From Sulfuricella sp. (lineage in GTDB: Bacteria > Pseudomonadota > Gammaproteobacteria > Burkholderiales > Sulfuricellaceae), in the NCBI GenBank assembly GCA_018336195.1, contig JAGXQV010000052.1, positions 1 to 64,000 of the forward strand: a stretch of DNA of 64,000 bases. The letters are read 5' to 3'. Shown in pieces: positions 1 to 64,000 of the stretch; positions within the stretch are counted from its first letter, which is position 1, and every line of letters starts with the position of its first letter. Position numbers and translations under genes: made by a program. The notes beneath the pieces are model-generated. The model saw nothing but the letters and a program-made list of their open reading frames with translations, ran no database searches and was not told the DNA's origin.

Positions 1-93
1 AGCTTTGACTGATCGGGTGGAACGGCTGGTGGAAAGAACGAAACGCGCGGGCGGTGATTGGCGGCACAAACGACGGCCTGCGACGGCTTCACG

Positions 94-157
94 GGTTATC
101 CACCGCGCCGCCGCCTCTGGCTTGAGAGGAGCCGTCGGCGGCGCCGTGGATAACCCT
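94..157. repeat. Long imperfect palindrome (hairpin)
   Basis: Two 21-base arms (94-114 and 137-157) are inverted copies with one mismatch; both carry GGGTTATCCAC at the outer end. Inside them CCTCT (115-119) can pair with AGAGG (126-130), so the unit can fold as one long hairpin. No T-run follows, so it does not look like a terminator. Arm sequence and size suggest a dispersed intergenic palindrome of the REP type. The rest of 1-235 shows no convincing gene. Confidence 0.6.
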
Positions 158-235
158 GCATCAGGGGTAACACGGCATACCGCATTGCGATAGGAATGGA
201 TTGATTTGCAAAAACGACTTGAAATTAATCATAGA

Positions 236-315
236 AGGGTGGACACGCCCTTATCGTGTCCACGCGGTGTTGCTCGGGGTGGGATGGTGGACACAAAAGG
301 CCGTGTCCACCCTAC
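236..315. repeat. REP palindrome pair (BIME), copy 1, upstream of RAYT gene
   Basis: Two hairpins sit side by side: GTGGACACG (239-247) pairs with CGTGTCCAC (255-263), and a second stem spans 286-311 with the same GTGGACAC core in the opposite orientation. The unit starts AGGGTGGACAC and ends with its inverse. It lies 9 bases upstream of the RAYT start codon and is matched by copy 2 right at the RAYT stop codon. RAYT transposases are known to recognise such REP pairs. Confidence 0.85.
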
Positions 316-324
316 AATTAGCGC

Positions 325-870
325 ATGTCCCGTTATCGACGCGATCATTCCGCTGGTTCGACCTGGTTCTTTACCGTGGTGACTTATCGGCGGCGGCCCA
401 TTCTTTGCGAGGAACCGTTGCGGGTCGCTTTGCGCGATGCCATCGCGGCGGTGCGTGCGGAACGGCCCTTTACCATCGATGCCTGGGTGCTGCTGCCGGA
501 TCATCTGCATTGCCTGTGGACATTGCCGGAAGGCGACGCGGATTTTTCGATGCGCTGGATGCTCATCAAACGCGCGGTGTCGCTGGCCTGCCGCGCTGAC
601 TTTCACCGCGACGACTGGCTGACTGCCGCGCAACGCCGGCGTGGCGAATCGTCGCTCTGGCAACGGCGCTTTTGGGAACACCGCATCCGCGACGGTGCCG
701 ATTTCGCCCACCACGCCGATTACTTGCATTTCAACCCGGTCAAACACGGCCTGACGGCCAACGTCGCCGATTGGCCGTATTCGACCTTTCACCGCTACGC
801 GCAAAACGGCATTTATCCGCCCGATTGGGGCGGCATCGCGGACACGGACGGGGAATGGGGCGAATCGTAG
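325..870 (+). CDS. REP-associated tyrosine transposase (RAYT), IS200/Y1 family
   Basis: This 181-residue protein belongs to the single-strand Y1 HUH transposase family that acts on REP palindromes. The metal-binding HUH pair is H60-L61-H62 in PDHLHCLW, and the catalytic tyrosine is probably Y133 in ADYLHFNPVKHGL. The WQRRFWEHRIRD block (112-123) is typical of RAYTs. Length is normal and both motifs are intact, so it may be active. It is bracketed by two palindrome pairs, the downstream one overlapping its TAG stop codon. RAYTs are usually single-copy domesticated genes thought to spread REP elements rather than themselves. The family call is secure; activity is inferred. Confidence 0.9.
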   Translation: MSRYRRDHSAGSTWFFTVVTYRRRPILCEEPLRVALRDAIAAVRAERPFTIDAWVLLPDHLHCLWTLPEGDADFSMRWMLIKRAVSLACRADFHRDDWLTAAQRRRGESSLWQRRFWEHRIRDGADFAHHADYLHFNPVKHGLTANVADWPYSTFHRYAQNGIYPPDWGGIADTDGEWGES

Positions 871-949
871 GGTGGACACGGCTTTATCGTGTCCACGCGG
901 TATTGGCCGGCGGTGGAACGGTGGACACAAAGAGCCGTGTCCACCCTAC
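868..949. repeat. REP palindrome pair (BIME), copy 2, downstream of RAYT gene
   Basis: This has the same architecture as copy 1: a GTGGACACG...CGTGTCCAC hairpin, then a second inverted GTGGACAC hairpin (920-945), with AGGGTGGACAC ends. Its first bases include the RAYT stop codon. The next ~50 bases (951-1000) resemble those following copy 3 near 2 kb, so the mobilised or duplicated segment may be longer than the hairpins. Confidence 0.85.
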
Positions 950-1097
950 AGAACTGCGTGAGTGTAATACCGCGATGATTGACCTGCCCCGGATTTCTTG
1001 CGGCCTGGTGCGGATGATGACAGGGGTAGCGGGGGAGTGAGCGCCGGGAACCCATCTCATAACGCCGGATCGCTTGCGGCGTACCGGTGGATCAGCC

Positions 1098-1517
1098 TCA
1101 CTCCCCTGCCCAGTCTTCCACGCTCAGCCCCGTCACGCGCGCAAACTCGCGGACATTGTGAGTAACCAGCGGGATGCCCAGACTGAGGGCATGCGCGGCG
1201 ATGAGGGTATCCAGCGGGCCGATAGGCAATCCCGACGACTCCAGTTCGCTGCGCACCGTGCCGGCGCGGTGGGCAGCCGCCTCGTCGAAAGGAACGACGA
1301 GAAAATCGAGCAGGAATTCCCCGAGCAGCGCCATGTTGGCCTTGCGCCAACGGCCCTTTTGCGCGCCGTAGCTCAACTCGAAAACCACCAGACTGGAGAG
1401 CACAAGATTGTCATCGCCGCCAAGCTCGTCGATACGAGCGAGGATACGCGCCTGTCGTTGCGGATGACGGTCGGTCATCAGGTAAATACAGGTGTTGGTA
1501 TCCAGCATGAAGTTCAT
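1098..1517 (-). CDS. VapC-type PIN-domain ribonuclease toxin
   Basis: This 139-residue single-domain PIN protein would be the toxin of a type II toxin-antitoxin pair, cutting RNA (often initiator tRNA or rRNA in characterised VapCs). The acidic metal-binding set is visible: D6 in MLDTN, E47 in VVFELSY, D103 in [11 protein letters not shown], and the conserved polar position near N121 in THNVREF. Its ATG overlaps the last four bases of the upstream antitoxin gene (ATGA), so the two are translationally coupled. Length is normal and no key residue is missing. The RNA target cannot be read from sequence. Confidence 0.9.
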
Positions 1518-1744
1518 TGCGGCCAGTCCCGTTCCTCGAAGGATTCCTCGGGCAGTGCCGGGAACTCACCCTTGAAGCGACCGACACAGGCTTTCAGATG
1601 CTGCCAGCGCGCCGCTTTCCTGGGAATCAGCAACACCGTGTCGCCTTGCTTGCGTATATAGACTTCGTCTTCCTGAAAGCGGAATTCCTTGGGCAGGCGG
1701 ACAGCCTGGCTGTTTCCCTGCTTGAAGACCTTGGCGGTTTTCAT
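1514..1744 (-). CDS. VapB-type antitoxin (AbrB/SpoVT fold)
   Basis: This 76-residue protein starts [21 protein letters not shown], the signature of the swapped-hairpin AbrB/SpoVT DNA-binding domain of VapB antitoxins. The acidic, tryptophan-containing C-terminus (EERDWPQ) is the expected toxin-wrapping tail. A good ribosome site (GAGGTGT) precedes the ATG. It is the first gene of the pair with the PIN toxin. VapBC complexes normally repress their own promoter, and a GC palindrome next to a -10-like hexamer lies just upstream. Confidence 0.9.
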
Positions 1745-1777
1745 GATTGGACACCTCGCGTTGCGTAGCTACTTTTC

Positions 1778-1799
1778 AGTATACACACCCGCGCGCGGG
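1778..1799 (-). promoter_or_regulatory. Candidate vapBC promoter -10 and operator palindrome
   Basis: Reading the minus strand, TATACT (1783-1778) resembles a -10 box about 35 bases ahead of the vapB ATG. The perfect palindrome CCCGCGCGCGGG (1788-1799) would lie in the spacer. A palindrome overlapping the promoter fits autorepression by VapBC. No clear -35 box is seen. Confidence 0.4.
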
Positions 1800-1833
1800 T
1801 TTGCCATGCAGGCGCCGTTTACACCCGTTGCCG

Positions 1834-1935
1834 TTAATCCGCTTTCTTATCCTTGCCGGGCAGCATTTCGCGGATTTCCTTTACCAGCCCCTTCCATTGC
1901 TCGATGGGTTTGTCGCTTGGCGCGAAGTTCGTAGA
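1834..1935 (-). pseudogene. C-terminal remnant of an unidentified gene cut by REP copy 3
   Basis: On the minus strand an open frame runs from the edge of the REP pair to a TAA at 1836-1834. It reads ...FAPSDKPIEQWKGL, continues with EIREMLPGKDKKAD, and ends. The charged amphipathic tail looks like real protein, but there is no start because the frame is interrupted at 1936 where REP copy 3 begins. The parent family is not recognised. This is an inference from reading-frame quality only. Confidence 0.35.
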
Positions 1936-2018
1936 AGGGTGGGCACGGTATTTTGTGCCCACGCGGTAGGGTTATAGGGCATTTTCGCGTGGGCACGATA
2001 AGACCGTGCCCACCCTAC
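1936..2018. repeat. REP palindrome pair (BIME), copy 3, diverged
   Basis: Same layout as copies 1 and 2, but GTGGACAC is replaced by GTGGGCAC in all four arm segments, so the changes are compensatory and keep the stems. It starts AGGGTGGGCAC and ends with the inverse. The following ~48 bases (2019-2067) match those after copy 2 with a few differences. It lies between the vapBC and parDE modules, 1 kb from the RAYT gene. Confidence 0.8.
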
Positions 2019-2117
2019 CTGGCTGCGTGAGGGTAATGCTACGATGATAGACCTGCCCCCGGATTTGCCGGATTTGTGTAGTGTAATCATCCGGCTTAAT
2101 GCCCTGCGGGAATTGCC

Positions 2118-2483
2118 CTATGCGGGTTCATCGGGCGACGGCAAATGTCGCTGCAAATCCATGCTGTCATGCAGGAGACGCAGCACATCGATCACCTTGC
2201 GTCCCTGATAATGCCCGATTCGGAACATGACTAAATGACGCCCTTTCCGTCCCTTTCGGGCGACATGGAGCGTGAATATTCCCGTGGCAATTTCAGGGCG
2301 TTCTTTTACGCCCGCAATGCTTGGGCCTACGGCCAGTTCTTTCAGGGCGGTTGAAAGAGTTTCGGCATAGACACTTGCCTGAACGTCGCCGAACTGTGCC
2401 AAAGTCCAGCGCAGGATATTCCGAAAATCAGCTTCGGCGGCTGCCGTCAGGCGGACTGTCCAAAAGATTTCCTCCCGACTCAC
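2118..2483 (-). CDS. ParE-type toxin (RelE/ParE superfamily)
   Basis: This 121-residue basic protein has the ParE core: an N-terminal helical part with VRLTAAAEADFRNILRWTLAQFG and a later strand region with RKGRKGRHLVMFRIG and VIDVLRLLHDSMDL. ParE toxins of this type usually poison DNA gyrase, whereas RelE-type relatives cut mRNA; sequence alone leaves some doubt which applies. Its start overlaps the end of the parD gene by four bases, showing coupled translation. Length is slightly above the usual ~100 residues because of the N-terminal MSREEIFW extension. Confidence 0.85.
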   Translation of the reverse strand: MSREEIFWTVRLTAAAEADFRNILRWTLAQFGDVQASVYAETLSTALKELAVGPSIAGVKERPEIATGIFTLHVARKGRKGRHLVMFRIGHYQGRKVIDVLRLLHDSMDLQRHLPSPDEPA

Positions 2484-2782
2484 TTGGAGAGTGCCCCAGG
2501 TCCCTCCCTGGTGATAGCCTCGTCGGCAAGCACGTCCAAATGGCGATCAAGCGCACTTGGCGATTCAAAGGTGCAAAAACGGCCGGCATCCATATCCGCA
2601 ATTCCGATACGGGCTGCGTCGCGCAGGGCTTCAAGACGAACCGTCTCCTCCGACTCCCTGCCCTCAATCAGCCGCAGCCCCTCGCGGAGCACCTCGCTTG
2701 CATTCTGATAGCGACCGGATGCAACGAGTCGATCAACCAATTGGGTTTGATGATCTGTGAGTACAACGTTACGCGTTGGCAT
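2480..2782 (-). CDS. ParD-type antitoxin (ribbon-helix-helix)
   Basis: This 100-residue protein has the ribbon-helix-helix N-terminus of ParD/CopG antitoxins (NVVLTDHQTQLVDRLVASGRYQNASEVLREGLRLIE), followed by a long acidic toxin-binding tail. A ribosome site (GAAGGATT) precedes the ATG. It is upstream of and overlaps the ParE gene. A near-perfect palindrome 30 bases ahead is a good candidate operator. Confidence 0.87.
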   Translation of the reverse strand: MPTRNVVLTDHQTQLVDRLVASGRYQNASEVLREGLRLIEGRESEETVRLEALRDAARIGIADMDAGRFCTFESPSALDRHLDVLADEAITREGPGALSK

Positions 2783-2811
2783 GGGAATCCTTCAAAATCA
2801 GTATTAGGCAT

Positions 2812-2826
2812 TGGCATAATATGCCA
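2812..2826 (-). promoter_or_regulatory. Candidate parDE operator/promoter palindrome
   Basis: TGGCATAATATGCCA is a palindrome apart from its central bases and contains TATTAT on the minus strand, resembling a -10 box. A related GGCA half-site lies just beside it. Position (about 30-45 bases before the parD ATG) suits an autorepression operator for a ribbon-helix-helix antitoxin. Confidence 0.45.
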
Positions 2827-2999
2827 TAAAGACGGTTTCATAAACCTCTGGCGGAGAACCCATGGCAATGGGGAAAACTCGCATTGTGCCGAACGAAACA
2901 AACAGACGGCCCTGCCGCTACTCATTTCTTGTATTGGACTTTCACCAACTATCACTTGCCAGCCTACGCTTGCTGACCCCTTATTACACGCTCGCAAAG

Positions 3000-3929
3000 C
3001 TACCGCGATGGCAATCCATTTTTATTCAACTGGTTGGTTACGTCCTCGATATGAATCGCCGGATATTTTCCGACGTTGCTTCTTTCGATCTCAAGTGTTT
3101 CCGCCGAAAAAGGGATAAGCACTCGTGGCGGCGGTTGATTGTCCAAGCAAACCAAATCAATCGCCAATGTTTCGCCAGCAAGTTGAAACAAATCGAATGT
3201 TTGATTTGCGCCTACATTGCGTTCAAGAAACCCCATTTTTGTCAAATGACACTCGACATCTGTGAATATCGAAACTGCCCGACGCGAGCGTGTCCTGTCG
3301 AAATGAAAAAACGTCGCGACTGCGAAGCGTGGCCCCATCGGCTCAGAAGGATCGTTATTCTCAAGCGCAATTCGCTGTATCGAATCAATGGCGTCGCTGG
3401 AAACGCTTAACTTTAGAATCTGTCCGCCGGTACTCGCACCAAGCTGTATCCCATTTCGTAAACTGAAGTATTTTGTCGATTGGGCCTCGCCGCAGCACCA
3501 ATTTCCATCTACAACGTAGAACACATCATCATCTATTCGACCGCTGATGCCATTTGTCGAGAATCTCCAGGCTTCTATTTGAGTAACCTTATTATCTTGG
3601 ATGTTGAGTTGCCTCCCGGCTACTGTCACTCGGGAAGGATTATGCCCTTCGAAGCAACCTTCCCCAATATCGAAATCCTGGCGTACCAGAAATTGCTTAT
3701 CTCCCATAATCGGATTTCTTCGAGGTAGTGAATACCGTGTATATCGTTCCCGAAAAGTCAGGCTACAGTTGTCTACTGTTGACGTGTCGATGGAAAACCG
3801 ACTGGTCGCGGTATCCAAAGTCATTTCACGTGAGTGCGCGCTCCCCAAAGCAATGACGAGAAGAATGACACACCAGGCTGTTCCAGCAAACGACCGCTGC
3901 ATTAGGGAAAGACTTGCATATAACCACAT
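3000..3929 (-). CDS. Exported protein of unknown function
   Basis: About 309 residues from the chosen ATG at 3929, which has GGAG eight bases upstream; a longer frame starts at 3989 without such a site. The N-terminus MWLYASLSLMQRSFAGTAW...VILLVIALGSAHS is a likely signal peptide with cleavage near AHS. The mature part has several cysteines, including an adjacent pair in GNWCCGEAQST, and no recognised domain. The codon choice and lower GC differ from the conserved core genes, which fits an acquired gene in this accessory region. No function is proposed; location outside the cytoplasm is the only inference. Confidence 0.55.
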   Translation of the reverse strand: MWLYASLSLMQRSFAGTAWCVILLVIALGSAHSREMTLDTATSRFSIDTSTVDNCSLTFRERYTRYSLPRRNPIMGDKQFLVRQDFDIGEGCFEGHNPSRVTVAGRQLNIQDNKVTQIEAWRFSTNGISGRIDDDVFYVVDGNWCCGEAQSTKYFSLRNGIQLGASTGGQILKLSVSSDAIDSIQRIALENNDPSEPMGPRFAVATFFHFDRTRSRRAVSIFTDVECHLTKMGFLERNVGANQTFDLFQLAGETLAIDLVCLDNQPPPRVLIPFSAETLEIERSNVGKYPAIHIEDVTNQLNKNGLPSR

Positions 3930-3947
3930 AAATTTCTCCAAGGAGAG

Positions 3948-4070
3948 TAGCCCGGATGCAGGAAAAAGCGGAATCCAAGGCCGCCGCAAGGCGGATAACC
4001 GCGTGGGGAATATCGCCCCTGCATGCCCCCTCAGGCGCTCCCGGATTCCGCTCGCGCTTCATCCAGGCTA
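3948..4070. repeat. Inverted repeat, TAGCCCGGATGNA...GGAATCC type
   Basis: The left arm (3948-3976) reads TAGCCCGGATGCAG..GCGGAATCC; the right arm (4041-4070) is the inverse of TAGCCTGGATGAAGC..GCGGAATCCGG. The arms bracket ~65 bases with a small internal CCGCCGCAAGGCGG hairpin. It fills the gap between the exported protein gene and the YjgR-like gene. Such TAGCCCGGAT/GGAATCCGGG palindromes are widespread intergenic repeats in proteobacteria. Confidence 0.65.
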
Positions 4071-4077
4071 CTTCTTG

Positions 4078-5568
4078 CTACTTCTTGCCCATAATCGACC
4101 CCAACACCCCGCGCAGTACCTGCCTCCCCAGTTCGCTGCCGATGGCGCGGGCGGCGCTTTTGGCGAGGGTTTCGAAGACCCCGGCGTTGTGCCGGCCGCC
4201 GCTGGATTTGCCGGCCATTTCGCCCAACATGCCGCCCCAGTCGAAACCGCCGTTGGATGCGGCTTGCGGGGCATTATCGCTTGGAGATTGGCTGTTGGAG
4301 CGGCCCTTGAGCTTTTCATAGGCGGATTCGCGATCCACGGCGGCTTCGTAGTGGCCGTAGACCAGCGACGCCTGGATGGTCTGCGTGCGTTCTTCCGGCG
4401 TCACTGGGCCTAAGCGGCTGCCCGGCGGGGCGACGTAGGCGCGTTCCACCGGCATGGGGCTGCCTTTTTCATCCAGAAACGACACCAGCGCTTCGCCGAC
4501 TTCGAGTTCGGTGATGGCGGTTGCCACGTCGAGGCCGGGGCTGGCGCGGAAGGTTTCCGCCGCTGCCCGCACGGCTTTCTGGTCGCGCGGGGTGAAGGCG
4601 CGCAGGGCGTGCTGCACCCGATTTCCCAGTTGCCCCAACACGGCATCGGGGATGTCGAGCGGGCTTTGGCTGACGAAATACACGCCGACGCCCTTGGAGC
4701 GAATCAGGCGCACCACTTGTTCGATTTTTTGCAGCAGTGCGGCGGGGGCGTCGGTGAAGAGCAGATGCGCTTCATCGAAGAAGAACACCAGTTTGGGCTT
4801 GTCGGCGTCGCCGACTTCCGGGAGCTTTTCGAAGAGTTCGGAGAGCAGCCACAGCAGCAGCGTGGCGTAGACCTTGGGCGATTGCATGAGCTTGTCGGCG
4901 GCGAGGATGTTGATGATGCCCCGGCCTTTTTCGTCGGTCTGCATGAGGTCGGCGAGGTCCAGCGCCGGTTCGCCGAAGAGTTTGTCGCCGCCCTGCCCTT
5001 CCAGCGCGATTAGGCCGCGCTGGATCGCGCCGATGCTGGCGGCGGAGATGTTGCCGTATTCGGTGGTGAAGTCCTTGGCGTGGTCGCCGACGTGCTGGAG
5101 CATGGCGCGCAAGTCCTTGAGGTCGAGCAGCAGCAGGCCGTTGTCATCGGCGATCTTGAACACCAGCGCCAGCACGCCTTCCTGGGTGTCGTTGAGGTTG
5201 AGCATGCGCGCCAGCAGCAGCGGCCCCATGTCGGAGATGGTGGCGCGCACCGGGTGGCCCTGGTCGCCGAAGGTGTCCCAGAACATCACCGGGTTGGCGG
5301 CGTAGGCGAAGTCGTCGAGGGCCATTTCTTTAACGCGCCCGGCGATCTTGGGGTTTTCCGTGCCGGCGCGCGACAAGCCCGCCAGGTCGCCCTTCACGTC
5401 GGCCATGAAAACCGGCACCCCGGCATGGCTGAACTGTTCGGCAAGGCGTTGCAGGGAAACCGATTTGCCGGTACCGGTGGCTCCGGCGATCAGGCCGTGA
5501 CGGTTGGCGAGGCGGGGCAACAGATAAAGCGGGTGTTTTCCCTGGGCGACCAATAGCGGTTCAGTCAT
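4078..5568 (-). CDS. HerA/YjgR-like ATPase (DUF853)
   Basis: This 496-residue cytoplasmic P-loop ATPase belongs to the FtsK/HerA superfamily. Walker A is G29-ATGTGKS and Walker B lies near 259-267 ([13 protein letters not shown]), followed by an arginine-rich sensor stretch ([15 protein letters not shown]) and the conserved [26 protein letters not shown] block. This matches YjgR of E. coli in length and order. The biochemical role of YjgR is not established; relatives translocate DNA. It is monocistronic, with a repeated CTACTTCTTG at its stop codon. Confidence 0.85.
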
Positions 5569-5618
5569 GGCGAGTCCTTATGTCGATGAGGAGGGAAATG
5601 GTAACATTACAACTTTTC

Positions 5619-5740
5619 AGTGTTTAGTTATTAGTGCTTAGTGTTGAGTTGATGTCGCCGCGCCACGCGCGGCGATATTATTCATCAATGCGCGTGGCGC
5701 ATTCCTCAACCAAACACTTAACACTAAACACTCAACACTG
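5619..5740. repeat. Heptamer-armed palindrome, element A
   Basis: The left arm is four tandem heptamers (5622-5649): GTTTAGT, TATTAGT, GCTTAGT, GTTGAGT. The right arm (5711-5738) is four heptamers reading on the other strand as GTGTTGA, GTGTTTA, GTGTTAA, GTGTTTG. The core holds two perfect hairpins: CGCCGCGC-CAC-GCGCGGCG and AATGCGC-GTG-GCGCATT. It sits between the divergent YjgR-like gene and yebC. Elements B (47.7 kb), C (44.7 kb) and D (48.3 kb) share this layout. Confidence 0.8.
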
Positions 5741-5765
5741 TTTTCAATTTACTTTTGAGGTAGTC

Positions 5766-6491
5766 ATGGCAGGTCATTCCAAGTGGGCCAATATCCAGCA
5801 CCGTAAAGGTCGTCAGGACGCCAAGCGCGGCAAAATTTTCACCAAACTCATCAAGGAAGTCACCGTGGCGGCCAAGCTCGGCGGCGGCGACCCCAACTTC
5901 AACCCGCGCCTGCGGGTGGCCATCGACAAGGCCAAGGAAGAGAACATGCCCGCCGAGAACCTCGACCGCGCCGTCAAGCGCGGCACCGGCGAACTGGAGG
6001 GCGTCAGCTACGAGGAAATCCGCTACGAAGGCTACGGCCCCGGCGGCGTGCCGGTGATCGTCGATTGCCTGACCGACAACCGCGTCCGCACCGTCGCCGA
6101 CGTGCGCCACGCCTTCTCGAAAAACGGCGGCAACATGGGCACCGAAGGCTCGGTGGCGTTCCTCTTCAAGCACTGCGGGCAACTGTTGTTCGCTCCCGGC
6201 ACCGATGAGGACAAGGTGATGGAAGCCGCTCTCGAAGCCGGTGCGGAAGACGTGCTGAGCAACGACGACGGCAGTATCGAAGTCATCACCGCGCCCTACG
6301 AGTTCAGCAACGTCAAGGACGCCCTGGAAAAAGCCGGCCTGAAAGCCGAAATGGGCGAAGTCACCATGAAGCCCGGCAACGAAACCGAACTGAGCGGCGA
6401 CGACGCCGCGAAAATGCAGAAAATGCTGGATGCCCTGGAAAGCCTGGACGACGTGCAGGATGTGTATTCGGCGGCAGTGTTCGACGAATAA
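5766..6491 (+). CDS. yebC: YebC/PmpR-family DNA-binding/translation-associated protein
   Basis: This 241-residue protein starts [32 protein letters not shown], the diagnostic N-terminus of YebC/TACO1. The whole family length is covered, through [23 protein letters not shown] and the acidic C-terminus. The longer upstream frame begins inside the palindrome and lacks the family sequence, so ATG at 5766 (behind GAGGTAG) is chosen. YebC proteins were first described as transcription regulators and more recently as factors that relieve ribosome stalling. A strong hairpin terminator follows. In many relatives yebC precedes ruvC; here it stands alone. Confidence 0.95.
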
Positions 6492-6516
6492 ACGGCGCGT
6501 ATTTTTTGCCCATAAG

Positions 6517-6544
6517 CGGCCCGGTTATCCGGGCCGTTTTTATT
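6517..6544 (+). terminator. Rho-independent terminator of yebC
   Basis: CGGCCCGG (6517-6524) pairs with CCGGGCCG (6529-6536) across a TTAT loop and is followed by TTTTTATT. It lies 26 bases after the yebC stop and overlaps the stop codon of the convergent regulator gene. Confidence 0.85.
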
Positions 6545-7895
6545 CCAGCCCGGCCCGCTTGATCCTGCGCCACAGCGAGACCCGGTCGATGCCGAGGATG
6601 CGCGAGGCGGCGACGCGGTTGCCGCCGGTGTGTTCGAGTACCTCGCGGATATACCCGGTTTCGTAGTCGTCCAGGGTGGGCCAGCGAATTTCCCCGACGG
6701 GCAGGACGCGCCCGCGCAAGTCCTTGAGGGTATCGGGCAGTTGCGGGACGTCGATGGTGGTGCCGGTGGCCAGCGCCACGCCGCGCTCGACGAGGTTGGC
6801 GAGTTCACGGACGTTGCCGGGATAATCGTAGTCGCACAGCAGGCGCAGGGCTGCGGGGGTGATCTCGGTAACGGGCCGCGCCATTGCGGTAGCGTGGCGA
6901 TGCAGGAAGTAGTGGACCAGCAGTTCGGCATCGTCGCGGCGGTCGCGCAGCGGCGGCGGTTCAAGGTTGACCACGTTGAGGCGGAAATACAGGTCGGAGC
7001 GGAAACGTCCGGCGACAACCGCTTGCTGGAGGTCGCGATTGGTGGCTGCAATGACCCGCACGTCGACCTTGAAAGGCTCGGTGCTGCCCACCCGCAGCAC
7101 TTCGCGCTCCTGCAGGACGCGCAGCAGCTTGACCTGCATGGTGGGGGTCATTTCGGCGATTTCGTCGAGGAACAGGGTGCCCTTCTCGGCGGCTTCGATA
7201 TGCCCGCGCTTGCGGCTTTCTGCGCCGGTATAGGCGCCTTTTTCGTGACCGAACAGTTCGCTGGCAAGCAGTTCTTCCTGGAAGGCGCCGCAGTTCACCG
7301 CGACGAACGGCCCGCGCGCCCGTTTGCTGCACTGGTGGAGGTAGCGGGCGAGGAGTTCCTTGCCGGTGCCGGATTCCCCGGTAATCAGCACGTTGCAGTC
7401 GGTGGGGGCGATCTGCCGGGCGGTTTCCAGGAGGCGCTGCATGTCCGGATCCTGGGTGACGATATTGACCCGCCCGGCGCTGCCGTCACCGAAACGCAAT
7501 TGGTTTTCCTGTTTGCGGCGGCTGGTATCTAGGGCATTTCGCACCACCTGGCGGATTTCTTCGAGGCGGTAGGGTTTGGCGAGGAAGTGATACGCCCCTT
7601 CCTTGACCGCGGCAACCGCGGAATCCAGGGTGGCATAGCCGGTCAGGATGATGACTTCGGCTTCCGGCTGGCGTTCGCGGGTGCGCCGCAGCACGTCCCA
7701 GCCGTCCACCTGTTCCATGCGCAAATCGGTGAGCACCGCGTCGAAACGGTGACTCTCGATTTCCGCCAGCGCCCCCGCCCCGCTTTGCCGGGCGGTGACG
7801 GTGTAGCCTTCCTTGCGCAGGACGTGGGCGAGATTGCGCAATGCAACCGCTTCGTCGTCGACGACCAGAAGGTCGCCGGGGGAATTGGCATTCAT
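6540..7895 (-). CDS. NtrC-family sigma-54-dependent response regulator
   Basis: 451 residues in three parts: a receiver domain with phospho-acceptor D57 (VLTDLRM) and K107 (AKPY); an AAA+ sigma-54 activation domain with Walker A GESGTGKE (173-180) and the sigma-54-contacting loop GAYTGA (220-225, a conservative variant of GAFTGA); and a Fis-type helix-turn-helix ([24 protein letters not shown]). The ATG at 7895 has GAGGAAA before it; an in-frame ATG 15 bases upstream is less likely. The histidine kinase gene lies directly upstream. A sigma-54 promoter 1.8 kb away, in front of the divergent operon, is the obvious target. Confidence 0.93.
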
Positions 7896-7996
7896 GATCT
7901 TTCCTCGCAAATTTCAATAACACCTCGGAGGAGGAGCGCTGGTATCCGCAGCAAGCGCCTCAATCCCAACCCTGTGCCTCCCGATGACCTCCGTTC

Positions 7997-8011
7997 GCGG
8001 CGAGGCGCCGC
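7997..8011. repeat. Small GC hairpin in kinase-regulator gap
   Basis: GCGGCG-AGG-CGCCGC forms a perfect 6-base stem, flanked on the minus strand by TTTGTGGGAGCGGCGCC. This resembles GTGGGAGCGG-type REP units of other proteobacteria. It lies in the 137-base gap between the kinase stop and the regulator start. Confidence 0.35.
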
Positions 8012-8032
8012 TCCCACAAAGAGTCTCCTCCA

Positions 8033-9481
8033 TCACCCCGCCGGCAGGCGGATGGTGAAGCGCGCGCCTGCGCCGGGCCGGCTTTCCACGGCGATGCAGC
8101 CGCCGTGTTCCTGGACGATTTCCTCGACCACGTACAACCCCAGGCCGGTGCCGTGGCCGGGGGCGCGAGTGGTGAAAAACGGGTCGAATATCTTGTTGAG
8201 CACGTCCGCCGAAATGCCCGGCCCGTCGTCGCCGACGCTCACCAGGATGGCGGGGCGCCCCCCGTCGCCGGGAGGTTCGCCGACCACGCAGGCATCGGGT
8301 GACGGCGGCCACTCGCCTGGCATCGCGCGGTAGGCGGCGACCGAGATGTGCACGTCCTTCCCACCGGCATCGAGAGCGTTCTTGAAGAGGTTGATGAAGA
8401 CCTGCTGGAGACGCTGGTCGTCGGCGCAAACCAGTATGTCGGCGGGCACGTCGAGTTGGACGGTATGCGCGCCGGGCAACTGGCCGCGCATCAGCAGCAG
8501 GCATTTTTCCAGGAGCTCGCGCAGCGCCACCGGCTCGGTGTGAAACGCCCGGCGCCGCGCGTAGTCGAGCAGGGTACGGACGATGCGCTGGGCGCGGCGG
8601 GTTTCGCTGTCGATCTGGGCAAGCCATTCGCGGCGGGCATCCACATCGAGGTTTTCCTCCTCCATAAGGATCTGGCAGGAGGTGGAAATATTGCCGAGCG
8701 GGTTGTTGATTTCATGGGCGACGCCGGAAGCGAGCACCCCCAGCGAAACCAGCTTGTCGGACTGCAGGATCTGGCGCTGGCGGGTTTCCAGTTCTTCCAG
8801 CATACGGTTGAGTGCCAGGGTGAGCGAGACGATCTCGCGATCGGCGGAAACCTTGGGAAAAGTACGGAAACGTCCTTCGGCAATCGGCTGCAAAGCAATC
8901 TCCAGTTGCCGCAAGGGTCGCACCACGGCACGCGACAGGGCTTGGCCGCCGAGGATGCCGATCAGGACCAGCACGCCCATGGAGAGGAACAAGGTGCGTT
9001 GCGATTGCTGGACGGCGGCGGTGACGGCGGCCCGTTCCCGGACGGCGAGGGTTTCAGCGCGGCTGCTAAGGTCGCGTCCGGCACTGCGGATTTGCCCTTC
9101 CAGTTCCACCGAGGCCGGCTCGGGGCGGTCCTTCAGCGTGTTGGTCAGGGCACGGTAACGGGTCAGTACCTCGCGCAATTCGGCGAGATGGGCGGTACGA
9201 GCCAGCGCGGCGAAGGTGTCGCGATTCCGCTCCAGCCGCTCCAACAGCGAACCGGCCAGGGCATGGGCGGTTTCGAGATCGGCGGCGCTGCGATAGAGAA
9301 AGAAGTTCTTCTCATGGCGCCGCATTTCCAGGGCATCTTCCTGAAAGGCCGAAATCGTTGCGCCTTCTTCGACGCGCTGCTCCAGGAAACGCAAGTCGCC
9401 GTAAGCAAACAGGGCGAACGCAACCACGCCAAGCGCCAGAGCGTAGTAGCCGAAGAGGATTTTGCTGCGAATGCTGACCAT
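8033..9481 (-). CDS. Membrane sensor histidine kinase partner of the NtrC-type regulator
   Basis: About 482 residues from ATG 9481 (MVSIRSKILFGYYAL); an upstream ATG at 9568 adds a non-hydrophobic lead and is less likely. Order: first membrane helix (~7-28), periplasmic helical bundle with MRRHEKNFFLYRSAADL, second helix (~162-182), HAMP, HisKA with phospho-accepting histidine in GVAHEINNPLGN (~256), and an HATPase domain with N box, DDGPGIS and GTGLGLYVV. The MRRHEKNFF motif is shared with four-helix and bimodular small-molecule sensors. It is transcribed with the downstream regulator and faces the sigma-54 operon. The ligand is unknown. Confidence 0.9.
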   Translation of the reverse strand: MVSIRSKILFGYYALALGVVAFALFAYGDLRFLEQRVEEGATISAFQEDALEMRRHEKNFFLYRSAADLETAHALAGSLLERLERNRDTFAALARTAHLAELREVLTRYRALTNTLKDRPEPASVELEGQIRSAGRDLSSRAETLAVRERAAVTAAVQQSQRTLFLSMGVLVLIGILGGQALSRAVVRPLRQLEIALQPIAEGRFRTFPKVSADREIVSLTLALNRMLEELETRQRQILQSDKLVSLGVLASGVAHEINNPLGNISTSCQILMEEENLDVDARREWLAQIDSETRRAQRIVRTLLDYARRRAFHTEPVALRELLEKCLLLMRGQLPGAHTVQLDVPADILVCADDQRLQQVFINLFKNALDAGGKDVHISVAAYRAMPGEWPPSPDACVVGEPPGDGGRPAILVSVGDDGPGISADVLNKIFDPFFTTRAPGHGTGLGLYVVEEIVQEHGGCIAVESRPGAGARFTIRLPAG

Positions 9482-9513
9482 GAGTGACGTTTCGTTATGC
9501 AACAGATGTTCAA

Positions 9514-9547
9514 GTTTAAACGATATTGACTTGTCATTACAAGTCAA
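9514..9547 (+). promoter_or_regulatory. Dyad upstream of the sigma-54 promoter (candidate activator site)
   Basis: TTGACTTGT (9526-9534) and ACAAGTCAA (9539-9547) form a perfect 9-base dyad with a 4-base centre. The palindrome GTTTAAAC (9514-9521) lies beside it. The dyad centre is about 122 bases ahead of the sigma-54 -24 GG, the usual distance for an NtrC-type enhancer site. It also lies in the leader of the divergent kinase gene. Confidence 0.55.
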
Positions 9548-9656
9548 TGCGTTAAACAACACCGCCACATTTAGACGTTACAACATGCAACATTTTTCGA
9601 TTTCATCAAATCGGATACTTACCCAACCATATCAATGAGTTGAAAAATCCACAGGA

Positions 9657-9672
9657 TTGGCACAGCGATTGC
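9657..9672 (+). promoter_or_regulatory. Sigma-54 (-24/-12) promoter
   Basis: TTGGCACAGCGATTGC matches the RpoN consensus TGGCACG-N4-TTGC. The invariant GG (9659-9660) and GC (9671-9672) have exactly the required spacing. It ends 39 bases before the first ATG of the TSUP/UspA operon and is divergent from the NtrC-type two-component genes. Confidence 0.85.
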
Positions 9673-9710
9673 GGTGTAGACCCCATCAACCGACATATTT
9701 GGAGCTGGGG

Positions 9711-10196
9711 ATGAAACAACATAGCGAATCGACAAACAGTGTGCCGGCCTGCGCCGCCAACGGCAGAACGCCGGACCGCCGGTCGGGGCGCAAGCAGATC
9801 GCCCTGAGCCTGGGCGAAACGCTGCCGGCCGCGGTGATGGATTACCTCATGGGCGTATGCCCGCGCATGAGTGCCGACCTGACGGTGCTGTGCGGCAACA
9901 CCGACAGCGCGGCCCGCTTGCTCGCACCCTATTGCGATTCTCTCCAGGCTGGGGGAATCGCCGTCAACATCCTGGCGTTATCCGACAACCCGGTACCAGC
10001 CGTGGCGCGTTATCTGAACGCCAATCGGCAAGTGCTGTTCGTGGTATCCAGCGGCAACGGCGACCCGTTGCACAACCAGATGCTGTCCGGCGGCCCCCGT
10101 TCCAAATCGGCCACCCCGCCGGTCCCCATCGTAGTGGTCAGCCAGGAAGCCGCGCCCGCCGACCACCAGACACTTCCCGCTCAGGCTGCCGCCTGA
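9711..10196 (+). CDS. Unknown protein, first gene of the sigma-54 operon
   Basis: 161 residues from ATG 9711 (GGAGCTGGGG upstream). There is no signal peptide or membrane segment. The N-terminal ~40 residues are polar and basic (PDRRSGRKQ); the rest alternates short hydrophobic strands and helices (ADLTVLCGN, GIAVNILALS, RQVLFVVSS, VPIVVVSQEA), resembling a small Rossmann-like or UspA-like fold, but the UspA ATP-binding motif is absent. I do not recognise the family. Position suggests a cytoplasmic accessory protein of the downstream permease and UspA protein. Confidence 0.65.
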   Translation: MKQHSESTNSVPACAANGRTPDRRSGRKQIALSLGETLPAAVMDYLMGVCPRMSADLTVLCGNTDSAARLLAPYCDSLQAGGIAVNILALSDNPVPAVARYLNANRQVLFVVSSGNGDPLHNQMLSGGPRSKSATPPVPIVVVSQEAAPADHQTLPAQAAA

Positions 10197-10233
10197 ACTC
10201 GCAACCACCCATTTCAAGGAGGAACTCCCCATC

Positions 10234-10500
10234 ATGCGCAAATCAAAACTCCATCAACTCATGCTCACCGTCGCCTACGGCCTGGTCAGCGTGGCGCTGT
10301 ACTGGCTGCTACTCGCCAACTCCGGGCAACTCGTGGAATTCGCCAACCGGACCCACCAGGGCGAAAAAATGCTGTTCCTGGTGCCCATCGTGATCGCCTT
10401 CATATTCTCCTACGTGCACGGCACGTTCACCGGGCACTTCTGGGAAAGCCTCGGGATCAAGGCGGCCAAGGGCAGCGAAACCAAGAAAAAGGGGAGCTAA
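10234..10500 (+). CDS. Small two-helix membrane protein
   Basis: 88 residues preceded by AAGGAGGAA. Two hydrophobic segments are clear: about 11-30 (LTVAYGLVSVALYWLLLA) and 48-65 (LFLVPIVIAFIFSYVHG). The N-terminus and the KGSETKKKGS tail are basic, so both ends are probably cytoplasmic. It lies 3 bases before the TSUP permease gene and is probably co-translated with it. No family is recognised; a small subunit or chaperone of the permease is a reasonable inference. Confidence 0.75.
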   Translation: MRKSKLHQLMLTVAYGLVSVALYWLLLANSGQLVEFANRTHQGEKMLFLVPIVIAFIFSYVHGTFTGHFWESLGIKAAKGSETKKKGS

Positions 10501-10503
10501 ACC

Positions 10504-11592
10504 ATGGAATCCCTATCCTTTATCGACCTGACCCTTTACAACGCACTGGCGCTGTTCGTGGTGGGATTCATCGGCGGCATGGTGTCCGGCTTCATCGGCT
10601 CGGGCGGCGCCTTCGTGATGACCCCGGCAATGATGACGCTGGGCGTGCCCGGCATCATCGCGGTGGCTTCCAACATCTGCCATAAATTCCCGAAATCCCT
10701 GGTGGGGGCGATGAAGCGCCACAAGTACGGCCAAGTGGACGTCAAGCTCGGCATCATCATGGGCATCTTCGCCGAAGCCGGGATGCTGCTCGGCAAGCAT
10801 TTCATGACCGACATCAAGCATCTCTACGGCGATGCCGGGAGCAACCTCTACGTCTCGGTGGTATTCATCGTGGTGCTCGGCATCGTCGGCAGCTTCGTGC
10901 TGCGCGACGCCTACCGGATGCACAAGGACGAGCAGGCCGGCGACGAAGTAGCCAACCAGGCGACCCGGCTGGCGAAATGGGTGCAGTCGCTGCACATCCC
11001 CGGCACCATGATGTATTTTCCCTCGCTCAAGGCGCGTGTCTCGCTGCTCATCATCGCGCCGCTGGGCTTCGCCACCGGCATGTTGGCGGCGACCATCGCG
11101 GTGGGCGGCTTCATCGGCGTGCCGGCGATGATCTACATTCTCGGCGCGCCGGCCCTGATGGCTTCCGCTTCAGAACTGGTGATCGCCTTCGTGATGGGCC
11201 TGGGCGGGACGATCTTGTACGCCCTCGATGGCTCGGTGGACATCCGCCTGGCGATGATTATCCTGGCCGGCTCGCTGTTCGGCATCCAACTCGGTGCCAT
11301 CGGCACCACTTACGTGAAGGATTTTGTGGTCAAACTGGTGATGGGGCTGATCATGGTGATCGTGCTCTTCTCGCGGTTCTTCTATATTCCCGGCTACCTC
11401 AACCAGCTCGGTATGCTCGAAGACCTGCCCGAAACCACCGTGACGACCCTCAAGATGTTCGGGGATGGCACCCTGGTTCTGGCCTTGGCGGTGGGCGGCC
11501 TCACCATCGTCATGGCTCTGTTGAAGGGTATGGCGGAACATCGTCGGAATCAGCTCGCCATCACCGAACACCCCCTCGCCCAGGAGAATTGA
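10504..11592 (+). CDS. TSUP/TauE-SafE family membrane permease
   Basis: 362 residues with about eight or nine hydrophobic segments in two halves. The family signature is in the first half (GFIGGMVSGFIGSGGAFVMTP) and is echoed in the second (GFATGMLAATIAVGGFIGVPAM). TSUP proteins move sulfite, sulfonates, thiosulfate or other small organosulfur or organic anions, usually outward. The substrate cannot be read here. A hydrophilic loop (~140-165) links the halves, and a C-terminal segment is followed by a basic tail. It is the third gene of the sigma-54 operon, next to a UspA gene. Confidence 0.88.
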   Translation: MESLSFIDLTLYNALALFVVGFIGGMVSGFIGSGGAFVMTPAMMTLGVPGIIAVASNICHKFPKSLVGAMKRHKYGQVDVKLGIIMGIFAEAGMLLGKHFMTDIKHLYGDAGSNLYVSVVFIVVLGIVGSFVLRDAYRMHKDEQAGDEVANQATRLAKWVQSLHIPGTMMYFPSLKARVSLLIIAPLGFATGMLAATIAVGGFIGVPAMIYILGAPALMASASELVIAFVMGLGGTILYALDGSVDIRLAMIILAGSLFGIQLGAIGTTYVKDFVVKLVMGLIMVIVLFSRFFYIPGYLNQLGMLEDLPETTVTTLKMFGDGTLVLALAVGGLTIVMALLKGMAEHRRNQLAITEHPLAQEN

Positions 11593-11593
11593 G

Positions 11594-12448
11594 TTGATTG
11601 AACAACAACTCCGAAAAGCCCGCCACATCGGCAACATCCTGGTCGCCACCGACGGTTCCGAGTTTTCCGAAAGCGCCACCGGCCTTGCCATCGAGGTTGC
11701 CCGAGATTGCCAAGCCAAGCTCACTGTGATGACCATGGTTCCGTTCGGCGAAGACCTGGAAATGGTTGGCACCCACGCCCTGCGTGCCAGCCAGGACAAG
11801 GAGGCCCAAGCCCGCCTCGACGAGGTGGCGGCGCGGGCTGTTGCCGCCGGGGTGGATTGCGTCACCTCGATCCGCTACGGCGAAGACCCCGCCCAGGAAA
11901 TCGTCGCGGCCGCCGATGAAATCGGCACCGATCTGATCGTCATGGGGCGGCGCGGCAAGCGTGGCTTGGCGCGGATGATGGTCGGCGACGCCACCGCCAA
12001 GGTGGTCGGCAATGCGGAATGCTTGGTGCTGATTGCACCGCGTGGCGCGAAGATGTGGCAACGCGGCATCGTGCTGGCCACCGACGGTTCCGCCCATAGC
12101 GAGGCGGCAGCCGCCAGCGCGATTGCCTTCGCCGCGCGCTGCAAGCTGCCGCTCACCGTGGTCTCCGCAACCACCGCCAGCCACAGCGCCGCCCGCAAGG
12201 CGGAAGCATTGTCTGCCGTGGAGAAGGTCGCGGCACTGGCGAAGACTCAGGGGATCAGCGGGGAAGCATTGGTGGAGGAAGGGCATCCCAACGAGGTAGT
12301 CGTGGCCGCCGCTGCCGGCAAGGCCGCCGACCTGATCGTGGTGGGCAGCCACGGACGCACGGGCATTGCCAAGATTCTGCTGGGCAGCATTTCCGAGCGC
12401 ATCATCGGCGCCGCACAATGCCCGGTACTGGTCGCAAAGCCGCTCTGA
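11594..12448 (+). CDS. Tandem universal stress protein (two UspA domains)
   Basis: 284 residues with a TTG start one base after the permease stop, preceded by CAGGAGAA. Two UspA domains occupy ~12-145 and ~153-283. The ATP-binding glycine motif G-2x-G-9x-G-S is complete in domain 2 (GSHGRTGIAKILLGS). In domain 1 the last position is D (GRRGKRGLARMMVGD), so ATP binding there may differ. Tandem Usps of this size are common in proteobacteria and often sit beside transporters. Last gene of the sigma-54 operon. Confidence 0.9.
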   Translation: MIEQQLRKARHIGNILVATDGSEFSESATGLAIEVARDCQAKLTVMTMVPFGEDLEMVGTHALRASQDKEAQARLDEVAARAVAAGVDCVTSIRYGEDPAQEIVAAADEIGTDLIVMGRRGKRGLARMMVGDATAKVVGNAECLVLIAPRGAKMWQRGIVLATDGSAHSEAAAASAIAFAARCKLPLTVVSATTASHSAARKAEALSAVEKVAALAKTQGISGEALVEEGHPNEVVVAAAAGKAADLIVVGSHGRTGIAKILLGSISERIIGAAQCPVLVAKPL

Positions 12449-12478
12449 ACGGCCAGGAACAGTCCGCTCAGCAGCGTT

Positions 12479-13507
12479 TCATGCAGGCTGTGTGACCGGC
12501 TCCGCATGGTGAGGTGCGCAACGCGCCCGGACCTCGTCGATCGCATCCACTACTCCGATAGTGATGACCACCGTTCCCTGCACAATGGGCGAGTCGTGGG
12601 GCGGGTTGAAAAGGTAGGCCTCTCCCTCGCGAAGCACCAGCGCCACCACCGTGACGTCGGATTGTTGCAGAACGCCGCTTTCCCCCAACGTCTTTCCGAT
12701 CCACGGCGATCCGACGGGAACCACGATTTCCTCGACCCGAATGGTTTTTTCCTTGGAACGCATCATGATGTCGAGGAAAGTCACCACCGACGGGCGCATC
12801 ATTTCCGACACCATCCTCAGACCGCCGATGGCGTTGGGCATAATCACCCGGTCGGCGCCGACCTTGATGAGTTTCTGCCGAGATTCCTCGTCGACCGCCT
12901 TGGAAACAATGCGCAACTCGGGATTCAGCCCTTTCGCGGTGAGCACCACGAACAGGTTTTCCGCATCGGTATGGAGAGTGCTGAACAGCCCCTTCGCCCG
13001 CACCACGCCGGCGGATTGCAGCACGGCGTCGGTCGTCGCGTCGCCGTCGATGCACAGGATACCGCGCTCGGCAAGGGTGGAAAGCTTACTCTTGTCGGTC
13101 TCGATCACCACGAAGGGGCGTTTGGTTTTGCGCAATTCTTCGATGGCATAACGCCCCGTCTGGCTGTCACCGCACACGATGTAATGCCCGCTGAGACGCT
13201 CGATTGCTTTGTCCATCTTCATCCTTTTTAAAACGTCGGTCAGTTCGCCTTCCACAATGATCGCGGTAATCATCGAGATGCTGTAGAGCAGGATACCCGA
13301 CCCCGAGAGGATCAGGAATATGGTGAAAATCCGCCCGTTGTCGGAAAGCGGATGGGTTTCGCCGTACCCCACCGAGGCGACGGTGATGACCGTCATGTAC
13401 AGGCCATCGAAAAACGTCCAACCTTCGATCAACTGATATCCGGTCGCCCCGGCGGCGAGTACCGCCACCAAGAGGAACAAAATGCTGGCAATTTTCCTGA
13501 ATATCAT
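12479..13507 (-). CDS. Potassium channel with cytoplasmic RCK/TrkA domain
   Basis: 342 residues. Two membrane helices (~5-24, ~60-82) flank a pore loop with selectivity filter TVASVGYGE (42-50), so this is a 2-TM channel of the MthK/Kch type. Residues ~108-230 are a TrkA-N (RCK) domain and ~255-330 a TrkA-C domain. The nucleotide-binding loop is CGDSQTGR in place of the usual GxGxxG, closer to the MthK-type non-NAD form. Convergent with the UspA gene, 30 bases apart. Channel identity is secure; gating ligand unknown. Confidence 0.9.
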   Translation of the reverse strand: MIFRKIASILFLLVAVLAAGATGYQLIEGWTFFDGLYMTVITVASVGYGETHPLSDNGRIFTIFLILSGSGILLYSISMITAIIVEGELTDVLKRMKMDKAIERLSGHYIVCGDSQTGRYAIEELRKTKRPFVVIETDKSKLSTLAERGILCIDGDATTDAVLQSAGVVRAKGLFSTLHTDAENLFVVLTAKGLNPELRIVSKAVDEESRQKLIKVGADRVIMPNAIGGLRMVSEMMRPSVVTFLDIMMRSKEKTIRVEEIVVPVGSPWIGKTLGESGVLQQSDVTVVALVLREGEAYLFNPPHDSPIVQGTVVITIGVVDAIDEVRARCAPHHAEPVTQPA

Positions 13508-13519
13508 CCGCTAGAATTC

Positions 13520-13660
13520 TCAGGAGGTTTTGAACCAGGACGCGGTGCGCGTCATGGACTGGGCGAGGTTTTCCAGGTTTTGCGCGGCGCCGGCGGTTTC
13601 CTTGGAAGCCGCGCTATTCTCCTCCACCATCTGCGCGATCTTCTCGATACTCTGTGCGAT
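13520..13660 (-). pseudogene. C-terminal remnant of a methyl-accepting chemotaxis protein
   Basis: The frame encodes QSIEKIAQMVEENSAASKE, then TAGAAQNLENLAQSM and a final TASWFKTS: the last heptads and C-terminus of an MCP signalling domain. Everything upstream that a receptor needs (membrane helices, HAMP, hairpin tip) is missing. The open frame extends to 13876, but the added sequence has no MCP character. It is therefore a broken gene end, not a small functional protein. Confidence 0.75.
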
Positions 13661-13872
13661 GCCTGCGCTGGCAAGTCCTTCCTGGAATTTCTCCATTTCA
13701 TCCAGGGTGTTCATATAGACCCTGTTGGCCGGGTGCCGATTTTCATATTTCCGAGATTCATGTATTTCTCCCTGGTCACTAGTCGAAATTAAAATATCAA
13801 CCACGAAATATCCCCGATTGGCACTAACACCGCCAAGACATGGCCAGGCACCGGCTACATTGAGCCATAGAA

Positions 13873-14613
13873 TCACCGGTCTTCCCAGCGATAGCCTAAC
13901 GACGCAATTTCACTTTTCAGAAAATCCATGGCTTCGGCGGTTTGTCCAGTCCGGCCACGCACCGACAACTCCAGACGCCGCCCGTCCTCGCCGATGTGCG
14001 GCAGGCTGGAGAAGCGCACCTGCGGCCAGCGTCGCACCAGTTCGTTCATCACATCGAGCAACGGGCTTTCCATTACGTCAAAAGCGGTGATGACCAGTTC
14101 GGTCTCCGGGGCCAGATCGTGGAGTTCCAGATAATGGTGGTCGAGTACCCACTCCAGCATCGGCCAAGCCATCTGCGGAAAACCGGGAACAAAGTGGTGG
14201 CGGTTGATGGAAAACCCCGGTATCCGGTTGAACGGGTTGGGGATCAGGGTGCTGCCGGCGGGCAGGTCGGCCATCAGGATGCGCTGCGGATAGGCTTGTG
14301 CACCGAACTGCGCCTCGATTTCCGCGACTGCCTCGGGATGGCGGACAAAGTCCATATCTGCCGCAACAGCCGCGCAGCGCCGCGTGTGGTCGTCTGGCGT
14401 TGCACCGATGCCGCCGAAACTGAACACGATGTCGCCCGACGCATAAGTTTGGCGCAGCGTCTCCACGATGAATGCGGGATCGTCGCCGATGATGCGGCAC
14501 CACTTCAACTCCAACCCGCGCTTGGCAAGGGCTTCCACCACATGGGCGAAATGTCCGTCGCGGCGCTTGCCGGAGAGTATCTCGTCACCGATGATAACGA
14601 TGCCGATGTTCAT
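13873..14613 (-). CDS. Molybdopterin-binding domain protein (CinA/MoaB-like)
   Basis: 246 residues starting MNIGIVIIGDEILSGKRRDGH, the start of the MoCF/CinA-N domain, with the FSFGGIGATPDDHT loop used to bind molybdopterin or nucleotide. The C-terminal deamidase domain of full CinA is absent; the protein instead has ~75 residues with SSLPHIGEDGRRLELSVRG. Similar short forms are annotated as competence/damage-inducible protein A or YfaY-like; their activity is not settled. It lies 3 bases after the cyclase-FHA gene, so the two are probably co-transcribed. Confidence 0.8.
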   Translation of the reverse strand: MNIGIVIIGDEILSGKRRDGHFAHVVEALAKRGLELKWCRIIGDDPAFIVETLRQTYASGDIVFSFGGIGATPDDHTRRCAAVAADMDFVRHPEAVAEIEAQFGAQAYPQRILMADLPAGSTLIPNPFNRIPGFSINRHHFVPGFPQMAWPMLEWVLDHHYLELHDLAPETELVITAFDVMESPLLDVMNELVRRWPQVRFSSLPHIGEDGRRLELSVRGRTGQTAEAMDFLKSEIASLGYRWEDR

Positions 14614-14616
14614 GCT

Positions 14617-15498
14617 TCACTCGCAGGAATAATGCACCGCTTCCGGTACATTCGCCGGAGCCTTGTGCCCCAGGGTGAAATAACCTGAACCGGCAAGCGG
14701 CAGTTCCTCGCGGTGCAGGAAAAAAGTCTTGCCCCCCTGCACCACATAGGTTCCATTAGTGCTTTGATCGACAAGGACGAATTTGCCGTTGCGCAGTTCA
14801 ATGCGGGCGTGACGGCGGGATGCCATGGGGTCGTCGACCACCAAGTCGTTATCCTTTTCCCGCCCGACGTTGGCGACCGGTTGCTGACCACTGAGCGTCA
14901 GCTTCCGCCCGGAGTGGTTCAGAGTAATGCCAATACGCACAGTGCGCGCCGCCACGCCGGGGAGCATGGTGGGCATCAAGGTCATCTCGGCATCATTGTT
15001 CCAAACGACTTCACAAATCTCGACAGCATCGCGCTTGCCCTTCACCATCGTTTGCCCAAGCTGGCGAATGTTGGCGCGCAAGTGCGACGGAAGGTTATCC
15101 GCGGTGGCGCGGGAAGTGATGACCTGGTCGGCTGCCGCCAATACGGTCAGACGCGCCGCGAGATTCACGGCATCGCCGAATACGTCGCCGCCTTCGCGGA
15201 TCACCTCGCCGAAATGCAGGCCGACACGAATATGCAACGGTCCGCTTTCATCGAGAAGCGCCTGTTGCATGGCCATCGCGGCCTCCACGGCGGAAGCCGC
15301 GTCGGGAAAGGCACACAGAATTTCGTCGCCGATGGTCTTCACCACCTCGCCGGCGTGACGCCGGGTAATACGTTCCAACTCCCCCAGGCAAGAGCCGATC
15401 TGCTTCAGCGCGGCCTGGTCGCCCAGCGTCTCGTAAAGCCGCGTACTGCCGCTGATGTCGGCAAACAGGATGGCAAGGGAATTGGAGGCTGAAGACAT
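14617..15498 (-). CDS. Class III adenylate/guanylate cyclase fused to an FHA domain
   Basis: 293 residues. The N-terminal ~175 form a class III cyclase homology domain: metal-binding D14 (LFADISGSTR) and D58 (KTIGDE), substrate residues K54 and D109, and transition-state N112/R116 in FGDAVNLAAR. All catalytic positions are present, so activity is expected; K54 with D109 favours ATP. Residues ~200-285 are an FHA phosphothreonine-binding domain (NVGREKDNDLVV, SRRHARIE, STNGTYV). No membrane segment. The FHA part suggests control by a Ser/Thr kinase, none of which is in the window. Confidence 0.9.
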   Translation of the reverse strand: MSSASNSLAILFADISGSTRLYETLGDQAALKQIGSCLGELERITRRHAGEVVKTIGDEILCAFPDAASAVEAAMAMQQALLDESGPLHIRVGLHFGEVIREGGDVFGDAVNLAARLTVLAAADQVITSRATADNLPSHLRANIRQLGQTMVKGKRDAVEICEVVWNNDAEMTLMPTMLPGVAARTVRIGITLNHSGRKLTLSGQQPVANVGREKDNDLVVDDPMASRRHARIELRNGKFVLVDQSTNGTYVVQGGKTFFLHREELPLAGSGYFTLGHKAPANVPEAVHYSCE

Positions 15499-15601
15499 TG
15501 GAACATTATAGCAATGAAGCGCGCCGCAAAATCATTCTGTCGCGAGGCAGAGGCAAAGGAGGTTAATCAAGTCAGCCGGCGCGCCTCCAGGCGAAGCAAG
15601 G

Positions 15602-15636
15602 CAAAAAAAAACCGCCTCCCCTGTAGGGAAGGCGGC
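15602..15636 (-). terminator. Rho-independent terminator of the secreted repeat protein gene
   Basis: On the minus strand GCCGCCTTCCC pairs with GGGGAGGCGG across a TACA loop and is followed by nine T. It begins 15 bases after the stop codon at 15651. Confidence 0.9.
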
Positions 15637-15650
15637 ATGCTGCGTGTTGC

Positions 15651-16925
15651 TTACTGGCAACCAGCCTGTTTCTGCCAAGTGCTCAGGAGGCCCAGATCAA
15701 GGATCGAATTCCCCGACAGCAGCCCGACGTAGATCAGGTGCTCATCGCCGGTGCTAATACCAAGATAGCTGTTGGTCTTGGAGTAGTAGCGATAGTAGTA
15801 CGGCCCCAAAACCTTGGACACGGCACCGGACGGAGAGAAGAGTTCGGGGTAGATCCTTTCACCCCAACTAAACACGCAGTCGGCGCGGACAGCCTGCGAG
15901 GAAGGCGCAACCACGAGCTTGGTCAGCGTTACCATCGCGGATGCAGTCTTGGTGACCGAACCATCGGTAAAGGTCGCGGTAACCGTCACGGAAGTATCCG
16001 CAGTCAACGTTGAAGCAGCGCTCAGGGTACCGGTACTGCCGATGGTGGCACCGCTTCCAGCTACACTCCACTGGACGTTGGTCGCGGCTTTGCTGCTTCC
16101 GTCACTGTAGTAAGCGCTGGCAGCACAAGACCCGTAACCACCCGCAGCGACCGTGGACGGGCAACTAATCGACAGGCTCGACAAAGTCGCCGCTACGGTT
16201 CCCGTGCAACTGGAGCCGGAACACAGATCCACTTGATTCCAATGCACCCAACTGGCTCGCGCCTTTTGTTCAGTGGTCAAGGTAGCACCGGCTGCAACGG
16301 GGGTGCAACTGCTGGCAATGGTATTGGTCGTACCCGCATCCCACAGCACAAACACCCAATCAGGATAGGAACTGCTCGTACCCCACAGCGTACCCTTTGC
16401 ACCGGCAGGAACACCGCAATCGACGGCCTGATTGGTAACCAAGCGCGTGCCCACCGGCGTGCTGGTTGCGATGCCGTGAGTCGTCGTGGTGGTCGTAGTC
16501 GTTACATCCACTTGATTCCAATGCACCCAACTGGCGCGCGCCTTTTGCTCCGTGGTCAAGGTGGCACCGACCAGAGTGGGGCTGCAGGTGCTGGAAATGG
16601 TGTTGGTCGTACCCGCATCCCACAGGATAAACACCCAGTCAGGGTAAGAACTGCTCGTACCCCAGACGGTACCTTTCGCGCCCGCCGGAACACCGCAATC
16701 AACTGCCTGATTGGTGACTACCAGAGTGCCGACCGGTGTCGTCGTCGGTATGCTGGAAAACTGTCCGGCTTGGGTATCACCGGTGTTCGGATTCGTAGCT
16801 GTTACGCCGGAAAACGCGCCGGATTGCAGGTCGCCACCGCCATGATTTAGCGGAATGTCGGCCCGTGCGCCAAACGAGAGTGCAAACGCCAGTAAAAGCC
16901 CTAAGGCCATTCTATAAATTTTCAT
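15651..16925 (-). CDS. Secreted protein with two 93-residue tandem repeats and an Ig-like domain
   Basis: 424 residues from ATG 16925 (GGAGGGTATT upstream). A signal peptide (MKIYRMALGLLLAFALSFGARA) is followed by two copies of a ~93-residue unit starting TPVGT.LVVTNQAVDCGVPAGAKGT and containing SYPDWVF.LWDAGTTNTI and ASWVHWNQVD. The first unit ends in a threonine tract. A Big-2/Ig-like domain (~240-340) follows, then a C-terminal module (CVFSWGERIYPELFSPSG...YYRYYSKTNSYLGIS) that I associate with other exported betaproteobacterial proteins. Cysteines are paired per unit, suggesting disulfides. Function unknown; probably extracellular or surface exposed. Confidence 0.75.
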   Translation of the reverse strand: MKIYRMALGLLLAFALSFGARADIPLNHGGGDLQSGAFSGVTATNPNTGDTQAGQFSSIPTTTPVGTLVVTNQAVDCGVPAGAKGTVWGTSSSYPDWVFILWDAGTTNTISSTCSPTLVGATLTTEQKARASWVHWNQVDVTTTTTTTTHGIATSTPVGTRLVTNQAVDCGVPAGAKGTLWGTSSSYPDWVFVLWDAGTTNTIASSCTPVAAGATLTTEQKARASWVHWNQVDLCSGSSCTGTVAATLSSLSISCPSTVAAGGYGSCAASAYYSDGSSKAATNVQWSVAGSGATIGSTGTLSAASTLTADTSVTVTATFTDGSVTKTASAMVTLTKLVVAPSSQAVRADCVFSWGERIYPELFSPSGAVSKVLGPYYYRYYSKTNSYLGISTGDEHLIYVGLLSGNSILDLGLLSTWQKQAGCQ

Positions 16926-17730
16926 AATACCCTCCACGCCATGATGAATTTCAATTTGTCAGAGACAATGCAAATCTGAAGCTACCAGTTGAACCCCTTA
17001 AACCGCTAGCTCGCATTTGATGCCCACCCCCTTGTTAAAACATCCCCAAGGGAACCCCTCTATTTTTGCCACTATCACACAAACCCAATACCACTACTAA
17101 ATTCGCGGCTTGCCGCCCTGGTTGATACCGACCTTTGCAAGTTTCCGGGCCAACCTCCCATTATCTTTAATGGCTACAAATCTAGTACATATTTGCACTG
17201 ATTACCAGCGCTGATCAAGCGAAAACCGCCTAAATATCAACTCAATTTGACAGCTCAGTCTACCCAAATAATTAGTAGAACGGGAATAACATGCATATTT
17301 TATGCATTTATCATGCATCCACATAATTCTTCCCCCCTCTGCTTGAGAGGGGAAAACATTTAAAGAACAGCCCACTATCCGAAATAGCGGCTTCCCAAAC
17401 ACCCCAAACACCGGGAATCGGACACGTTCGCCATCTCGGCTCCATCGCGGCGAATCACGAAAAACAGTGGGAAATTTTACGAGGATGCCTTGAGCCACAC
17501 AGTGAGCTGTTTCACAGTTCTGTCCAGAAACCCACGATTTTGCCGCAACGAGTTGGACTGGCGCCACTTAAATATCAAAAACATTCTCCCCCGTGAATAC
17601 CGCCTTATTTTGCTTGAAGTAGCCCTTGAGGCAACATCGTTCCAACTAAAACTTTCCCTGCCCAATGCCCACACCCGACCCCCGGTATATAATTAGCGGT
17701 TTTTAGCTCCCCATTATATTTATTCGCAAC
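16926..17730. other. 805-base AT-richer intergenic region with no convincing gene
   Basis: The region separates two divergent genes and is visibly lower in GC than its surroundings. The longest frame (minus, 17202-17567) has no ribosome site, domain or usual codon choice and I do not accept it. Visible items: three ATGCAT motifs at 17291-17318, a perfect CCCCTCT-GCTTG-AGAGGGG hairpin (17334-17352) without a T-run, and TATAAT at 17688-17693 that may be the valS -10 box, although no good -35 is seen. A small RNA cannot be excluded. Confidence 0.5.
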
Positions 17731-20514
17731 ATGGAACTCGCCAAAAGCTTCGAACCCCGCGCCATTGAGGCGCACTGGTACCCGATCTGGGAATCCCAAG
17801 GTTATTTCAAGCCTGCCATGAGCAGTGCCGCATCGGTCACCCCTGCGGATGGCAAGGATGCCTACTGCATCATGCTGCCGCCGCCCAATGTCACCGGCAC
17901 GCTGCACATGGGCCATGCCTTCCAGGACACCCTGATGGATACCCTGGTCCGCTACCACCGCATGAAGGGTGACAATACCCTGTGGCAACCGGGCACCGAC
18001 CACGCCGGTATCGCCACCCAGATCGTGGTGGAACGCCAACTGGACGCGAAAGGCGTGTCGCGCCACGATCTGGGCCGCGAGAAATTCCTCGAAAAAGTTT
18101 GGGAATGGAAAGAGGAGTCCGGCTCCACCATCACCCGCCAGATGCGCCGTCTGGGGGCTTCCTGCGACTGGTCGCGCGAGCGTTTTACGATGGACGACGG
18201 GCTGTCCAAGGCGGTCAGCGAAGTATTTGTCACCCTCTACAAGCAAGGTCTGATTTATCGCGGCAAGCGTCTGGTCAATTGGGATCCGGTGCTGCAGACA
18301 GCGGTTTCCGACCTCGAAGTGGTTTCCGAGGAAGAAGACGGTTCGATGTGGCACATCCGCTACCCAGTCGAGGGCGGCAGCGAGGCGCTGATCGTCGCCA
18401 CCACCCGCCCCGAAACCCTGCTGGGCGACATGGCGGTGGCAGTGCACCCCGAGGACGAGCGCTACAAGCACCTGGTCGGCAAGCATGTGCGCCTGCCGCT
18501 GTGCGAGCGCACCATCCCCATCATCGCCGACGATTACGTGGACAAGGAATTCGGCACCGGCTGCGTGAAGATCACCCCGGCCCACGATTTCAACGACTAC
18601 CAGGTCGGCCAACGCCATCACCTGGAGCCGCTCAGCATTCTCACGCTGGACGCCAAAATCAACGAATTCGCGCCTTCTCAATACCAGGGCATGGATAGAT
18701 TCGAGGCGCGCAAGAAAATCGTCGCCGACCTCGAAGCCCAGGGCTATTTGGTAGAAATCAAACCGCACAAGCTGATGGTGCCGCGCGGCGACCGCACCCA
18801 TACCGTCATCGAACCGATGCTCACCGACCAGTGGTACGTTTCCATGGAAGGCCTGGCCAAGCGCGCCCTCAAGTCGGTGGCCGACGGCGAGGTGAAGTTC
18901 GTGCCGGACAACTGGACCCATGTTTATAACCAGTGGCTGGAAAACATCCAGGACTGGTGCATCTCCCGCCAACTGTGGTGGGGCCACCGCATCCCCGCTT
19001 GGTACGACGAGGACGGCAACGTCTACGTCGCCAACAGCCAGGAAGAAGCGCAGCAGCAGGCCGGCAGCGGAAAAACCCTGACCCGCGACGAAGACGTGCT
19101 CGACACCTGGTTCTCCTCGGCGCTGTGGCCGTTCTCGACGCTGGGCTGGCCGGACAAGACGCCGGAACTGGCGACCTTCCTGCCCGGTTCGGTGCTGGTC
19201 ACCGGCTTCGACATCATCTTCTTCTGGGTCGCCCGGATGATTATGATGTCGCTGCATTTCACCGACCAGGTGCCGTTCCGCGAGGTCTACGTGCATGGCC
19301 TGGTACGCGACCAGCACGGCAACAAGATGTCGAAATCCAAGGGCAACGTGATCGACCCGATCGACCTGATCGACGGCATCACGCTGGAAGAACTGGTGAC
19401 CAAGCGCACCAGCAACCTGATGAACCCCAAGCAGGCGGAGTCCATTGGCAAACTGACGCGCAAGGACTTCCCCGACGGCATTCCTTCCTTCGGCACCGAT
19501 GCGATCCGCTTCACCTTCGCCAGCCTGGCGTCGCACGGGCGCGACATCAAGTTCGATTTCAAGCGCTGCGAGGGCTACCGCAACTTCTGCAACAAGCTGT
19601 GGAACGCCACCCGCTACGTGTTGATGAATCTCGAAGGGCAGGATTGCGGTCAGGATGACAGCGCCGCTTTCGAGTATTCCGACGCCGACAAGTGGATCGT
19701 CAGCCGCTTGCAACAGGCGGAAAAGGATGTAGCCGAGGGCTTCGACCACTACCGCTTCGACATGGCCGCGCGCGCCGTCTACGAATTCGTGTGGGACGAG
19801 TATTGCGACTGGTACGTGGAACTCGCCAAGGTGCAACTGCAAAACGGCAACGAGGCTCAGCAGCGCGCCACCCGCCGCACCCTGGTGCGTGTTTTGGGCG
19901 CCATGCTGCGCTTGGCACACCCGCTGATCCCATTCATCACCGAGGAGCTGTGGCAGAAAGTGGCACCGCTCACCGGCGCGCCGCACTGCACTCAGGGCGG
20001 CAACGTCGCCTCCATCATGCTGGCGCCTTTCCCCCAGCCGAACGAGGCCAAGATCGACAATGCCGCCTACGCGCGCATCGCCACCCTCAAGGACATCGTC
20101 CACGCCTGCCGCAACCTGCGCGGTGAGATGAACTTGTCTCCGGCGCAAAAGGTTCCGTTGATTGCCCTCGGTGACATCTCTGTCTTTATCCCCTATATTC
20201 AAGCGTTGGCGAAGATCTCCGATATTGCGCTGGTCGAAGGCGAGCTGCCGCAAGCCGACGCACCGGTAGCGGTCGTCGGCGAGGTACGCCTGATGCTCAA
20301 GGTCGAGATCGACAAGGATGCCGAAAAAGCCCGGCTATCCAAGGAAATCACGCGCCTGGAAGGAGAAATAAGCAAGGCCGAAGCGAAGCTGTCCAACGAA
20401 AGCTTCGTGGCACGCGCCCCGGCAGCGGTCGTCGCAACGGAAAAGGAACGGCTGGCGAGTTTCGCCGACACGCTGGGTAAGCTCAAAGTGCAACTGGAGA
20501 AGCTTGGCGCTTAA
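17731..20514 (+). CDS. valS: Valyl-tRNA synthetase
   Basis: 927-residue class I aminoacyl-tRNA synthetase that charges tRNA-Val in the cytoplasm. The HIGH-type motif is [15 protein letters not shown] (~50-64). The editing (CP1) domain carries [17 protein letters not shown] and DFNDYQVG. The second catalytic motif is [12 protein letters not shown] (~533). The C-terminus holds the coiled-coil arm ([23 protein letters not shown]) typical of bacterial ValRS. Length is normal. The start [13 protein letters not shown] matches the family. It is followed after 49 bases by mlaA. Confidence 0.98.
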
Positions 20515-20563
20515 TCAGCCCTTCCTGATATACTAAGCCCAACAAAAACAAGCGGGTATTTTT

Positions 20564-21283
20564 ATGGATAATTCCGGAAATCGCAGAAAACTGGCCGCGC
20601 TGGCTGTGGCAAGTGCTTTCCTTCTTGGCGGCTGCGCTACCAACGGCGACAAGCGCGACCCGCTGGAGCCGCTAAACCGCGGCATCTACCAGCTCAACGA
20701 CACCGTGGACAAGGCCGTCATCAAGCCGGTGGCACAGGGTTACAAGGCGGTCCTGCCACAGCCGGTACGCACCGGAGTCGGCAATTTCTTCTCCAACCTC
20801 GACGATGCCGTGGTGGTCGCCAACGACCTCCTGCAATTCAAGCTGGAGCGTTCGGTGAACGACTTTCTGCGCTTGCTCACCAATACCACCATCGGCTTGG
20901 CCGGCCTGCTCGACGTGGCAACCCCGATGGGGCTGGAAAAACACAACGAGGATTTCGGCCAGACCCTGGGTTACTGGGGCATTCCCGACGGTCCCTATCT
21001 GGTGCTGCCGATTCTCGGCCCCAGTTCATTCCGCGACACGCTGGGCCGCGTGGCGGACTGGCAAGTCGACCCGCTGACCCAGCACCCTGAAGTGGCGGAA
21101 AGGAATTGGGGAGTGGCGGTGAAGCTCGAGGATGTCCGCGCCCGCCTGTTGGATACCGATCAAGTGCTCGACGATGCGGCCATCGATCCCTACGTCTTTG
21201 TCCGCGACGCCTACCTGCAGCGCCGCCGCAACCTGGTTTACGACGGCGAGCCGCCGCGCCGCAAATTCGACGACGACGAATAA
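20564..21283 (+). CDS. mlaA: MlaA (VacJ) outer-membrane lipoprotein
   Basis: 239 residues. A lipoprotein signal peptide ends in LLGGC with the lipidated cysteine at C24. The family core follows: DPLEPLNRGIYQLNDTVDKAVIKPVAQGY, then FFSNLDDAVVVANDLLQ, LTNTTIGLAGLLDVATPMGL and DFGQTLGYWGIPDGPYLVLPILGPSSFRD. MlaA removes mislocalised phospholipid from the outer leaflet of the outer membrane and passes it to MlaC. The mlaFEDCB genes are not in this window. The gene is convergent with the ZIP transporter gene; the stop codons are one base apart. Confidence 0.95.
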   Translation: MDNSGNRRKLAALAVASAFLLGGCATNGDKRDPLEPLNRGIYQLNDTVDKAVIKPVAQGYKAVLPQPVRTGVGNFFSNLDDAVVVANDLLQFKLERSVNDFLRLLTNTTIGLAGLLDVATPMGLEKHNEDFGQTLGYWGIPDGPYLVLPILGPSSFRDTLGRVADWQVDPLTQHPEVAERNWGVAVKLEDVRARLLDTDQVLDDAAIDPYVFVRDAYLQRRRNLVYDGEPPRRKFDDDE

Positions 21284-21284
21284 A

Positions 21285-22061
21285 TCAGGCGTCGCCCAGC
21301 GCCGCCTTCACCAACCAGATCGACCCGATCCCCATGCCGATCAGCAGCGCCTGCTGCAAGGTCGCGTGGATTTCCGCGCGTTTATGCAGACCGGGGATCA
21401 GGTCCGCCACCGCCACGTATATCATGCTCGCCGCCGCTAACCCCAGGAAAAACGGCGTCCATTCCTGCATGGATTGCAAGGCGAAATAGGACAATACCCC
21501 ACCCACCAGCGTCGCAAAACTGGAAACCAGATTCAGCGTGAATGCCTGGCGCCGGGTATAACCGGAATGCAGCAGAATCAGGAAGTCGCCGACCTCCTGC
21601 GGAATCTCATGGGCAATGATGGCCAGCGCCGTAGCCACCCCTACCTGGAAATCTGCGATGAAGGCCGCCGCGATAATCACCCCATCGACAAAATTGTGGA
21701 AGGTGTCACCGACCATAATCATCATCCCGCTGCGCCCGTGGTCATGTCCATGCGCATCGGGCGCATGCGCCTCGCAATGATCTGCATCGTGGCAATGCCG
21801 CCACAGCACCAGTTTTTCCAGGATAAAAAACAACAGAATGCCGAATAATATTGTCGCAGTGGTATGTTCGATATTCTTGGTCAACTCGAAAGCGTGGGGG
21901 AGAATTTCCAGAAACGCAGCACCCAGCAGGGCTCCGATCGCGTAACTCACCAGCAACGGCACCCACTCGGCCCGCGCCGAAAAAGCGAATAGGGCCGCCA
22001 CGACAATGCTCAGGACACCGCCCAGTAAGCTGGCGAGGATAATGCCGGTCAATATGCTCAT
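21285..22061 (-). CDS. ZIP-family metal transporter
   Basis: 258 residues with about eight membrane helices. The metal-site helices are plain: HNFVDGVIIAAAF and, in the next helix, AIIAHEIPQEVGDFLILL. Between helices III and IV lies a histidine-rich loop (RHCHDADHCEAHAPDAHGHDHG), as in other ZIP proteins, thought to bind or sense metal. ZIP transporters carry zinc, iron or related divalent ions into the cytoplasm; the ion here is not determined. Similar to ZupT/GufA-type members in length. Confidence 0.9.
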   Translation of the reverse strand: MSILTGIILASLLGGVLSIVVAALFAFSARAEWVPLLVSYAIGALLGAAFLEILPHAFELTKNIEHTTATILFGILLFFILEKLVLWRHCHDADHCEAHAPDAHGHDHGRSGMMIMVGDTFHNFVDGVIIAAAFIADFQVGVATALAIIAHEIPQEVGDFLILLHSGYTRRQAFTLNLVSSFATLVGGVLSYFALQSMQEWTPFFLGLAAASMIYVAVADLIPGLHKRAEIHATLQQALLIGMGIGSIWLVKAALGDA

Positions 22062-22095
22062 ATCGTTATTGTAATATCCCGCCGATTAAACTGAA

Positions 22096-22117
22096 CGAGC
22101 CGCTAACCAGCGGCTCG
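22096..22117. terminator. Hairpin between ZIP gene and secreted-protein gene (weak terminator candidate)
   Basis: CGAGCCGCT pairs perfectly with AGCGGCTCG across AACC. On the minus strand it is followed by TTCAGTTTAATC, only partly T-rich, and lies 234 bases past the secreted-protein stop and 35 bases before the ZIP start. It could be a terminator for the former or a leader structure of the latter. Nothing else is seen in 22118-22350. Confidence 0.35.
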
Positions 22118-22350
22118 CATACTTTCAAGGGGTGATGGGCCAGAATTTTTGAGACAGGAACTACGTCCTTGCTTACAAACTCATAACAAACTGATTAACA
22201 AGAAAATATATACCCAACCCTGAATATCCAATTCGGCCCGTATCATAACATGCCATAACCGTGGCAATGCACTGCCACCGCAGCAATTGCCCCTCATCCT
22301 AGGCGCGAATACTGGAAGGGCCATTCCAATCAGGTGTGTTGGCCGGCCGC

Positions 22351-23136
22351 TTAGCGCACTGTATAGCCGCGCCCTTCCAAACAGGCGGTCACCGCACGGC
22401 GATAGTCGCTATGGCGCGGATCGTCAGGACTGGCAAGCACCGGGTTGAAACCGACTTGCTCAGTCCCCCAACGCCGGCATTCGGCGCGATCTGCGTCGCT
22501 CTGGGAGGGTTTCTGATTGTTGCGTGGATATACGAACAGCTGTTCCCCAGGAGCGGCCGGCGGGATTGGCGAAACCGTGCCAGGCGGCACCGGCGAAGGT
22601 GAACTGGACGGCACCGGCGATGCCGAACGGGACGGAACCGGAGAAGGAGAATCCGAAGGAACCGACGAGATTCCGCTGGACAAACTGGGTGGCGCGGTGG
22701 AAATCATCTGCTCGGCAGGCGGCGCTACCACCATGTAACCACCGCTCGACGCCTCCATGTAATAAACGCCGTTGGCATAATAGTTCGGCACCGAGCCGAC
22801 CCACACCGTCACCACGTTGGGCGGCAGCACCGGCACGGCTATCCCCAAAGGCGGCGTCACCACCGTGTAATAGCCACCGCTGGGACGATACCAGACGCCG
22901 GAATGAAAGAAAAACCGCCCACTACCGTAGCCAATCGCGACATTGCCGGGCGGCAGCACAGGGGTTACATAACCGCGGGCCGGGTAGTAATGGTTGTGGT
23001 GAAAACGCTCGTCGAACGTCCAAGGCCCATCGTGACGGTCATGGCGGTCGGCCAGCACATTAGCGCTGGACAACGCGGCCGCAAGCAGCAAGCCCAGAAC
23101 CGCAACACGGGGAAGGAGAGGTTGTGGCATGAACAT
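22351..23136 (-). CDS. Secreted proline/serine-rich protein (DUF6515-like)
   Basis: 261 residues. A signal peptide (~1-29, ending NVLA) is followed by a histidine-rich segment (DRHDRHDGPW, FHHNHYY). Three similar strands follow (LPPGNVAIGYGSGRFFFHSGVWY, GGYYTVVTPPLGIAVPVLPP, VPNYYANGVYYMEASSGGYMVVAPP), as in the DUF6515 family of exported proteins. A low-complexity SPSPVPSRSASPVPSSSPSPVP linker leads to a C-terminal module with two cysteines (AECRRWGTEQVGFNP...ACLEGRGYTV). Function unknown; likely periplasmic or cell-envelope. Confidence 0.75.
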   Translation of the reverse strand: MFMPQPLLPRVAVLGLLLAAALSSANVLADRHDRHDGPWTFDERFHHNHYYPARGYVTPVLPPGNVAIGYGSGRFFFHSGVWYRPSGGYYTVVTPPLGIAVPVLPPNVVTVWVGSVPNYYANGVYYMEASSGGYMVVAPPAEQMISTAPPSLSSGISSVPSDSPSPVPSRSASPVPSSSPSPVPPGTVSPIPPAAPGEQLFVYPRNNQKPSQSDADRAECRRWGTEQVGFNPVLASPDDPRHSDYRRAVTACLEGRGYTVR

Positions 23137-23283
23137 TTAGATCCTAAATGGTTGGGTGGCAATGGCGGCACAAGCCGCGCCGCGGATGATAACGCTTCCC
23201 TGCTTAACGGCCCAGGGGGGCCACGCCGACACATCGCGAGGAAACGGATAGGGGCACCTGCCGGAAACCGTGCCGCCACCCTC

Positions 23284-23317
23284 GAAAAAAAGGGCACGGA
23301 TATTCATCCGCGCCCTT
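23284..23317 (-). terminator. Rho-independent terminator of htpG
   Basis: On the minus strand AAGGGCGCGGAT pairs with ATCCGTGCCCTT (one G-T pair) across GAAT, followed by a run of T. It lies 34 bases after the htpG stop codon. Confidence 0.88.
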
Positions 23318-23350
23318 ATTCACCTTGCTTCTGGATCAGTGGCGAACACC

Positions 23351-25255
23351 TTAACTCGCCATCTCCAGCAATACCTGATTCAACTTCCTAACGAAGGTAG
23401 CCGGGTCTTCAAGCTGACCACCTTCCGCCAACAGAGCCTGATCAAACAGGATACGACTCCAATCGTTGAAGCGCTCGCCGCTTTCGCCCTTGAGACGCTG
23501 CACCAGCGGGTGACGCGGATTGATTTCAAGAATCGGCTTACTGTTGGGCGCTTTCTGGCCGGCAGCCTTGAGCAGGCGTTCCAGGTTGCCGCTGATGTCA
23601 TGCTCACCGGCCACCAGGCACGCCGGAGAGTCGGTCAGGCGATGGGTAACGCGCACTTCCTTGACCGTTTCGCCCAGGGATTCCTGAATCTTGCCGATCA
23701 AATCCTTGAACTCGTCGGCTTCCTTGGCCTGCTCCTGTTTTTCCGCTTCGTCTTCCAGGCTGCCCAGGTCGAGGTCGCCCTTGGCCACCGATTGGAGCTT
23801 CTTGCCCTTGAATTCGGTGAGGTTGGAAGCCAGCCACTCGTCGACACGCTCATGCAGAAGAATGACTTCGATGCCCTTTTTGCGAAATATTTCCAGGTGC
23901 GGGCTATTCTTGGCGGCGGCAAAACTGTCGGCGGTGACGTAGTAAATCTTCTCCTGCCCTTCCTTCATGCGCCCCACGTAATCGGCCAGCGAAACGTCCT
24001 GCACGTCGCTGTCGTTGTGGGTGCTGGCAAGGCGCAGCAGCTTGGCGATGCGCTCCTTGTTGGCGTGGTCTTCACCGATGCCTTCCTTGAGTACCTTGCC
24101 GAATTCGCCCCAGAATTTGGCGTATTTCTCCGCATCGTTCTCGGCCATTTCTTCCAGCAAGCCCAGCACCTTCTTCACCGAGCCGGCGCGAATCGCGTCG
24201 ATATCCTTGCTGGCCTGGAGAATTTCACGGGAGACGTTGAGCGGCAGGTCGTTGGAATCGATCACCCCGCGCACGAAGCGCATATAGCGCGGCATCAATT
24301 GCTCTGCGTCGTCCATGATGAAGACCCGGCGCACATAGAGCTTCACGCCGTGGCGTTTTTCGTAATCCATCATGTCGAAAGGGGCGCGCGACGGGATGTA
24401 CAACAACTGGGTGTATTCTTGCTTGCCTTCCACCTTGGCGTGGACATGGGCGAGCGGCGGCTCGAAGTCGTGGCCGACATGCTTGTAAAACTCGTCGTAC
24501 TGTTCCTGAGTGATTTCGCTCTTGGGGCGCGCCCACAAGGCGGAAGCCTGGTTGACGGTTTCGTCTTCGTCGGTGACCTTGTTCTCGTTCTTTTCTGCGT
24601 CCCATTCTTCCTTGTTCATCACGATGGGCAGGGTGATGTGGTCGGAATACTTGCGGATGATCGACTTGATGCGCCACGCGGAAAGCAGTTCGTCCTCGCC
24701 TTCGCGCAGGTGCAGGGTGACTTCGCTGCCATGACCGGCTTTTTCCACGGTTTCCAGGCTGTATTCGCCCTCGCCTGCGGACTCCCAGCGCACCCCGTGC
24801 TCGGCGGTGAGGCCTGCACGGCGGGTGGTCAGCGTGACCTTGTCGGCAACGATGAAGGCTGAATAGAAACCCACGCCGAATTGGCCGATCAAATTGGCGT
24901 CCTTGGCCTGATCGCCGGTCAGCGAGGAGAAGAACTCGCGGGTGCCGGATTTGGCGATGGTGCCGATGTTGTCGATAACTTCCTGGCGCGACATGCCGAT
25001 GCCGTTGTCGGCGATGGTGATGGTGCGCGCCTCCTTGTCGAAGGCGATGCGGATTTTCAGGGCCGAATCGCTTTCATAGAGAGCATCGTCGGAGAGCGCC
25101 TCGAAGCGCAGTTTGTCGGCGGCGTCGGAGGCGTTGGAAATCAGTTCGCGGAGGAAAATTTCCTTGTTGCTGTACAGCGAGTGGATCATCAGCTTCAAAA
25201 GCTGGCGGACTTCGGTCTGGAAGCTGAGATTTTCCTTATGGGTGTCGTTGCTCAT
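23351..25255 (-). CDS. htpG: Chaperone HtpG (Hsp90)
   Basis: 634-residue bacterial Hsp90, a homodimeric cytoplasmic ATP-dependent chaperone. The N-terminal GHKL ATPase domain shows [26 protein letters not shown], and the lid with [15 protein letters not shown]. The middle domain has [12 protein letters not shown] and [19 protein letters not shown] with [19 protein letters not shown]. The C-terminal dimerisation domain is complete. Length equals the family norm. No obvious sigma-32 promoter is seen in the 60 bases upstream. Single gene with its own terminator. Confidence 0.98.
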
Positions 25256-25316
25256 GGTGCTTGGGTCTCCCGAAATTAATCATGCAATCGCCTAAGTGGG
25301 GGCTGGCATCGGCATT

Positions 25317-25871
25317 TCAAGCCCATTGCCCCTGAATCACCTTCTCCGCCCAAAACAGGCCAACCATGGTTTTTACATCGCTGATGCGGCCTTCGCGCAC
25401 CTCCTGGAGCGCCTGATTCAACGACATCCGGATATTTTCCAGGAACTCGTCTTCGTCACGGCGGTGGCCGTGCTCAGTCAGGTCGCGCGCCAGGTAGATG
25501 AGGATGCGCTCGTCGGAATAGCCGATGCAGGGATGGATGGTGGTAAGAAACTGCCAGTTTGTCGCCGCGAAACCGGTTTCCTCGCGCAATTCGCGCTGCC
25601 CGCAGTCCAACGTGTCCTCGCCCGGGTCGATCTTGCCGGCCGGCAACTCCAGAAACTCCCGGCGCAGCGGATAGCGAAACTGCCGCACCAACAGGACGTC
25701 GCCGTCGTCGAGGAGCGGAACCACCACCACCGCGCCGGGATGAACGATATATTCGCGCCCGGATTCCTTGCCGTTGGGCAACCTTACCCGGTCTTCCCGA
25801 ACATGCAGGAGCTTGCCGTCGTATACCGAGGCGGATGAAATTTGATGCTCGGTCAGGTCGAGTTCATTCAT
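25317..25871 (-). CDS. Nudix hydrolase, ADP-ribose pyrophosphatase type
   Basis: 184 residues from ATG 25871 (MNELDLTEHQISS); an ATG at 25904 would place the start inside the divergent promoter. The Nudix box is complete: G-KIDPG-E-DTLDCGQ-REL-REETGF. The preceding GREYIVHPGAVVVVPLL and QFRYPLRREFLELPAGK segments are characteristic of the NudF/ADP-ribose pyrophosphatase branch. These enzymes split ADP-ribose into AMP and ribose 5-phosphate; the exact substrate is inferred from family resemblance. Confidence 0.88.
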   Translation of the reverse strand: MNELDLTEHQISSASVYDGKLLHVREDRVRLPNGKESGREYIVHPGAVVVVPLLDDGDVLLVRQFRYPLRREFLELPAGKIDPGEDTLDCGQRELREETGFAATNWQFLTTIHPCIGYSDERILIYLARDLTEHGHRRDEDEFLENIRMSLNQALQEVREGRISDVKTMVGLFWAEKVIQGQWA

Positions 25872-25897
25872 GGGTTTAATCCTGCCATAAAATTTAA

Positions 25898-25926
25898 TTG
25901 ACAATTGTTGAGTGTTTTACTATGGT
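25898..25926 (+). promoter_or_regulatory. Sigma-70 promoter of the 26,004 gene
   Basis: A perfect -35 TTGACA (25898-25903) and a -10-like TATGGT (25921-25926) are separated by exactly 17 bases. Transcription would start near 25933, giving a leader of about 70 bases before the ATG at 26004. Confidence 0.7.
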
Positions 25927-26003
25927 ATTGACAAGGGGAATCAATCCCCTGATTTTTCGGTGGCTATATCAGCTAATTCGAATTTACTTACAAGGAGATT
26001 ATC

Positions 26004-26468
26004 ATGGCCAGCCTGATTCACGATTTCAATTCAGACGGTATCGTCACCGTCAACCGCGTGTTGCTCAAGCCCGAGTATAGCGTCGACGATCTGCAGGAGC
26101 GCGTCGCGGTACTGTGCGAAAACGTCAAGACCTACCATTCCCAAACCGGCTTTGTCGGCGGATTCGTGTGCCTCAACAGCGGCATGATTTCCAACGAAGG
26201 GAGCACCACCGGACAAGCCGTGGATAGCCCGCTCAAGGACCGCGAGGCGCTGATCATCACGTTCTGGCGTTCATTCGAGGAACATGAACAATCGCACCGC
26301 AGTCCGACATTCCAGCCGCTGTTCCGCCAAGTTCTGGAACTGTGCGAAAACGGCAACGAGGAGATCGCTTATTCCATGCTGTGGTCGGGCGCGGCTTACA
26401 ACCGCCAGGAAGCGGAAACCGCCAAAGCAGCCAAGGAGAAATACGCGGACTTGCGCTTGGTCGCCTGA
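26004..26468 (+). CDS. Small cytoplasmic protein, possible ABM-like fold
   Basis: 154 residues, ATG 26004 behind a strong AAGGAG site. There is no signal peptide or membrane helix. The segment DREALIITFWRSFEEHEQSHRSPTFQPLFRQVLELCENG resembles the strand-helix part of antibiotic-biosynthesis-monooxygenase-like dimeric alpha/beta barrels, and GFVGGFVCLNSG could be the preceding strand; this fold assignment is tentative. A near-consensus promoter and ribosome site suggest good expression. It stands alone between the Nudix gene and the end of the nuo operon. Confidence 0.7.
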   Translation: MASLIHDFNSDGIVTVNRVLLKPEYSVDDLQERVAVLCENVKTYHSQTGFVGGFVCLNSGMISNEGSTTGQAVDSPLKDREALIITFWRSFEEHEQSHRSPTFQPLFRQVLELCENGNEEIAYSMLWSGAAYNRQEAETAKAAKEKYADLRLVA

Positions 26469-26510
26469 AGGGATGAGAGCGCCCTCATCGGTAGCACCGG
26501 GAGGTCGCTC

Positions 26511-26801
26511 TTACTTTTTGCGCCAGAAATAGCGATACACGTAGCCGGGGTAAGCGAACACCAGGAACAGACAGACCGTGACGGCGTAGAATTCCCAGCG
26601 TTGTGCATGCACCGCGCCCATGTTGCGTTCGACCAACCACGCCAGGATGGCGACCCCAAAGTACATAAGGACCAATTCCAGCAGGCGCCAGGAGAATTTC
26701 TTGCCCCCGGGAGCGGGCAACACCAACAGCCGGCGCTCGACCAAAAACGGCAAGTTTGCCGCGACGAACGCCAGTACCAGCAAGATCAGGGGGTTGCTCA
26801 C
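26511..26801 (-). CDS. DUF2818 membrane protein, last gene of nuo operon
   Basis: 96 residues with a GTG start that overlaps the nuoN stop (GTGA). Three hydrophobic segments: [37 protein letters not shown] and [23 protein letters not shown], with a basic end. DUF2818 proteins are typically found directly after nuoN in betaproteobacteria; whether they help assemble or modulate complex I is not known. The overlap shows translational coupling to nuoN. Confidence 0.85.
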
Positions 26802-28240
26802 AGGCTGTGCTGAATGGAGTACAGGCACAACGCCATCAGCGGCTGGGGCAACAAGCCAAGAGCGAGAACACCCATTCCGTTCATCGACAGCAGCAGGTTG
26901 GCGTCGGGTTGCAACTGGATACGGGTCTCGTCGACGGGAGCATCGAAGTACATCAGCTTCACGATGCGCAGATAGTAGAACGCGCCGATTACCGAAAACA
27001 GCACCGCCGCCACAACCAGCCAGACGAAACCAGCCTGCAGGGCTGCCTGGAGTACCGAGAACTTCGCGTAGAAGCCTACCGTCGGCGGCACCCCGGCCAT
27101 CGAAAACATCAACAGCAGCATCACGAACGCATGCCACGGGCTGCGTTGGTTGAGCCCCTTGAAGTCATCCAATTGGTCGGCTTCGAACCCCTGACGCGAC
27201 AGGAGCATGATCATGCCGAACCCACCCAGGCTCATCAGCACGTAAACCAGCACGTAGAACATCGACGCGCTGTAACCCGCCTGACTGGCGCTGAGCAGGC
27301 CAAGCAGCAGGAAGCCCATGTGGGAAATGGTCGAATACGCCAACATGCGCTTGATATTGGTCTGGGCGATGGCGGTGATGTTACCGATCGCCATAGACAG
27401 TAGCGCCATGATGATCAGCATCCCTTGCCAGTCCGCCGACATGGTCGGCAAACCGCTGGCCAGGATGCGCAGGACGAAGGCAAATGCGGCGATTTTCGGT
27501 GCGCTGCCGATGAACAGGGTGACCGCCGTGGGTGCCCCCTGATACACATCGGGAATCCACATGTGGAACGGCACCACGCCGAGTTTGAAAGCCATGCCGG
27601 CAACCAGAAACACCAAGCCGAAAATCAGGATGGTCCTGTTTCCGCCGCCGTGCTGGATGGCGGTCGCCACCTTGTCGAGTTCGAGATGGCCGGTCGCGCC
27701 GTAGATCATCGACATCCCGTACAACAGCAGCCCGGAGGCCAGCGCGCCGAGCACGAAGTATTTCATTGCTGCTTCGGTCGCCACCGCCGAATCACGGTGC
27801 AACGCCACCAGCGAATACAAGGCCAGCGACAGCAGTTCCAGGCCCATGTAGAGGGTGAGGAAATGATTGGCGGAGATCATCACCATCATGCCGAGCAAGG
27901 CAAACAGCGACAGCGCGAAGAATTCGCCGCGAAACAGCTGGTGCATCAACAAGTAGGCACGCGAATAGACCAACACCGCAGAGACGGCAATATAGGTCAT
28001 CAATTTCAGCACGTCCGACATCACGTCGTCGACGAACATGCCGTTGAAGGTCAGCGCCACTTGGCCGATACTGGTTCCCACCGTCAGCCAGGCAGCGCCG
28101 AGCAGGGTGATCTGGGTCAGTACATACGCGACGAAGCGGTTCTTGCCGCTGAACAAATCGGCCATCAAAACCACGCAAGCCATGGTCAGAACGAAGATTT
28201 CCGGCAGCGCGGGCGTCAGATTGGGCATCGCAAAGGCCAT
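26798..28240 (-). CDS. nuoN: NADH-quinone oxidoreductase subunit N
   Basis: 480-residue antiporter-like membrane subunit of complex I, with about 14 helices. Conserved stretches include [61 protein letters not shown] (proton-channel lysine and broken helix) and [18 protein letters not shown]. It forms one of the proton-pumping modules. Last of the fourteen nuo genes, 8 bases after nuoM. Confidence 0.97.
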
Positions 28241-28248
28241 GGAATCCC

Positions 28249-29730
28249 CTACAGCTTGCTTTGAGCGACGTGGCTCAAGAGGTTATTAACGGATGAATGC
28301 ATCACTTCGGTAAAGGGTTGCGGATAAATCCCCATCGCCAATACCGCAACGGCGAGCACACCCAATACCAGGGTTTCGCGGGCATCGATATCGGTCAGTT
28401 GCGCGACATGGTCGTTGGCCACCGCACCGAAAATTACCCGTTTGAACATCCACAAGGTATATGCAGCACCGAAGATCAGGGTGGTTGCAGCAAGGAAGGC
28501 GTAGAAGAAATTGACTTTCATCGCGCCCATGATGACCATGAACTCGCCGACGAAACCGGAAGTTGCCGGCAGTCCCGAGTTGGCCATGGCAAACAGCATG
28601 AACAGGCTGGCAAAGACCGGCATTTTGTTGACCACGCCGCCGTAATCGGCGATCTGGCGGCTGTGCATCCGGTCATACAACACACCGACGCAGAGGAACA
28701 TCGCGCCGGAAATGAAACCGTGGGAAATCATCTGCACCAACGCGCCTTCAACGCCGTATGCATTGAAGATGAAGAAGCCAAGAGTGACGAAGCCCATGTG
28801 CGAAATCGACGAATAGGCGATCAGCTTCTTCATGTCGGCCTGCACCAGCGCCACCAGGCCGATATACACCACGGCGACCAGCGACAGGGTAATCATGAAG
28901 CCCGACATGGCGTGGCTACCGTCCGGGGCGATCGGCAGCGAGAAGCGCAGGAAACCGTAGGCGCCGACTTTCAGCATGATCGCCGCCAGCACCACCGAGC
29001 CGCCGGTCGGTGCCTCGACGTGAGCGTCGGGCAACCAGGTATGCACCGGCCACATCGGCACCTTGACCGCAAAGGCGGTGAAGAAGGCGATGAACAGCAA
29101 CACCTGCTCATTCAGGCTGAGCGGCAACTTGTGCCATTCGAGAATTTCGAAACCGCCCGACTTGCCATACAGGTAGATCAAGGCAACCAGCATCAACAGC
29201 GAGCCGATCAGGGTATACAGGAAGAACTTGATGGCCGCGTAAACCCGGTTCTGACCGCCCCAAATGCCGATGATGAGGAACATCGGGATCAGCATGGCTT
29301 CCCAGAACACGTAGAAGAGGATTGCGTCGAGCGCGGCAAACACCCCGTTCATCACCCCGGACATCATCAGGAAGGCTGCCATATACTGGGCGACGCGCTT
29401 CTGGATGACTTTCCAGCCGGCGAGCACCACCAGCACGGTGGTAAAGCTCGTCAACAGGATGAACAACACTGAAATGCCATCCACCCCGAGGTGGTAGTTG
29501 ATCTTGAAGGCCGGCACCCACGCAGCCATTTCGACGAACTGCATCTCTGCAGTACCGGTATTGAAGCCGGTATACAAGGGAATCGAAACCAGGAACCCGG
29601 CAATCGACCCGACCAGCGCGATCATCCGCGCCAGCGGCGCGTTGCGGTCGCTACCGGTGGCGAGTACGGCTACCCCTGCCAGAATCGGCAGCCAGATAAC
29701 CCAGCTTAACAATGTCGAACCTTCGTTCAT
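28249..29730 (-). CDS. nuoM: NADH-quinone oxidoreductase subunit M
   Basis: 493-residue antiporter-like subunit. Markers: [39 protein letters not shown] (the conserved glutamate helix), [34 protein letters not shown] and [18 protein letters not shown]. It pumps protons in the membrane arm between NuoL and NuoN. It lies 10 bases after nuoL. Complete and of normal length. Confidence 0.97.
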
Positions 29731-29740
29731 GGTTTCCCTA

Positions 29741-31735
29741 TCAGCCTCTAATAAACAGCGTCATCAGCGTCAGAACGCCGATCAACATGGCAAACGCATA
29801 GTGGTAAATGTAGCCGGACTGGAGATGGCGGACCAGCGCCGAGCACATCCCAACCAAGCGTGCCGTGCCGTTGACGAAGAACCCGTCGATCACCGCCACG
29901 TCGCCGCCTTTCCACAATCCACGCCCCAGCAGGCGTGCGCCGCCGGCAAAGAACCACTCGTTGAATTCGTCGAAACCGTATTTCTTTTCGAGGATCATCG
30001 CCGGCAAGCTGAGCGTGGCCTTGATTTGCGCCGGCAACTCGGGGCGGCGGATATAGAGGAACCATGCCGTCGCCGCGCCGGAGAGTGCCAGCCAGAAAGG
30101 TAGCGTTGTTACGGCGTGCCCCATCATCCCCACCACGCCATGGAATTCTTCGGCCATGTGGGCCAGGCCATGATGCTCGTGAGAGATGAAAATGGCATCG
30201 CCGAAATAATTTTCGAACAGGATCGGGCCTATCAGCCAACCGGCGGCCACCGACGGAATCGCCAGCAGGATCAGCGGCAAGGTGACCACCTTGGGCGACT
30301 CATGCGGCTCGACCGGGCCATGATGGCCGTGATCATCGTGATGCGCATGCTCGTCATGATGGGCGTGGCGGAAGCGTTCCTCGCCGTGGAAGGTGTAGAA
30401 CACCAGCCGGAAGGAATAAAAGCCGCCGACGAAGACACCGATCAAAATCGCCAGATAGGCAAAGCCGGAACCGGGGATATGCGACAGGGCCACCGCCTCG
30501 ATGATCGAATCCTTGGAGAAGAAGCCGGCGAACGGCGGCAGGCCGGCGTTGGCGATGGCGCCGATCAACACGGTCAGGTAGGTGATCGGCATGTACTTGC
30601 GCAGGCCGCCCATGCGGCGCATGTCCTGCTCGTGGTGCATGGCCATGATTACCGAGCCGGCGCCGAGGAACAATACCGCCTTGAAAAAGGCGTGGGTCAT
30701 CAGGTGGAAGATCGCCACCGAGTAGGCCGAGGCGCCCAGCGCCACGGTCATGTACCCCAGTTGCGAAAGGGTGGAATAGGCCACCACCCGCTTGATGTCG
30801 GTCTGGACGATGGCGATCAGCGCCATGAACAGCGCGGTAATCGCGCCGATGACGATGACGAAAGACAGCGCGGTTTCCGACAATTCGAACAGCGGCGACA
30901 TACGCGCCACCATGAAGATGCCCGCCGTCACCATGGTAGCGGCGTGGATCAGCGCGGAAATTGGGGTCGGGCCTTCCATCGAGTCGGGCAACCAGACGTG
31001 CAGGGGAAACTGCGCCGACTTGCCCATCGCGCCGATGAACAACAGGATGCAGGTCACGGTGAGCAGCGCCGGCTGCATTTCGGAAGAAATCACCATCTTC
31101 ATGCCAACCAATTCGTTGGCATGAGCGAACACGGCGGCATAGTCGAGCGTACCGAAGTGCGCCAAAATCAGCCCAATGCCCAACAGGAAGCCGAAGTCGC
31201 CAACCCGGTTGACCAGGAACGCCTTGAGGTTGGCGTAAATCGCCGTCGGACGGGTATACCAGAAGCCGATCAGCAGGTAGGACACCAGGCCCACCGCTTC
31301 CCAGCCGAAGAACAACTGAACGAAGTTGTTGGACATCACCAGCATCAGCATCGAGAAGGTGAACAGCGAAATGTAGGCGAAAAAGCGCTGGTAGCCGGGG
31401 TCTTCAGCCATGTAGCCAATGGTGTAGACGTGCACCATCAACGAAACGAAGGTCACCACCAGCATCATCAGCACGGTCAGCCTATCGATCAGGAAGCCTA
31501 CTTCGAAGCGAGTTTCACCGCTGGTCAGCCAAGTATACACGGTGCCGTTGAAGGTGTGCCCTTGCTGGACGTCCTGGAAGATCAACAGCGACAAGACGAA
31601 GGAAACCGCCACGCCGAGGATGGTGACGACGTGCGATCCGGTGCGTCCGATGGCGCGCCCGAACAAGCCGGCGAGAATCGCACCGGCAAGCGGCGCAAGG
31701 GGGACCAGCAGATAGAGTTTTTGCATGTCCGTCAT
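29741..31735 (-). CDS. nuoL: NADH-quinone oxidoreductase subunit L
   Basis: 664-residue distal proton-pumping subunit. Core: FEVGFLIDRLTVLMMLVVTFVSLMVHVYTIGYM, FFGWEAVGLVSYLLIGFW, GAMGKSAQFPLHVWLPDSMEGPTPISALIHAATMVTAGIFM, and the C-terminal region that forms the long lateral helix. A histidine-rich loop (RHAHHDEHAHHDDHGHHG) at ~447-464 is a notable local feature of unknown role. The ATG follows nuoK by one base. Confidence 0.97.
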   Translation of the reverse strand: MTDMQKLYLLVPLAPLAGAILAGLFGRAIGRTGSHVVTILGVAVSFVLSLLIFQDVQQGHTFNGTVYTWLTSGETRFEVGFLIDRLTVLMMLVVTFVSLMVHVYTIGYMAEDPGYQRFFAYISLFTFSMLMLVMSNNFVQLFFGWEAVGLVSYLLIGFWYTRPTAIYANLKAFLVNRVGDFGFLLGIGLILAHFGTLDYAAVFAHANELVGMKMVISSEMQPALLTVTCILLFIGAMGKSAQFPLHVWLPDSMEGPTPISALIHAATMVTAGIFMVARMSPLFELSETALSFVIVIGAITALFMALIAIVQTDIKRVVAYSTLSQLGYMTVALGASAYSVAIFHLMTHAFFKAVLFLGAGSVIMAMHHEQDMRRMGGLRKYMPITYLTVLIGAIANAGLPPFAGFFSKDSIIEAVALSHIPGSGFAYLAILIGVFVGGFYSFRLVFYTFHGEERFRHAHHDEHAHHDDHGHHGPVEPHESPKVVTLPLILLAIPSVAAGWLIGPILFENYFGDAIFISHEHHGLAHMAEEFHGVVGMMGHAVTTLPFWLALSGAATAWFLYIRRPELPAQIKATLSLPAMILEKKYGFDEFNEWFFAGGARLLGRGLWKGGDVAVIDGFFVNGTARLVGMCSALVRHLQSGYIYHYAFAMLIGVLTLMTLFIRG

Positions 31736-31736
31736 G

Positions 31737-32042
31737 TTAGCCCTTGAGGTGATCCAGGTCGGCCACGTTGATCGTGTTCATGTTGCGGAACAGCGCCACC
31801 AGAATCGCCAAGCCAATCGCCGATTCCGCCGCCGCCACCGTAAGAATGAAAAACACGAATACCTGTCCCCCGGTGTCGTTGAGGTAATGTGAAAATGCGA
31901 TGAAGTTGATGTTCACCGCCAGCAGCATCAACTCAATCGCCATCAGGATGACGATCAGGTTCTTGCGGTTGAGGAATATCCCTACCACGCTGATGACGAA
32001 CAACAGCGCACCGAGAATCAGATAATGGGTTAATGACAACAC
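31737..32042 (-). CDS. nuoK: NADH-quinone oxidoreductase subunit K
   Basis: 101-residue, three-helix membrane subunit. The conserved glutamates of the proton path are in the second and third helices ([16 protein letters not shown] and [21 protein letters not shown]). Start [15 protein letters not shown] is typical. The gene lies 10 bases after nuoJ. Complete. Confidence 0.96.
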
Positions 32043-32052
32043 GGACGGACCC

Positions 32053-32664
32053 TCACTCTTCGCCCGGCTTTTCAGCCGGCATGGAAACCATGCGGATACG
32101 GTCGGCGCGCCGCACCTTCACCTGTTCCGCCGGATCTTGATGTTTGGTGTTGTGACGGCGCCGCAGGGTAATTGCGATAGCCGCCACGATGGCGACCAGC
32201 AGCACCACCGCCGCCAGTTCGAACGGGTAGACGTAATCGGTATACAGCAGGCGCCCGAGTTCCTTGGTGTTGCTGTAGGTCGCCGCGTGATTTTGCTCAA
32301 GGCTGGTGTATTCCGGGATAAATGACTTGCGCCCCAGTACCAGCCCCATCTCTAGAGCCATCAGCGCGCCCACCAGCGCCGCTAGCGGGATGCTTTCGCG
32401 GAACCCCTCGCGCAAACGGCGCAGGTCGAGATCAAGCATCATCACCACGAACAGGAACAGCACCATCACCGCGCCGATATACACCAGCACCAGGGTGATC
32501 GCCAGGAACTCGGCTTCCAGCAGCAGCCACAGGCCGGCAGCGCTAAAAAACGCCAGGACCAGAAACAGCGCCGCATGTACCGAGTTACGCGCGGTAATCA
32601 CGCGCAACCCGGCAAACAACAGGATGGTTCCGAGGAAATAGAAAATCAGGGTTTCAAAATTCAT
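32053..32664 (-). CDS. nuoJ: NADH-quinone oxidoreductase subunit J
   Basis: 203-residue membrane subunit with five helices; the conserved part is [56 protein letters not shown], including the pi-bulge helix. The C-terminal ~45 residues are charged and cytoplasmic ([25 protein letters not shown]), as in other betaproteobacterial NuoJ. It lies 18 bases after nuoI. Confidence 0.96.
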
Positions 32665-32682
32665 GGTCTTGTCCGGTTCCCG

Positions 32683-33171
32683 TCAGCGGTACTTGGCGTC
32701 AGCCGCCCGATCCTTGGCGATCTGCTCTTCATATTTGTCGCCCACGGCCAGGAGCTTTTCCTTGGTGTAGATCAAATCGCTGCGGGTCTCACCGTGGTAA
32801 TCGAAAATCCGCGTTTCGACGATGGCATCGACCGGGCAGGATTCCTCGCACATCCCACAGAAAATGCACTTGGTCAGGTCGATGTCATAGCGCGTGGTAC
32901 GACGCGAGCCATCCTCGCGTTCCGCCAGGTCGATGGTAATTGCCAACGCCGGGCAGATGGTTTCGCACAGCTTGCAGGCAATGCAGCGCTCCTCTCCGTT
33001 GGGATAGCGGCGCAAGGCATGCAGCCCACGGAAACGTGGCGACATCGGGGTACGTTCCTCGGGGAACTGGATGGTGATCTTGGGCGCGAACATATAGCGC
33101 CCGGTGAGCGCCATGCCCTTGAGCAATTCCCACAGCAGGAAGGTCGAGAAGAAATCTTTTATACGGTCCAT
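32683..33171 (-). CDS. nuoI: NADH-quinone oxidoreductase subunit I
   Basis: 162-residue ferredoxin-like subunit with two [4Fe-4S] clusters, N6a and N6b. The ligand motifs are [16 protein letters not shown] and [16 protein letters not shown], all eight cysteines present. The N-terminal amphipathic stretch ([22 protein letters not shown]) anchors it to the membrane arm. Start [10 protein letters not shown] is typical. It lies 13 bases after nuoH. Confidence 0.97.
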
Positions 33172-33184
33172 GTTCTTCTCTCCA

Positions 33185-34225
33185 TCAGTGGAACAGGTAG
33201 CCGTAAGGCGTTTGCATCATGGCACCCACCACCAGAATCCACACCAGGGTCACGGGGATGAACACCTTCCAGCCCAGGCGCATGATCTGGTCGTAGCGAT
33301 AGCGCGGGAAGGTAGCGCGGAACCACAGGAACAGGAACAGGACGAAGCACACCTTGGCGATCAGCCAGAAGAAACCGGGAACCCAGGTAAACGGTGCAGC
33401 CTCGATAGGCGGCAGCCAGCCGCCGAGGAACATTAGGCTGGTGAGCGTGGCAACCAGGATCATATTGGCGTATTCGGCAAGGAAGAACACCGCGAAGGCC
33501 ATCCCGGAATATTCCACATGAAAACCCACGATTTCCGATTCGCCTTCCACCACGTCGAACGGGGCGCGGTTGGTTTCCGCCACGCTGGCGATGAGGTAGA
33601 CGATAAACAGCGGGAACAGCGGCAGCCAGTACCAGTTGAGAAAGCCGCCCTCCTGGCCCTTGACAATCTGCACCAGATTGAGGCTTTGCGCGGCCATCAG
33701 CACACCGACCAGGGCAAAGCCCATGGCGATTTCGTAGGAGACGATCTGCGCGGCGGCACGCATCCCACCGAGGAAAGCGTACTTGGAATTGGAGGCCCAG
33801 CCCGCCAGGACGATGCCGTACACCCCCATTGAGGTGATACCCATGATGTACAACAGGCTCGCGTCGATGTTCGCCAATACCAACTCCGGCGAGAACGGAA
33901 TCACCGCCCACGCCGCCAGTGCCGGCGCAATTGCCAGAATCGGGCCGAGGATGAACAAGCCCTTGTTGGCGCCGCTGGGAACGATGATTTCCTTGGTCAT
34001 CAACTTGAGTGCGTCGGCAATCGGCTGCAGCCACCCTTTCGGGCCGACCCGATTGGGGCCGATGCGCACCTGCATGTAACCGATGATCTTGCGTTCGGCA
34101 TAGGTAAGATAAGCCACACCCAGCATCAACGGCGCAACGATGGCGACGATCTTGGCCATGCTGTACACCAGCGGCCAGACCGGACCGAGGAAGCCTTGCA
34201 ATGTGAGAACGACGGTTTCGAACAT
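33185..34225 (-). CDS. nuoH: NADH-quinone oxidoreductase subunit H
   Basis: 346-residue membrane subunit that forms much of the quinone site. Motifs: [55 protein letters not shown] and [29 protein letters not shown] longer frame extends upstream into nuoG but lacks family sequence; ATG 34225 overlaps the nuoG stop by one base (TAATG), so the two are translationally coupled. Confidence 0.96.
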
Positions 34226-36510
34226 TACGCTCTCTCCACCTTGATTTCGTCGAATAGGCCACCGAGTGCGGCAGTTGCGGCACATCCCGCCGCCACCCGC
34301 ACACAGCCGTCGGGCAACTTGTCGTCGCGTGCCGCGATCAACGTAACGCTGCCGTTCCCTTGGGATAGCTTGACCGTTTCGCCGGCAGCCACACCCAGCT
34401 TGGCAAGCACGCCGCCATTCATCCATGCCTGGGTCGCTGCGGCATGAGTCTTTTGCAAAGCAGAAGCCCGGCGCACTACAGCATCGGAATGATAGGCGGC
34501 GACTTCGCCGATGCGCTGCAATCCAGCAATGCTTGCGGAGGACAGCGGCTTGGCGGATTTCAGTGCATTGCTGAGTTTTCCTGCAACGTTGCCGTCGCCC
34601 AGCGCTTCGTTACGCACCTCTTCGCTGTTTTCATAGTCGAAACCTGCCAACTCAAACAGGTTGCCCAACACACGCAACACCTTCCATGCGGGGCGGGACT
34701 CGCCGAGCGGCTTTACCGCCCCGACAAAGCTTTGCACACGCCCTTCGGTACTAACAAAGGTACCGGAGGTTTCCGAGAACGGCACGATGGGCAACAGCAC
34801 GTCCGCACTTTCCAGCAGCGCGTCGCTCTTGTAGGCACACAAAGCCACTACCAGATCGGCGTCACGCAAGGCGCTCATGGCTTGAGCTGCGTTGTAGGGG
34901 TCGCGATCCGGCTCGACGCCGAGCAGGATCATGGCTTTCGGAGCGGCACTCAGCATCGCAGCGGCATTTTTTCCGCTGGCCTGTGGGACCGCTTGGGCAA
35001 GATAGCCCCCCACGCTATTGGCAGCCTCACCGAGGAAGCCCAACTTGGCGCCGCTGAGTTCGGCGATTTGCTGAGCCAGGTAATGCAGCTCGGCATATTG
35101 GGGATGATGTTGGGCGAGGTTGCCGAGCAATACCGCCTTTTTCTCGCCGCTCTTGAGCGCGGCAACGATAGCTTGCGTGGCGCCTTCCACGTTTTCACCG
35201 GCCAGGGCACAGCGGACTTGATCGAGTGCATGGACCATTGCCGAAGGCGCGACGATGGCTTTGGCCGCAAGCGGCATCAGCAGGTCGTCGTCAACCGGGT
35301 TGACTAAACTCACGCTTGCCCCGCCCCGCACGGCCTGGCGTAGACGCAAAGCCAGCAGCGGATGGTCGGCGCGCAGGCTGGTTCCCACCAGCAGAACGCT
35401 ATTCAACTCGGAAAGTTCGGCAACCGGCATACCCAGCCACGGCGCATCTTGCAACTCGGCGCTGAAATCGGCCTGACGCAGGCGGAAATCGATGTTATCG
35501 CTACCCAGCGCGCGGGTCAGCTTTTGCAGGAGGAACAATTCTTCGATGGTCGCGTGAGGCGTTGCCAACGCGCCAACTTCCGCAGCACCGCGCTTGTCCT
35601 TGACCGCCTTGAGGGCGCTGGCGGCGAAATCCAGCGCATACTGCCAGTCGCATTCGCGCCACTGGTCGTTCTGCTTGATCATCGGGCGTTGCAGGCGATC
35701 CGCCGCATTCAGCCCTTCATAGGAAAAACGCTCGCGGTCGGACAACCAGCATTCGTTGATGGCTTCGTTGTCGCGCGGCAATACCCGCACCACCGTGCCG
35801 TTCTTGCTTTGAATCTCAACATTGCTGCCCAGGCCGTCGTGCGGGCTGATCGAAGGGGTACTGCGCAATTCCCAGGAACGCGCCTTGAAGCGGAACGGCT
35901 TGCTGGTCAGTGCGCCCACCGGGCACAGGTCGATCATGTTACCGGACAGTTCCGACTCAATGGCGTTGCCGAGGAACGGCGTGATCTGCGAATGCTCGCC
36001 GCGCCCGATCTGGCCCATTTCCATGATGCCGCCGATTTCCTGGCCGAAGCGCACGCAACGGGTGCAGTGAATGCAGCGCGTCATATCGGTCGAGATCAAT
36101 GGGCCGAGGTTCTTGTTGAACACCACGCGTTTTTCTTCGTGGTAACGTGACTCACCCTTGCCGTAGCCCACCGCCAGATCCTGCAACTGGCATTCGCCAC
36201 CCTGGTCGCAAATTGGACAATCCAAAGGATGGTTAATGAGGATGAACTCCATCACCGATTTTTGCGCCGCCAGGGCTTTTGCCGAGCGGGTTTGCACCTT
36301 CATGCCCTCGACCACCGGGGTAGCACAGGCCGGCAGCGGCTTGGGGGCTTTTTCCACGTCCACCAGGCACATCCGGCAATTGGCGGCGACCGAGAGTTTC
36401 TTGTGGTAGCAAAAGCGCGGAATGTAGATACCCGCCGCGTCGGCGGCGTCGATCACTGTGCTGCCGTCGGGAACGGTCAGCGCCTTGCCGTCAATTTCGA
36501 TATTCGCCAT
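34225..36510 (-). CDS. nuoG: NADH-quinone oxidoreductase subunit G
   Basis: 761-residue peripheral-arm subunit. The N-terminal [2Fe-2S] ligands are in [21 protein letters not shown]...PACATPV. The His-ligated cluster is at [18 protein letters not shown], and further clusters at [16 protein letters not shown] and around [15 protein letters not shown]. The remaining ~550 residues form the molybdopterin-oxidoreductase-like domain without a cofactor. ATG 36510 ([16 protein letters not shown]) is chosen over an in-frame upstream start that lacks family sequence. It lies 4 bases after nuoF. Confidence 0.96.
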
Positions 36511-36514
36511 ATTT

Positions 36515-37804
36515 TTAGACGCCGGAAACCAGGCACTTACCGTGCTTGATGTGATGTTCGAATTCGTGGCGGTAATGCTTGAGCATGCCCTGCACCGGCA
36601 TCGCCGCGGCATCGCCCAGCGCGCAGATGGTACGCCCCATGATGTTGCCGGCCACGGAATCCAGCAGCGCGAGGTCTTCGTCGCGACCCTGACCGTGCTC
36701 GATGCGATGCACCACGCGGTACAGCCAGCCGGTGCCCTCGCGGCACGGCGTACACTGCCCGCAGGACTCCTCGAAGTAGAAATAGGAGAGGCGTTCCAGC
36801 GCCTTGACCATGCAGACGGTTTCGTCCATCACGATCACCGAGCCGGCGCCGAGCATCGAGCCGGCCTTGGCGATGGAGTCGTAGTCCATGGTCACGTCCA
36901 TCATGATCTCGGCAGGCACCACCGGCACCGACGAACCGCCGGGAATCACTGCCTTCAACTGGTGACCGTTGCGCACCCCGCCGGCCATTTCGAGCAAATC
37001 CTTGAATGGCGTTCCCATGCCGATTTCGTAGTTGCCGGGCTTATTGACGTGACCGGAGACCGAAAATATCTTGGTGCCGCCATTATTGGGTTTGCCCAGT
37101 TCCAGAAATTTCTGCCCGCCGTTCTTGACGATATAGGGAATCGACGACAACGTTTCGGTGTTGTTGATGGTGGTCGGTCTGCCGTACAGACCGAAGCTCG
37201 CCGGGAAAGGCGGCTTAAAGCGCGGCTGGCCCTTCTTGCCCTCGATGGATTCGAGCAGCGCGGTTTCTTCACCGCACACGTAAGCACCATAGCCGTGGTG
37301 GGCATGGATGTCGAAATCCCAGCCCGAACCCAAGATATTCTTGCCCAGCAGGTTGGCGGCGCGCGCTTCTTCCAGCGCGGCTTCGAAACGCTCGTAACAC
37401 TCGAAGATTTCGCCGTGGATATAGTTGTAACCCGCGCTCGCGCCCAGCGTATAACCGGCGATGATCATACCTTCGATCAGCTGGTGCGGGTTGTAACGGA
37501 CGATGTCCTTGTCCTTGAAGGTACCCGGCTCGCCCTCGTCGGTGTTGCACACTACGTACTTGTCGCCGGGGAACTGGCGCGGCATGAAGCTCCACTTCAA
37601 GCCGGTGGGGAAGCCTGCACCGCCGCGGCCGCGCAGGGCGCTGATCTTGACCTGTTCGATGATCGCCTCGGCCGGCATTTTCTCGGCGATGACCTTTTTC
37701 AAGGCGTCGTAGCCGCCGACCTTGAGGTAATTTTCCAGCTTCCAGGATTCCGGTAGGTGGATGCTGTGGAAGATGACTTCGTTCAAACCCTTGATGTCCG
37801 CCAT
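36515..37804 (-). CDS. nuoF: NADH-quinone oxidoreductase subunit F
   Basis: 429-residue subunit that binds NADH, FMN and cluster N3. The NADH/FMN region is [18 protein letters not shown] with [16 protein letters not shown]; the Rossmann loop is [23 protein letters not shown]; the [4Fe-4S] ligands are [12 protein letters not shown] plus a later cysteine. Start [12 protein letters not shown] (37804) is taken; the open frame upstream belongs to nuoE in another frame. It lies 2 bases after nuoE. Confidence 0.97.
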
Positions 37805-37806
37805 GA

Positions 37807-38280
37807 TCACTCCAGCCCCGCCAGGATTTCGTCGATGATCTGGGGCGTCAGTTTCACCTTCATCTTGTGGTTGTTGACGGTGAGCAGCGGCCCTTCGCCG
37901 CAGGAGCCCATGCACTCGGACATTTTCAGGGTGAACTTGCCGTCGGCGGTGGTCTCACCGAAACCGATACCCAGCTTGCCCTGAATGTATTCCACCACGC
38001 TTTCCGCGCCCATCAGGGAACACGGCAAGTTGGTGCAGACGGTCAGCTTGTACTTGCCGACCGGCTTCAACTCGTACATGTTGTAGAAGGTCGCCACTTC
38101 CCACGCCGCGATGGCGGGGATTTGCAGGTAGCCGGCGACGAACTCAATGGTCTCGGGAGCCAGCCAGCCTTTTTCTTCCTGGGCGATGCGTAGCGCCGAC
38201 ATGGTCGCCGACTGCTTTTGCAGCGGCGGATATTTGGCGACTTCGCGGTCGATTCTTTGCAGCGATTCGGTCGAGAGCAT
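37807..38280 (-). CDS. nuoE: NADH-quinone oxidoreductase subunit E
   Basis: 157-residue thioredoxin-like subunit carrying [2Fe-2S] cluster N1a. Ligands: [14 protein letters not shown] and CMGSCGEGP. The N-terminal helical domain ([44 protein letters not shown]) is standard. Its ATG overlaps the nuoD stop by one base. Confidence 0.97.
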
Positions 38281-39539
38281 TATCGGTCAATCTCTCCAAA
38301 CACAATGTCGTAGGTACCCATCAGCGCCACCACGTCGGCGATCATGTGGCCACGCGCCATTTCGTCCATGGCAGCCATGTGGGCGAAGCCCGCAGCGCGG
38401 ATCTTCATGCGATAGGGCTTGTTGGCGCCGTCGGAAATCAAATAGATGCCGAATTCGCCCTTGGGGTGCTCGACGGCGGCATAGGCCTCGCCGGGCGGCA
38501 CGTGGAAACCTTCGGTAAAGAGCTTGAAATGGTGAATCAACTCTTCCATGTTTTCCTTCATGTCGGTGCGCGACGGCGGGGCGACCTTGTGGTTGTCGCT
38601 GATCACCGGGCCGGGATTAACGCGCAGCCAATCGACGCACTGCTTGATTATGCGGTTGGACTGGCGCATTTCTTCCATGCGCACCAGGTAGCGGTCGTAG
38701 CAGTCGCCGTTGACGCCGACCGGGATGTCGAAATCGATCTTGTCGTAGACTTCATAGGGCTGCTTCTTGCGCAGATCCCATTCGATGCCTGAACCGCGGA
38801 TCATCGGGCCGGTCAGCCCCAACGCCAAGGCACGTTCCGGGGTGATCACGCCGATGCCGACGGTGCGCTGCTTCCAGATGCGGTTGTCGGTCAGCAGGGT
38901 TTCGTATTCGTCGACGTAAGCGGGGAAACGCTGGGTGAAGTCGTCGATGAAGTCCAGCACCGAGCCGTGGCGGTTGAAGTTCATCCCGGCCACATCTTTC
39001 TCGCTATGCACCTTCATCTTGGCCGCGTCGTATTGCGGCATGACGTCCGGCAGGTCGCGATAGACGCCGCCAGGACGATAGTAGGCGGCATGCAGGCGCG
39101 CGCCGGACACCGCCTCGTAAACGTCCATCAGGTCTTCGCGCTCGCGGAAGGTGTAGAGAAACATCGTCATCGCGCCGATGTCCAGGCCGTGCGCACCCAG
39201 CCACAGGAGGTGGTTGAGGATGCGGGTGATCTCGTCGAACATCACGCGAATGTACTGGGCGCGCACCGGCACCTCAATGCCCAGCAGCTTTTCCACCGCC
39301 ATCACGTAGGCGTGTTCGTTGGACATCATCGACACGTAGTCGAGGCGATCCATGTAGGGCATCGCCTGGAGGAATATCTTGTGCTCGGCGAGCTTCTCGG
39401 TGGCGCGATGGAGCAGGCCGATGTGCGGGTCGGCGCGCTGCACCACCTCGCCGTCCAGTTCCAGAACCAGGCGCAATACGCCGTGCGCGGCAGGATGCTG
39501 CGGGCCGAAGTTCAATGTGTAATTCTGGATTTCAGGCAC
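38280..39539 (-). CDS. nuoD: NADH-quinone oxidoreductase subunit D
   Basis: 419-residue 49-kDa-type subunit related to NiFe-hydrogenase large subunits. The quinone-site loop near [21 protein letters not shown] (His and Tyr/Arg region) is intact, as are [30 protein letters not shown] and the C-terminal [13 protein letters not shown]. The start overlaps the end of nuoC by 8 bases. Normal length. Confidence 0.97.
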
Positions 39540-40125
39540 CGTAGCCCTCCTCGCGAATCACGCGCGGTATCATCACGCGATTTTCCATGCTGGTCGGCTG
39601 ATAGACCACGCGGCGCTGTTCCGGGTCGTAGCGCATTTCGACGTTGCCGACCAGAGGAAAGTCCTTGCGGAACGGATGGCCGATGAAGCCATAGTCGGAC
39701 AGGATGCGGCGCAGATCGGGGTGGCCGGTGAACACGATGCCGTACAGATCAAAAGCTTCGCGCTCGTTCCAGTTGGCGATCGGCCAAACTTCAACTACCG
39801 AATCGAGCATAGGGAATTCGTCGTCCTCGGCGAACACCCGTACGCGCAAGCGCTGGTTGTTGGCATAGGAAAGCAGGTGGGTCACCGCGGCAAAACGCTT
39901 GCCCGACCAACTACCCTCACCATAGGCGCTGTAATCGACGCCGCACAGGTCGGTCAATTGTTCGAAGCGCAGTACCGGATCGTCACGCAGAACTTTCGCG
40001 GCAACCAGCCAGTCCACCGCCTTGAGTTCAATGGTGATTTCGCCGACGTACTCGTCCAGCTTGACGATTTTGTCGCCCAGCGCGTTATGCAGACTAGCAG
40101 TAAGTTTTTCCAGTTTGGCGTTCAT
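39532..40125 (-). CDS. nuoC: NADH-quinone oxidoreductase subunit C
   Basis: 197-residue 30-kDa-type subunit of the connecting module. Signature: [46 protein letters not shown], the family hallmark. Separate nuoC and nuoD genes (not the fused nuoCD of enterics) agree with a betaproteobacterium. It lies 4 bases after nuoB. Confidence 0.97.
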
Positions 40126-40129
40126 GGCA

Positions 40130-40615
40130 TCAGGTCCGCGCGATGGTTTGGTCGCGCTTGATCTTGTTCTGTATCTGGATCAGGCCGTAGAGCAGCGCCT
40201 CGGCGGTCGGCGGGCAGCCGGGCACGTAAACATCAACCGGCACAATGCGGTCGCAGCCACGCACCACCGAGTAGGAATAGTGATAATAGCCGCCGCCATT
40301 GGCACACGAGCCCATCGACATTACCCAGCGCGGCTCGGCCATCTGGTCGTAAACCTTGCGCAGGGCGGGCGCCATCTTATTGGTGAGGGTACCAGCCACG
40401 ATCATCAGGTCGGACTGGCGTGGGCTGGGGCGAAACACGATACCGAAGCGGTCCAGGTCATAGCGCGAAGCGCCGGCCTGCATCATTTCCACAGCGCAAC
40501 AGGCCAAGCCGAAAGTCATCGGCCACAGCGAGCCGCAACTCGCCCAGTTGAATACCGTGTCGAGGGTGGTAGTAACGTACCCCTTCTCGAAAACGCCCTG
40601 AATACTTACTCCCAT
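40130..40615 (-). CDS. nuoB: NADH-quinone oxidoreductase subunit B
   Basis: 161-residue subunit with terminal cluster N2, which reduces quinone. Ligands: tandem cysteines in [10 protein letters not shown], then [29 protein letters not shown] and [17 protein letters not shown] 40615 ([12 protein letters not shown]) is chosen, as an upstream start would add seven residues absent from relatives; it overlaps the nuoA end by 10 bases. Confidence 0.96.
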
Positions 40616-40962
40616 TCCAGCGCTCCCTTCATCCACTCGTACACGAAGCCGACCACCAGGATACCAAGAAAAATCACCATCGCCAGGAAACCAAACAGAC
40701 CAATTTCCTCAAGCACCACCGCCCAGGGAAACAGGAAGGCAATTTCCAGATCAAACAGGATAAACAGGATGGCGACCAGGTAATAGCGCACATCGAACTT
40801 CATGCGAGCGTGCTCGAAAGCCTCGAAGCCGCATTCATAGGGGGACAATTTGGCCTCATCAGGCTTGCTGGGACCGAGAATCTTGCCGAACACCATGGGA
40901 ACCACGCCCACAGCCAAGCCGACGAAGACGAACAACAGGATAGGAAAATAGTTTTCCAGCAT
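40606..40962 (-). CDS. nuoA: NADH-quinone oxidoreductase subunit A
   Basis: 118-residue, three-helix membrane subunit at the head of the nuo operon. The loop [48 protein letters not shown] contains the conserved cysteine of the quinone-channel loop. ATG 40962 ([15 protein letters not shown]) is preceded by GGAAAC and matches relatives; an upstream TTG at 40977 is less likely. About 120 bases separate it from the tRNA-Leu gene. Confidence 0.96.
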
Positions 40963-41085
40963 TCGGAAAGTTTCCAAATTTTAAGTTCGTTATGATTTTG
41001 AACCGGAGCGAGCGCTGTACGCTCCCCGTAAAACCCGCCCCGTCGCTTCTATAATTTTGTTTACTGCTTTTTAACTACTTTTATA

Positions 41086-41170
41086 TGGTGCCGATGAGCA
41101 GACTCGAACTGCTACGGCTTTCGCCACTACCCCCTCAAGATAGCGTGTCTACCAATTTCACCACATCGGC
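41086..41170 (-). tRNA. tRNA-Leu (anticodon GAG)
   Basis: The 85-base minus-strand sequence folds as a class II tRNA: acceptor GCCGATG/CATCGGC, anticodon stem CTATC/GGTAG with loop TTGAGGG (anticodon GAG), a variable arm TGGCGAAAGCCGT, and a T arm AGCAG-TTCGAGT-CTGCT. The 3' CCA is encoded. It reads CUC/CUU leucine codons. Placement between secG and nuoA is typical of betaproteobacteria. Confidence 0.97.
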
Positions 41171-41242
41171 TTGTACTACTGCGAGCTAGCGGCGACGGAA
41201 GTATTCTAGCGCACTTCTACCACCGCCCAACCCAAAAACTTA

Positions 41243-41605
41243 TTATTTCGGTATTTCTCCAGCTTTCGAACCTGCTTGGCTCTGCGGCGACGCCTTGCCG
41301 GCATCACCCGGGAGTACCGGGGCAGACTGCTGCACCGCCGGTTTCTGCACATCCATCAACCCCACCGGCTTGGCGCGATGCGCCGACAGATACGTCAGGG
41401 ACATGCTGGTCACGAAAAACACCGTTGCCAGAATCGCAGTGGCGCGACTCAGAAAGTTTGCTGACCCGCTGGAGCCGAAAAGGCTCCCGGAAGCACCGCT
41501 ACCGAAAGCTGCGCCCATGTCCGCGCCCTTGCCGTGCTGCATCAACACCAAACCGATGACGCCGGCTGCGGCGATAACATGAACCATCCAAAGCAAAGAT
41601 TCCAT
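41243..41605 (-). CDS. secG: Preprotein translocase subunit SecG
   Basis: 120 residues with two membrane helices (~4-22 and ~54-72) joined by the conserved LVLMQHGKGADMGAAFGSGASGSLFGSSGSANFLSRATA loop. SecG is the small subunit of SecYEG. The alanine/proline/glutamine-rich tail (QSAPVLPGDAGKASPQSQAGSK) is typical of betaproteobacterial SecG. It lies 12 bases after tpiA. Confidence 0.94.
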   Translation of the reverse strand: MESLLWMVHVIAAAGVIGLVLMQHGKGADMGAAFGSGASGSLFGSSGSANFLSRATAILATVFFVTSMSLTYLSAHRAKPVGLMDVQKPAVQQSAPVLPGDAGKASPQSQAGSKAGEIPK

Positions 41606-41617
41606 AATTCCTCAAAC

Positions 41618-42370
41618 TCAGGCCGCTGCGCGGCAAATCGTCAAAAACTCACTGGCATCAAGCGCCGCGCCACCAATCAGGCCGCCGTCTATATCCGGCA
41701 TAGCGAACAATTCTGCCGCATTCGCACCTTTTACGCTACCCCCGTACTGGATCACCAGCCCGTCAGCCACGCTCTTATTCAGACCGGCAATCTTGCCGCG
41801 AATGAATGCGTGAACGGCTTGCGCCTGCTCCGGCGAAGCGGTTTTGCCGGTACCGATAGCCCATACCGGCTCGTAAGCCACCACGGCTTTTGCCAGACTT
41901 TCCACTCCGGCAGCCTGGATCACAGCATCAATCTGCCGCCCCACCACCTGCTCGGTAATATTGCCTTCACGCTCCTGCAGGGTTTCCCCCACGCACAGCA
42001 CCGGCGTCAAACCAACTTTTTGCGCAGCAACGTATTTTTCCGCCACCGTTGCATCATCCTCGCCGTAAATGGCGCGACGCTCGGAGTGCCCGACCAGCAC
42101 GTACTTGCAGCCGAATTCGAGAAGCATGGGCGCCGACACTTCGCCAGTGAACGCACCTTTTTCGTGCTGACTCATGTTCTGCGCGCCCCAGGCAAGCTTA
42201 CTTCCCTGCAACATAGCCTGCGCTTGCGCGAGATAGGGAAAAGGTACACATACTGCGCAATCCATCGCGCCAAGATCAGCCACACCAGCCAGCACACCAT
42301 CCAGCAATGCCTTGTTCTGGGCAAGACTGCCGTGCATTTTCCAGTTTCCGGCGACCAACTTTCTGCGCAT
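41618..42370 (-). CDS. tpiA: Triose-phosphate isomerase
   Basis: 250-residue TIM barrel that interconverts dihydroxyacetone phosphate and glyceraldehyde 3-phosphate. Catalytic residues are visible: N9/K11 in GNWKMHGSL, the electrophilic histidine in VGHSERR, and the base glutamate in VAYEPVWAIGTGKTASPEQA (loop 6). The phosphate loop IQYGGSVKGAN is intact. Start MRRKLVAGNWKM follows AGGGA. Confidence 0.97.
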   Translation of the reverse strand: MRRKLVAGNWKMHGSLAQNKALLDGVLAGVADLGAMDCAVCVPFPYLAQAQAMLQGSKLAWGAQNMSQHEKGAFTGEVSAPMLLEFGCKYVLVGHSERRAIYGEDDATVAEKYVAAQKVGLTPVLCVGETLQEREGNITEQVVGRQIDAVIQAAGVESLAKAVVAYEPVWAIGTGKTASPEQAQAVHAFIRGKIAGLNKSVADGLVIQYGGSVKGANAAELFAMPDIDGGLIGGAALDASEFLTICRAAA

Positions 42371-42467
42371 GGTTCCCTCCTTTTCGCGAAGCCACGCATG
42401 GTACCGAGGAACGTCGTTCCGGTCAACCCGCAGTTCAGGCCACGCCTATACCAACCACATGCCGAGA

Positions 42468-43826
42468 CTACCCCTGCGCGGCACCACGCACCGCAGCGGC
42501 AATGTGTTCCGCCCAACCACGCACCGGCTCTGCATCTCGGCCTTCGACCATCACGCGAATCAACGGCTCGGTGCCGGAGGCGCGCAACAGCACCCGGCCA
42601 TGGTTGCCCAGATCGCCCTGAGCTTCCGCGAGTGCCGCCTGGACAGTAGCATCGCCCTTGAAGTCAAAACCTCTGGCGATACGCACATTGATGAGACTCT
42701 GCGGATAGATCGCCACTTCGCGGGTGTAGTCAGCGAGGGTGGCTTTCGCCATGCGCAGAGCTTGCAGAACCTGCAGCGCGGCAATGATGCCGTCGCCGGT
42801 GGTATGGCGATCCAGGCAGATGATATGCCCCGAATTTTCACCCCCCAGTTGCCAGCCGCGCCCCTGCATGAGTTCCAGAACATAACGGTCGCCGACGTTG
42901 GCACGGGCGAACGGGATGTCGAGTTTGCCCAGGGCGTGCTCCATGCCCAGATTGGTCATCAGGGTGCCTGCCACGCCACCCTTGAGCAGGCCGTGTTGCT
43001 GGCGATGCTTGGCGATGACATAGATCAGCAGGTCGCCGTCGAATACGGCGCCGTTGGCGTCCACCATTACCAGCCGATCACCGTCGCCGTCGAAAGCCAC
43101 TCCGATGTCGGCACTATGCTCGGCCACCGCAGCCTGCAAGGCACTCACATGGGTCGAACCGCAGCCCTGATTGATGTTGAGTCCGTCCGGCTGGACGCCG
43201 ACTTGCAGCACTTCCGCGCCGAGTTCGTGGAAAACGTGGGGGGCGATGTGGTAGGTCGCTCCGTGTGCGCAATCGACCACGATGCGCAGGCCACGCAAAT
43301 CCAGTTCGTTGGGAAATGTGCTTTTGCAGAATTCGATATAACGTCCGGCGGCGTCGTTGATGCGCCGAGCCTTACCGAGTTGTGCGGAAGACATGGTAAG
43401 CAGCGGCTCGTCGAGAGCCGCCTCGATGGCGCGTTCAATCTCATCCGGCAGCTTAGTGCCCGCCCCGGAAAAGAATTTGATCCCGTTATCCTCAAAAGGA
43501 TTGTGCGATGCGGAAATCACGATCCCCGCCTGGGCGCGCAAGGCGCGGGTCAAATAGGCCACCGCCGGGGTCGGCATCGGGCCGAGCAGGAGGATATCCA
43601 CCCCTGCCGCCGAAAGCCCGGCTTGCAGGGCGGATTCGAGCATGTAACCGGAGATTCGGGTGTCCTTGCCGATCACCACCGCCGGATGGTCGCCTTTTCC
43701 GGTCGGCTGTTGCGACACCAGCACCTTGCCGGCGGCATACCCCAGCCGCATCACGAAATCCGGCGTGATCGGGGCTTCGCCCACCTTGCCGCGCACCCCG
43801 TCGGTGCCGAAATATTTTCTGCTCAT
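42468..43826 (-). CDS. glmM: Phosphoglucosamine mutase
   Basis: 452 residues. Converts glucosamine 6-phosphate to glucosamine 1-phosphate for UDP-GlcNAc synthesis. The phosphoserine loop is [19 protein letters not shown], the metal loop is [15 protein letters not shown], the sugar loop is GGENSGHI, and the phosphate-binding end is [18 protein letters not shown] 43826 ([13 protein letters not shown]) overlaps the folP stop (TAATG). The longer upstream frame is folP sequence in another frame. Confidence 0.97.
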
Positions 43827-44650
43827 TAATTGGTTTCCTCGATAGCCGCAACCACCTGCAGCGCCTGGCGGGTCTCCCGCACGTCGTGGACGCGCAGGAT
43901 TTTTGCCCCTTTCAGCGCCGCAAGCACCGCGGCGGTAACACTGGGAATCAAACGCTCGCCGACCGGTAAGCCGGTAATGCTGCCCAGCATGGATTTGCGC
44001 GACATCCCGGCTAGCAGCGGGACGCCGAGTTTGGCAAAACACTCAAGATGGCGCAGCAATTCGAGATTATGTTCCAGGTTCTTGCCAAAGCCGAACCCTG
44101 GATCGACCACCAGCCGTTCGCGGGTGATGCCTAACGCCTGCGCGGTTGCCAAGCGTTCCGCAAGGAAAGTCGACACCTCTCCCACCACGTCCTGGTATTC
44201 GGGGGCTGCCTGCATGTTGCGCGGTTCGCCGCGCATGTGCATGAAACAGATCGCCGCCTGGGATTCGGCGAGAACTTCCAGGGCGCCGGGGGCGTGCAAG
44301 GCGTTCACGTCGTTGATCATGTCCGCCCCGGCCGCTAGTGCCTCGCGCATCACCTCCGGCTTACAGGTATCCACGGAAAGCGGGATGTCCTTGCCGCGCA
44401 ACGCCTCAATCACCGGAATAACGCGCCGCAATTCCTCCTCCGTTGACGCAGGCATCGCGCCGGGACGGGTCGATTCGCCGCCGATATCGAGAATGTCCGC
44501 GCCTTCGTCGATCAGATGCAGGGCGTGCTCGACTGCGGCTGAGGTGGTAGCGTGCTGACCGCCGTCGGAAAACGAATCGGGCGTAACGTTGACGATGCCC
44601 ATGACCAGCGGGCGGGAAAGGGAAAGACGGAAGGAGCCGCAGTGGAGCAT
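43826..44650 (-). CDS. folP: Dihydropteroate synthase
   Basis: 274 residues. Joins p-aminobenzoate to dihydropterin pyrophosphate in folate synthesis. Motifs: [74 protein letters not shown] and [15 protein letters not shown] 44650 fits family length; an upstream GTG start would run through palindrome element C, which lies immediately in front of this gene. Overlaps glmM by one base. Confidence 0.95.
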
Positions 44651-44651
44651 T

Positions 44652-44741
44652 TGAGGACTGAGGACCGAGGCTTGTGCCGCTGGGCGTTGTATCGGAGAGG
44701 GCTGTCGCACGGCGACACAAAGCACTCAGTCCTCAGTCCGG
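44652..44741. repeat. Heptamer-armed palindrome, element C
   Basis: The left arm is TGAGGAC, TGAGGAC, CGAGGCT (44652-44672). The right arm (44725-44738) is CTCAGTC twice, the inverse of a GACTGAG heptamer pair. The core has a perfect TGTCGC-ACG-GCGACA hairpin (44703-44717). It fills the gap between the ftsH stop and the folP start, so it is transcribed if the genes form one operon. Confidence 0.75.
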
Positions 44742-44746
44742 ATTTT

Positions 44747-46648
<1,902 letters not shown>

Positions 46649-46778
46649 GAGAACTCCTAAGCGGCTACTGCAAGATACGTTTGAAAACAAATTCTACAAT
46701 GATTCGAGCATTTTGAATTTTTAATTTTGCGGAGAAATACGCTGCCGGCGCGTGCATGATCCCCACAAAATCATAGAC

Positions 46779-47396
46779 TCAAAGTTTGTCTTTCCCCAGC
46801 AGGTAAGTCTCGCTGCTCCTGCCGCGCGAAGCCTGCGGCTTACGGGTCAGCACCTGTTTGAATACGGTGCGCATCTGCTTAATGTAAGGCTCGAACCCGT
46901 CACCTTGAAACACTTTCACCAGAAAATTCCCGCCTTGTTTCAGGTGTTGGACGCTGAATTCCAGTGCCAGTTCAGAAAGATGCATGGCGCGCGCCTGGTC
47001 GGAAATCGCGATACCACTGATGTTGGGGGCCATATCGGAAATAACAAGGTCCACCGGCTTGCCGCGCAGAGTTTTTACCAACAGCGCAAGCACCGCTTCC
47101 TCGCGGAAATCGCCGAGAATGAACTCCACATGATGCAGGGGCTGCAACTCCAGTACGTCGAGCGCGATCACCCGCCCCGAATCGCCCACCTTGCGGGCGG
47201 CAATCTGCGACCAGCCGCCCGGTGTGGCGCCGAGATCGACCACGACCATGCCCGGCTTGAGCAGATGTTCGCGTTCGTCCAACTCCATCAGCTTGTAGCT
47301 GGCACGAGAACGATAGCCCTCCGCCTTGGCCCGTTGGACGTAAGGATCGTTGACATGCTCGCGCATCCAGGCTTTGCTGGTTTGGGTACGTTTCAT
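46779..47396 (-). CDS. rlmE: 23S rRNA (uridine 2552-2'-O)-methyltransferase RlmE (FtsJ)
   Basis: 205-residue SAM-dependent methyltransferase acting on the 50S A-loop. The K-D-K-E catalytic tetrad is visible in [31 protein letters not shown] and SSETYLLGK; the SAM loop is [13 protein letters not shown]. Normal length. It is upstream of ftsH in the usual order and divergent from yhbY. Confidence 0.96.
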
Positions 47397-47439
47397 AGGT
47401 TACAATGCGCCATTTTTCGCAAACACTTCAAAAACTTCA

Positions 47440-47736
47440 ATGTTGAATCTTACACCTGAACAACGCCGCTTTTTGCGCGCCCAAGCCCATCATCTCAATC
47501 CCGTAGTTATGATCGGCGACGCCGGTCTTTCGGAAAGTGTTCTCAAGGAAATCGAGCGCAGCCTGGCCAGCCACGAACTGATCAAGATCAAGGCCCACCA
47601 AGGCGACAAGGAAGCCCGCGATGCCCTGCTCGAAGAAATCTGCACCCGCCTGGAAGCCGCATCGGTGCAGCATATCGGAAAAATCCTGGTGGTCTACAAA
47701 CCCGCCGAGACACCGAAACTGGCACTACCTAAATAA
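47440..47736 (+). CDS. yhbY: YhbY-family CRM-domain RNA-binding protein
   Basis: 98 residues from ATG 47440 (MLNLTPEQRRFLRAQAHHLNPVVMIGDAGLSE). The CRM/YhbY fold is complete, including the GDAGL loop and the ending IGKILVVYKP. YhbY binds the pre-50S ribosomal subunit. The open frame extends upstream into the divergent rlmE gene, but no family sequence is there. It is the only plus-strand gene in this block and is followed by palindrome element B. Confidence 0.93.
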   Translation: MLNLTPEQRRFLRAQAHHLNPVVMIGDAGLSESVLKEIERSLASHELIKIKAHQGDKEARDALLEEICTRLEAASVQHIGKILVVYKPAETPKLALPK

Positions 47737-47738
47737 CG

Positions 47739-47855
47739 GTGTTTAGTTTTGAGTGTTTAGTATTGAGTTGCGGTCGTCGCGCCAAGCGCGCCGGAATCAA
47801 AACATGCGCAAAGCGCATTCCACAACTAACCACTCATCACTAAACACTCAAAACT
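47739..47855. repeat. Heptamer-armed palindrome, element B
   Basis: The left arm is four heptamers (47741-47768): GTTTAGT, TTTGAGT, GTTTAGT, ATTGAGT. The right arm (47826-47853) is four heptamers: CTAACCA, CTCATCA, CTAAACA, CTCAAAA. The core contains GCGC-CAA-GCGC and ATGCGC-AAA-GCGCAT hairpins. It fills the gap between the convergent yhbY and DUF4149 genes and could act as a two-way terminator. Closest relative is element A at 5.6 kb. Confidence 0.8.
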
Positions 47856-48312
47856 ATTTTCCGCGGTTCAGCAACACCACTCCCACGCCAAGCAAGCTTT
47901 CGATCAGGTACACCACGCTGGAAACCCCGTGCCACGTAGCAAAGCGATCCTTGAATACGCTGTGCATAACATCCGCCGGCAGAGCCTGAGATTTGAGCGC
48001 CACCATCACCGGCTGGATGCCGAAATGTCCGGCGGCGGTCAAGATCAGCATCGCCAACAAAATCCACAATACGCCCTGCTTGAAGGCGGCAGTCCCGAAC
48101 CGGACGAATCGATATATTAGCAGGTAGATTCCACACGCCATGCCGACGTAGGCGATCAGGGTAAACATGCGCCCCGCCAGCACCCCCGCCAGCATCCGGT
48201 CATCCGGTAGCGCGGAAAACAATGCTGGCGCGACCAGATAGCCGATGGCCCATAAACCGCCGATCCATAGGGTAACCGCGATTTGGGCAAGAATATCGGG
48301 AAGGCTTTTCAC
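47854..48312 (-). CDS. DUF4149 integral membrane protein
   Basis: 152 residues with four hydrophobic helices (about 10-31, 48-70, 79-97, 128-148). The N-terminus has TLWIGGLWAIGYLVAPALFSAL and the end has FATWHGVSSVVYLIESLLG, both characteristic of DUF4149. The start is GTG at 48312 with no clear ribosome site, because palindrome element D lies directly upstream. DUF4149 genes commonly sit beside greA or yhbY in betaproteobacteria. Function unknown. Confidence 0.85.
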   Translation of the reverse strand: MKSLPDILAQIAVTLWIGGLWAIGYLVAPALFSALPDDRMLAGVLAGRMFTLIAYVGMACGIYLLIYRFVRFGTAAFKQGVLWILLAMLILTAAGHFGIQPVMVALKSQALPADVMHSVFKDRFATWHGVSSVVYLIESLLGVGVVLLNRGK

Positions 48313-48313
48313 A

Positions 48314-48389
48314 GACGGGTACGGGGTGAAGCGCGATAGGGAAAAGGATTACGCGCTGAACGCCTACGCATCCCCCGTTCCCCGTCGCC
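48314..48389. repeat. Heptamer-armed palindrome, element D
   Basis: The left arm is GACGGGT, ACGGGGT (48314-48327). The right arm (48369-48389) is CATCCCC, CGTTCCC, CGTCGCC, the inverse of GACGGGG/AACGGGG heptamers. The inner stem AGCGCG (48330-48335) pairs with CGCGCT (48352-48357). It lies in the greA-DUF4149 gap, two bases from the DUF4149 start codon. Confidence 0.7.
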
Positions 48390-48395
48390 CATCAC

Positions 48396-48872
48396 TCAGA
48401 TGTACTTCACATCCAGCACTTCATATTCGCGGATGCCGCCGGGCGCCATGACCTCGGCCACGTCGCCGGCGAATTTGCCGATCAGGGCGCGGGCGATGGG
48501 GGAACCGATGGAAATTTTGAAAAGCTTGATATCGGCCTCGTCGTCACCGACGATCTGATAGGTCACGTTCTCTTCAGTTTCCAGGTCTTGCAGTTCGACG
48601 GTCGCGCCAAACACACAACGACCCTCGGCATCAAGCAGCTTGGGGTCGATGATCTGGGCGTTGGAAAGCTTGCCTTCGACTTCGGCGATGCGTCCCTCGA
48701 CGAAACTCTGGCGCTCCTTGGCGGCGTCGTATTCGGCGTTTTCCGAAAGATCGCCGTGCGAACGGGCTTCGGCGATGGCGGCGATAACGCTGGGCCGTTC
48801 CACGGTTTTCAGTTTATGCAGTTCCTGGCGCAGCATTTCCACGCCGTTGGTGGTTAAAGGTACTTTGCTCAT
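48396..48872 (-). CDS. greA: Transcription elongation factor GreA
   Basis: 158 residues. The N-terminal coiled coil carries the acidic tip ([35 protein letters not shown]) that enters RNA polymerase and stimulates cleavage of backtracked RNA. The C-terminal FKBP-like domain ends [33 protein letters not shown]. Normal length. It lies 30 bases after carB, as in other betaproteobacteria. Confidence 0.97.
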
Positions 48873-48902
48873 GGTTCGCTCTTCCTCCCTAGTTCGAGCG
48901 GT

Positions 48903-51900
48903 TCAACCCAGCCGGCGATGCAGACCTTGCAGGTCGAACACCTGCAATTCCTGCATGTGGCGCATCCCCACGCAGGCGGCGCGCGCACCGGCCAGAGTGG
49001 TGTAGTAAGTAATTTTGTTTTGCAGCGCGGCGTTGCGCATCATGTAGGAATCGTGCACCGCCCGCTTGTCTTCGACGGTGTTGACGATGAAGCTGATTTC
49101 GCCGTTCTTGATCATATCGACGATGTGCGGGCGACCTTCGTTGACCTTGTGTACCGCCGACACTTTCAACCCAGCTTCGACGAGGGCCGCCGCGGTTCCC
49201 TTGGTGGCAACCAAGTGAAAGCCCAACTCTTCGAGGTCGCGGGCAATATCGACCACCTTGGTCTTGTCCGCGCCGCGCACGCTGATGAAAGCCTTGCCGC
49301 CCGACGGGAGCTTGACGCCCGCCGCGAGTTGCGATTTGACGAAGGCTTCGGCGAAGCTGTTGCCCACCCCCATCACCTCGCCGGTGGATTTCATCTCGGG
49401 ACTCAGGATGGTATCCACGCCGGGGAACTTAATGAAGGGGAACACCGCTTCCTTCACCGAGAAATACGGCGGCTTGATTTCGTGGGTGATCCCCTGCTCC
49501 TTGAGCGAACGCCCGGCCATGCAGCGCGCGGCGATTTTCGCCAACTGCATTCCGACTGCCTTAGAGACGAAAGGCACGGTGCGCGAGGCGCGCGGGTTCA
49601 CTTCCAGCACGAACACGGTATCGCCCTGGATGGCGAACTGCACGTTCATCAGGCCGATCACGTTGAGACCCTTGGCCATCGCCACGGTCTGGCGGCGCAA
49701 TTCGTCCTGCATGGCCTGGGAAAGACTATACGGCGGCAACGAACAGGCCGAATCGCCGGAATGCACGCCGGCTTCCTCGATATGCTCCATCACCCCGCCG
49801 ATCAACACATCCTTGCCGTCGCAGATGGCATCGACATCGACCTCGATAGCGTCGTTGAGGAAGCGGTCGAGCAGCACCGGGGATTCGTTGGAAACCTTCA
49901 CCGCTTCGCGCATGTAGCGTTCCAGGTCGCTTTGCTGATGGACGATTTCCATGGCCCGCCCGCCCAGCACATAGGAAGGGCGCACGACCAGCGGATAGCC
50001 GATTTCCTCGGCAAGACGAATCGCGTCTTCGGGGTTCCTCGCGGTACGGTTAGGCGGCTGCTTGAGCTTGAGATCCTGCAACAACTTCTGGAAGCGCTCG
50101 CGGTCTTCGGCGGCGTCGATCATGTCCGGGCTGGTGCCGATAATCGGCACGCCGTTGGCTTCCAGGTCGCGCGCCAGCTTCAACGGGGTCTGGCCGCCAT
50201 ATTGGACGATCACCCCGACCGGCTTTTCGACGTGGACGACTTCCAGCACGTCTTCGAGGGTCAGCGGTTCGAAATACAGGCGATCCGAAGTATCGTAATC
50301 GGTCGAGACAGTCTCTGGGTTACAGTTGACCATGATGGTCTCGTAACCGTCCTCGCGCATCGCCAAAGCGGCATGAACGCAGCAATAGTCGAATTCGATA
50401 CCCTGTCCGATGCGGTTCGGCCCGCCGCCCAGCACCATGATCTTCTTGTTGTCGGTGGGCGCGGCTTCGCATTCTTCCTCGTAGGTCGAATACTGGTAGG
50501 CGGTGTCGGTAGCGAATTCGGCGGCGCAGGTGTCCACCCGCTTGTACACCGGGCGCACACCCAAAGCATGGCGCAAGGCACGCACGGCGTGCTGGTCGGT
50601 ACCGAGCAGCTTGGCAAGACGGCGGTCGGAGAAGCCGCTGCGTTTCAGGGCGCGCATCTCTTCCTTGCCGATTTCGTCGGGATTGCGGCCCTTGAGGGTC
50701 TGTTCCTGGCGCACCAAGTCTTCGAGTTGGGCTAGGAACCACGGATCGACATGGGTCAGGTTGAAAACCTGTTCCTGGGTCATGCCGATACGGAAAGCGT
50801 CGGCAATGTACCACAGGCGTTCCGGGCCGGGATCGGCCAGTTCTCGTTCGATCTTCTCGCGGTCGGTGGTTTTTTCGTCCAGTCCGTCAACGCCGGTTTC
50901 CAGGCCGCGCAAGGCTTTTTGCATGGATTCCTGGATGGTGCGGCCGATGGCCATGACTTCGCCCACCGATTTCATCTGGGTGGTGAGGCGGTCGTTGGCC
51001 TGGGGAAATTTCTCGAAGGCGAAGCGGGGAATTTTGGTGACCACATAATCGATGGAAGGCTCGAAGGACGCCGGGGTACGCCCGCCGGTAATGTCGTTCT
51101 GCAATTCGTCGAGAGTAAAGCCCACCGCCAGCTTGGCCGCCACCTTGGCAATCGGGAAACCGGTGGCCTTGGAGGCCAAGGCGCTTGATCGCGACACGCG
51201 CGGGTTCATCTCGATCACTACCATCCGCCCGTCGTCGGGGTTGATACCGAACTGCACGTTGGAGCCGCCGGTTTCCACGCCGATCTCGCGCAGCACCGCC
51301 AGCGAGGCGTTGCGCATGATCTGGTATTCGCGGTCGGTGAGGGTCTGGGCGGGTGCTACGGTGATCGAGTCGCCGGTATGCACGCCCATGGCGTCGAAAT
51401 TCTCGATGGAACAGATGATGATGCAGTTGTCCTTCTTGTCGCGGACCACCTCCATCTCGTATTCCTTCCAGCCGATCACCGATTCCTCGATGAGCAGTTC
51501 GCGGGTTGGCGAGGCATCCAGGCCGCGCTCGCAAATCGCCACAAACTCTTCCCGATTGTAGGCGATGCCGCCGCCCGAACCGCCCATGGTGAAGGACGGG
51601 CGGATGATGGTGGGAAAACCGATCATCGCCTGCACTTGCAGGGCTTCTTCCATGCTGTGGGCAACCGCCGCGCGCGGGCAGACTAGGCCGATTTTTTCCA
51701 TGGCCTTCTTGAATTTCTCGCGGTCCTCGGCCTTGTCGATGGCTTCCTTGGTCGCGCCGATCATCTGTACGCCGTACTTTTCCAGCACACCGTGCTTGGC
51801 CAAGTCGAGCGCGCAGTTCAGCGCGGTCTGGCCGCCCATGGTCGGCAGGAGCGCATCGGGGCGTTCCTTTTCGATAATCTTTTCGACGATCTGCCAAGTA

Positions 51901-52106
51901 ATCGGCTCGATATAGGTCACATCGGCCATACCCGGATCGGTCATGATGGTCGCCGGGTTGGAATTGACCAGGATGACCTTGTAGCCTTCCTCGCGCAACG
52001 CCTTGCAGGCCTGTGCGCCGGAGTAGTCGAATTCGCATGCCTGGCCGATGACGATAGGGCCGGCGCCGATGATGAGGATGCTATGGATGTCAGTACGTTT
52101 TGGCAT
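48903..52106 (-). CDS. carB: Carbamoyl-phosphate synthase large subunit
   Basis: 1,067 residues from ATG 52106 ([30 protein letters not shown]); a GTG four codons upstream is possible. Two ATP-grasp halves are present (e.g. [16 protein letters not shown] and [16 protein letters not shown]), with an oligomerisation region between and an MGS-like allosteric domain at the C-terminus ([26 protein letters not shown]). It makes carbamoyl phosphate for pyrimidines and arginine together with CarA. Normal length. Confidence 0.97.
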
Positions 52107-52192
52107 AGGTCGATTCACGTAGGGTGGCCGGGCCGCAGGGCGTACCCCGCCATTTCAAAACCTCGCGGGTTGCGTTTCCTGTCCCGCCCACA

Positions 52193-52238
52193 TTTCATAT
52201 GTGAAACCGGAAATCGCGATCAGGCGATTTTCGGTTTC
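52193..52238 (-). promoter_or_regulatory. carA-carB intercistronic hairpin with alternative pairing
   Basis: GAAACCG (52203-52209) pairs with CGGTTTC (52232-52238) and AAATCGC (52211-52217) with GCGATTT (52224-52230), giving a 14-pair stem with one mismatch and loop GATCAG. The overlapping small stem TTTCA/TGAAA (52193-52206) would compete with it. No T-run follows, so it is more likely an mRNA processing or stability element than a terminator. Confidence 0.5.
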
Positions 52239-52244
52239 GGAATT

Positions 52245-53393
52245 TCAGTTGCGGTTCGCTTCCATCGAAGCAATGAAACGGTCGAACAAATAGGCTACGT
52301 CGTGCGGACCGGGGCTGGCTTCCGGGTGGCCCTGGAAGCTGAAGGCCGGCACGTCGGTGCGGGCGATGCCCTGGTTGCTGCCGTCGAAGAGCGACTTGTG
52401 GGTCACCCGCAGATTGGCCGGCAAGGTTTCCTCGTCCACCGCGAAACCGTGGTTCTGGCTGGTAATCATCACCCGCCCGCTGTCGAGGTCTTGCACCGGA
52501 TGATTGGCGCCGTGGTGGCCGAATTTCATCTTGCGGGTCTTGGCACCGGAGGCCAGCGCCAGCAACTGGTGGCCCAGGCAAATCCCGAAGGTCGGGATAC
52601 GCTTTTCCAGAACTGCCTGGATCGCCTGAATCGCGTAATCGCAGGGTTCCGGGTCGCCAGGCCCGTTGGACAGAAACACGCCGTCCGGGTTGAGCTTGAA
52701 GACTTCTTCCACCGGCGCCTGGGCCGGCAGCACCGTCACCTTGCAGCCGCGCTCGGCCAACATGCGCAGGATGTTGCGCTTGACGCCGTAATCGTAGGCG
52801 ACCACGTTGAAGCGCGGCGCCTGCACATCGGCAAAGCCGCCCTCGAGACGCCATTCGCCCTGAATCCAGGTTTCCGGCTCGCTGCGCGACACCACTTTCG
52901 CCAAGTCCATGCCAGCCAGACCGGGAAAGCCTTTTGCCAGTTGCACGGCGCGTTTTTCGTCAATACCGGAATCCGGCCCGGCGGCCATCAGGCAACCGCT
53001 CTGGGCACCTTTTTCACGCAGGAGACGGGTCAGGCGACGGGTATCGATGTCGGCGATAGCGACCACCTTGTTGCGCTCCAGGTAGGCGCTCAGGTCTTCA
53101 CTATTGCGGAAGTTGCTGGTCAGCAACGGCAGGTCGCGAATCACCAGGCCGCCGGCGTAAACCTGGCAGGATTCCTCGTCCTCGGCATTGGTGCCAGTGT
53201 TGCCGATATGGGGGTAGGTCAGCGTAACGATCTGACGGCAGTACGAAGGATCGGTGAGGATTTCCTGGTAGCCGGTCATGGCGGTGTTAAACACCACTTC
53301 GCCGACACTGTGGCCAGAACTACCAATGGAAACGCCGCGAAACACCGTTCCGTCGGCGAGCGCAAGTATAGCGGGCAGGCGGCTGTGCGGCAC
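52245..53393 (-). CDS. carA: Carbamoyl-phosphate synthase small subunit
   Basis: 382 residues with a GTG start at 53393 behind AAGGAGTTCTC. The N-terminal CarA domain carries [27 protein letters not shown]. The class I glutaminase has its catalytic cysteine in [17 protein letters not shown] and His/Glu in [13 protein letters not shown]. It supplies ammonia to CarB. A promoter with good spacing and two large leader hairpins lie upstream. In many betaproteobacteria dapB precedes carA directly; here a secretion island intervenes. Confidence 0.97.
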
Positions 53394-53411
53394 GAGAACT
53401 CCTTAATCACA

Positions 53412-53505
53412 TTTCTAAATCGAACGTGCACTTTGTCGGCGGTGCTTGCCGTACCGCCGACGTACTGTCTGCGCACCGCCTTCGCGTTCACGTTCGATTT
53501 AGAAA
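53412..53505 (-). promoter_or_regulatory. Large double hairpin in the carA leader
   Basis: A perfect 17-base inverted repeat, TTTCTAAATCGAACGTG (53412-53428) with its inverse at 53489-53505, encloses a second perfect stem, GTCGGCGGT/ACCGCCGAC (53435-53443 and 53453-53461). The distal base is only 18 bases from the carA GTG. Placed in the transcribed leader, it could control carA translation or termination, or be an inserted palindrome. Confidence 0.65.
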
Positions 53506-53544
53506 CGGATTGCCAAGCGATGCGATTTTGAACAGTAGACATGC

Positions 53545-53576
53545 AAAGCGGGACAGGCTTTCGCCCATCCCGCTTT
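53545..53576. promoter_or_regulatory. Upstream hairpin of the carA leader
   Basis: AAAGCGGGA (53545-53553) pairs perfectly with TCCCGCTTT (53568-53576), loop 14 bases. On the plus strand it is followed by AAACTTTTT, so it could also terminate plus-strand transcription. On the minus strand it lies just after the predicted carA transcription start. Confidence 0.5.
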
Positions 53577-53587
53577 AAACTTTTTGG

Positions 53588-53616
53588 ATTATAGCTTAAC
53601 GGCGACCGTCTATCAA
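53588..53616 (-). promoter_or_regulatory. Sigma-70 promoter of carAB
   Basis: Minus strand: -35 TTGATA (53616-53611), 17-base spacer, perfect -10 TATAAT (53593-53588). Transcription would begin near 53581, giving a leader of about 190 bases before carA that includes both hairpins. Confidence 0.75.
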
Positions 53617-53638
53617 ATCAGCCACAATTGCCAAGTGT

Positions 53639-55000
53639 TCATCGTTCCCGTCCCGCCTCATGAAAAGCCTTTTGAACTGGGGAAAGCAGATATTCAATCA
53701 CAGACCGCCGTCCGAGCAATATTTCCGCCGTGGTTTGCATCCCGGCGGCAAGGGAATAGCGATTGTTCTCCATATCCAAATGCATACTTTTGAGAGCAAT
53801 CAAAGCCCGATAACCGATGGGCGGCATTTTTGCATTTTTGTCGTTTGCCCCATTGCTTGCGGCATTGTCAGAAGCATCGGCGCTCACATGTTCAACTTCG
53901 CCCTCGGCCAAACCGTATTTCTGGAAGGGAAAAGCGACAAGCTTGAGCTTTACCGCTTGTCCAGGATGAACGAATCCGGCGTCTTCATTGGATATCCACA
54001 CCTCGGCGCGCAATTCTTTTTCCATCGGAACCAAGGTCAGCAGCACGGTGCCGGGCTGAACCACCGTACCCGCCGTATGGGTCGATAAATCCTTGACAAC
54101 CGCTTCTTGCGGCGCTTTGAGTTCCAACAATTCCTGCCGGTGATTTTGCTTGGCGATCTCCTGAGACAGCTTGTCGAATGCGCTCTGATTTTCGTCGCGT
54201 TCCGCATAAAGCTGTCGACGGTAGTCGGTTTCGATCTGCTTGAGTTTCTTTTCCGACTGCATCATGCTGGCTCGGGTAGATTCCAACAAGTGTTCCTGAG
54301 CTTTGAGTTCCTGCTCCTTCTCGATACGCTCACGTTTTTTATCCCCGGCCATAATCGAGCCAGCGAAGCCATCCCTAGCCAGCTTTTCAAATGCCAGTTC
54401 TTGATCGCGGTAGTAAGGTAAAACCTCCACGAGCTTGGTCTTAATTGCTTCCGCCGAGGATGCGTCGTGCCGAGCTTTCTCATAACGGCTTTTTTCTTCC
54501 GCCAAAGCGGCTTCGAAAGCCGAGCGATTTGCCCGATATTGCGACTCGACTTCCCGAACGAGCGAGGGAGGATCTCCTGCCATCGGACGAAACGTTCGAT
54601 TGCCCAATTCGGCATCGATACGGCGCAGCGTGAGGCGCTTGCGCTGATATTCCCCTTCGAGAGACTTTGCGTCTGCGTCGGTAATCAAGTTGTCCATTCT
54701 CATCAGCACTTGACCGGCCTGCACCACATCCCCTTCCTTGACCAATATTTCCTTGACGATACCCGAATCTGGGGGTTGCACGATCTTGAGGTAGCTTTGC
54801 GGCACCAGTTTTCCCTCGGCTACCGCAACGATATCGAGTTGGCCGACGTATCCCCATATCAAAAGAGCCGTCAGCAAGGCCAGAAGGGAGATCAATACGG
54901 CCTGCCCCAACGGATTGGGCGGCGCTTCCTGTATACGCAGGAGAGGGGGCGAAAAAGTGTGATGATCGGTCATTGTTTTGGGAAGTGAGAATATTTTCAT
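53639..55000 (-). CDS. Type I secretion membrane-fusion protein (HlyD family)
   Basis: 453 residues. A single N-terminal membrane helix (~33-52) is followed by the lipoyl half IVQPPDSGIVKEILVKEGDVVQAGQVLMRMD, a long coiled-coil hairpin (~105-300), the second lipoyl half LKAPQEAVVKDLSTHTAGTVVQPG, and a beta-barrel end containing VHPGQAVKLKLVAFPFQKYG. It links the inner-membrane ABC transporter to a TolC-like channel, which is not in the window. An insert (SADASDNAASNGANDKNAKM) interrupts the late barrel. Upstream lies the large RTX gene. Confidence 0.92.
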   Translation of the reverse strand: MKIFSLPKTMTDHHTFSPPLLRIQEAPPNPLGQAVLISLLALLTALLIWGYVGQLDIVAVAEGKLVPQSYLKIVQPPDSGIVKEILVKEGDVVQAGQVLMRMDNLITDADAKSLEGEYQRKRLTLRRIDAELGNRTFRPMAGDPPSLVREVESQYRANRSAFEAALAEEKSRYEKARHDASSAEAIKTKLVEVLPYYRDQELAFEKLARDGFAGSIMAGDKKRERIEKEQELKAQEHLLESTRASMMQSEKKLKQIETDYRRQLYAERDENQSAFDKLSQEIAKQNHRQELLELKAPQEAVVKDLSTHTAGTVVQPGTVLLTLVPMEKELRAEVWISNEDAGFVHPGQAVKLKLVAFPFQKYGLAEGEVEHVSADASDNAASNGANDKNAKMPPIGYRALIALKSMHLDMENNRYSLAAGMQTTAEILLGRRSVIEYLLSPVQKAFHEAGRER

Positions 55001-55121
55001 TCGAAGACGACTATATCGATTTCCAGAGTGTCGGCAGGCGTCAAGTTAAAGAAGCCTAATCTTGTCCGCCCACCGACCATTAAATATTTCCGCCCCCTGT
55101 TCCCGAGGGAAGAACAGCAAG

Positions 55122-58100
55122 CTAAGCAACGCGTTGCAGATAGTCGCTCCCCGGAGACAATTTCGCCGGTGCGCCAGAGTTGGCTACGACAGACAAGCGT
55201 TCCGGCACATATCCCGAATTCGCCCCAAGCAATCCCGAGGCGGCACTATTCAAGACGGAAATGTCGGCCCCGTGGATTTCCTTCACTCCGAGCATCTCGT
55301 CGTTCATGGCGGATATCCTGGACACGGCTTTATCTGCTTCACCCCAACGAGCCAATGTGATATCGCCACTCGTATTTTTTCCCTCGGCAGCGATTTCCTG
55401 CGTATTCGAATCGAGCAACGACGGGTCGAGGAAGACGGGGTAGCTACGTCCCTTTTTGTCATCCGAACTCGATTTCGAGCCGGAACCATTGGCGGATTGT
55501 TTATCCTTCTGAGCGGCGGAGTTACCGGAATCGCCCTTTTCATCTTGCTTACTATTCCCGGACGAACCCGGGTTCCCGGGAGAAGTGCCCGAGCCATCAT
55601 TGTGATTGGAGTCATGACCGGGAGGCGGCGCGTCTTCCCCATTGCCGACGCCTTCGTTACCATGCTCCTGTTTGTCGTCATTGCCGCCAGCCCCGACTGT
55701 CACCCTGAAAACATCGGAAGCCATGGACAACGGGCCATGGTTATCGCTTGCCGTCACACGGATATCCAGAGAACCTTTCACACCCTTCGGCACGTGACCG
55801 CTGAAAGCCTGGCTCGCGGCATCGAACTTGACCCACGCAGGCAACGCACTTCCGTCAGCAAGCGTGGCGCTGAAAACCAGCGTATCGCCGACATCCACAT
55901 CGGAAAAATAGCTTATCGGCATTTTCCAGGAGAAATCGGTATTGGCGGCCACCTTGGTATCCGGCAAAGGAACCGCAACCACCGGGGCGTCGTTTTGACC
56001 CACTACGCTAATCGCGATGTCGCCTTGCGTGGCCATGGTCCCGTCGCTGGATTGGTAGCTGAAGTGCTCGACCACGCTCTGCCCCGCGCCCAGCGCTTGA
56101 ACCGCCGCCGCGGTGTTGTCCAGTTCGTAGCGGCTGCTGCCGTCCGCGAGCACGGTCAGCGTTCCATACACACCCTGGCGGATGCCGGGGTCGGCGACTT
56201 TCAACACCGTGCCGGCGTCCGGGTCGCTGTCATTGGCTAACACGTTGCCGCTGACGCTGGTTTGAACATCTTCCGTTACCGTGACGGCATCATTCATCGC
56301 GACCGGGGCCTGGTTGGCGATTTCCAGGCTGAAGCTCGTGCTGGCCGTGGCACCCGCCTGGTCGGTGGCAGTGACCTGGATTTGCAGGGTGCCGACCGCG
56401 CCGGCCACCTTTCCGCTGAAACTTCCCGTCGCGGCGTCGAACGCCAGCCAGGCAGGCAACGCGCTTCCATCCGCCAGCGTAGCGCGGTAGCTGAGTTGGT
56501 CGCCGTTTTTCACGGTTTGCTTGGTCAAAGTTAGCGCCGCGACTGGGGCGTCGTTCCGCCCGGTCACGGTGACGCTAATCTCTGCCGGGGTGGCGGCAGT
56601 ACCGTCGCTGGCCTGGTAGCTGAAATGGTCAACAACGCTTTGCCCGGCGCCCAGCGCTTGTACGGCGGGGGAGCCGTTGTCCAGTTGGTAAGTGCTGGTG
56701 CCGTCCGCGAGCACGGTCAGCGTTCCATACACACCCTGGCGGATGCCGGGGTCGGCGACCTTCAGCACTGTACCGGCGTCCGGGTCGCTGTCGTTGGCGA
56801 GGAGGTTGCCGACGATGGCGCTGGGGTCGTCTTCCGTTGCCGTGGCGGCGTCGTTCATCGCGACCGGGGCTTGGTTGGCGATTTCCAGGCTGAAGCTCGT
56901 GCTTGCCGTGGCGCCCGCCAAGTCAGTCGCCGTTACCTGGAGTTGCAAGGTGCCGACCGCGCCGGCCACCTTTCCGCTGAAGGCGCCGGTCGCGGCGTCG
57001 AACGCCAGCCACGCCGGCAAGGCGCTTCCGTCGGACAGGGTGGCGCGGTAGCTGAGTTGGTCGCCGTTGTCGACGTCGGTGAAGAGTCCTGCCGGCAGTT
57101 GGTAGCTGAGTTGGTCACCGTTTTTCACGGTTTGCTTGGTCAAGCTTAGCGCCGCGACTGGGGCGTCGTTCCGCCCGGTCACGGTGACGCTAATCTCTGC
57201 CGGGGTGGCGACAGTACCGTCGCTGGCCTGGTAGCTGAACCGATCGATGACGCTTTGCCCGGCGCCCAGCGACTGCACGGCGGCCAAGCCGTTGTCCAGT
57301 TGGTAAGTGCTGGTGCCGTCCGCGAGCACGGTCAACGTTCCGTAGGCGCCCTGGCGGATGCCGGGGTCGGCGACTGTCAACACCGTGCCGGCGTCCGGGT
57401 CGCTGTCATTGGCGAGCACGTTGCCGCTGACACTGGTTTGAACATCTTCCGTTACCGTGACGGCGTCGTTCATCGCGACCGGAACCTGGTTGACGGCGGT
57501 GGCGCCGGCGACCGTGATATCGAATGTATCCGTCGCCATCCGGTCGGTACTATCGTAGGCCGTGACGGTAACCGAAATGGTGCCGACATCCGCTTTGCCC
57601 GGCGTCCCGCGGAAAGTCAGCGTGTCCCAATCGACGGATATCCAGTCGGGAAGCGCGTTGCCATCCGCCAGGGCGATATCGAAGTAAAGGTAATCGCCGT
57701 GAGCCAGGTCGACGTCGTCAAAAGTATCGGCTGGGATGGTGAACTCAAAAAGCTCGCCCTCCCGAACCGTTTGATCCGCCACAGGCGTCACCAGGAACGG
57801 GGCATTGCCGGGGGCGAGGACATTCAGATAAACCTCGCACAGGTCGTAATCGCCTGCCGAATCGGTCGCGGTGATGGTCAGGGACAAGCCACCGATACTC
57901 GATTCATCCGGCGTACCGCTCAATTCGCCGGTCTGTGCATCGAAAGTCAGCCACGCCGGCAAGTCGCTGCCGTCGCTCATGGTCACCGAGTATTCCAGCG
58001 CGTCGCCGAAAATCGCGTCCTTGTCGCGGAAGGTGTCGGCGGGAAGCACCAGACTGAATGCCTGGCCGCTGGTAACCGTTTGGTCCTGCAAGGGGTTCGC

Positions 58101-60746
58101 CAGGTAGGGATTATCATTGACGTTGAGCACTTCCAGCGCGAAGGGACTACTCGCCACCAGCCCCCCAGGGTAGGTGGCGGTCACCACCAGGCTCAACGAC
58201 GCGACATCCTCGTTTTCAGGATATCCGCTGAAAGTCCGGGTGTCCGCATCGAACCGCAGCCAGGCCGGCAGCTCGGAGCCATCGGCCAGTTTCGCGCTGA
58301 AGACCAAGGCATCGCCACGGGGATTAAGGAACAAATTGTCCGGCACAGTGAATGCAAAGGAATCGTTCTGCGCGGTCACCTGATTGGCGATCCGCTCGGA
58401 AGCCAGCAAATTCGCAAAAGCCTCCTGGGTGGTGAACTCGCTGCCGTCGGGAAAACGCACCACCTGAATCGCCGGATCGTAAAGCGTCCCGATAGCCAGG
58501 CTGTCGCCGTTGCCGACGTCCAGCGTCAGCTCGCCGCTTTCGCCGATGCCCGGCGTCACCCCTTCGACGGCTATGCCATCGCCGAAAACCAGCGTATTGG
58601 TCTCCGCCCGGCCTATCTCCGAGTCGACTCCCCCACCGCTATCTTCAATCCGGTCGATGCCGTCGCCGGGATTGAAAAGATAAGTGTCGTTCCCCAAGCC
58701 GCCCGCCAGGTAATCGTCGCCCGTACTGCCTGCCAAGGTATCGTTGCCATCCCGCGCATTGAGATTATCGTTGCCCCCCAAACCTTCCAGGCGGTCGTCG
58801 AACGGCGTCCCGAGCAAGGAATCGGCGGCTTCCGTGCCTCTCATCGCGTTGCCGCCCGCCTGCGCCATGAACTCGTCGATGGACAGCGTGGTGCCGTCGC
58901 TGAATTGCAAGGTTTGCACGGCATAGTCGGAAATGCTGCCGATGGCGATGCTGTCGCCGTTGCCGAGATCCAGCGTCAGTGGCCCCTGGTCTCCTTCAAA
59001 AACCGCCTTGATCCCGGCGGCCGTGATGCCCGCGCCGAAACTCAGGACGTTGGTATCCCCATTGGATTGATCGATCACCGTATCGGCGCCGTCGCCCAGG
59101 TTGTAAAGGTAGGTATCGCTGCCCGCTCCGCCGCTCAACACGTCGTTGCCGGCGCCGCCTTCCAGGGTGTCCGCCAGCACGCTGCCGTAAAGCCGGTCAT
59201 CCCCGCCCAAGCCTTGCAGCGGCAATTCGCCGCCGAACGTGCTCATGACGTCGGCGCCTTCCGTCGCCGCCAGGCGGATGACGCTTTTTTGCGCCAGCAA
59301 ATCCGCCAGGGCCAATGACGTCCCGTCGTCGAAGCGCAAGGTTTGAATCGCCAGGTTATCGAGTGAGCCGACGGCGATCTGGTCGCCACTCCCCAACTCC
59401 AGCGTCAAGGTATTGGCTGCGGGATCCCAGCGGGTGGCAACGTCGTTCGCCGCGATGCCCGCTCCGAAGCTCAGCGTGTTGTCGCTTGCCGCGTCGTCGA
59501 GTATCGCATCGGCGCCGTCGCCGCGATTGAAAAGGTAGGTGTCGTTGCCGCCGCCGCCCACCAAGGTATCCCGGCCGCGCCCGCCTGCCAGGGTGTCGTC
59601 GAGTATGTTGGCGCTCAAATAATCGTCGCCGTCCTGGCCGGCCATCTCGAAGGAATAGCCATCGAAACCATACAGATGGTCATTCCCGTTGGTACCGGTA
59701 ATTTTCAAATCCCGCTGCGCAAGCAAATTGCGTAACGTGGAAGCCGTTCCGTCGGCGAACTGGACGTTTTGTATCGCCGGCTCGACGGAATATTGATCGA
59801 ATTCCAGACTCACGCTGTCGTTTCCGCCCAGATCCAGAACAATCGCATAGGCGTTATTCTGTGCCGTGGGTTGCCGATAGGACGCCACAATATCACCCGC
59901 CGCGATCCCCTTGCCGAAACGCAACGTATTGTCCCCGCCCGGCATCCATCCCCATTGCGGGTGATTCTGCGGGCCGGTGCCATCCCGGATGGTATCCGCC
60001 CCATCGCCGCGATTGAACACATAGATATCGCTCCCGCCGCCGCCGATCAGCGTATCGTTCCCCGCCCCGCCGACTAGGCAATCGGGAATCAGGCCGTCTT
60101 TCGCATCCTCGCCGATCAGGGTATCGGCCTGATCCGTCCCGGTTTGGAGCAGGCCGTGTTGCATGATGAAATCCTTCACGTCGAGCACGCTGCCATCGGC
60201 GAACTCCATGGTCTTGACGAACATCCCGTCAAACGGATCGAGATCGAAAACCCCATGAATCACCACACCAGGAAGCACCCCGATGACAATGCTGTCGCCA
60301 TTGCCCAAATCCAGGATGCATTGCGCCCCCGCGGACTCGGGAGCGCGCCGCACCGTCAACATCTCCGCCGTAATCCCCGCGCCGAAGCGCAGGACGTTGT
60401 TGTCCGAGCCGCTGTCCTGGATGCTGTCCGCCCCGTCGCCCAGGTTGTAGAGGTAGGTATCGGCTCCCGCAAGACCCTGGATGTGCTGGTTCCCTTTCCC
60501 CGCCTGGAGGGTGTCGCGGTACGGCGTGCCGATCAGGTCTCCCGAGACGCCCGTCCCTCGGACATCCAGCGGGTGTTGTGCGATGAATTCCGCTATCGTG
60601 AACGTGCTGCCGTCGGCGAATTTCAGGCTCTGGATGGCGATATCTTCCGCCGTGCCGATGCTGAGGGTGTCTTCGCCTAATCTGGCGACGACGCGGGAGG
60701 CTTCGAGACTGCCATCGCTAACTTTTGAAAATCTTGTCGCAGCCAT
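55122..60746 (-). CDS. Giant RTX / cadherin-like / VCBS secreted protein
   Basis: 1,874 residues. Residues 1-~775 hold RTX calcium-binding nonapeptides (GGAGNDTLIGGGGSD, GGRGRDTLVGGGGND) alternating with haemolysin-related blocks (YLFNRGDGADTI...LRFGAGI). Residues ~782-1080 are three cadherin/Ig-like He-PIG domains (PAWLxFDxxTxxFSG). Residues ~1085-1585 are three VCBS units alternating with more He-PIG domains, nearly identical at DNA level. A disordered Ser/Gly/Asp/Lys linker (~1686-1765) precedes a unique C-terminus. It is presumably the substrate of the flanking secretion genes: a calcium-dependent adhesin or surface-layer protein. No good ribosome site precedes ATG 60746. Confidence 0.85.
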   Translation of the reverse strand: MAATRFSKVSDGSLEASRVVARLGEDTLSIGTAEDIAIQSLKFADGSTFTIAEFIAQHPLDVRGTGVSGDLIGTPYRDTLQAGKGNQHIQGLAGADTYLYNLGDGADSIQDSGSDNNVLRFGAGITAEMLTVRRAPESAGAQCILDLGNGDSIVIGVLPGVVIHGVFDLDPFDGMFVKTMEFADGSVLDVKDFIMQHGLLQTGTDQADTLIGEDAKDGLIPDCLVGGAGNDTLIGGGGSDIYVFNRGDGADTIRDGTGPQNHPQWGWMPGGDNTLRFGKGIAAGDIVASYRQPTAQNNAYAIVLDLGGNDSVSLEFDQYSVEPAIQNVQFADGTASTLRNLLAQRDLKITGTNGNDHLYGFDGYSFEMAGQDGDDYLSANILDDTLAGGRGRDTLVGGGGNDTYLFNRGDGADAILDDAASDNTLSFGAGIAANDVATRWDPAANTLTLELGSGDQIAVGSLDNLAIQTLRFDDGTSLALADLLAQKSVIRLAATEGADVMSTFGGELPLQGLGGDDRLYGSVLADTLEGGAGNDVLSGGAGSDTYLYNLGDGADTVIDQSNGDTNVLSFGAGITAAGIKAVFEGDQGPLTLDLGNGDSIAIGSISDYAVQTLQFSDGTTLSIDEFMAQAGGNAMRGTEAADSLLGTPFDDRLEGLGGNDNLNARDGNDTLAGSTGDDYLAGGLGNDTYLFNPGDGIDRIEDSGGGVDSEIGRAETNTLVFGDGIAVEGVTPGIGESGELTLDVGNGDSLAIGTLYDPAIQVVRFPDGSEFTTQEAFANLLASERIANQVTAQNDSFAFTVPDNLFLNPRGDALVFSAKLADGSELPAWLRFDADTRTFSGYPENEDVASLSLVVTATYPGGLVASSPFALEVLNVNDNPYLANPLQDQTVTSGQAFSLVLPADTFRDKDAIFGDALEYSVTMSDGSDLPAWLTFDAQTGELSGTPDESSIGGLSLTITATDSAGDYDLCEVYLNVLAPGNAPFLVTPVADQTVREGELFEFTIPADTFDDVDLAHGDYLYFDIALADGNALPDWISVDWDTLTFRGTPGKADVGTISVTVTAYDSTDRMATDTFDITVAGATAVNQVPVAMNDAVTVTEDVQTSVSGNVLANDSDPDAGTVLTVADPGIRQGAYGTLTVLADGTSTYQLDNGLAAVQSLGAGQSVIDRFSYQASDGTVATPAEISVTVTGRNDAPVAALSLTKQTVKNGDQLSYQLPAGLFTDVDNGDQLSYRATLSDGSALPAWLAFDAATGAFSGKVAGAVGTLQLQVTATDLAGATASTSFSLEIANQAPVAMNDAATATEDDPSAIVGNLLANDSDPDAGTVLKVADPGIRQGVYGTLTVLADGTSTYQLDNGSPAVQALGAGQSVVDHFSYQASDGTAATPAEISVTVTGRNDAPVAALTLTKQTVKNGDQLSYRATLADGSALPAWLAFDAATGSFSGKVAGAVGTLQIQVTATDQAGATASTSFSLEIANQAPVAMNDAVTVTEDVQTSVSGNVLANDSDPDAGTVLKVADPGIRQGVYGTLTVLADGSSRYELDNTAAAVQALGAGQSVVEHFSYQSSDGTMATQGDIAISVVGQNDAPVVAVPLPDTKVAANTDFSWKMPISYFSDVDVGDTLVFSATLADGSALPAWVKFDAASQAFSGHVPKGVKGSLDIRVTASDNHGPLSMASDVFRVTVGAGGNDDKQEHGNEGVGNGEDAPPPGHDSNHNDGSGTSPGNPGSSGNSKQDEKGDSGNSAAQKDKQSANGSGSKSSSDDKKGRSYPVFLDPSLLDSNTQEIAAEGKNTSGDITLARWGEADKAVSRISAMNDEMLGVKEIHGADISVLNSAASGLLGANSGYVPERLSVVANSGAPAKLSPGSDYLQRVA

Positions 60747-60783
60747 GGGTGGCGCGGCGGACGATGATCCTGGGCTAGCCCCT

Positions 60784-62304
60784 TCAGGCCGGATTGGCTT
60801 CGATATCGCGTAGCGCTTCCCGCCGCGCCCCGGTCAACGCCGGCCCGAAGTTGATGACTTCATCCACCTGTAGTCCTTTGGGTATCTGGTGGGTGATGAA
60901 GATCATGGTGACTTTGCCTTTGAGCTTGTTGATGGTTTGGGCGAAGTTGGCGGCGGTGTGCGGGTCGAGGTTGGATACGGCTTCGTCGAAGATGAGAACT
61001 TTAGGTTTCTTGAGCAAGGCTCTGGCGATAGCGATACGCTGCCGTTGTCCGCCGGAAAGGTTGGTGCCGCGTTCACCGATTTCGGTCTGGTAGCCTTGGG
61101 GAAGTTGTTCGATAAAGTCGTGTATTTCCGCGGCCTTGCAGGCGGCGATGACGTCGCTGAAGGTAGCGTGGGGATGCGCCATGACCAGGTTGTCATAGAG
61201 GGTGCCTGCGAAAAGAATAGTTTCCTGCGGAACGACGCCGAATATCTGGCGAAGCTCGTTGGCGGCAAGGTGACGAATGTCCTTGCCGTCGAGTTGGATT
61301 TGCCCGTCGCTGGGCCGGTAGAACCCCAACAGGAGCTTGGCGAGGGTGCTCTTGCCGCAGCCGGACGGTCCCACCAGAACAGTGAAATGTCCGGGCTTGA
61401 AGGTCATGTCCAGTGCGCGATAGAGCCAGGGGTGTTGTTCGCTGTAACGGAACGACACACCGCGCAACTCGATACTGCCATGACCGGCATTTTCGCGGCT
61501 GGGGATGAGGGCGTAGGGTTCCTTGGGCATGTCGAGGATATCGCCGAGCCGCTTTACGGCGATGTTGGCCTGTTGGAATTCCTGCCACAAACCGACCAGG
61601 CGCAGCATGGGCTGGCTCATGCGGGAAGCGAACATTTGAAAGGCGACCAACATGCCGACGGTAAAGCCTTCGTTCTTCATCACCAGGAGCGCGCCGACGA
61701 TGAGGATGGACAGCGTCATGACTTGTTCGATGGCGTTGGCGACGACGTTGTAGCTGTTGCCCACCTGTTTGGTGGTAAATCCCGAGGCAAGATAACTGGC
61801 AAGGTAACCATCGTACTTGGTCTCGATGTGGGCTTCCATTTGCAGCGATTTGACGGTGGCAATGCCGCTCACGTATTCGGTGAGGAAGGCTTGGTTGCGT
61901 GCGCCGAGCATGAATTGGCGGTTCAGCTTGTCGCGAAAGAGCGGCGCAACGAGCAAGCTGAGGATGCCGATCAGCCCCAACAGAAAGACGGCAATCAGCG
62001 ATAGTTGCCAACTATAGGCAAACATGACCGCGAGAAATATGAACAGGAAAGGGAAATCCAGCACCAGCGTGATCGCGGCGCTGGAAACGAATTCGCGGAT
62101 GGTTTCCACGCCATGCAAACGGGCGACCAGCACGCCGGTGGGACGCTGCTCGAAATAGGGGAGCGGCAAACGCAATAGGTGGCGGAAGACTTTACTGCCG
62201 AGCACGGCGTCGATGCGGTTGCCGGTATGCAAGACCATGTATTGGCGTAGCCAGGTCATGACTGCGGTAAACAGCATGAACATCGTCAAGGCAACGCCGA
62301 GCAC
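60784..62304 (-). CDS. Type I secretion ABC transporter, 3' part (membrane and ATPase domains) of a broken gene
   Basis: 507 residues if read from GTG 62304. It carries most of the transmembrane domain (RTGVLVARLHGVETIREF region, TLVLDFPFLFIFLAVMFAYSWQL) and a full ATPase: Walker A GPSGCGKST, signature LSGGQRQRIAIARALL, Walker B KVLIFDEAVSNLD, switch HQIP. It is in the same frame as the upstream 62323-63021 part, separated only by a TAA codon and six further codons. Together they make a normal HlyB/LapB-type exporter of ~745 residues. Translation of this part alone would need a restart. Confidence 0.85.
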   Translation of the reverse strand: MLGVALTMFMLFTAVMTWLRQYMVLHTGNRIDAVLGSKVFRHLLRLPLPYFEQRPTGVLVARLHGVETIREFVSSAAITLVLDFPFLFIFLAVMFAYSWQLSLIAVFLLGLIGILSLLVAPLFRDKLNRQFMLGARNQAFLTEYVSGIATVKSLQMEAHIETKYDGYLASYLASGFTTKQVGNSYNVVANAIEQVMTLSILIVGALLVMKNEGFTVGMLVAFQMFASRMSQPMLRLVGLWQEFQQANIAVKRLGDILDMPKEPYALIPSRENAGHGSIELRGVSFRYSEQHPWLYRALDMTFKPGHFTVLVGPSGCGKSTLAKLLLGFYRPSDGQIQLDGKDIRHLAANELRQIFGVVPQETILFAGTLYDNLVMAHPHATFSDVIAACKAAEIHDFIEQLPQGYQTEIGERGTNLSGGQRQRIAIARALLKKPKVLIFDEAVSNLDPHTAANFAQTINKLKGKVTMIFITHQIPKGLQVDEVINFGPALTGARREALRDIEANPA

Positions 62305-62322
62305 GATCAGGGTGCTCTGGGT

Positions 62323-63021
62323 TTAGTGAACGACGACCTTATCGATGATGACCTGGGTAAACACCGGTATCGCCAGCCCGACCAACTGGATGGCAAAGGA
62401 GGCGAGAACGACGTCGCGCCAGATTTTCTTGTGTTTGAGTAGTTCGGGAACGAACCAGCGAAAGCCGAACTTGGGTTTTTCGATCTCGAAACCGGCGATA
62501 TTTTCCCCGTCTTCGTCGTTTGCCGCACCTGCTTCGCGGGCAACCAGGACAAGCTGCTGTTCCAGGCGGGCGGCGGCTTCTTCGAAGGCCAACGTTTCGG
62601 GGGTTCCCAAACCTGGGCGATGGTAGACGAGTTTTTGATTCTCGACTTTCAGGACGAATACCGGAAGAAGCGTCGCTGCCGCCTCATGATCATTTTCGTG
62701 GCTCGCTCGTGAAGTAGAATCGACACCACTCTCGGGAACATCCGCCGTATGGAATTCGGAGTTCCTGCCTTCAGCCTTCGATGTCTCGTCTTTGAGGAAG
62801 ACGATGAAGGGACGCGGCAATTTATCCCACCCGTCTTCGGGCAATGTCCGCGTACCGGCCTTGAATCCCAGCAGTTGCGCGGCCTCAAGGAACGAAACAA
62901 GGGTATAGGGAGGAGCAAATCCGTTTTGCACCAAAGCGGCGTCGAACGGCACCCGATGAAGATTGCACAGGCTCCCCAGCAGCCAGACGTAACTTTCGTC
63001 GAGTATTCTTCGCTCCAGCAT
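62323..63021 (-). CDS. Type I secretion ABC transporter, 5' part (C39-like domain and first helix) ending in an ochre codon
   Basis: 232 residues. Residues ~1-180 resemble the C39-peptidase-like domain of RTX exporters, without the catalytic cysteine context, so it would bind and not cut substrate. A ~45-residue polar insert (ETSKAEGRNSEFHTADVPES... to ENDHEAAA) lies inside it. The end KKIWRDVVLASFAIQLVGLAIPVFTQVIIDKVVVH is the first transmembrane segment; the next codon is TAA where relatives usually continue HQTQSTL. A single C-to-T change (CAA to TAA) explains the break. dapB lies upstream. Confidence 0.82.
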   Translation of the reverse strand: MLERRILDESYVWLLGSLCNLHRVPFDAALVQNGFAPPYTLVSFLEAAQLLGFKAGTRTLPEDGWDKLPRPFIVFLKDETSKAEGRNSEFHTADVPESGVDSTSRASHENDHEAAATLLPVFVLKVENQKLVYHRPGLGTPETLAFEEAAARLEQQLVLVAREAGAANDEDGENIAGFEIEKPKFGFRWFVPELLKHKKIWRDVVLASFAIQLVGLAIPVFTQVIIDKVVVH

Positions 63022-63176
63022 TCTTCTCTCCCTGAGCTTCGTAACCGATGTCTCGGCTATCCGGCAAGTGCGTACGATTTTCGATTAAGCGTTATCGTCG
63101 AAAGAGAAAGACCACGCCAAGGCGGTTCCGAAGACGGAATCCATCGCGTCACAGCGAAATTGCGAGAGCAAATCGC

Positions 63177-63983
<807 letters not shown>

Positions 63984-64000
63984 TTACAGTCCGATCTTTT

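Follow-up and report, generated by a model that had tools for sequence, protein, structure and literature searches.

A RAYT gene between REPs of one class, and a probable relic of an older REP class nearby, in a Sulfuricella genome

The window analysed here, a stretch of 64,000 nucleotides (positions 1 to 64,000 of contig JAGXQV010000052.1, assembly GCA_018336195.1, Sulfuricella sp.), carries near its beginning a RAYT gene and three REPIN copies (Table 1). The 181-residue product of the gene matched the NCBIfam model NF047646 with 191.4 bits (cut-off 80), while its score against PF01797 (Y1_Tnp) was 20.4 bits, under that model's own cut-off of 23. In an alignment of 44 RAYTs, H60, H62, Y133, N137, and H141 were invariant, and residues 137 to 142 of the window protein read NPVKHG. 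Named by way of the HuH and NP(L/V)(R/K)xG motifs given in PMC2817692, H60 and H62 are the HuH residues, and Y133 is likely the catalytic tyrosine. The AlphaFold model of the protein (mean pLDDT 87.5) had as its best fold match 4er8, the E. coli RAYT-REP complex (E 2.1e-19, TM 0.80/0.88). By family model, invariant residues, and fold match, the window gene is a RAYT. Elsewhere, phage records held no match to the window RAYT, a search of viral contigs yielded two RAYT loci, and the one other genome of the genus that was searched (G001, 80% complete) gave no RAYT match.

Table 1. Features of the RAYT locus, in positions of the window
Feature	Position	Strand	Remarks
REPIN copy 1	232-315	.	GTGGACAC class, just 5' of the RAYT
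RAYT gene	325-870	+	181 aa, ATG to TAG ORF; NF047646
RAYT codons 106 (Arg) and 107 (Gly)	640-645	+	residues covarying with REP bases 5-7
REPIN copy 2	867-949	.	GTGGACAC class, GTAG head gives the RAYT stop
Tail 3' of copy 2	954-996	+	related to the tail of copy 3
REPIN copy 3	1932-2018	.	GTGGGCAC class in 4/4 arms
Tail 3' of copy 3	2023-2066	+	

Each REPIN copy consists of two hairpins in opposite orientation. Copies 1 and 2 have GTGGACAC/GTGTCCAC arms throughout (all four) and form the two outer flanks of the gene as inverted REPs with heads of the GT(A/G)G type; three of their four outer ends read GTAG, and the fourth, on the left of copy 1, reads ATAG. This fourth end carries ATAGAAGG instead of the GTAGG of most copies, owing to another repeated sequence that adjoins copy 1, and copy 3 too has GTAGAAGG on its left. 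Copy 2 begins with the GTAG at 867-870, the last three bases of which serve as stop codon of the RAYT gene (TAG, 868-870), an arrangement seen at 7 of the 200 RAYT loci examined, the window among them. In copy 3, all four arms are GTGGGCAC/GTGCCCAC. An earlier note, made from the sequence of this locus, had described the gene as bracketed by copies 1 and 2, copy 2 as overlapping its stop codon, and copy 3 as carrying a changed sequence in every arm, and all three descriptions held. When folded as single-stranded DNA and compared with dinucleotide shuffles, copies 1, 2, and 3 gave z scores of -4.8, -7.9, and -10.5, respectively, and none of 200 shuffles folded as well as the copy in any of the three cases. 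The spacers between the two hairpins are unlike in copies 2 and 3.

A head at 162-236 is itself repeated in the genome, where it abuts REPs of four families. The end of an IS110-family transposase (PF02371, 50.3 bits) lies near one head copy, about 150 bases beyond the junction on contig C33, and this copy has just 24 bases of the head in common. No complete element was recovered around the head, and the contigs end there; outside the window genome, the head was not found in 41 genomes and in plasmids, where the neighboring stretch 90-159 alone was matched. REPs have been described as targets of insertion sequences, the IS110 family included (PMC1525189, PMC11208160), and the window head may be comparable to such insertions, given its junction with REPs and the IS110-family transposase end near one of them.

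The window genome (4.77 Mb in 211 contigs, scored 7% contaminated) was searched for both arm variants, as had been proposed in the earlier note, and each of them was found to be repeated, with 24 hairpins, or 12 REPINs, matching the GTGGACAC pattern and 11 hairpins matching the GTGGGCAC pattern; the lack of further copies, which the note had named as a refuting result, was thus not observed. The cognate REPs of the window RAYT are therefore dispersed in the genome, and the repetition of both variants supports the earlier claims that paired arm changes keep the stems intact and that the locus combines a RAYT with its cognate REPs. Among 31 occurrences of TAGGGTGGNNAC in the genome, 30 read GACAC or GGCAC. 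A covariance model built from 16 copies recovered the pattern copies and weaker ones; we read ten of these, together with one copy found by pattern only, at ten places in all. In the 16 aligned full copies, the sole variable arm position was the A/G one, paired in 31 of 32 cells, an invariance that in part reflects the way the copies were retrieved, namely by pattern.

The two classes differed in completeness. All four arms were present in 12 of 14 GTGGACAC copies versus 3 of 12 GTGGGCAC copies (Fisher p 0.004), in a count for which classes and arms were judged by eye, a mixed copy on contig 55 was excluded, and the partly mixed copy on contig 59 was taken as GTGGACAC. The copy on contig 6 was a hybrid, with one half of the type found on contig 104 and one GTGGGCAC half. 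With 7% contamination, single contigs of the GTGGGCAC class could be foreign; copy 3 itself is on the window contig. The suggestion that each variant might pair with a distinct RAYT gene was borne out in part: GTGGACAC flanks the window RAYT, and a GTGGGCAC hairpin lies next to a truncated RAYT gene on contig 25 (C25:22942-23070, 43 residues), just upstream of its ATG. Sequence comparison did not clearly place this remnant with the GTGGGCAC-type RAYTs in preference to that of the window, and it stops after 43 residues, short of positions 106 and 107. Two more intact RAYTs, on contigs 200 and 104, were accompanied by the unrelated REP families GTAGGTTGGGGTGAAC and GTAGGGCGGAAAAGCG.

The distribution of the classes in relatives gave an indication of their order. 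All ten foreign RAYT loci fetched at an identity of at least 64% to the window RAYT (L055, L056, L057, L083, L084, L085, L088, L090, L130, and L133) carried GTGGGCAC-class arms in their flanks, with one GTGGACAC arm besides in L130. Among 107 RAYTs, 18 were labeled as GTGGGCAC and one, that of the window, as GTGGACAC. Hairpins of GTGGGCAC were present in 6 of 100 genomes of the order, window genome included (one genome, G028, held 60 of them), and GTGGACAC in 2 of 399, namely the window genome and one other with a single hairpin. With GTGGGCAC widespread and GTGGACAC all but confined to the window genome, the derived arms are most likely those of copies 1 and 2, and the older arms those of copy 3. 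Calling copy 3 a compensatory-changed copy, as had been done before, is therefore misleading, GTGGGCAC being the widespread class in the samples searched. An origin of copy 3 from GTGGACAC, with each of the four arms altered by compensated mutations, would agree with its position only 1 kb from copy 2 and with the tail common to both, but we regard such an origin as highly improbable, as the nearest foreign RAYTs and several other genomes have the GTGGGCAC class, GTGGACAC occurs in a single other genome of 398, and further GTGGGCAC copies lie elsewhere in the window genome. Compensation copy by copy was accordingly set aside as unlikely, since these arms characterize a class that recurs both outside the window genome and at other places within it.

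When mapped onto a tree of 38 near RAYTs, the ten arm classes required nine changes, which is the minimum, compared to 19.9 on average after shuffling of the class labels (0 of 200 shuffles needed as few as nine); the rows of this tree were hand-chosen, the arm classes were assigned by the author, and the tree it replaced had been unsettled by a fragment, L007. The placement of the window RAYT on the tree was poorly supported (42/45), too weakly to establish its descent from a GTGGGCAC-type RAYT, and the order of the classes is therefore read from how they are distributed and how far they have decayed. An identical A/G step at the same position was found in Massilia, as GTGGACGG and GTGGGCGG, within one supported clade. 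Across RAYT loci, the stems of the flanking REPs were diverse in sequence with pairing kept, as surveyed with a script that seeks paired stems and would miss unpaired ones.

The sequences that follow copies 2 and 3 had been reported to match, and indeed they align over 44 columns with 86% identity, at a local score of 31 compared to a maximum of 14 in 1000 shuffles. On the 5' side, similarity between the two copies was marginal at best (score 10, matched by 49 of 1000 shuffles). The duplicated unit of about 130 bases that had been proposed is consequently upheld for arms plus tail and not for the spacer, which differs. A search of the whole genome with the tail pattern, allowing up to three mismatches, found no places beyond the two after copies 2 and 3, and the best 40 matches in the collected RAYT loci were the window's own copies alone, so that readings of the tail as a repeat spread through the genome, or as a flank conserved among RAYTs, were discarded. 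Being common to copies 2 and 3 only, the tail connects copy 3 with the region 3' of the window RAYT and speaks for a local duplication that preceded the class switch. The RAYT remnant on contig 25, by contrast, speaks for a sister RAYT. Two sister RAYTs may have coexisted, each with its own REP class, with the GTGGGCAC one since truncated on contig 25 and its repeats, copy 3 included, decaying. We consider this a serious possibility at somewhat less than even odds; it would fit the GTGGGCAC hairpin at the start of the remnant, the other RAYT paralogues kept in the genome with REP families of their own, and the partial state of most GTGGGCAC copies, but the tail of copy 3 is common to the 3' flank of the window RAYT alone and not to the contig 25 RAYT.

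The reading we favor, with a probability of roughly 0.65, is that the locus is a RAYT-REP system (REPtron) in which the window RAYT serves GTGGACAC, and that copy 3 is a relic of an older class. The RAYT would be expected to nick and rejoin REPINs as folded single strands, and in this way may spread them. While it would now serve the GTGGACAC class, the GTGGGCAC copies would remain from the older, widespread one, which was perhaps served by the window RAYT lineage before its flanking REPs switched ("orthoswitch"), or else by a sister RAYT that is now the remnant on contig 25. The arms would change in step because it is the paired hairpin that is recognized in a REP, and the REP is copied whole, and a newly paired arm would then replace the REP class as a whole. 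The changed base would be read, at least partly, through putative contacts with two neighboring residues of the loop that precedes strand 4, with Arg107 accompanying GC at REP bases 6-7 and Gly107 accompanying AC in the window genome. It was also considered whether the REPINs are kept for a function in the cell (transcription end or mRNA stability), with the arms paired for that purpose and the RAYT incidental. The strong folding of the copies would suit such a role, and roles of this kind have been reported for REPs of other bacteria in parts of PMC3686654, but this explanation appears improbable, since it does not account for why REP class tracks the RAYT tree, nor for the own flanking REP family at each intact RAYT.

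For comparison of the RAYT residues with the REPs, REP bases were numbered 1, 2, 3, and so on after GTAG, which makes the A/G step base 6. Residue 107 was Arg in 19 of 19 RAYTs of the GTGGGC type (17 with GTGGGCAC and two Massilia RAYTs with GTGGGCGG) and Gly in all five of the GTGGAC type (the window and four Massilia RAYTs). A first rule, with Arg107 going with G and Gly107 with A at base 6, failed on wider data, where for the most part Gly107 was found despite G at base 6 in loci with GGT (16 of 20) or GGG (8 of 8) at bases 5-7; A at base 6 alone was not significantly related to loss of Arg107 (p 0.06). The wider data consisted of 206 loci with 201 distinct proteins, and the 138 of these with at least two concordant GTAG-headed REPs were used for the covariation tests; the REP script scanned for GTAG heads, and no REP was found at 34 loci. 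The rule was reworded to GC at bases 6-7 after inspection of the data, and in this form Arg107 was present in 58 of 68 loci with GC and 9 of 70 otherwise. A set of "115 held-out loci" was no true hold-out, as the data had already shaped the wording of the rule, and is not relied on here. Arg106 was present in 58 of 66 loci in which bases 5-6 were not GG and in 5 of 72 with GG, and it accompanied C at base 5 in 41 of 41 loci. REPs of the GAT type (17 loci) fitted neither residue cleanly.

In the model, residues 106 and 107 are located in a loop between a helix (101-105) and a strand (117-120), and in the alignment residue 107 lies opposite Gly89 of the E. coli protein, from which most of the preceding segment is missing. 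We infer that the two residues touch the REP stem. As described in passages of PMC8266576, the GTAG contacts of the E. coli protein are around strand 1, strand 4, and the C-terminus, its stem contact is K82 in helix 3, and contacts with the stems of short REPs were called speculative by Corneloup et al. The excerpts considered of PMC2817692, PMC3686654, PMC3733652, PMC8266576, and PMC6006769 contain no residue-to-base rule for the REP stem, and the structure paper for 4er8 may treat the loop.

That residues 106 and 107 covary with REP bases could be an echo of common ancestry and not a matter of recognition, and we therefore examined the covariation on trees built without columns 103-109. With FastTree, Arg107 switches shared branch and direction with 10 of 18 base switches (2.2 expected, simulated maximum 7-8), and Arg106 switches with 12 of 21 (2.3 expected, simulated maximum 8-9); the corresponding numbers with IQ-TREE were 11 of 18 and 14 of 21. 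When three gapped rows were removed, Arg107 gave 9 of 17, just above the simulated maximum of 7-8, and Arg106 gave 13-15 of 20-21. Over all tree variants, the expected coincidences were 2.0-2.4 for Arg107 and 2.3-3.0 for Arg106, and in the same branch test ten control positions had p values of 0.11 or more. In a branch scan in which 29 base features were combined with 279 residue features to give 8091 pairs, the top seven pairs all involved 106 or 107, several of them with overlapping features, and the best pair alone survived correction (3.8e-6, about 0.03 for 8091 tests). A scan by mutual information was less clear: 106 came first for base 5, but 107 ranked only eighth for bases 6-7 and seventh for base 7 alone, and the triplet was led by neither residue.

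For a later test, the rule was written down before RAYTs were fetched from plasmid records. This resulted in 11 loci (L338-L348, two of them from viral contigs), of which eight were usable; L342 and L345 have short RAYTs, out of scope as set beforehand, and no REP was found at L339. The 106 rule held in 8 of 8 loci, seven of which have bases 5-6 other than GG, and the 107 rule in 6 of 8, in a test that was not fully blind, as the REPs of L338, L340, L343, and L348 were assigned by eye when the residues could already be seen. The 107 rule failed at L341 and L344, which had Arg107 with GT and AT, respectively, at bases 6-7. An echo of ancestry would be in line with the clustering of RAYT and REP classes on the tree, with the other columns that match or exceed 107 in mutual information with bases 6-7, and with a rule worded after the data had been seen. 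Nevertheless, we judge it unlikely, given the coincidences in branch and direction above the simulated maxima (9-11 of 17-18 for Arg107 and 12-15 of 20-21 for Arg106), the place of 106 or 107 in the seven strongest, partly overlapping pairs, the behavior of the control positions, and the outcome of the later test. We tentatively propose, as an idea that may well prove wrong, that residues 106 and 107 form a small reusable recognition code for REP bases 5-7, with Arg106 for bases 5-6 other than GG and Arg107 for GC at bases 6-7, in which the change of residue 107 from Arg to Gly would have let GTGGGC become GTGGAC, here and separately in Massilia. If this is true, switches of REP class would be predictable from the RAYT protein sequence. 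The coevolution of RAYTs and REPs is already a subject of published work, as seen in the literature excerpted here, and the covariation turns the statement that RAYTs and REPs coevolve into a prediction on single residues.

The window locus has close counterparts among known systems. With E. coli TnpAREP (4er8) and the Stenotrophomonas and Marinomonas REPtrons, as presented in parts of PMC8266576, it shares the protein family, the fold, and the HuH and Tyr residues, and also the GTAG-headed hairpins, whose inverted pairs lie on either side of the gene and recur across the genome. Compared to the E. coli protein, the window RAYT has about 17 extra residues before strand 4, the site of 106 and 107, and compared to E. 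coli REPs, its palindromes are perfect, without a bulge. The copy number is low, with 12 full REPINs of the main class; a passage of PMC2817692 gives more than 100 REPs per genome as usual, and the window genome, with 24 hairpins, is below that. Sub-families that differ by complementary stem changes are likewise known: "selection for complementary mutations" was inferred in Stenotrophomonas by Nunvar et al. in 2010 (passage in PMC2817692), and GTAG-tagged sub-families with alternative complementary stem residues were described as common by Di Nocera et al. in 2013 (passage in PMC3733652), in which respect the window classes resemble the Di Nocera families; a text search of PMC3733652 did not find GTAGGGTGG.

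A possible counterpart is also the orthoswitch of Nunvar et al. 2013, as set out in the relevant passages of PMC3686654, in that two REP classes with paired stem differences are present in one genome, and the intact RAYT is flanked by one class only while the other is decaying. The window genome differs by its truncated second RAYT, which would also agree with duplication and loss; class switch and RAYT duplication or loss are both part of the model given there, and the mechanism of the orthoswitch was described in the same passages as open to speculation only. In the literature as excerpted here, the means by which a RAYT distinguishes its own REPs from those of other classes, and the way in which classes are switched, are open questions. 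The window locus belongs to a known kind, and its genome, in which what is probably the older class, the newer one, and a truncated RAYT are found side by side, offers a natural experiment.

The stretch at window 162-236, about 75 bases long, appears to be the terminus of an insertion element whose targets are REP ends. Matches of 93-100% were found at five further sites in the same genome, while at a sixth, in contig 33, only 24 bases of the repeat were present. Its copies adjoined REPs of four different families, and contig breaks in the assembly coincided with it. About 150 bases from the contig 33 junction lay the end of an IS110-family transposase (PF02371).

Elsewhere in the genome, a locus on contig 6 was a hybrid element, in which half of a REP of the contig-104 type, an unrelated family, was fused to a GTGGGCAC half. 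The sole full REPIN with mixed classes was located on contig 55; one of its arms was GTGGACAC and the other three were of the GTGGGCAC type.

Features around the window repeats and elsewhere in the genome (C, contig)
Feature	Position	Strand	Location
~75-base repeat, other copies	C190 end; C200:1-75; C127:1-75; C46:1-75; C54 end		
~75-base repeat, 24 bases	C33:11897-11920		
Hybrid element	C6:23050-23300		
Mixed REPIN	C55:52556-52631		
VapC-like + VapB-like toxin-antitoxin pair	window 1098-1517 + 1514-1744	-	between copies 2 and 3
ParE-like + ParD-like toxin-antitoxin pair	window 2118-2483 + 2480-2782	-	directly beyond copy 3

One toxin-antitoxin pair lay between REPIN copies 2 and 3, and another directly beyond copy 3. 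For the VapC-/VapB-like pair, Pfam gave a PIN domain (77 bits) and a MazE-type antitoxin domain, and the match to the VapB family NF040493 was barely over the cut-off.

Window 90-159 contained a GGGTTATCCAC hairpin. Relatives of this stretch (82-87%) were found in two of the other genomes searched (G021 and G040) and on plasmids of Caballeronia and Paraburkholderia, where they lay outside the listed genes.

Follow-up and report, generated by a model that had tools for sequence, protein, structure and literature searches.

In a 64,000-nucleotide stretch of DNA from Sulfuricella sp. (GCA_018336195.1 JAGXQV010000052.1:1-64000; hereafter, the window), a 229-base intergenic region separates a two-component pair on the minus strand from a four-gene operon on the plus strand (9711-12448) that includes a permease of the TSUP family. 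TSUP transporters are widespread and mostly have no known substrates. The locus raises two questions: what switches the operon on, and what does the permease carry? The original prediction was that of a self-contained sigma-54 circuit, in which the divergent kinase and regulator act on the operon through a -24/-12 promoter and an upstream dyad.

Gene order and proteins of the operon

The analysis of open reading frames and Pfam families agreed with the gene order as first described, i.e., an unrecognised protein, a small membrane protein, a TSUP permease, and a tandem UspA, with the divergent pair on the other side (Table 1). Since the gaps between the operon genes are only 37, 3, and 1 bases, co-transcription is likely. 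The downstream neighbour, a TrkA-type potassium channel gene (12479-13507), was rejected as a member of the system, being convergent to the operon and without a counterpart among the 80 relative loci.

Table 1. Coordinates of genes and of observed or candidate sites at the locus, with the evidence for each
Feature	Coordinates	Strand	Evidence
Response regulator, REC + Sigma54_activat (AAA+) + HTH_8 (Fis-type HTH)	6540..7895	-	Pfam; alignment; tree
Membrane histidine kinase, HAMP/HisKA/HATPase	8033..9481	-	Pfam; relatives align from start ATG 9481; fold model
Distal activator site (putative) CGTTTCGTTATGCAACA	9488..9504	.	Ranks first in 64 kb for the relatives' motif
Candidate sigma-70 promoter of kinase/regulator genes, TTGACT-16-TATCGT	9520..9547	-	Consensus scan only; weak
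Dyad ATTGACTTGT-CATT-ACAAGTCAAT	9525..9548	.	Not conserved; overlaps kinase promoter candidate
Proximal activator site (putative) CGTTACAACATGCAACA	9576..9592	.	Ranks second in 64 kb for the relatives' motif
IHF-like site TATCAATGAGTTG	9630..9642	+	Window's only exact WATCAANNNNTTR; position conserved
Sigma-54 -24/-12 promoter TGGCACAGCGATTGC	9658..9672	+	Top matrix score; conservation
orf1, 161 aa, Usp-like alpha/beta protein	9711..10196	+	Family alignment; model; weak fold match 3idf
Small membrane protein, 88 aa	10234..10500	+	Directly upstream of TSUP in 72/76 loci
TSUP (TauE/SafE) permease	10504..11592	+	PF01925 E 1.8e-35; 80 relative loci
Tandem universal stress protein	11594..12448	+	PF00582, two stretches; directly downstream of TSUP in 49/74 loci

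The permease matched PF01925 with 123.2 bits compared to a gathering score of 32.6, and no relative of it was found in the PDB by sequence. The two small proteins had been called unrecognised and their combination with the other genes unusual. The first part of this description stands: no Pfam family was found for orf1 up to E 1 and no NCBIfam match, and the small membrane protein had no match in either Pfam or NCBIfam. The second part holds less well. Members of this TSUP subfamily nearly always have the small membrane protein beside them, and besides the cases of direct adjacency (Table 1) it was found elsewhere in the locus in two more; from this adjacency it is probably a subunit or partner of the permease. 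The first gene appears to be a divergent Usp-like one, and an apparently equivalent five-gene operon, controlled by a sigma-54 response regulator, was published for Desulfovibrio vulgaris (PMC3333781, PMC4641369). The gene combination thus has a precedent.

For orf1, an alpha/beta fold was predicted with confidence over residues 31-120. Its best PDB match was the USP-like 3idf, a weak one (E 1.1e-3); close behind came further Usp structures and a large number of Rossmann folds of unrelated proteins. The model suggests a divergent protein that is Usp-like only. We also observed in relatives an N-terminal module of the form MKxLxxxLKxALxALAFAEAGE. The window has it in degenerate form; in Nitrospirota the module is found as separate proteins of 53-62 aa as well.

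The sigma-54 promoter

A near-consensus -24/-12 promoter, predicted at 9657-9672, was recovered at 9658-9672 (TTGGCACAGCGATTGCGG, with TGGCAC at 9658-9663 and TTGC at 9669-9672). This was the top-scoring sigma-54 site of the whole 64 kb in a scan with an approximate Barrios-type matrix. The exact pattern TGGCAC-N5-TTGC occurred once in the window, compared to 0.36 expected in shuffles; taken alone, this match is weak evidence and is not striking. A consensus search with two mismatches was uninformative (13 sites found, 14.9 expected).

The promoter is convincing because it is conserved in relatives. Most relatives with the divergent pair had a site scoring 12.8-17 at the equivalent place. The distance from the promoter to the kinase start was 172-177 bases in most of the window's nearest clade (209 in L011) and about 97-101 bases in most Thiobacillus-type loci. 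Counted over the loci with enough upstream sequence, a site scoring at least 12.5 was present in 22 of the 37 loci with a linked sigma-54 regulator, compared to 4 of the 36 loci without one (Fisher p 2e-5, an optimistic value since the loci are related). The 15 of 37 regulator-linked loci that had no site at this threshold were mostly from Nitrospirota, whose -12 boxes are degenerate there. A single rpoN gene was found in the genome.

Activator sites, the dyad, and the IHF-like site

The dyad situated about 120 bases upstream of the promoter had been offered as the binding site of the regulator. The repeat itself is real: its perfect arms have 10 bases each, slightly longer than the 9 first stated, and shuffles of the 229-base intergenic region yielded a comparable dyad in 0.6% of cases (the window holds two dyads of such kind, this one included). 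A structure so improbable by chance, at such a distance from the promoter, could be an enhancer. However, it was absent from eight relatives with the same layout, whose best inverted repeats in the corresponding interval had arms of 4-6 bases and other sequences, and a different motif is conserved there at two fixed positions flanking the dyad. Moreover, the right arm of the dyad doubles as the -35-like box of the candidate sigma-70 promoter of the kinase, as found in a consensus scan. After the search in relatives of the same layout we rejected the dyad as the enhancer, a role that we consider very improbable; it is probably not the binding site of the activator. Allowing for up to two mismatches, the 4.77 Mb genome had no second copy, and the lone same-genus genome (80% complete) had no match to the window's TSUP. 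The dyad may be a lineage-specific operator for the kinase and regulator genes, or it may be incidental.

The conserved motif emerged from a palindromic model trained on upstream regions from relatives, 27 in all and without the window. Inspection of the sequences by eye had guided the choice of motif width and of the 5-base spacer, and the form of the model is not independent of that reading. The result of training was TGTTGC-N5-GCAACA, with G or T as the fifth base. Its two best matches in the 64 kb were the distal site (17.5 bits) and the proximal site (16.1 bits) of Table 1, the third match scoring 13.1. Counted upstream from the -24 element, the distances to these sites are 170 and 82 bases, compared to 167-171 (207 in L011) and 79-83 bases in most relatives of the same clade; Thiobacillus-type loci have one site, 78-80 bases upstream. 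Three of the eight nearest relatives (L006, L014, L017) scored low because their half sites, near the same positions, are of the GTTTCA type.

The form common to both window sites, GTTNCNNNATGCAACA, had exactly two copies in 4.77 Mb, both in this intergenic region; as the pattern was derived from these very sites, the count demonstrates uniqueness and is not an independent test. With two mismatches, the palindrome of the upstream activator sequence (UAS) had 186 genome matches per strand, too many for other targets to be picked out. When UAS and promoter were combined in one gapped pattern, the window and the SulP2 operon of contig C51 (described below) were recovered, and the counts were otherwise near control (8 and 7 vs 3 and 6). 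Taken together, the TGTTGC/GCAACA sites at 9488-9504 and 9576-9592 are likely activator sites.

Between the proximal site and the promoter lies the only exact IHF consensus of the window, WATCAANNNNTTR (0.89 expected). An exact match in this interval was observed in 8 of 25 loci, compared to 0.17 expected from shuffles (never more than 2 in any of 500 shuffles), and a match with at most one mismatch in 17 of 25 loci compared to 3.1 expected. The matches often share the same position, -28 from the -24 element. An enhancer, an IHF bend, and a -24/-12 promoter make the textbook sigma-54 layout.

The kinase and the regulator

The description of the regulator as an NtrC-type activator with all sigma-54 contacts proved nearly accurate. 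The Sigma54_activat domain (Pfam 3.5e-73), Walker A and B, the Fis HTH, and the phospho-acceptor D57 are all present, but the sigma-54 contact loop reads GAYTGA and not GAFTGA; the twelve aligned relatives have GAFTGA or a close form with F. The helix-turn-helix IDRVSLWR is nearly invariant among the aligned relatives, in keeping with a conserved DNA site. In the regulator tree, eight TSUP-linked regulators share a 100/100 clade with that of the window.

The sensor of the kinase was modelled as a periplasmic helical bundle, with weak best fold matches that include NarQ and the chemoreceptor PcaY (E about 0.01). The nitrate/nitrite sensor kinase NarQ would be alike in the predicted periplasmic helical bundle and HAMP; the match is, however, weak (E 8e-3, TM about 0.5-0.6, 13-15% identity), and the output of the window's pair is a sigma-54 activator. 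The kinase of one relative matched a helical bimodular domain with E 2e-4. Residues R54, R55, and E57 are invariant among relatives, and an anion ligand would fit with R54 and R55, both of them in the periplasmic helix that comes first.

Probable counterparts in Desulfovibrio and Thermodesulfovibrionales

In D. vulgaris, DVU3303-3305 comprise a kinase, a sigma-54 regulator, and a Lon-receiver, with the regulator targeting DVU3302-3298, a set of genes for membrane and hypothetical proteins, some of which bear UspA domains; orthologues were noted in Thermodesulfovibrio, Thioalkalivibrio, and Dechloromonas (PMC3333781). The regulator was reported to bind upstream of this similar operon, and the counterpart genes go up at high pH, in heat shock, and in stationary phase (PMC3333781). 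DVU3302-3298 are listed as sigma-54 dependent (PMC4641369), and the same paper groups together binding motifs with TGT/ACA half sites. The transporter DVU3299, which by gene order would be the counterpart of the TSUP gene, was reported as important under chlorate (PMC10102598).

By published description, the two systems are alike: a kinase and a sigma-54 regulator face away from an operon that has a sigma-54 promoter and is made up of hypothetical, membrane, anion-transporter, and UspA-type genes (PMC3333781, PMC4641369, PMC10102598). They differ in the contact loop (GAFSGA in D. vulgaris vs GAYTGA) and in the Lon-receiver DVU3303. No receiver-Lon fusion was found in the window, and among the genome matches listed Lon and receivers matched separately, with Lon matched over its AAA/protease part; for this reason we filed the locus as a variant and not as a member of the three-component system. 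The window's circuit appears to be a relative of the Desulfovibrio stress circuit, minus the Lon-receiver component.

Two loci from Thermodesulfovibrionales (L046 and L047) have the same operon order, the same divergent pair (regulator 59% identical), and UAS-like sites. Unlike the window, they have a receiver-Lon gene (Response_reg and Lon_C in Pfam for the third gene of L046, with a homologue in L047), and their operon begins with a small protein of the FAEAGE type encoded separately. Regulator, kinase, and receiver-Lon gene make the layout described in print for DVU3303-3305 (PMC3333781). For sulfur oxidisers, no named TSUP/Usp/sigma-54 system was found in the literature.

Paralogous pairs and the SulP link

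In the same genome, contig C51 (locus L129) has two paralogous kinase/regulator pairs, with regulators 63% and 55% and kinases 47% and 42% identical to those of the window. Opposite each pair, in divergent orientation, is a SulP gene with a UAS pair and a sigma-54 promoter ahead of it: sites at 10772 and 10862 with the promoter at 10957, and weaker sites at 5649 and 5750 with the promoter at 5833. The pair family, the divergent target, the UAS pair, and the promoter are thus the same as in the window, whereas the target is a SulP transporter and not TSUP. Both C51 operons begin with proteins of 65-70 aa that loosely resemble the module at the head of the window's operon.

Among the 80 TSUP loci, SulP was found within 10 kb in 32, a NuoL/M-like gene in 13, and DabA in 3. 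As SulP genes are usually few per genome, a presence in 40% of the loci looks to be far above the level of scattered copies. In several relatives SulP is situated beyond the regulator, on the kinase side. By eye, a UAS-like sequence was seen before SulP in L010, L011, and L028.

The proposed circuit

Read from the families, the gene order, the sites, and their conservation, the circuit could work as follows. A periplasmic signal would activate the kinase, leading to phosphorylation of the regulator, which would bind the two TGTTGC-N5-GCAACA-type sites. IHF would bend the DNA at 9630-9642 and so let the regulator reach the sigma-54 polymerase at 9658-9672, with orf1 and the genes of the small membrane protein, TSUP, and the tandem Usp transcribed as a single operon. 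The palindrome at 9525-9548 overlaps the kinase gene's own promoter candidate and would not be an activator site. The product would be an anion-transport module made of the permease and its constant small membrane partner, and the Usp-type proteins may couple the permease to nucleotide or energy state.

We consider it quite probable that the divergent kinase and regulator make a local sigma-54 switch for the operon. This is supported by the conservation of the promoter and its association with a linked sigma-54 regulator, by the two best matches of the window-free motif at the positions seen in relatives, by the conserved IHF-like site, and by the presence of rpoN. Further support comes from the 100/100 regulator clade, from the C51 paralogous pairs with the same site layout, and from the reported binding by the similar D. 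vulgaris regulator (PMC3333781). On the other hand, confidence is lowered by the GAYTGA loop, by the low motif scores of L006, L014, and L017, by the 15 of 37 loci without a site scoring at least 12.5, and by the approximate nature of the matrix. Of the self-contained circuit as originally predicted, the link between the promoter and the pair stands, being conserved across beta- and gammaproteobacteria and Nitrospirota, while the dyad as its enhancer does not.

Possible cargo and role

The cargo is likely some anion. Anion export is one possibility for the operon, with import on an equal footing. Sulfur oxyanions and bicarbonate are both plausible as cargo. The host genome encodes RuBisCO and dsrA, but with 7% contamination in the bin it is not certain that the two genes come from the same organism.

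A sulfur oxyanion (sulfite, thiosulfate, or sulfate) could be both cargo and signal, being exported or imported during sulfur oxidation. The TSUP family includes named sulfite exporters, though a Pfam name is not a tested function; many relatives bear the names of sulfur bacteria, and there are dsrA in the genome and linked SulP genes, yet SulP proteins also carry bicarbonate (PMC12628692) and the operon is without any sulfur gene. We hold this reading tentatively, at less than even confidence.

Were the cargo bicarbonate, the module would serve inorganic carbon acquisition in autotrophs, which would fit RuBisCO in the genome and the SulP (32/80), NuoL/M-like (13), and DabA (3) genes at the relatives' loci, given that bicarbonate is a substrate for some of the SulP transporters found in autotrophic Pseudomonadota (PMC12628692, PMC10880623). 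Still, TSUP is absent from the bicarbonate carriers listed in a review (PMC10880623), and sulfate reducers have a similar operon (PMC3333781), which leaves this role rather unlikely. We also judge it rather unlikely that this is a general stress operon, with the Usp-type proteins central and the permease secondary. Two Usp-type genes in the operon and the rise of the D. vulgaris counterparts under the three conditions listed above (PMC3333781) speak for it; against it, the permease and its small partner are together in 72 of 76 loci while a Usp gene directly follows in 49 of 74, and the transporter of D. vulgaris is itself of importance under chlorate (PMC10102598).

With respect to the wider family, a tentative proposal is that one kinase/sigma-54-regulator family and one DNA motif control unrelated anion transporters in sulfur-cycling autotrophs: TSUP, of which the small membrane protein would be an obligate subunit, and SulP, which would act with partners of the NuoL/M-like kind. 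These would make a dedicated bicarbonate or sulfur-oxyanion regulon with the Usp-type proteins as built-in regulators.

For a TSUP permease, a regulator, its probable DNA sites, a small partner, and a linked SulP can now be named, which makes the substrate and the signal directly testable. The circuit studied in Desulfovibrio would extend to sulfur-oxidising autotrophs, with further targets predicted in the same genome. The interest of the locus lies in this precise and testable regulatory map and in the unexpected link to SulP.

Regulator and related pairs

The contact loop of the sigma-54 response regulator reads GAYTGA, where aligned relatives carry a phenylalanine instead. Besides the palindrome between the kinase gene and the operon, the window holds a second perfect 10-base dyad, TCATGCCAACCAATTCGTTGGCATGA. 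Two more kinase/regulator pairs of the same family were observed elsewhere in the genome of this organism. Each of them points away from the gene of a SulP transporter, and that gene is preceded by a UAS-like pair (resembling the candidate activator site) and a putative sigma-54 promoter; NuoL/M-like and NADHdh-like genes come after one of the SulP genes.

On contig C25, ~4.7 kb from a dsrA gene, the sequence GTGGCACGGTCGTTGCAAA is a sigma-54-like site of very high score (19.1 with an approximate Barrios-type matrix). The genome bin may be a mixture of two organisms, since its contamination is 7% and dsrA is present as two full-length copies on separate contigs, C25 and C101.

Small proteins related to orf1

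In Nitrospirota, we observed a family of proteins of 53-62 aa sharing a AFAEAGEFETAR-type motif (the table lists three among others). One member, scanned against Pfam and NCBIfam, had no match. The family also occurs as the N-terminal module in relatives of orf1, the first gene of the operon.

Coordinates of the features
Feature	Sequence	Position
Regulator	window	6540-7895 (-)
Second dyad	window	31099-31124
Two further pairs	L129 (C51)	C51:44000-62000
Sigma-54-like site	L131 (C25)	L131:1591
Small protein	L046	9008-9175
Small protein	L074	8993-9178
Small protein	L080	9045-9206

Follow-up and report, generated by a model that had tools for sequence, protein, structure and literature searches.

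A probably composite carA leader in Sulfuricella sp., with a conserved 5' hairpin and an inserted Correia-like palindrome

Introduction

The carA gene found in 64,000 nt of Sulfuricella sp. DNA (the whole stretch analysed, referred to here as the window) is preceded by a long and strongly structured leader, which raises the question of whether its two hairpins form a single regulatory RNA or have come together from different sources. The original prediction, made from the sequence, had described a promoter, a ~190-base leader and two stable hairpins upstream of carA, and had offered two explanations, a leader RNA that regulates in cis or a repeat whose insertion insulates the gene from a neighbouring secretion island. 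All of these features were present and their coordinates were correct. As described below, the leader is probably a composite, in which an ancestral hairpin element was joined later by a lineage-specific palindrome insertion.

Results

The carA locus, its promoter and its leader

The gene for the small subunit of carbamoyl-phosphate synthase, carA, lies on the minus strand (52245..53393), with a GTG start codon and the Pfam domains CPSase_sm_chain and GATase, and is followed downstream by carB (48903-52118) and then by greA, in a source assembly of 211 contigs with 7% estimated contamination. Its promoter, TTGATA-N17-TATAAT (53588..53616, minus strand), matches 11 of the 12 consensus positions, compared to 0.2 expected from shuffles. 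Of 73 homologous carA leaders, 55 had the TTGA of their -35 box separated from the -10 box by exactly 17 bp and 3 by 18 bp, and none had it at any of the remaining offsets from 8 to 33. As this spacing is fixed in the homologous leaders, the assignment of the carA promoter is strong.

Transcription probably starts in the GUUU at 53577..53580 (minus strand), with G53580 as +1, 7 nt past the -10 box, as suggested by the sequence and by its likeness to E. coli carAB P1. Counted from this likely +1 near 53580, the leader spans ~187 nt and its predicted fold reaches -86.2 kcal/mol compared to -56.8 ± 4.2 kcal/mol in shuffles (z = -7.0). The Shine-Dalgarno sequence AAGGAG (53399..53404, minus strand) is located outside the palindrome that forms hairpin 2.

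On the upstream side, a gene of the HlyD family (53639..55000, minus strand; Pfam HlyD_3) ends 22 nt before the carA -35 box. This gene stands beside that of a protein of 1874 aa, which carries RTX nonapeptide, Ig and cadherin-like repeats (53639-60746, minus strand, for both), and this type-1-secretion island, with its edge at 22 nt from the -35 box, occupies the position that dapB has in many relatives. The C-terminus of dapB was found upstream in 43 of 68 homologous carA leaders, its place being taken in the window by the HlyD gene. Since the upstream gene is not constant, the hairpin 1 element belongs to carA and not to the neighbour.

When the leader was searched in 61 related genomes, the matches split cleanly into two query ranges: one corresponded to hairpin 1 and was found in ~18 genomes, always near carA, and the other to the palindrome, found in few genomes and at other loci. 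The two hairpins would thus have different origins, and they are considered separately in what follows.

Hairpin 1 is conserved ahead of carA

Hairpin 1, AAAGCGGGAUGGGC-GAAA-GCCUGUCCCGCUUU (53544..53577, minus strand), is the conserved 5' leader hairpin of carA, with a predicted energy of -26.5 kcal/mol and a GAAA loop, and would extend from about +4 to +37 in the nascent transcript if transcription starts at G53580. It is followed by a conserved single-stranded tail (53532..53546, minus strand), for which position counts over 69 leaders gave the consensus UUUGCAUAUCYG (also written UUUNCAUAUCYG), represented in the window by UUUGCAUGUCUA; U was present at tail positions 1-2 in about 90% of them. 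In carA leaders of the same family, the hairpin begins 14-18 bases past the -10 box, a Shine-Dalgarno sequence follows soon after in most of them, and the palindrome is absent.

A covariance model built for this element (R1) detected it in 70 of 399 Burkholderiales genomes, with one match each; in the window's own genome the carA leader was the sole match. According to tblastn, carA was located immediately downstream in 68 of these 70 matches, which spanned at least 20 families. Analysis of covariation in relatives, proposed originally as a check on a regulatory role, supported the stem. When 22 leaders were aligned with MAFFT in the ordinary way, with no model imposed (A1), 3 pairs of a 13-pair stem showed two-sided changes. 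In the larger alignment (A2, 71 distinct sequences), 8 of the 13 pairs had changed on both sides, with 76 two-sided cells compared to 18 ± 4 in shuffles and pairing in 95.6% of cells compared to about 50% when the partner was slid, figures that lean towards structure because A2 was fitted to the model; A1, however, had no such bias, and the slid controls fall well short of the observed pairing. The shuffle controls leave relatedness in. The outer CGGG/CCCG was invariant and the loop size varied from 3 to 7 or more; GNRA accounted for 18 of the 37 four-base loops among the homologues, an enrichment that points to RNA. On these comparisons, hairpin 1 is an ancestral element maintained ahead of carA across many families of Burkholderiales and, as a conserved and covarying leader element, it fits the cis-regulatory RNA that had been predicted.

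Possible function of hairpin 1

The conservation described above makes it very likely that hairpin 1 is a cis-regulatory 5' hairpin of carAB. It would act in cis on the nascent transcript, tuning the amount of carAB mRNA that is made or that survives. The favoured signal, held with moderate confidence and with no single mechanism claimed, would be the supply of pyrimidines (UTP). In the window, the sequence CCAAAAA-GUUU puts a U run among the bases transcribed first, at a predicted start 7-8 nt from the -10 box. Among 69 leaders, T was enriched at offsets 9-11 past TATAAT, and the full [GA]TTT near +1 was found in only about 18, so reiterative transcription was rejected as a universal mechanism.

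Other ways in which such a hairpin could work were also considered. Hairpin-stabilised pausing of RNA polymerase at the tail UUUNCAUAUCYG was rejected: its 11-nt spacing is right, but the tail does not match the G that the pause consensus has at -10. A search for an intrinsic terminator or attenuator yielded 0 terminator-like sites and no U-tract, the tail being UUUGCAUGUC.

Two different readings of hairpin 1 remain to be weighed against a cis-regulatory RNA. Its inverted repeat GCGGGA..TCCCGC could be an operator at which a dimeric regulator binds the DNA, rather than an element of the RNA: the dyad is placed at about +10 to +40 with an invariant outer CGGG/CCCG, and a dyad bound by protein would likewise show symmetric changes. 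However, the two-sided changes reach up to the loop, the loop itself is of variable size and GNRA tetraloops are strongly enriched, all of which are expected of RNA, and an operator is thus unlikely. Somewhat less doubtful, although still rather improbable, is that hairpin 1 merely stabilises the 5' end of the mRNA, or is a weak terminator left behind by the upstream gene, without any metabolic signal. Such a role would be consistent with its GC-rich, 5'-terminal nature, with the frequent U at tail positions 1-2 and with the terminator-like UUUUU tail that it has in family f5. Against this stand its position downstream of carA's own promoter, its persistence where the upstream gene is not dapB, and the sequence-specific tail UUUNCAUAUCYG, which neither a stabiliser nor a terminator would need. 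A cis-regulatory hairpin is the reading that we prefer.

Hairpin 2 is probably a palindrome inserted in the leader

Hairpin 2 (53408..53509, minus strand) is a Correia-like palindrome with an outer stem of 20-nt arms (53412-53431 / 53486-53505) that are 95% complementary. Within these arms there are 17 perfect pairs, as had been predicted, and when the spacer is limited to at most 60, the 64-kb window contains no more than two inverted repeats with perfect 17-base arms, this being one of them. The arms stop 18 bases ahead of the GTG, and the perfect 9-base stem described as nested inside them was recovered at 53437-53445 / 53455-53463 (GTCGGCGGT/ACCGCCGAC), again in agreement with the prediction. 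This nested stem (53437..53463, minus strand; GUCGGCGGU / ACCGCCGAC in the fold) is specific to the window copy and competes with a family-wide GGCGGUGC/GCACCGCC stem. The conserved core of the family, GCAGACAGTAC-GTCGGCG-GTACGGCAAG (53445..53472, minus strand), is the sole exact copy in its genome and is common to the Correia elements of Neisseria. The same genome holds one full copy of the palindrome and two partial ones. An isolated 24-base arm, AATTTCTAAATCAAACGTGCACTTT, was detected just upstream of an ORF resembling a chemotaxis receptor (G000:C104:136-159) and is possibly the remnant of another copy.

The palindrome core was absent from all the other carA leaders examined, including those that keep hairpin 1; at one locus in family f5 (L295), a copy was located about 1.3 kb upstream of its carA. 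Matches to the palindrome were found in 15 of the 399 genomes of the order, counting the window's own, and outside this genome they were placed at other loci, such as a copy between ffs (the SRP RNA gene) and dnaX, recognised by eye. The core pattern GCAGACAGTAC-N2-10-GTACGGCAAG, also given as GCAGACAGTAC-n-GTACGGCAA, was present at unrelated loci in at least 112 contigs of 84,980 species genomes, the Correia elements of Neisseria among them, and nearly all of the matches listed belonged to Betaproteobacteria (Neisseria, Aquitalea, Cupriavidus, Acidovorax, Methylotenera and others). The exact 28-base inner arm GTACTGTCTGCGCACCGCCTTCGCGTTC was found in none of the 84,980 genomes, a plasmid collection searched with the palindrome gave no match, and a search for the core in the text of papers returned only primers and unrelated sequences among the matches listed.

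When the copies were compared, outer arms taken from the same copy were complementary and those from different copies were not, with a score of at least 10 in 84 of 117 compared to 7 of 117 when arms were mispaired. The second stem was paired in 60-77% of the copies at positions 2-7 compared to 30-51% in shuffles, with all four Watson-Crick types represented. The stem register directly outside the core (offset 0) was discarded, as covariation was flat there but became strong once the last G of GTACGGCAAG was paired. Copies were located near both ends of genes, and a rough assignment of ORFs placed 26 of 83 inside open frames. Perfect palindromes can persist through template-switching during replication without selection. 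Two genomes of genus g86 have copies at one and the same site (L061 and L073), apparently orthologous but with arms that differ, a pair that could be used to study how the arms stay complementary. At a number of other loci (L070, L071, L079, L093, L131 and L154 among them), the core was nested in longer inverted repeats of several types (CTAACAAAACC..GGTTTTGTTAG, TTTCAAAATGA.. and GGACTTACGCAAAA..), some of which recall integron attC sites or the ends of insertion sequences.

At about 95 nt, non-coding, with 20-nt terminal inverted repeats and with copies at non-orthologous sites, the palindrome resembles a MITE. No clean target-site duplication could be read, and as the assembly of the nearest genome of the same genus (G001) lacks carA, the empty site was seen at the level of the family. 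Judged on its sequence and distribution, hairpin 2 is probably an element of ~95 nt inserted between hairpin 1 and the Shine-Dalgarno sequence, in line with the inserted repeat suggested originally, and its dispersed homologues together with its absence from other carA leaders suggest that it has been mobile. The presence of the same arms at many unrelated loci had been named beforehand as the result that would speak against a regulatory role, and the homologous palindromes found at such loci do argue against this role for hairpin 2.

Sequences resembling REP elements were also seen at the other end of the window, where a 181-aa ORF (325-870, plus strand) looks by eye like a REP-associated Y1 transposase and is followed by two REP-like hairpins, GTAGGGTGGACACGG..CCGTGTCCACCCTAC (867-950) and GGGTGGGCACGG..CCGTGCCCACCC (1936-2020).

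Possible effects of the palindrome on carA

Being downstream of the promoter, the palindrome would be transcribed as a long double-stranded hairpin in the carA mRNA, leaving the ribosome-binding site AAGGAG just outside its stem. It probably makes the 5' UTR a substrate for RNase III, or else it could be merely tolerated as DNA.

The distribution of the two hairpins bears also on whether the whole ~190-nt leader could be one regulatory RNA, a riboswitch or an attenuator with the palindrome as its sensor or expression platform. The great stability of the complete fold, the palindrome stopping so close to the start codon, and the existence of riboswitch candidates among carA leaders elsewhere (PMC8632094) would all agree with this. 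Yet other carA leaders keep hairpin 1 without the palindrome, homologues of the latter are found at unrelated loci and it is not followed by a terminator U-tract, so that a single RNA is very improbable and has already been largely refuted. The suggestion that the palindrome insulates carA from the secretion island, or terminates transcription between them, fares even worse and is highly improbable: read-through is to be expected from an HlyD gene ending 22 nt from the -35 box, but the palindrome falls within the transcription unit of carA, past its promoter, and shows no U-tract on either strand. As both hairpins are downstream of carA's own promoter, and neither has a terminator-type U-tract, insulation is unsupported. 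The composite leader described above, with an ancestral hairpin and a later insertion, is the preferred reading.

Discussion

Hairpin 1 compared to known carA leaders

Neither the window nor ten homologous loci gave anything above the gathering threshold with the covariance models of Rfam 15; matches below it to RAGATH-16 (16 bits, 65.6 being needed), OxyS and an intron domain were taken as chance. A study from 2021 described the 'carA motif' SRC-12-1 as a riboswitch candidate found mostly in Polynucleobacter (PMC8632094). Like hairpin 1, SRC-12-1 is a structured RNA of Burkholderiales that follows a promoter and directly precedes carA. In contrast, a conserved sequence unrelated to hairpin 1, UACCCUAGCGCUUAAAGACACUCACC...GAGCGUCGGAUGGAGCAGGG, is found in the leaders of genus g33, which by inference is Polynucleobacter; 29 g33 carA leaders were not matched by a second model (R2), and the one match was L300. 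Hairpin 1 thus differs from SRC-12-1, as judged on these presumed Polynucleobacter leaders. As the g33 leaders are unrelated to hairpin 1, there would be at least two unrelated carA leader RNAs in Burkholderiales.

The second conserved leader, UACCCUAGCGCUUAAAGACACUCACCUCCCGC..GAGCGUCGGAUGGAGCAGGGACUGGAG, was observed in the g33 carA leaders (L300-L329) and is probably the published SRC-12-1 motif. The carA contig L300 (G472:C40) has a carA leader of the Methylophilaceae type in a g33 genome and is probably a contaminant. Family f5 was tried as a route to Polynucleobacter and rejected, genus g33 being taken instead. The carA leaders of f5 (L271-L295) have a hairpin ACGGGAU..GUCCCGUUUUU, a more terminator-like form of hairpin 1, and most of them show an extra GGGCGCAAYGCCC hairpin that ends at an AGGAG ribosome-binding site. 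Hairpin 1 is offered as a testable candidate for the control of carAB in the many Burkholderiales without the carA motif of Polynucleobacter.

Transcripts from P1 of E. coli carAB begin with GUUUGC, and slippage driven by UTP dampens this promoter (PMC6245113). It shares with the window the GUUU, placed 7 nt past the -10 box where transcription is likely to start, but the review ascribes control in E. coli to transcription factors and to slippage and mentions no leader hairpin (PMC6245113), and the GUUU is not kept in most of the Burkholderiales leaders examined.

Hairpin 2 compared to Correia and RUP elements

Like the Correia elements (CREE, NEMIS), the palindrome of the window is short and non-coding and has the core GCAGACAGTAC-n-GTACGG. 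At four loci in Neisseria (L092, L098, L123 and L147), the same core was accompanied by TATAG ends and bounded by TATAGTGGATTAA repeats, which are the published ends of Correia elements, described as 26-bp terminal repeats (TATAG[CT]GGATTAA...). In contrast, the window copy has ends of the ATTCCRTTTCTAAATCG type (arms ..CGTTTCTAAATCGAACGTG; end sequence ATTCCRTTTCYAAATCG), common to L060-L062 and L091, and carries ACGCGAAGG/GACAAAGTGC where Correia elements carry ACAAGGCG/CAACGCCG. The Correia core ends TCAGGACAA and CCGGTACGG were absent from the window copy, their places being taken by GAACGCGAAGG and GACAAAGTGCAC. It is also found outside Neisseria, as one full copy in its genome. Having ends of its own type, hairpin 2 is to be classed as Correia-like and not as a Correia element proper.

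RUP of Streptococcus pneumoniae is, like the window element, a palindromic MITE (~107 bp), but it has different ends and its mobilisation by IS630-Spn1 has been proposed. Two streptococcal-type matches (L165 and L184), which may be RUP-like, have the same GCAGACAGTAC/GTACGGCAAG core. The internal loops GCAGACA / GGCAA are conserved, recurring inside stems that vary freely but remain complementary. This pattern looks as if a single factor recognised the hairpin in its folded state, be it single-stranded DNA or RNA, whatever the terminal repeats. It is conceivable, if speculative, that the Correia elements belong as one branch to a wider superfamily of hairpins spread across Betaproteobacteria, one of which was added to an ancient and previously undescribed regulator in the carA leader.

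The closest parallel for the position of the palindrome is offered by the meningococcal mtrCDE operon, in which a Correia element between the promoter and the gene forms part of the transcript and is a target of RNase III cleavage (PMC2649163). By analogy, the palindrome probably adds an RNase III substrate to the carA mRNA. A mobile palindrome would have joined the leader of a central biosynthetic operon, with the same geometry that changed the control of mtrCDE in meningococcus.
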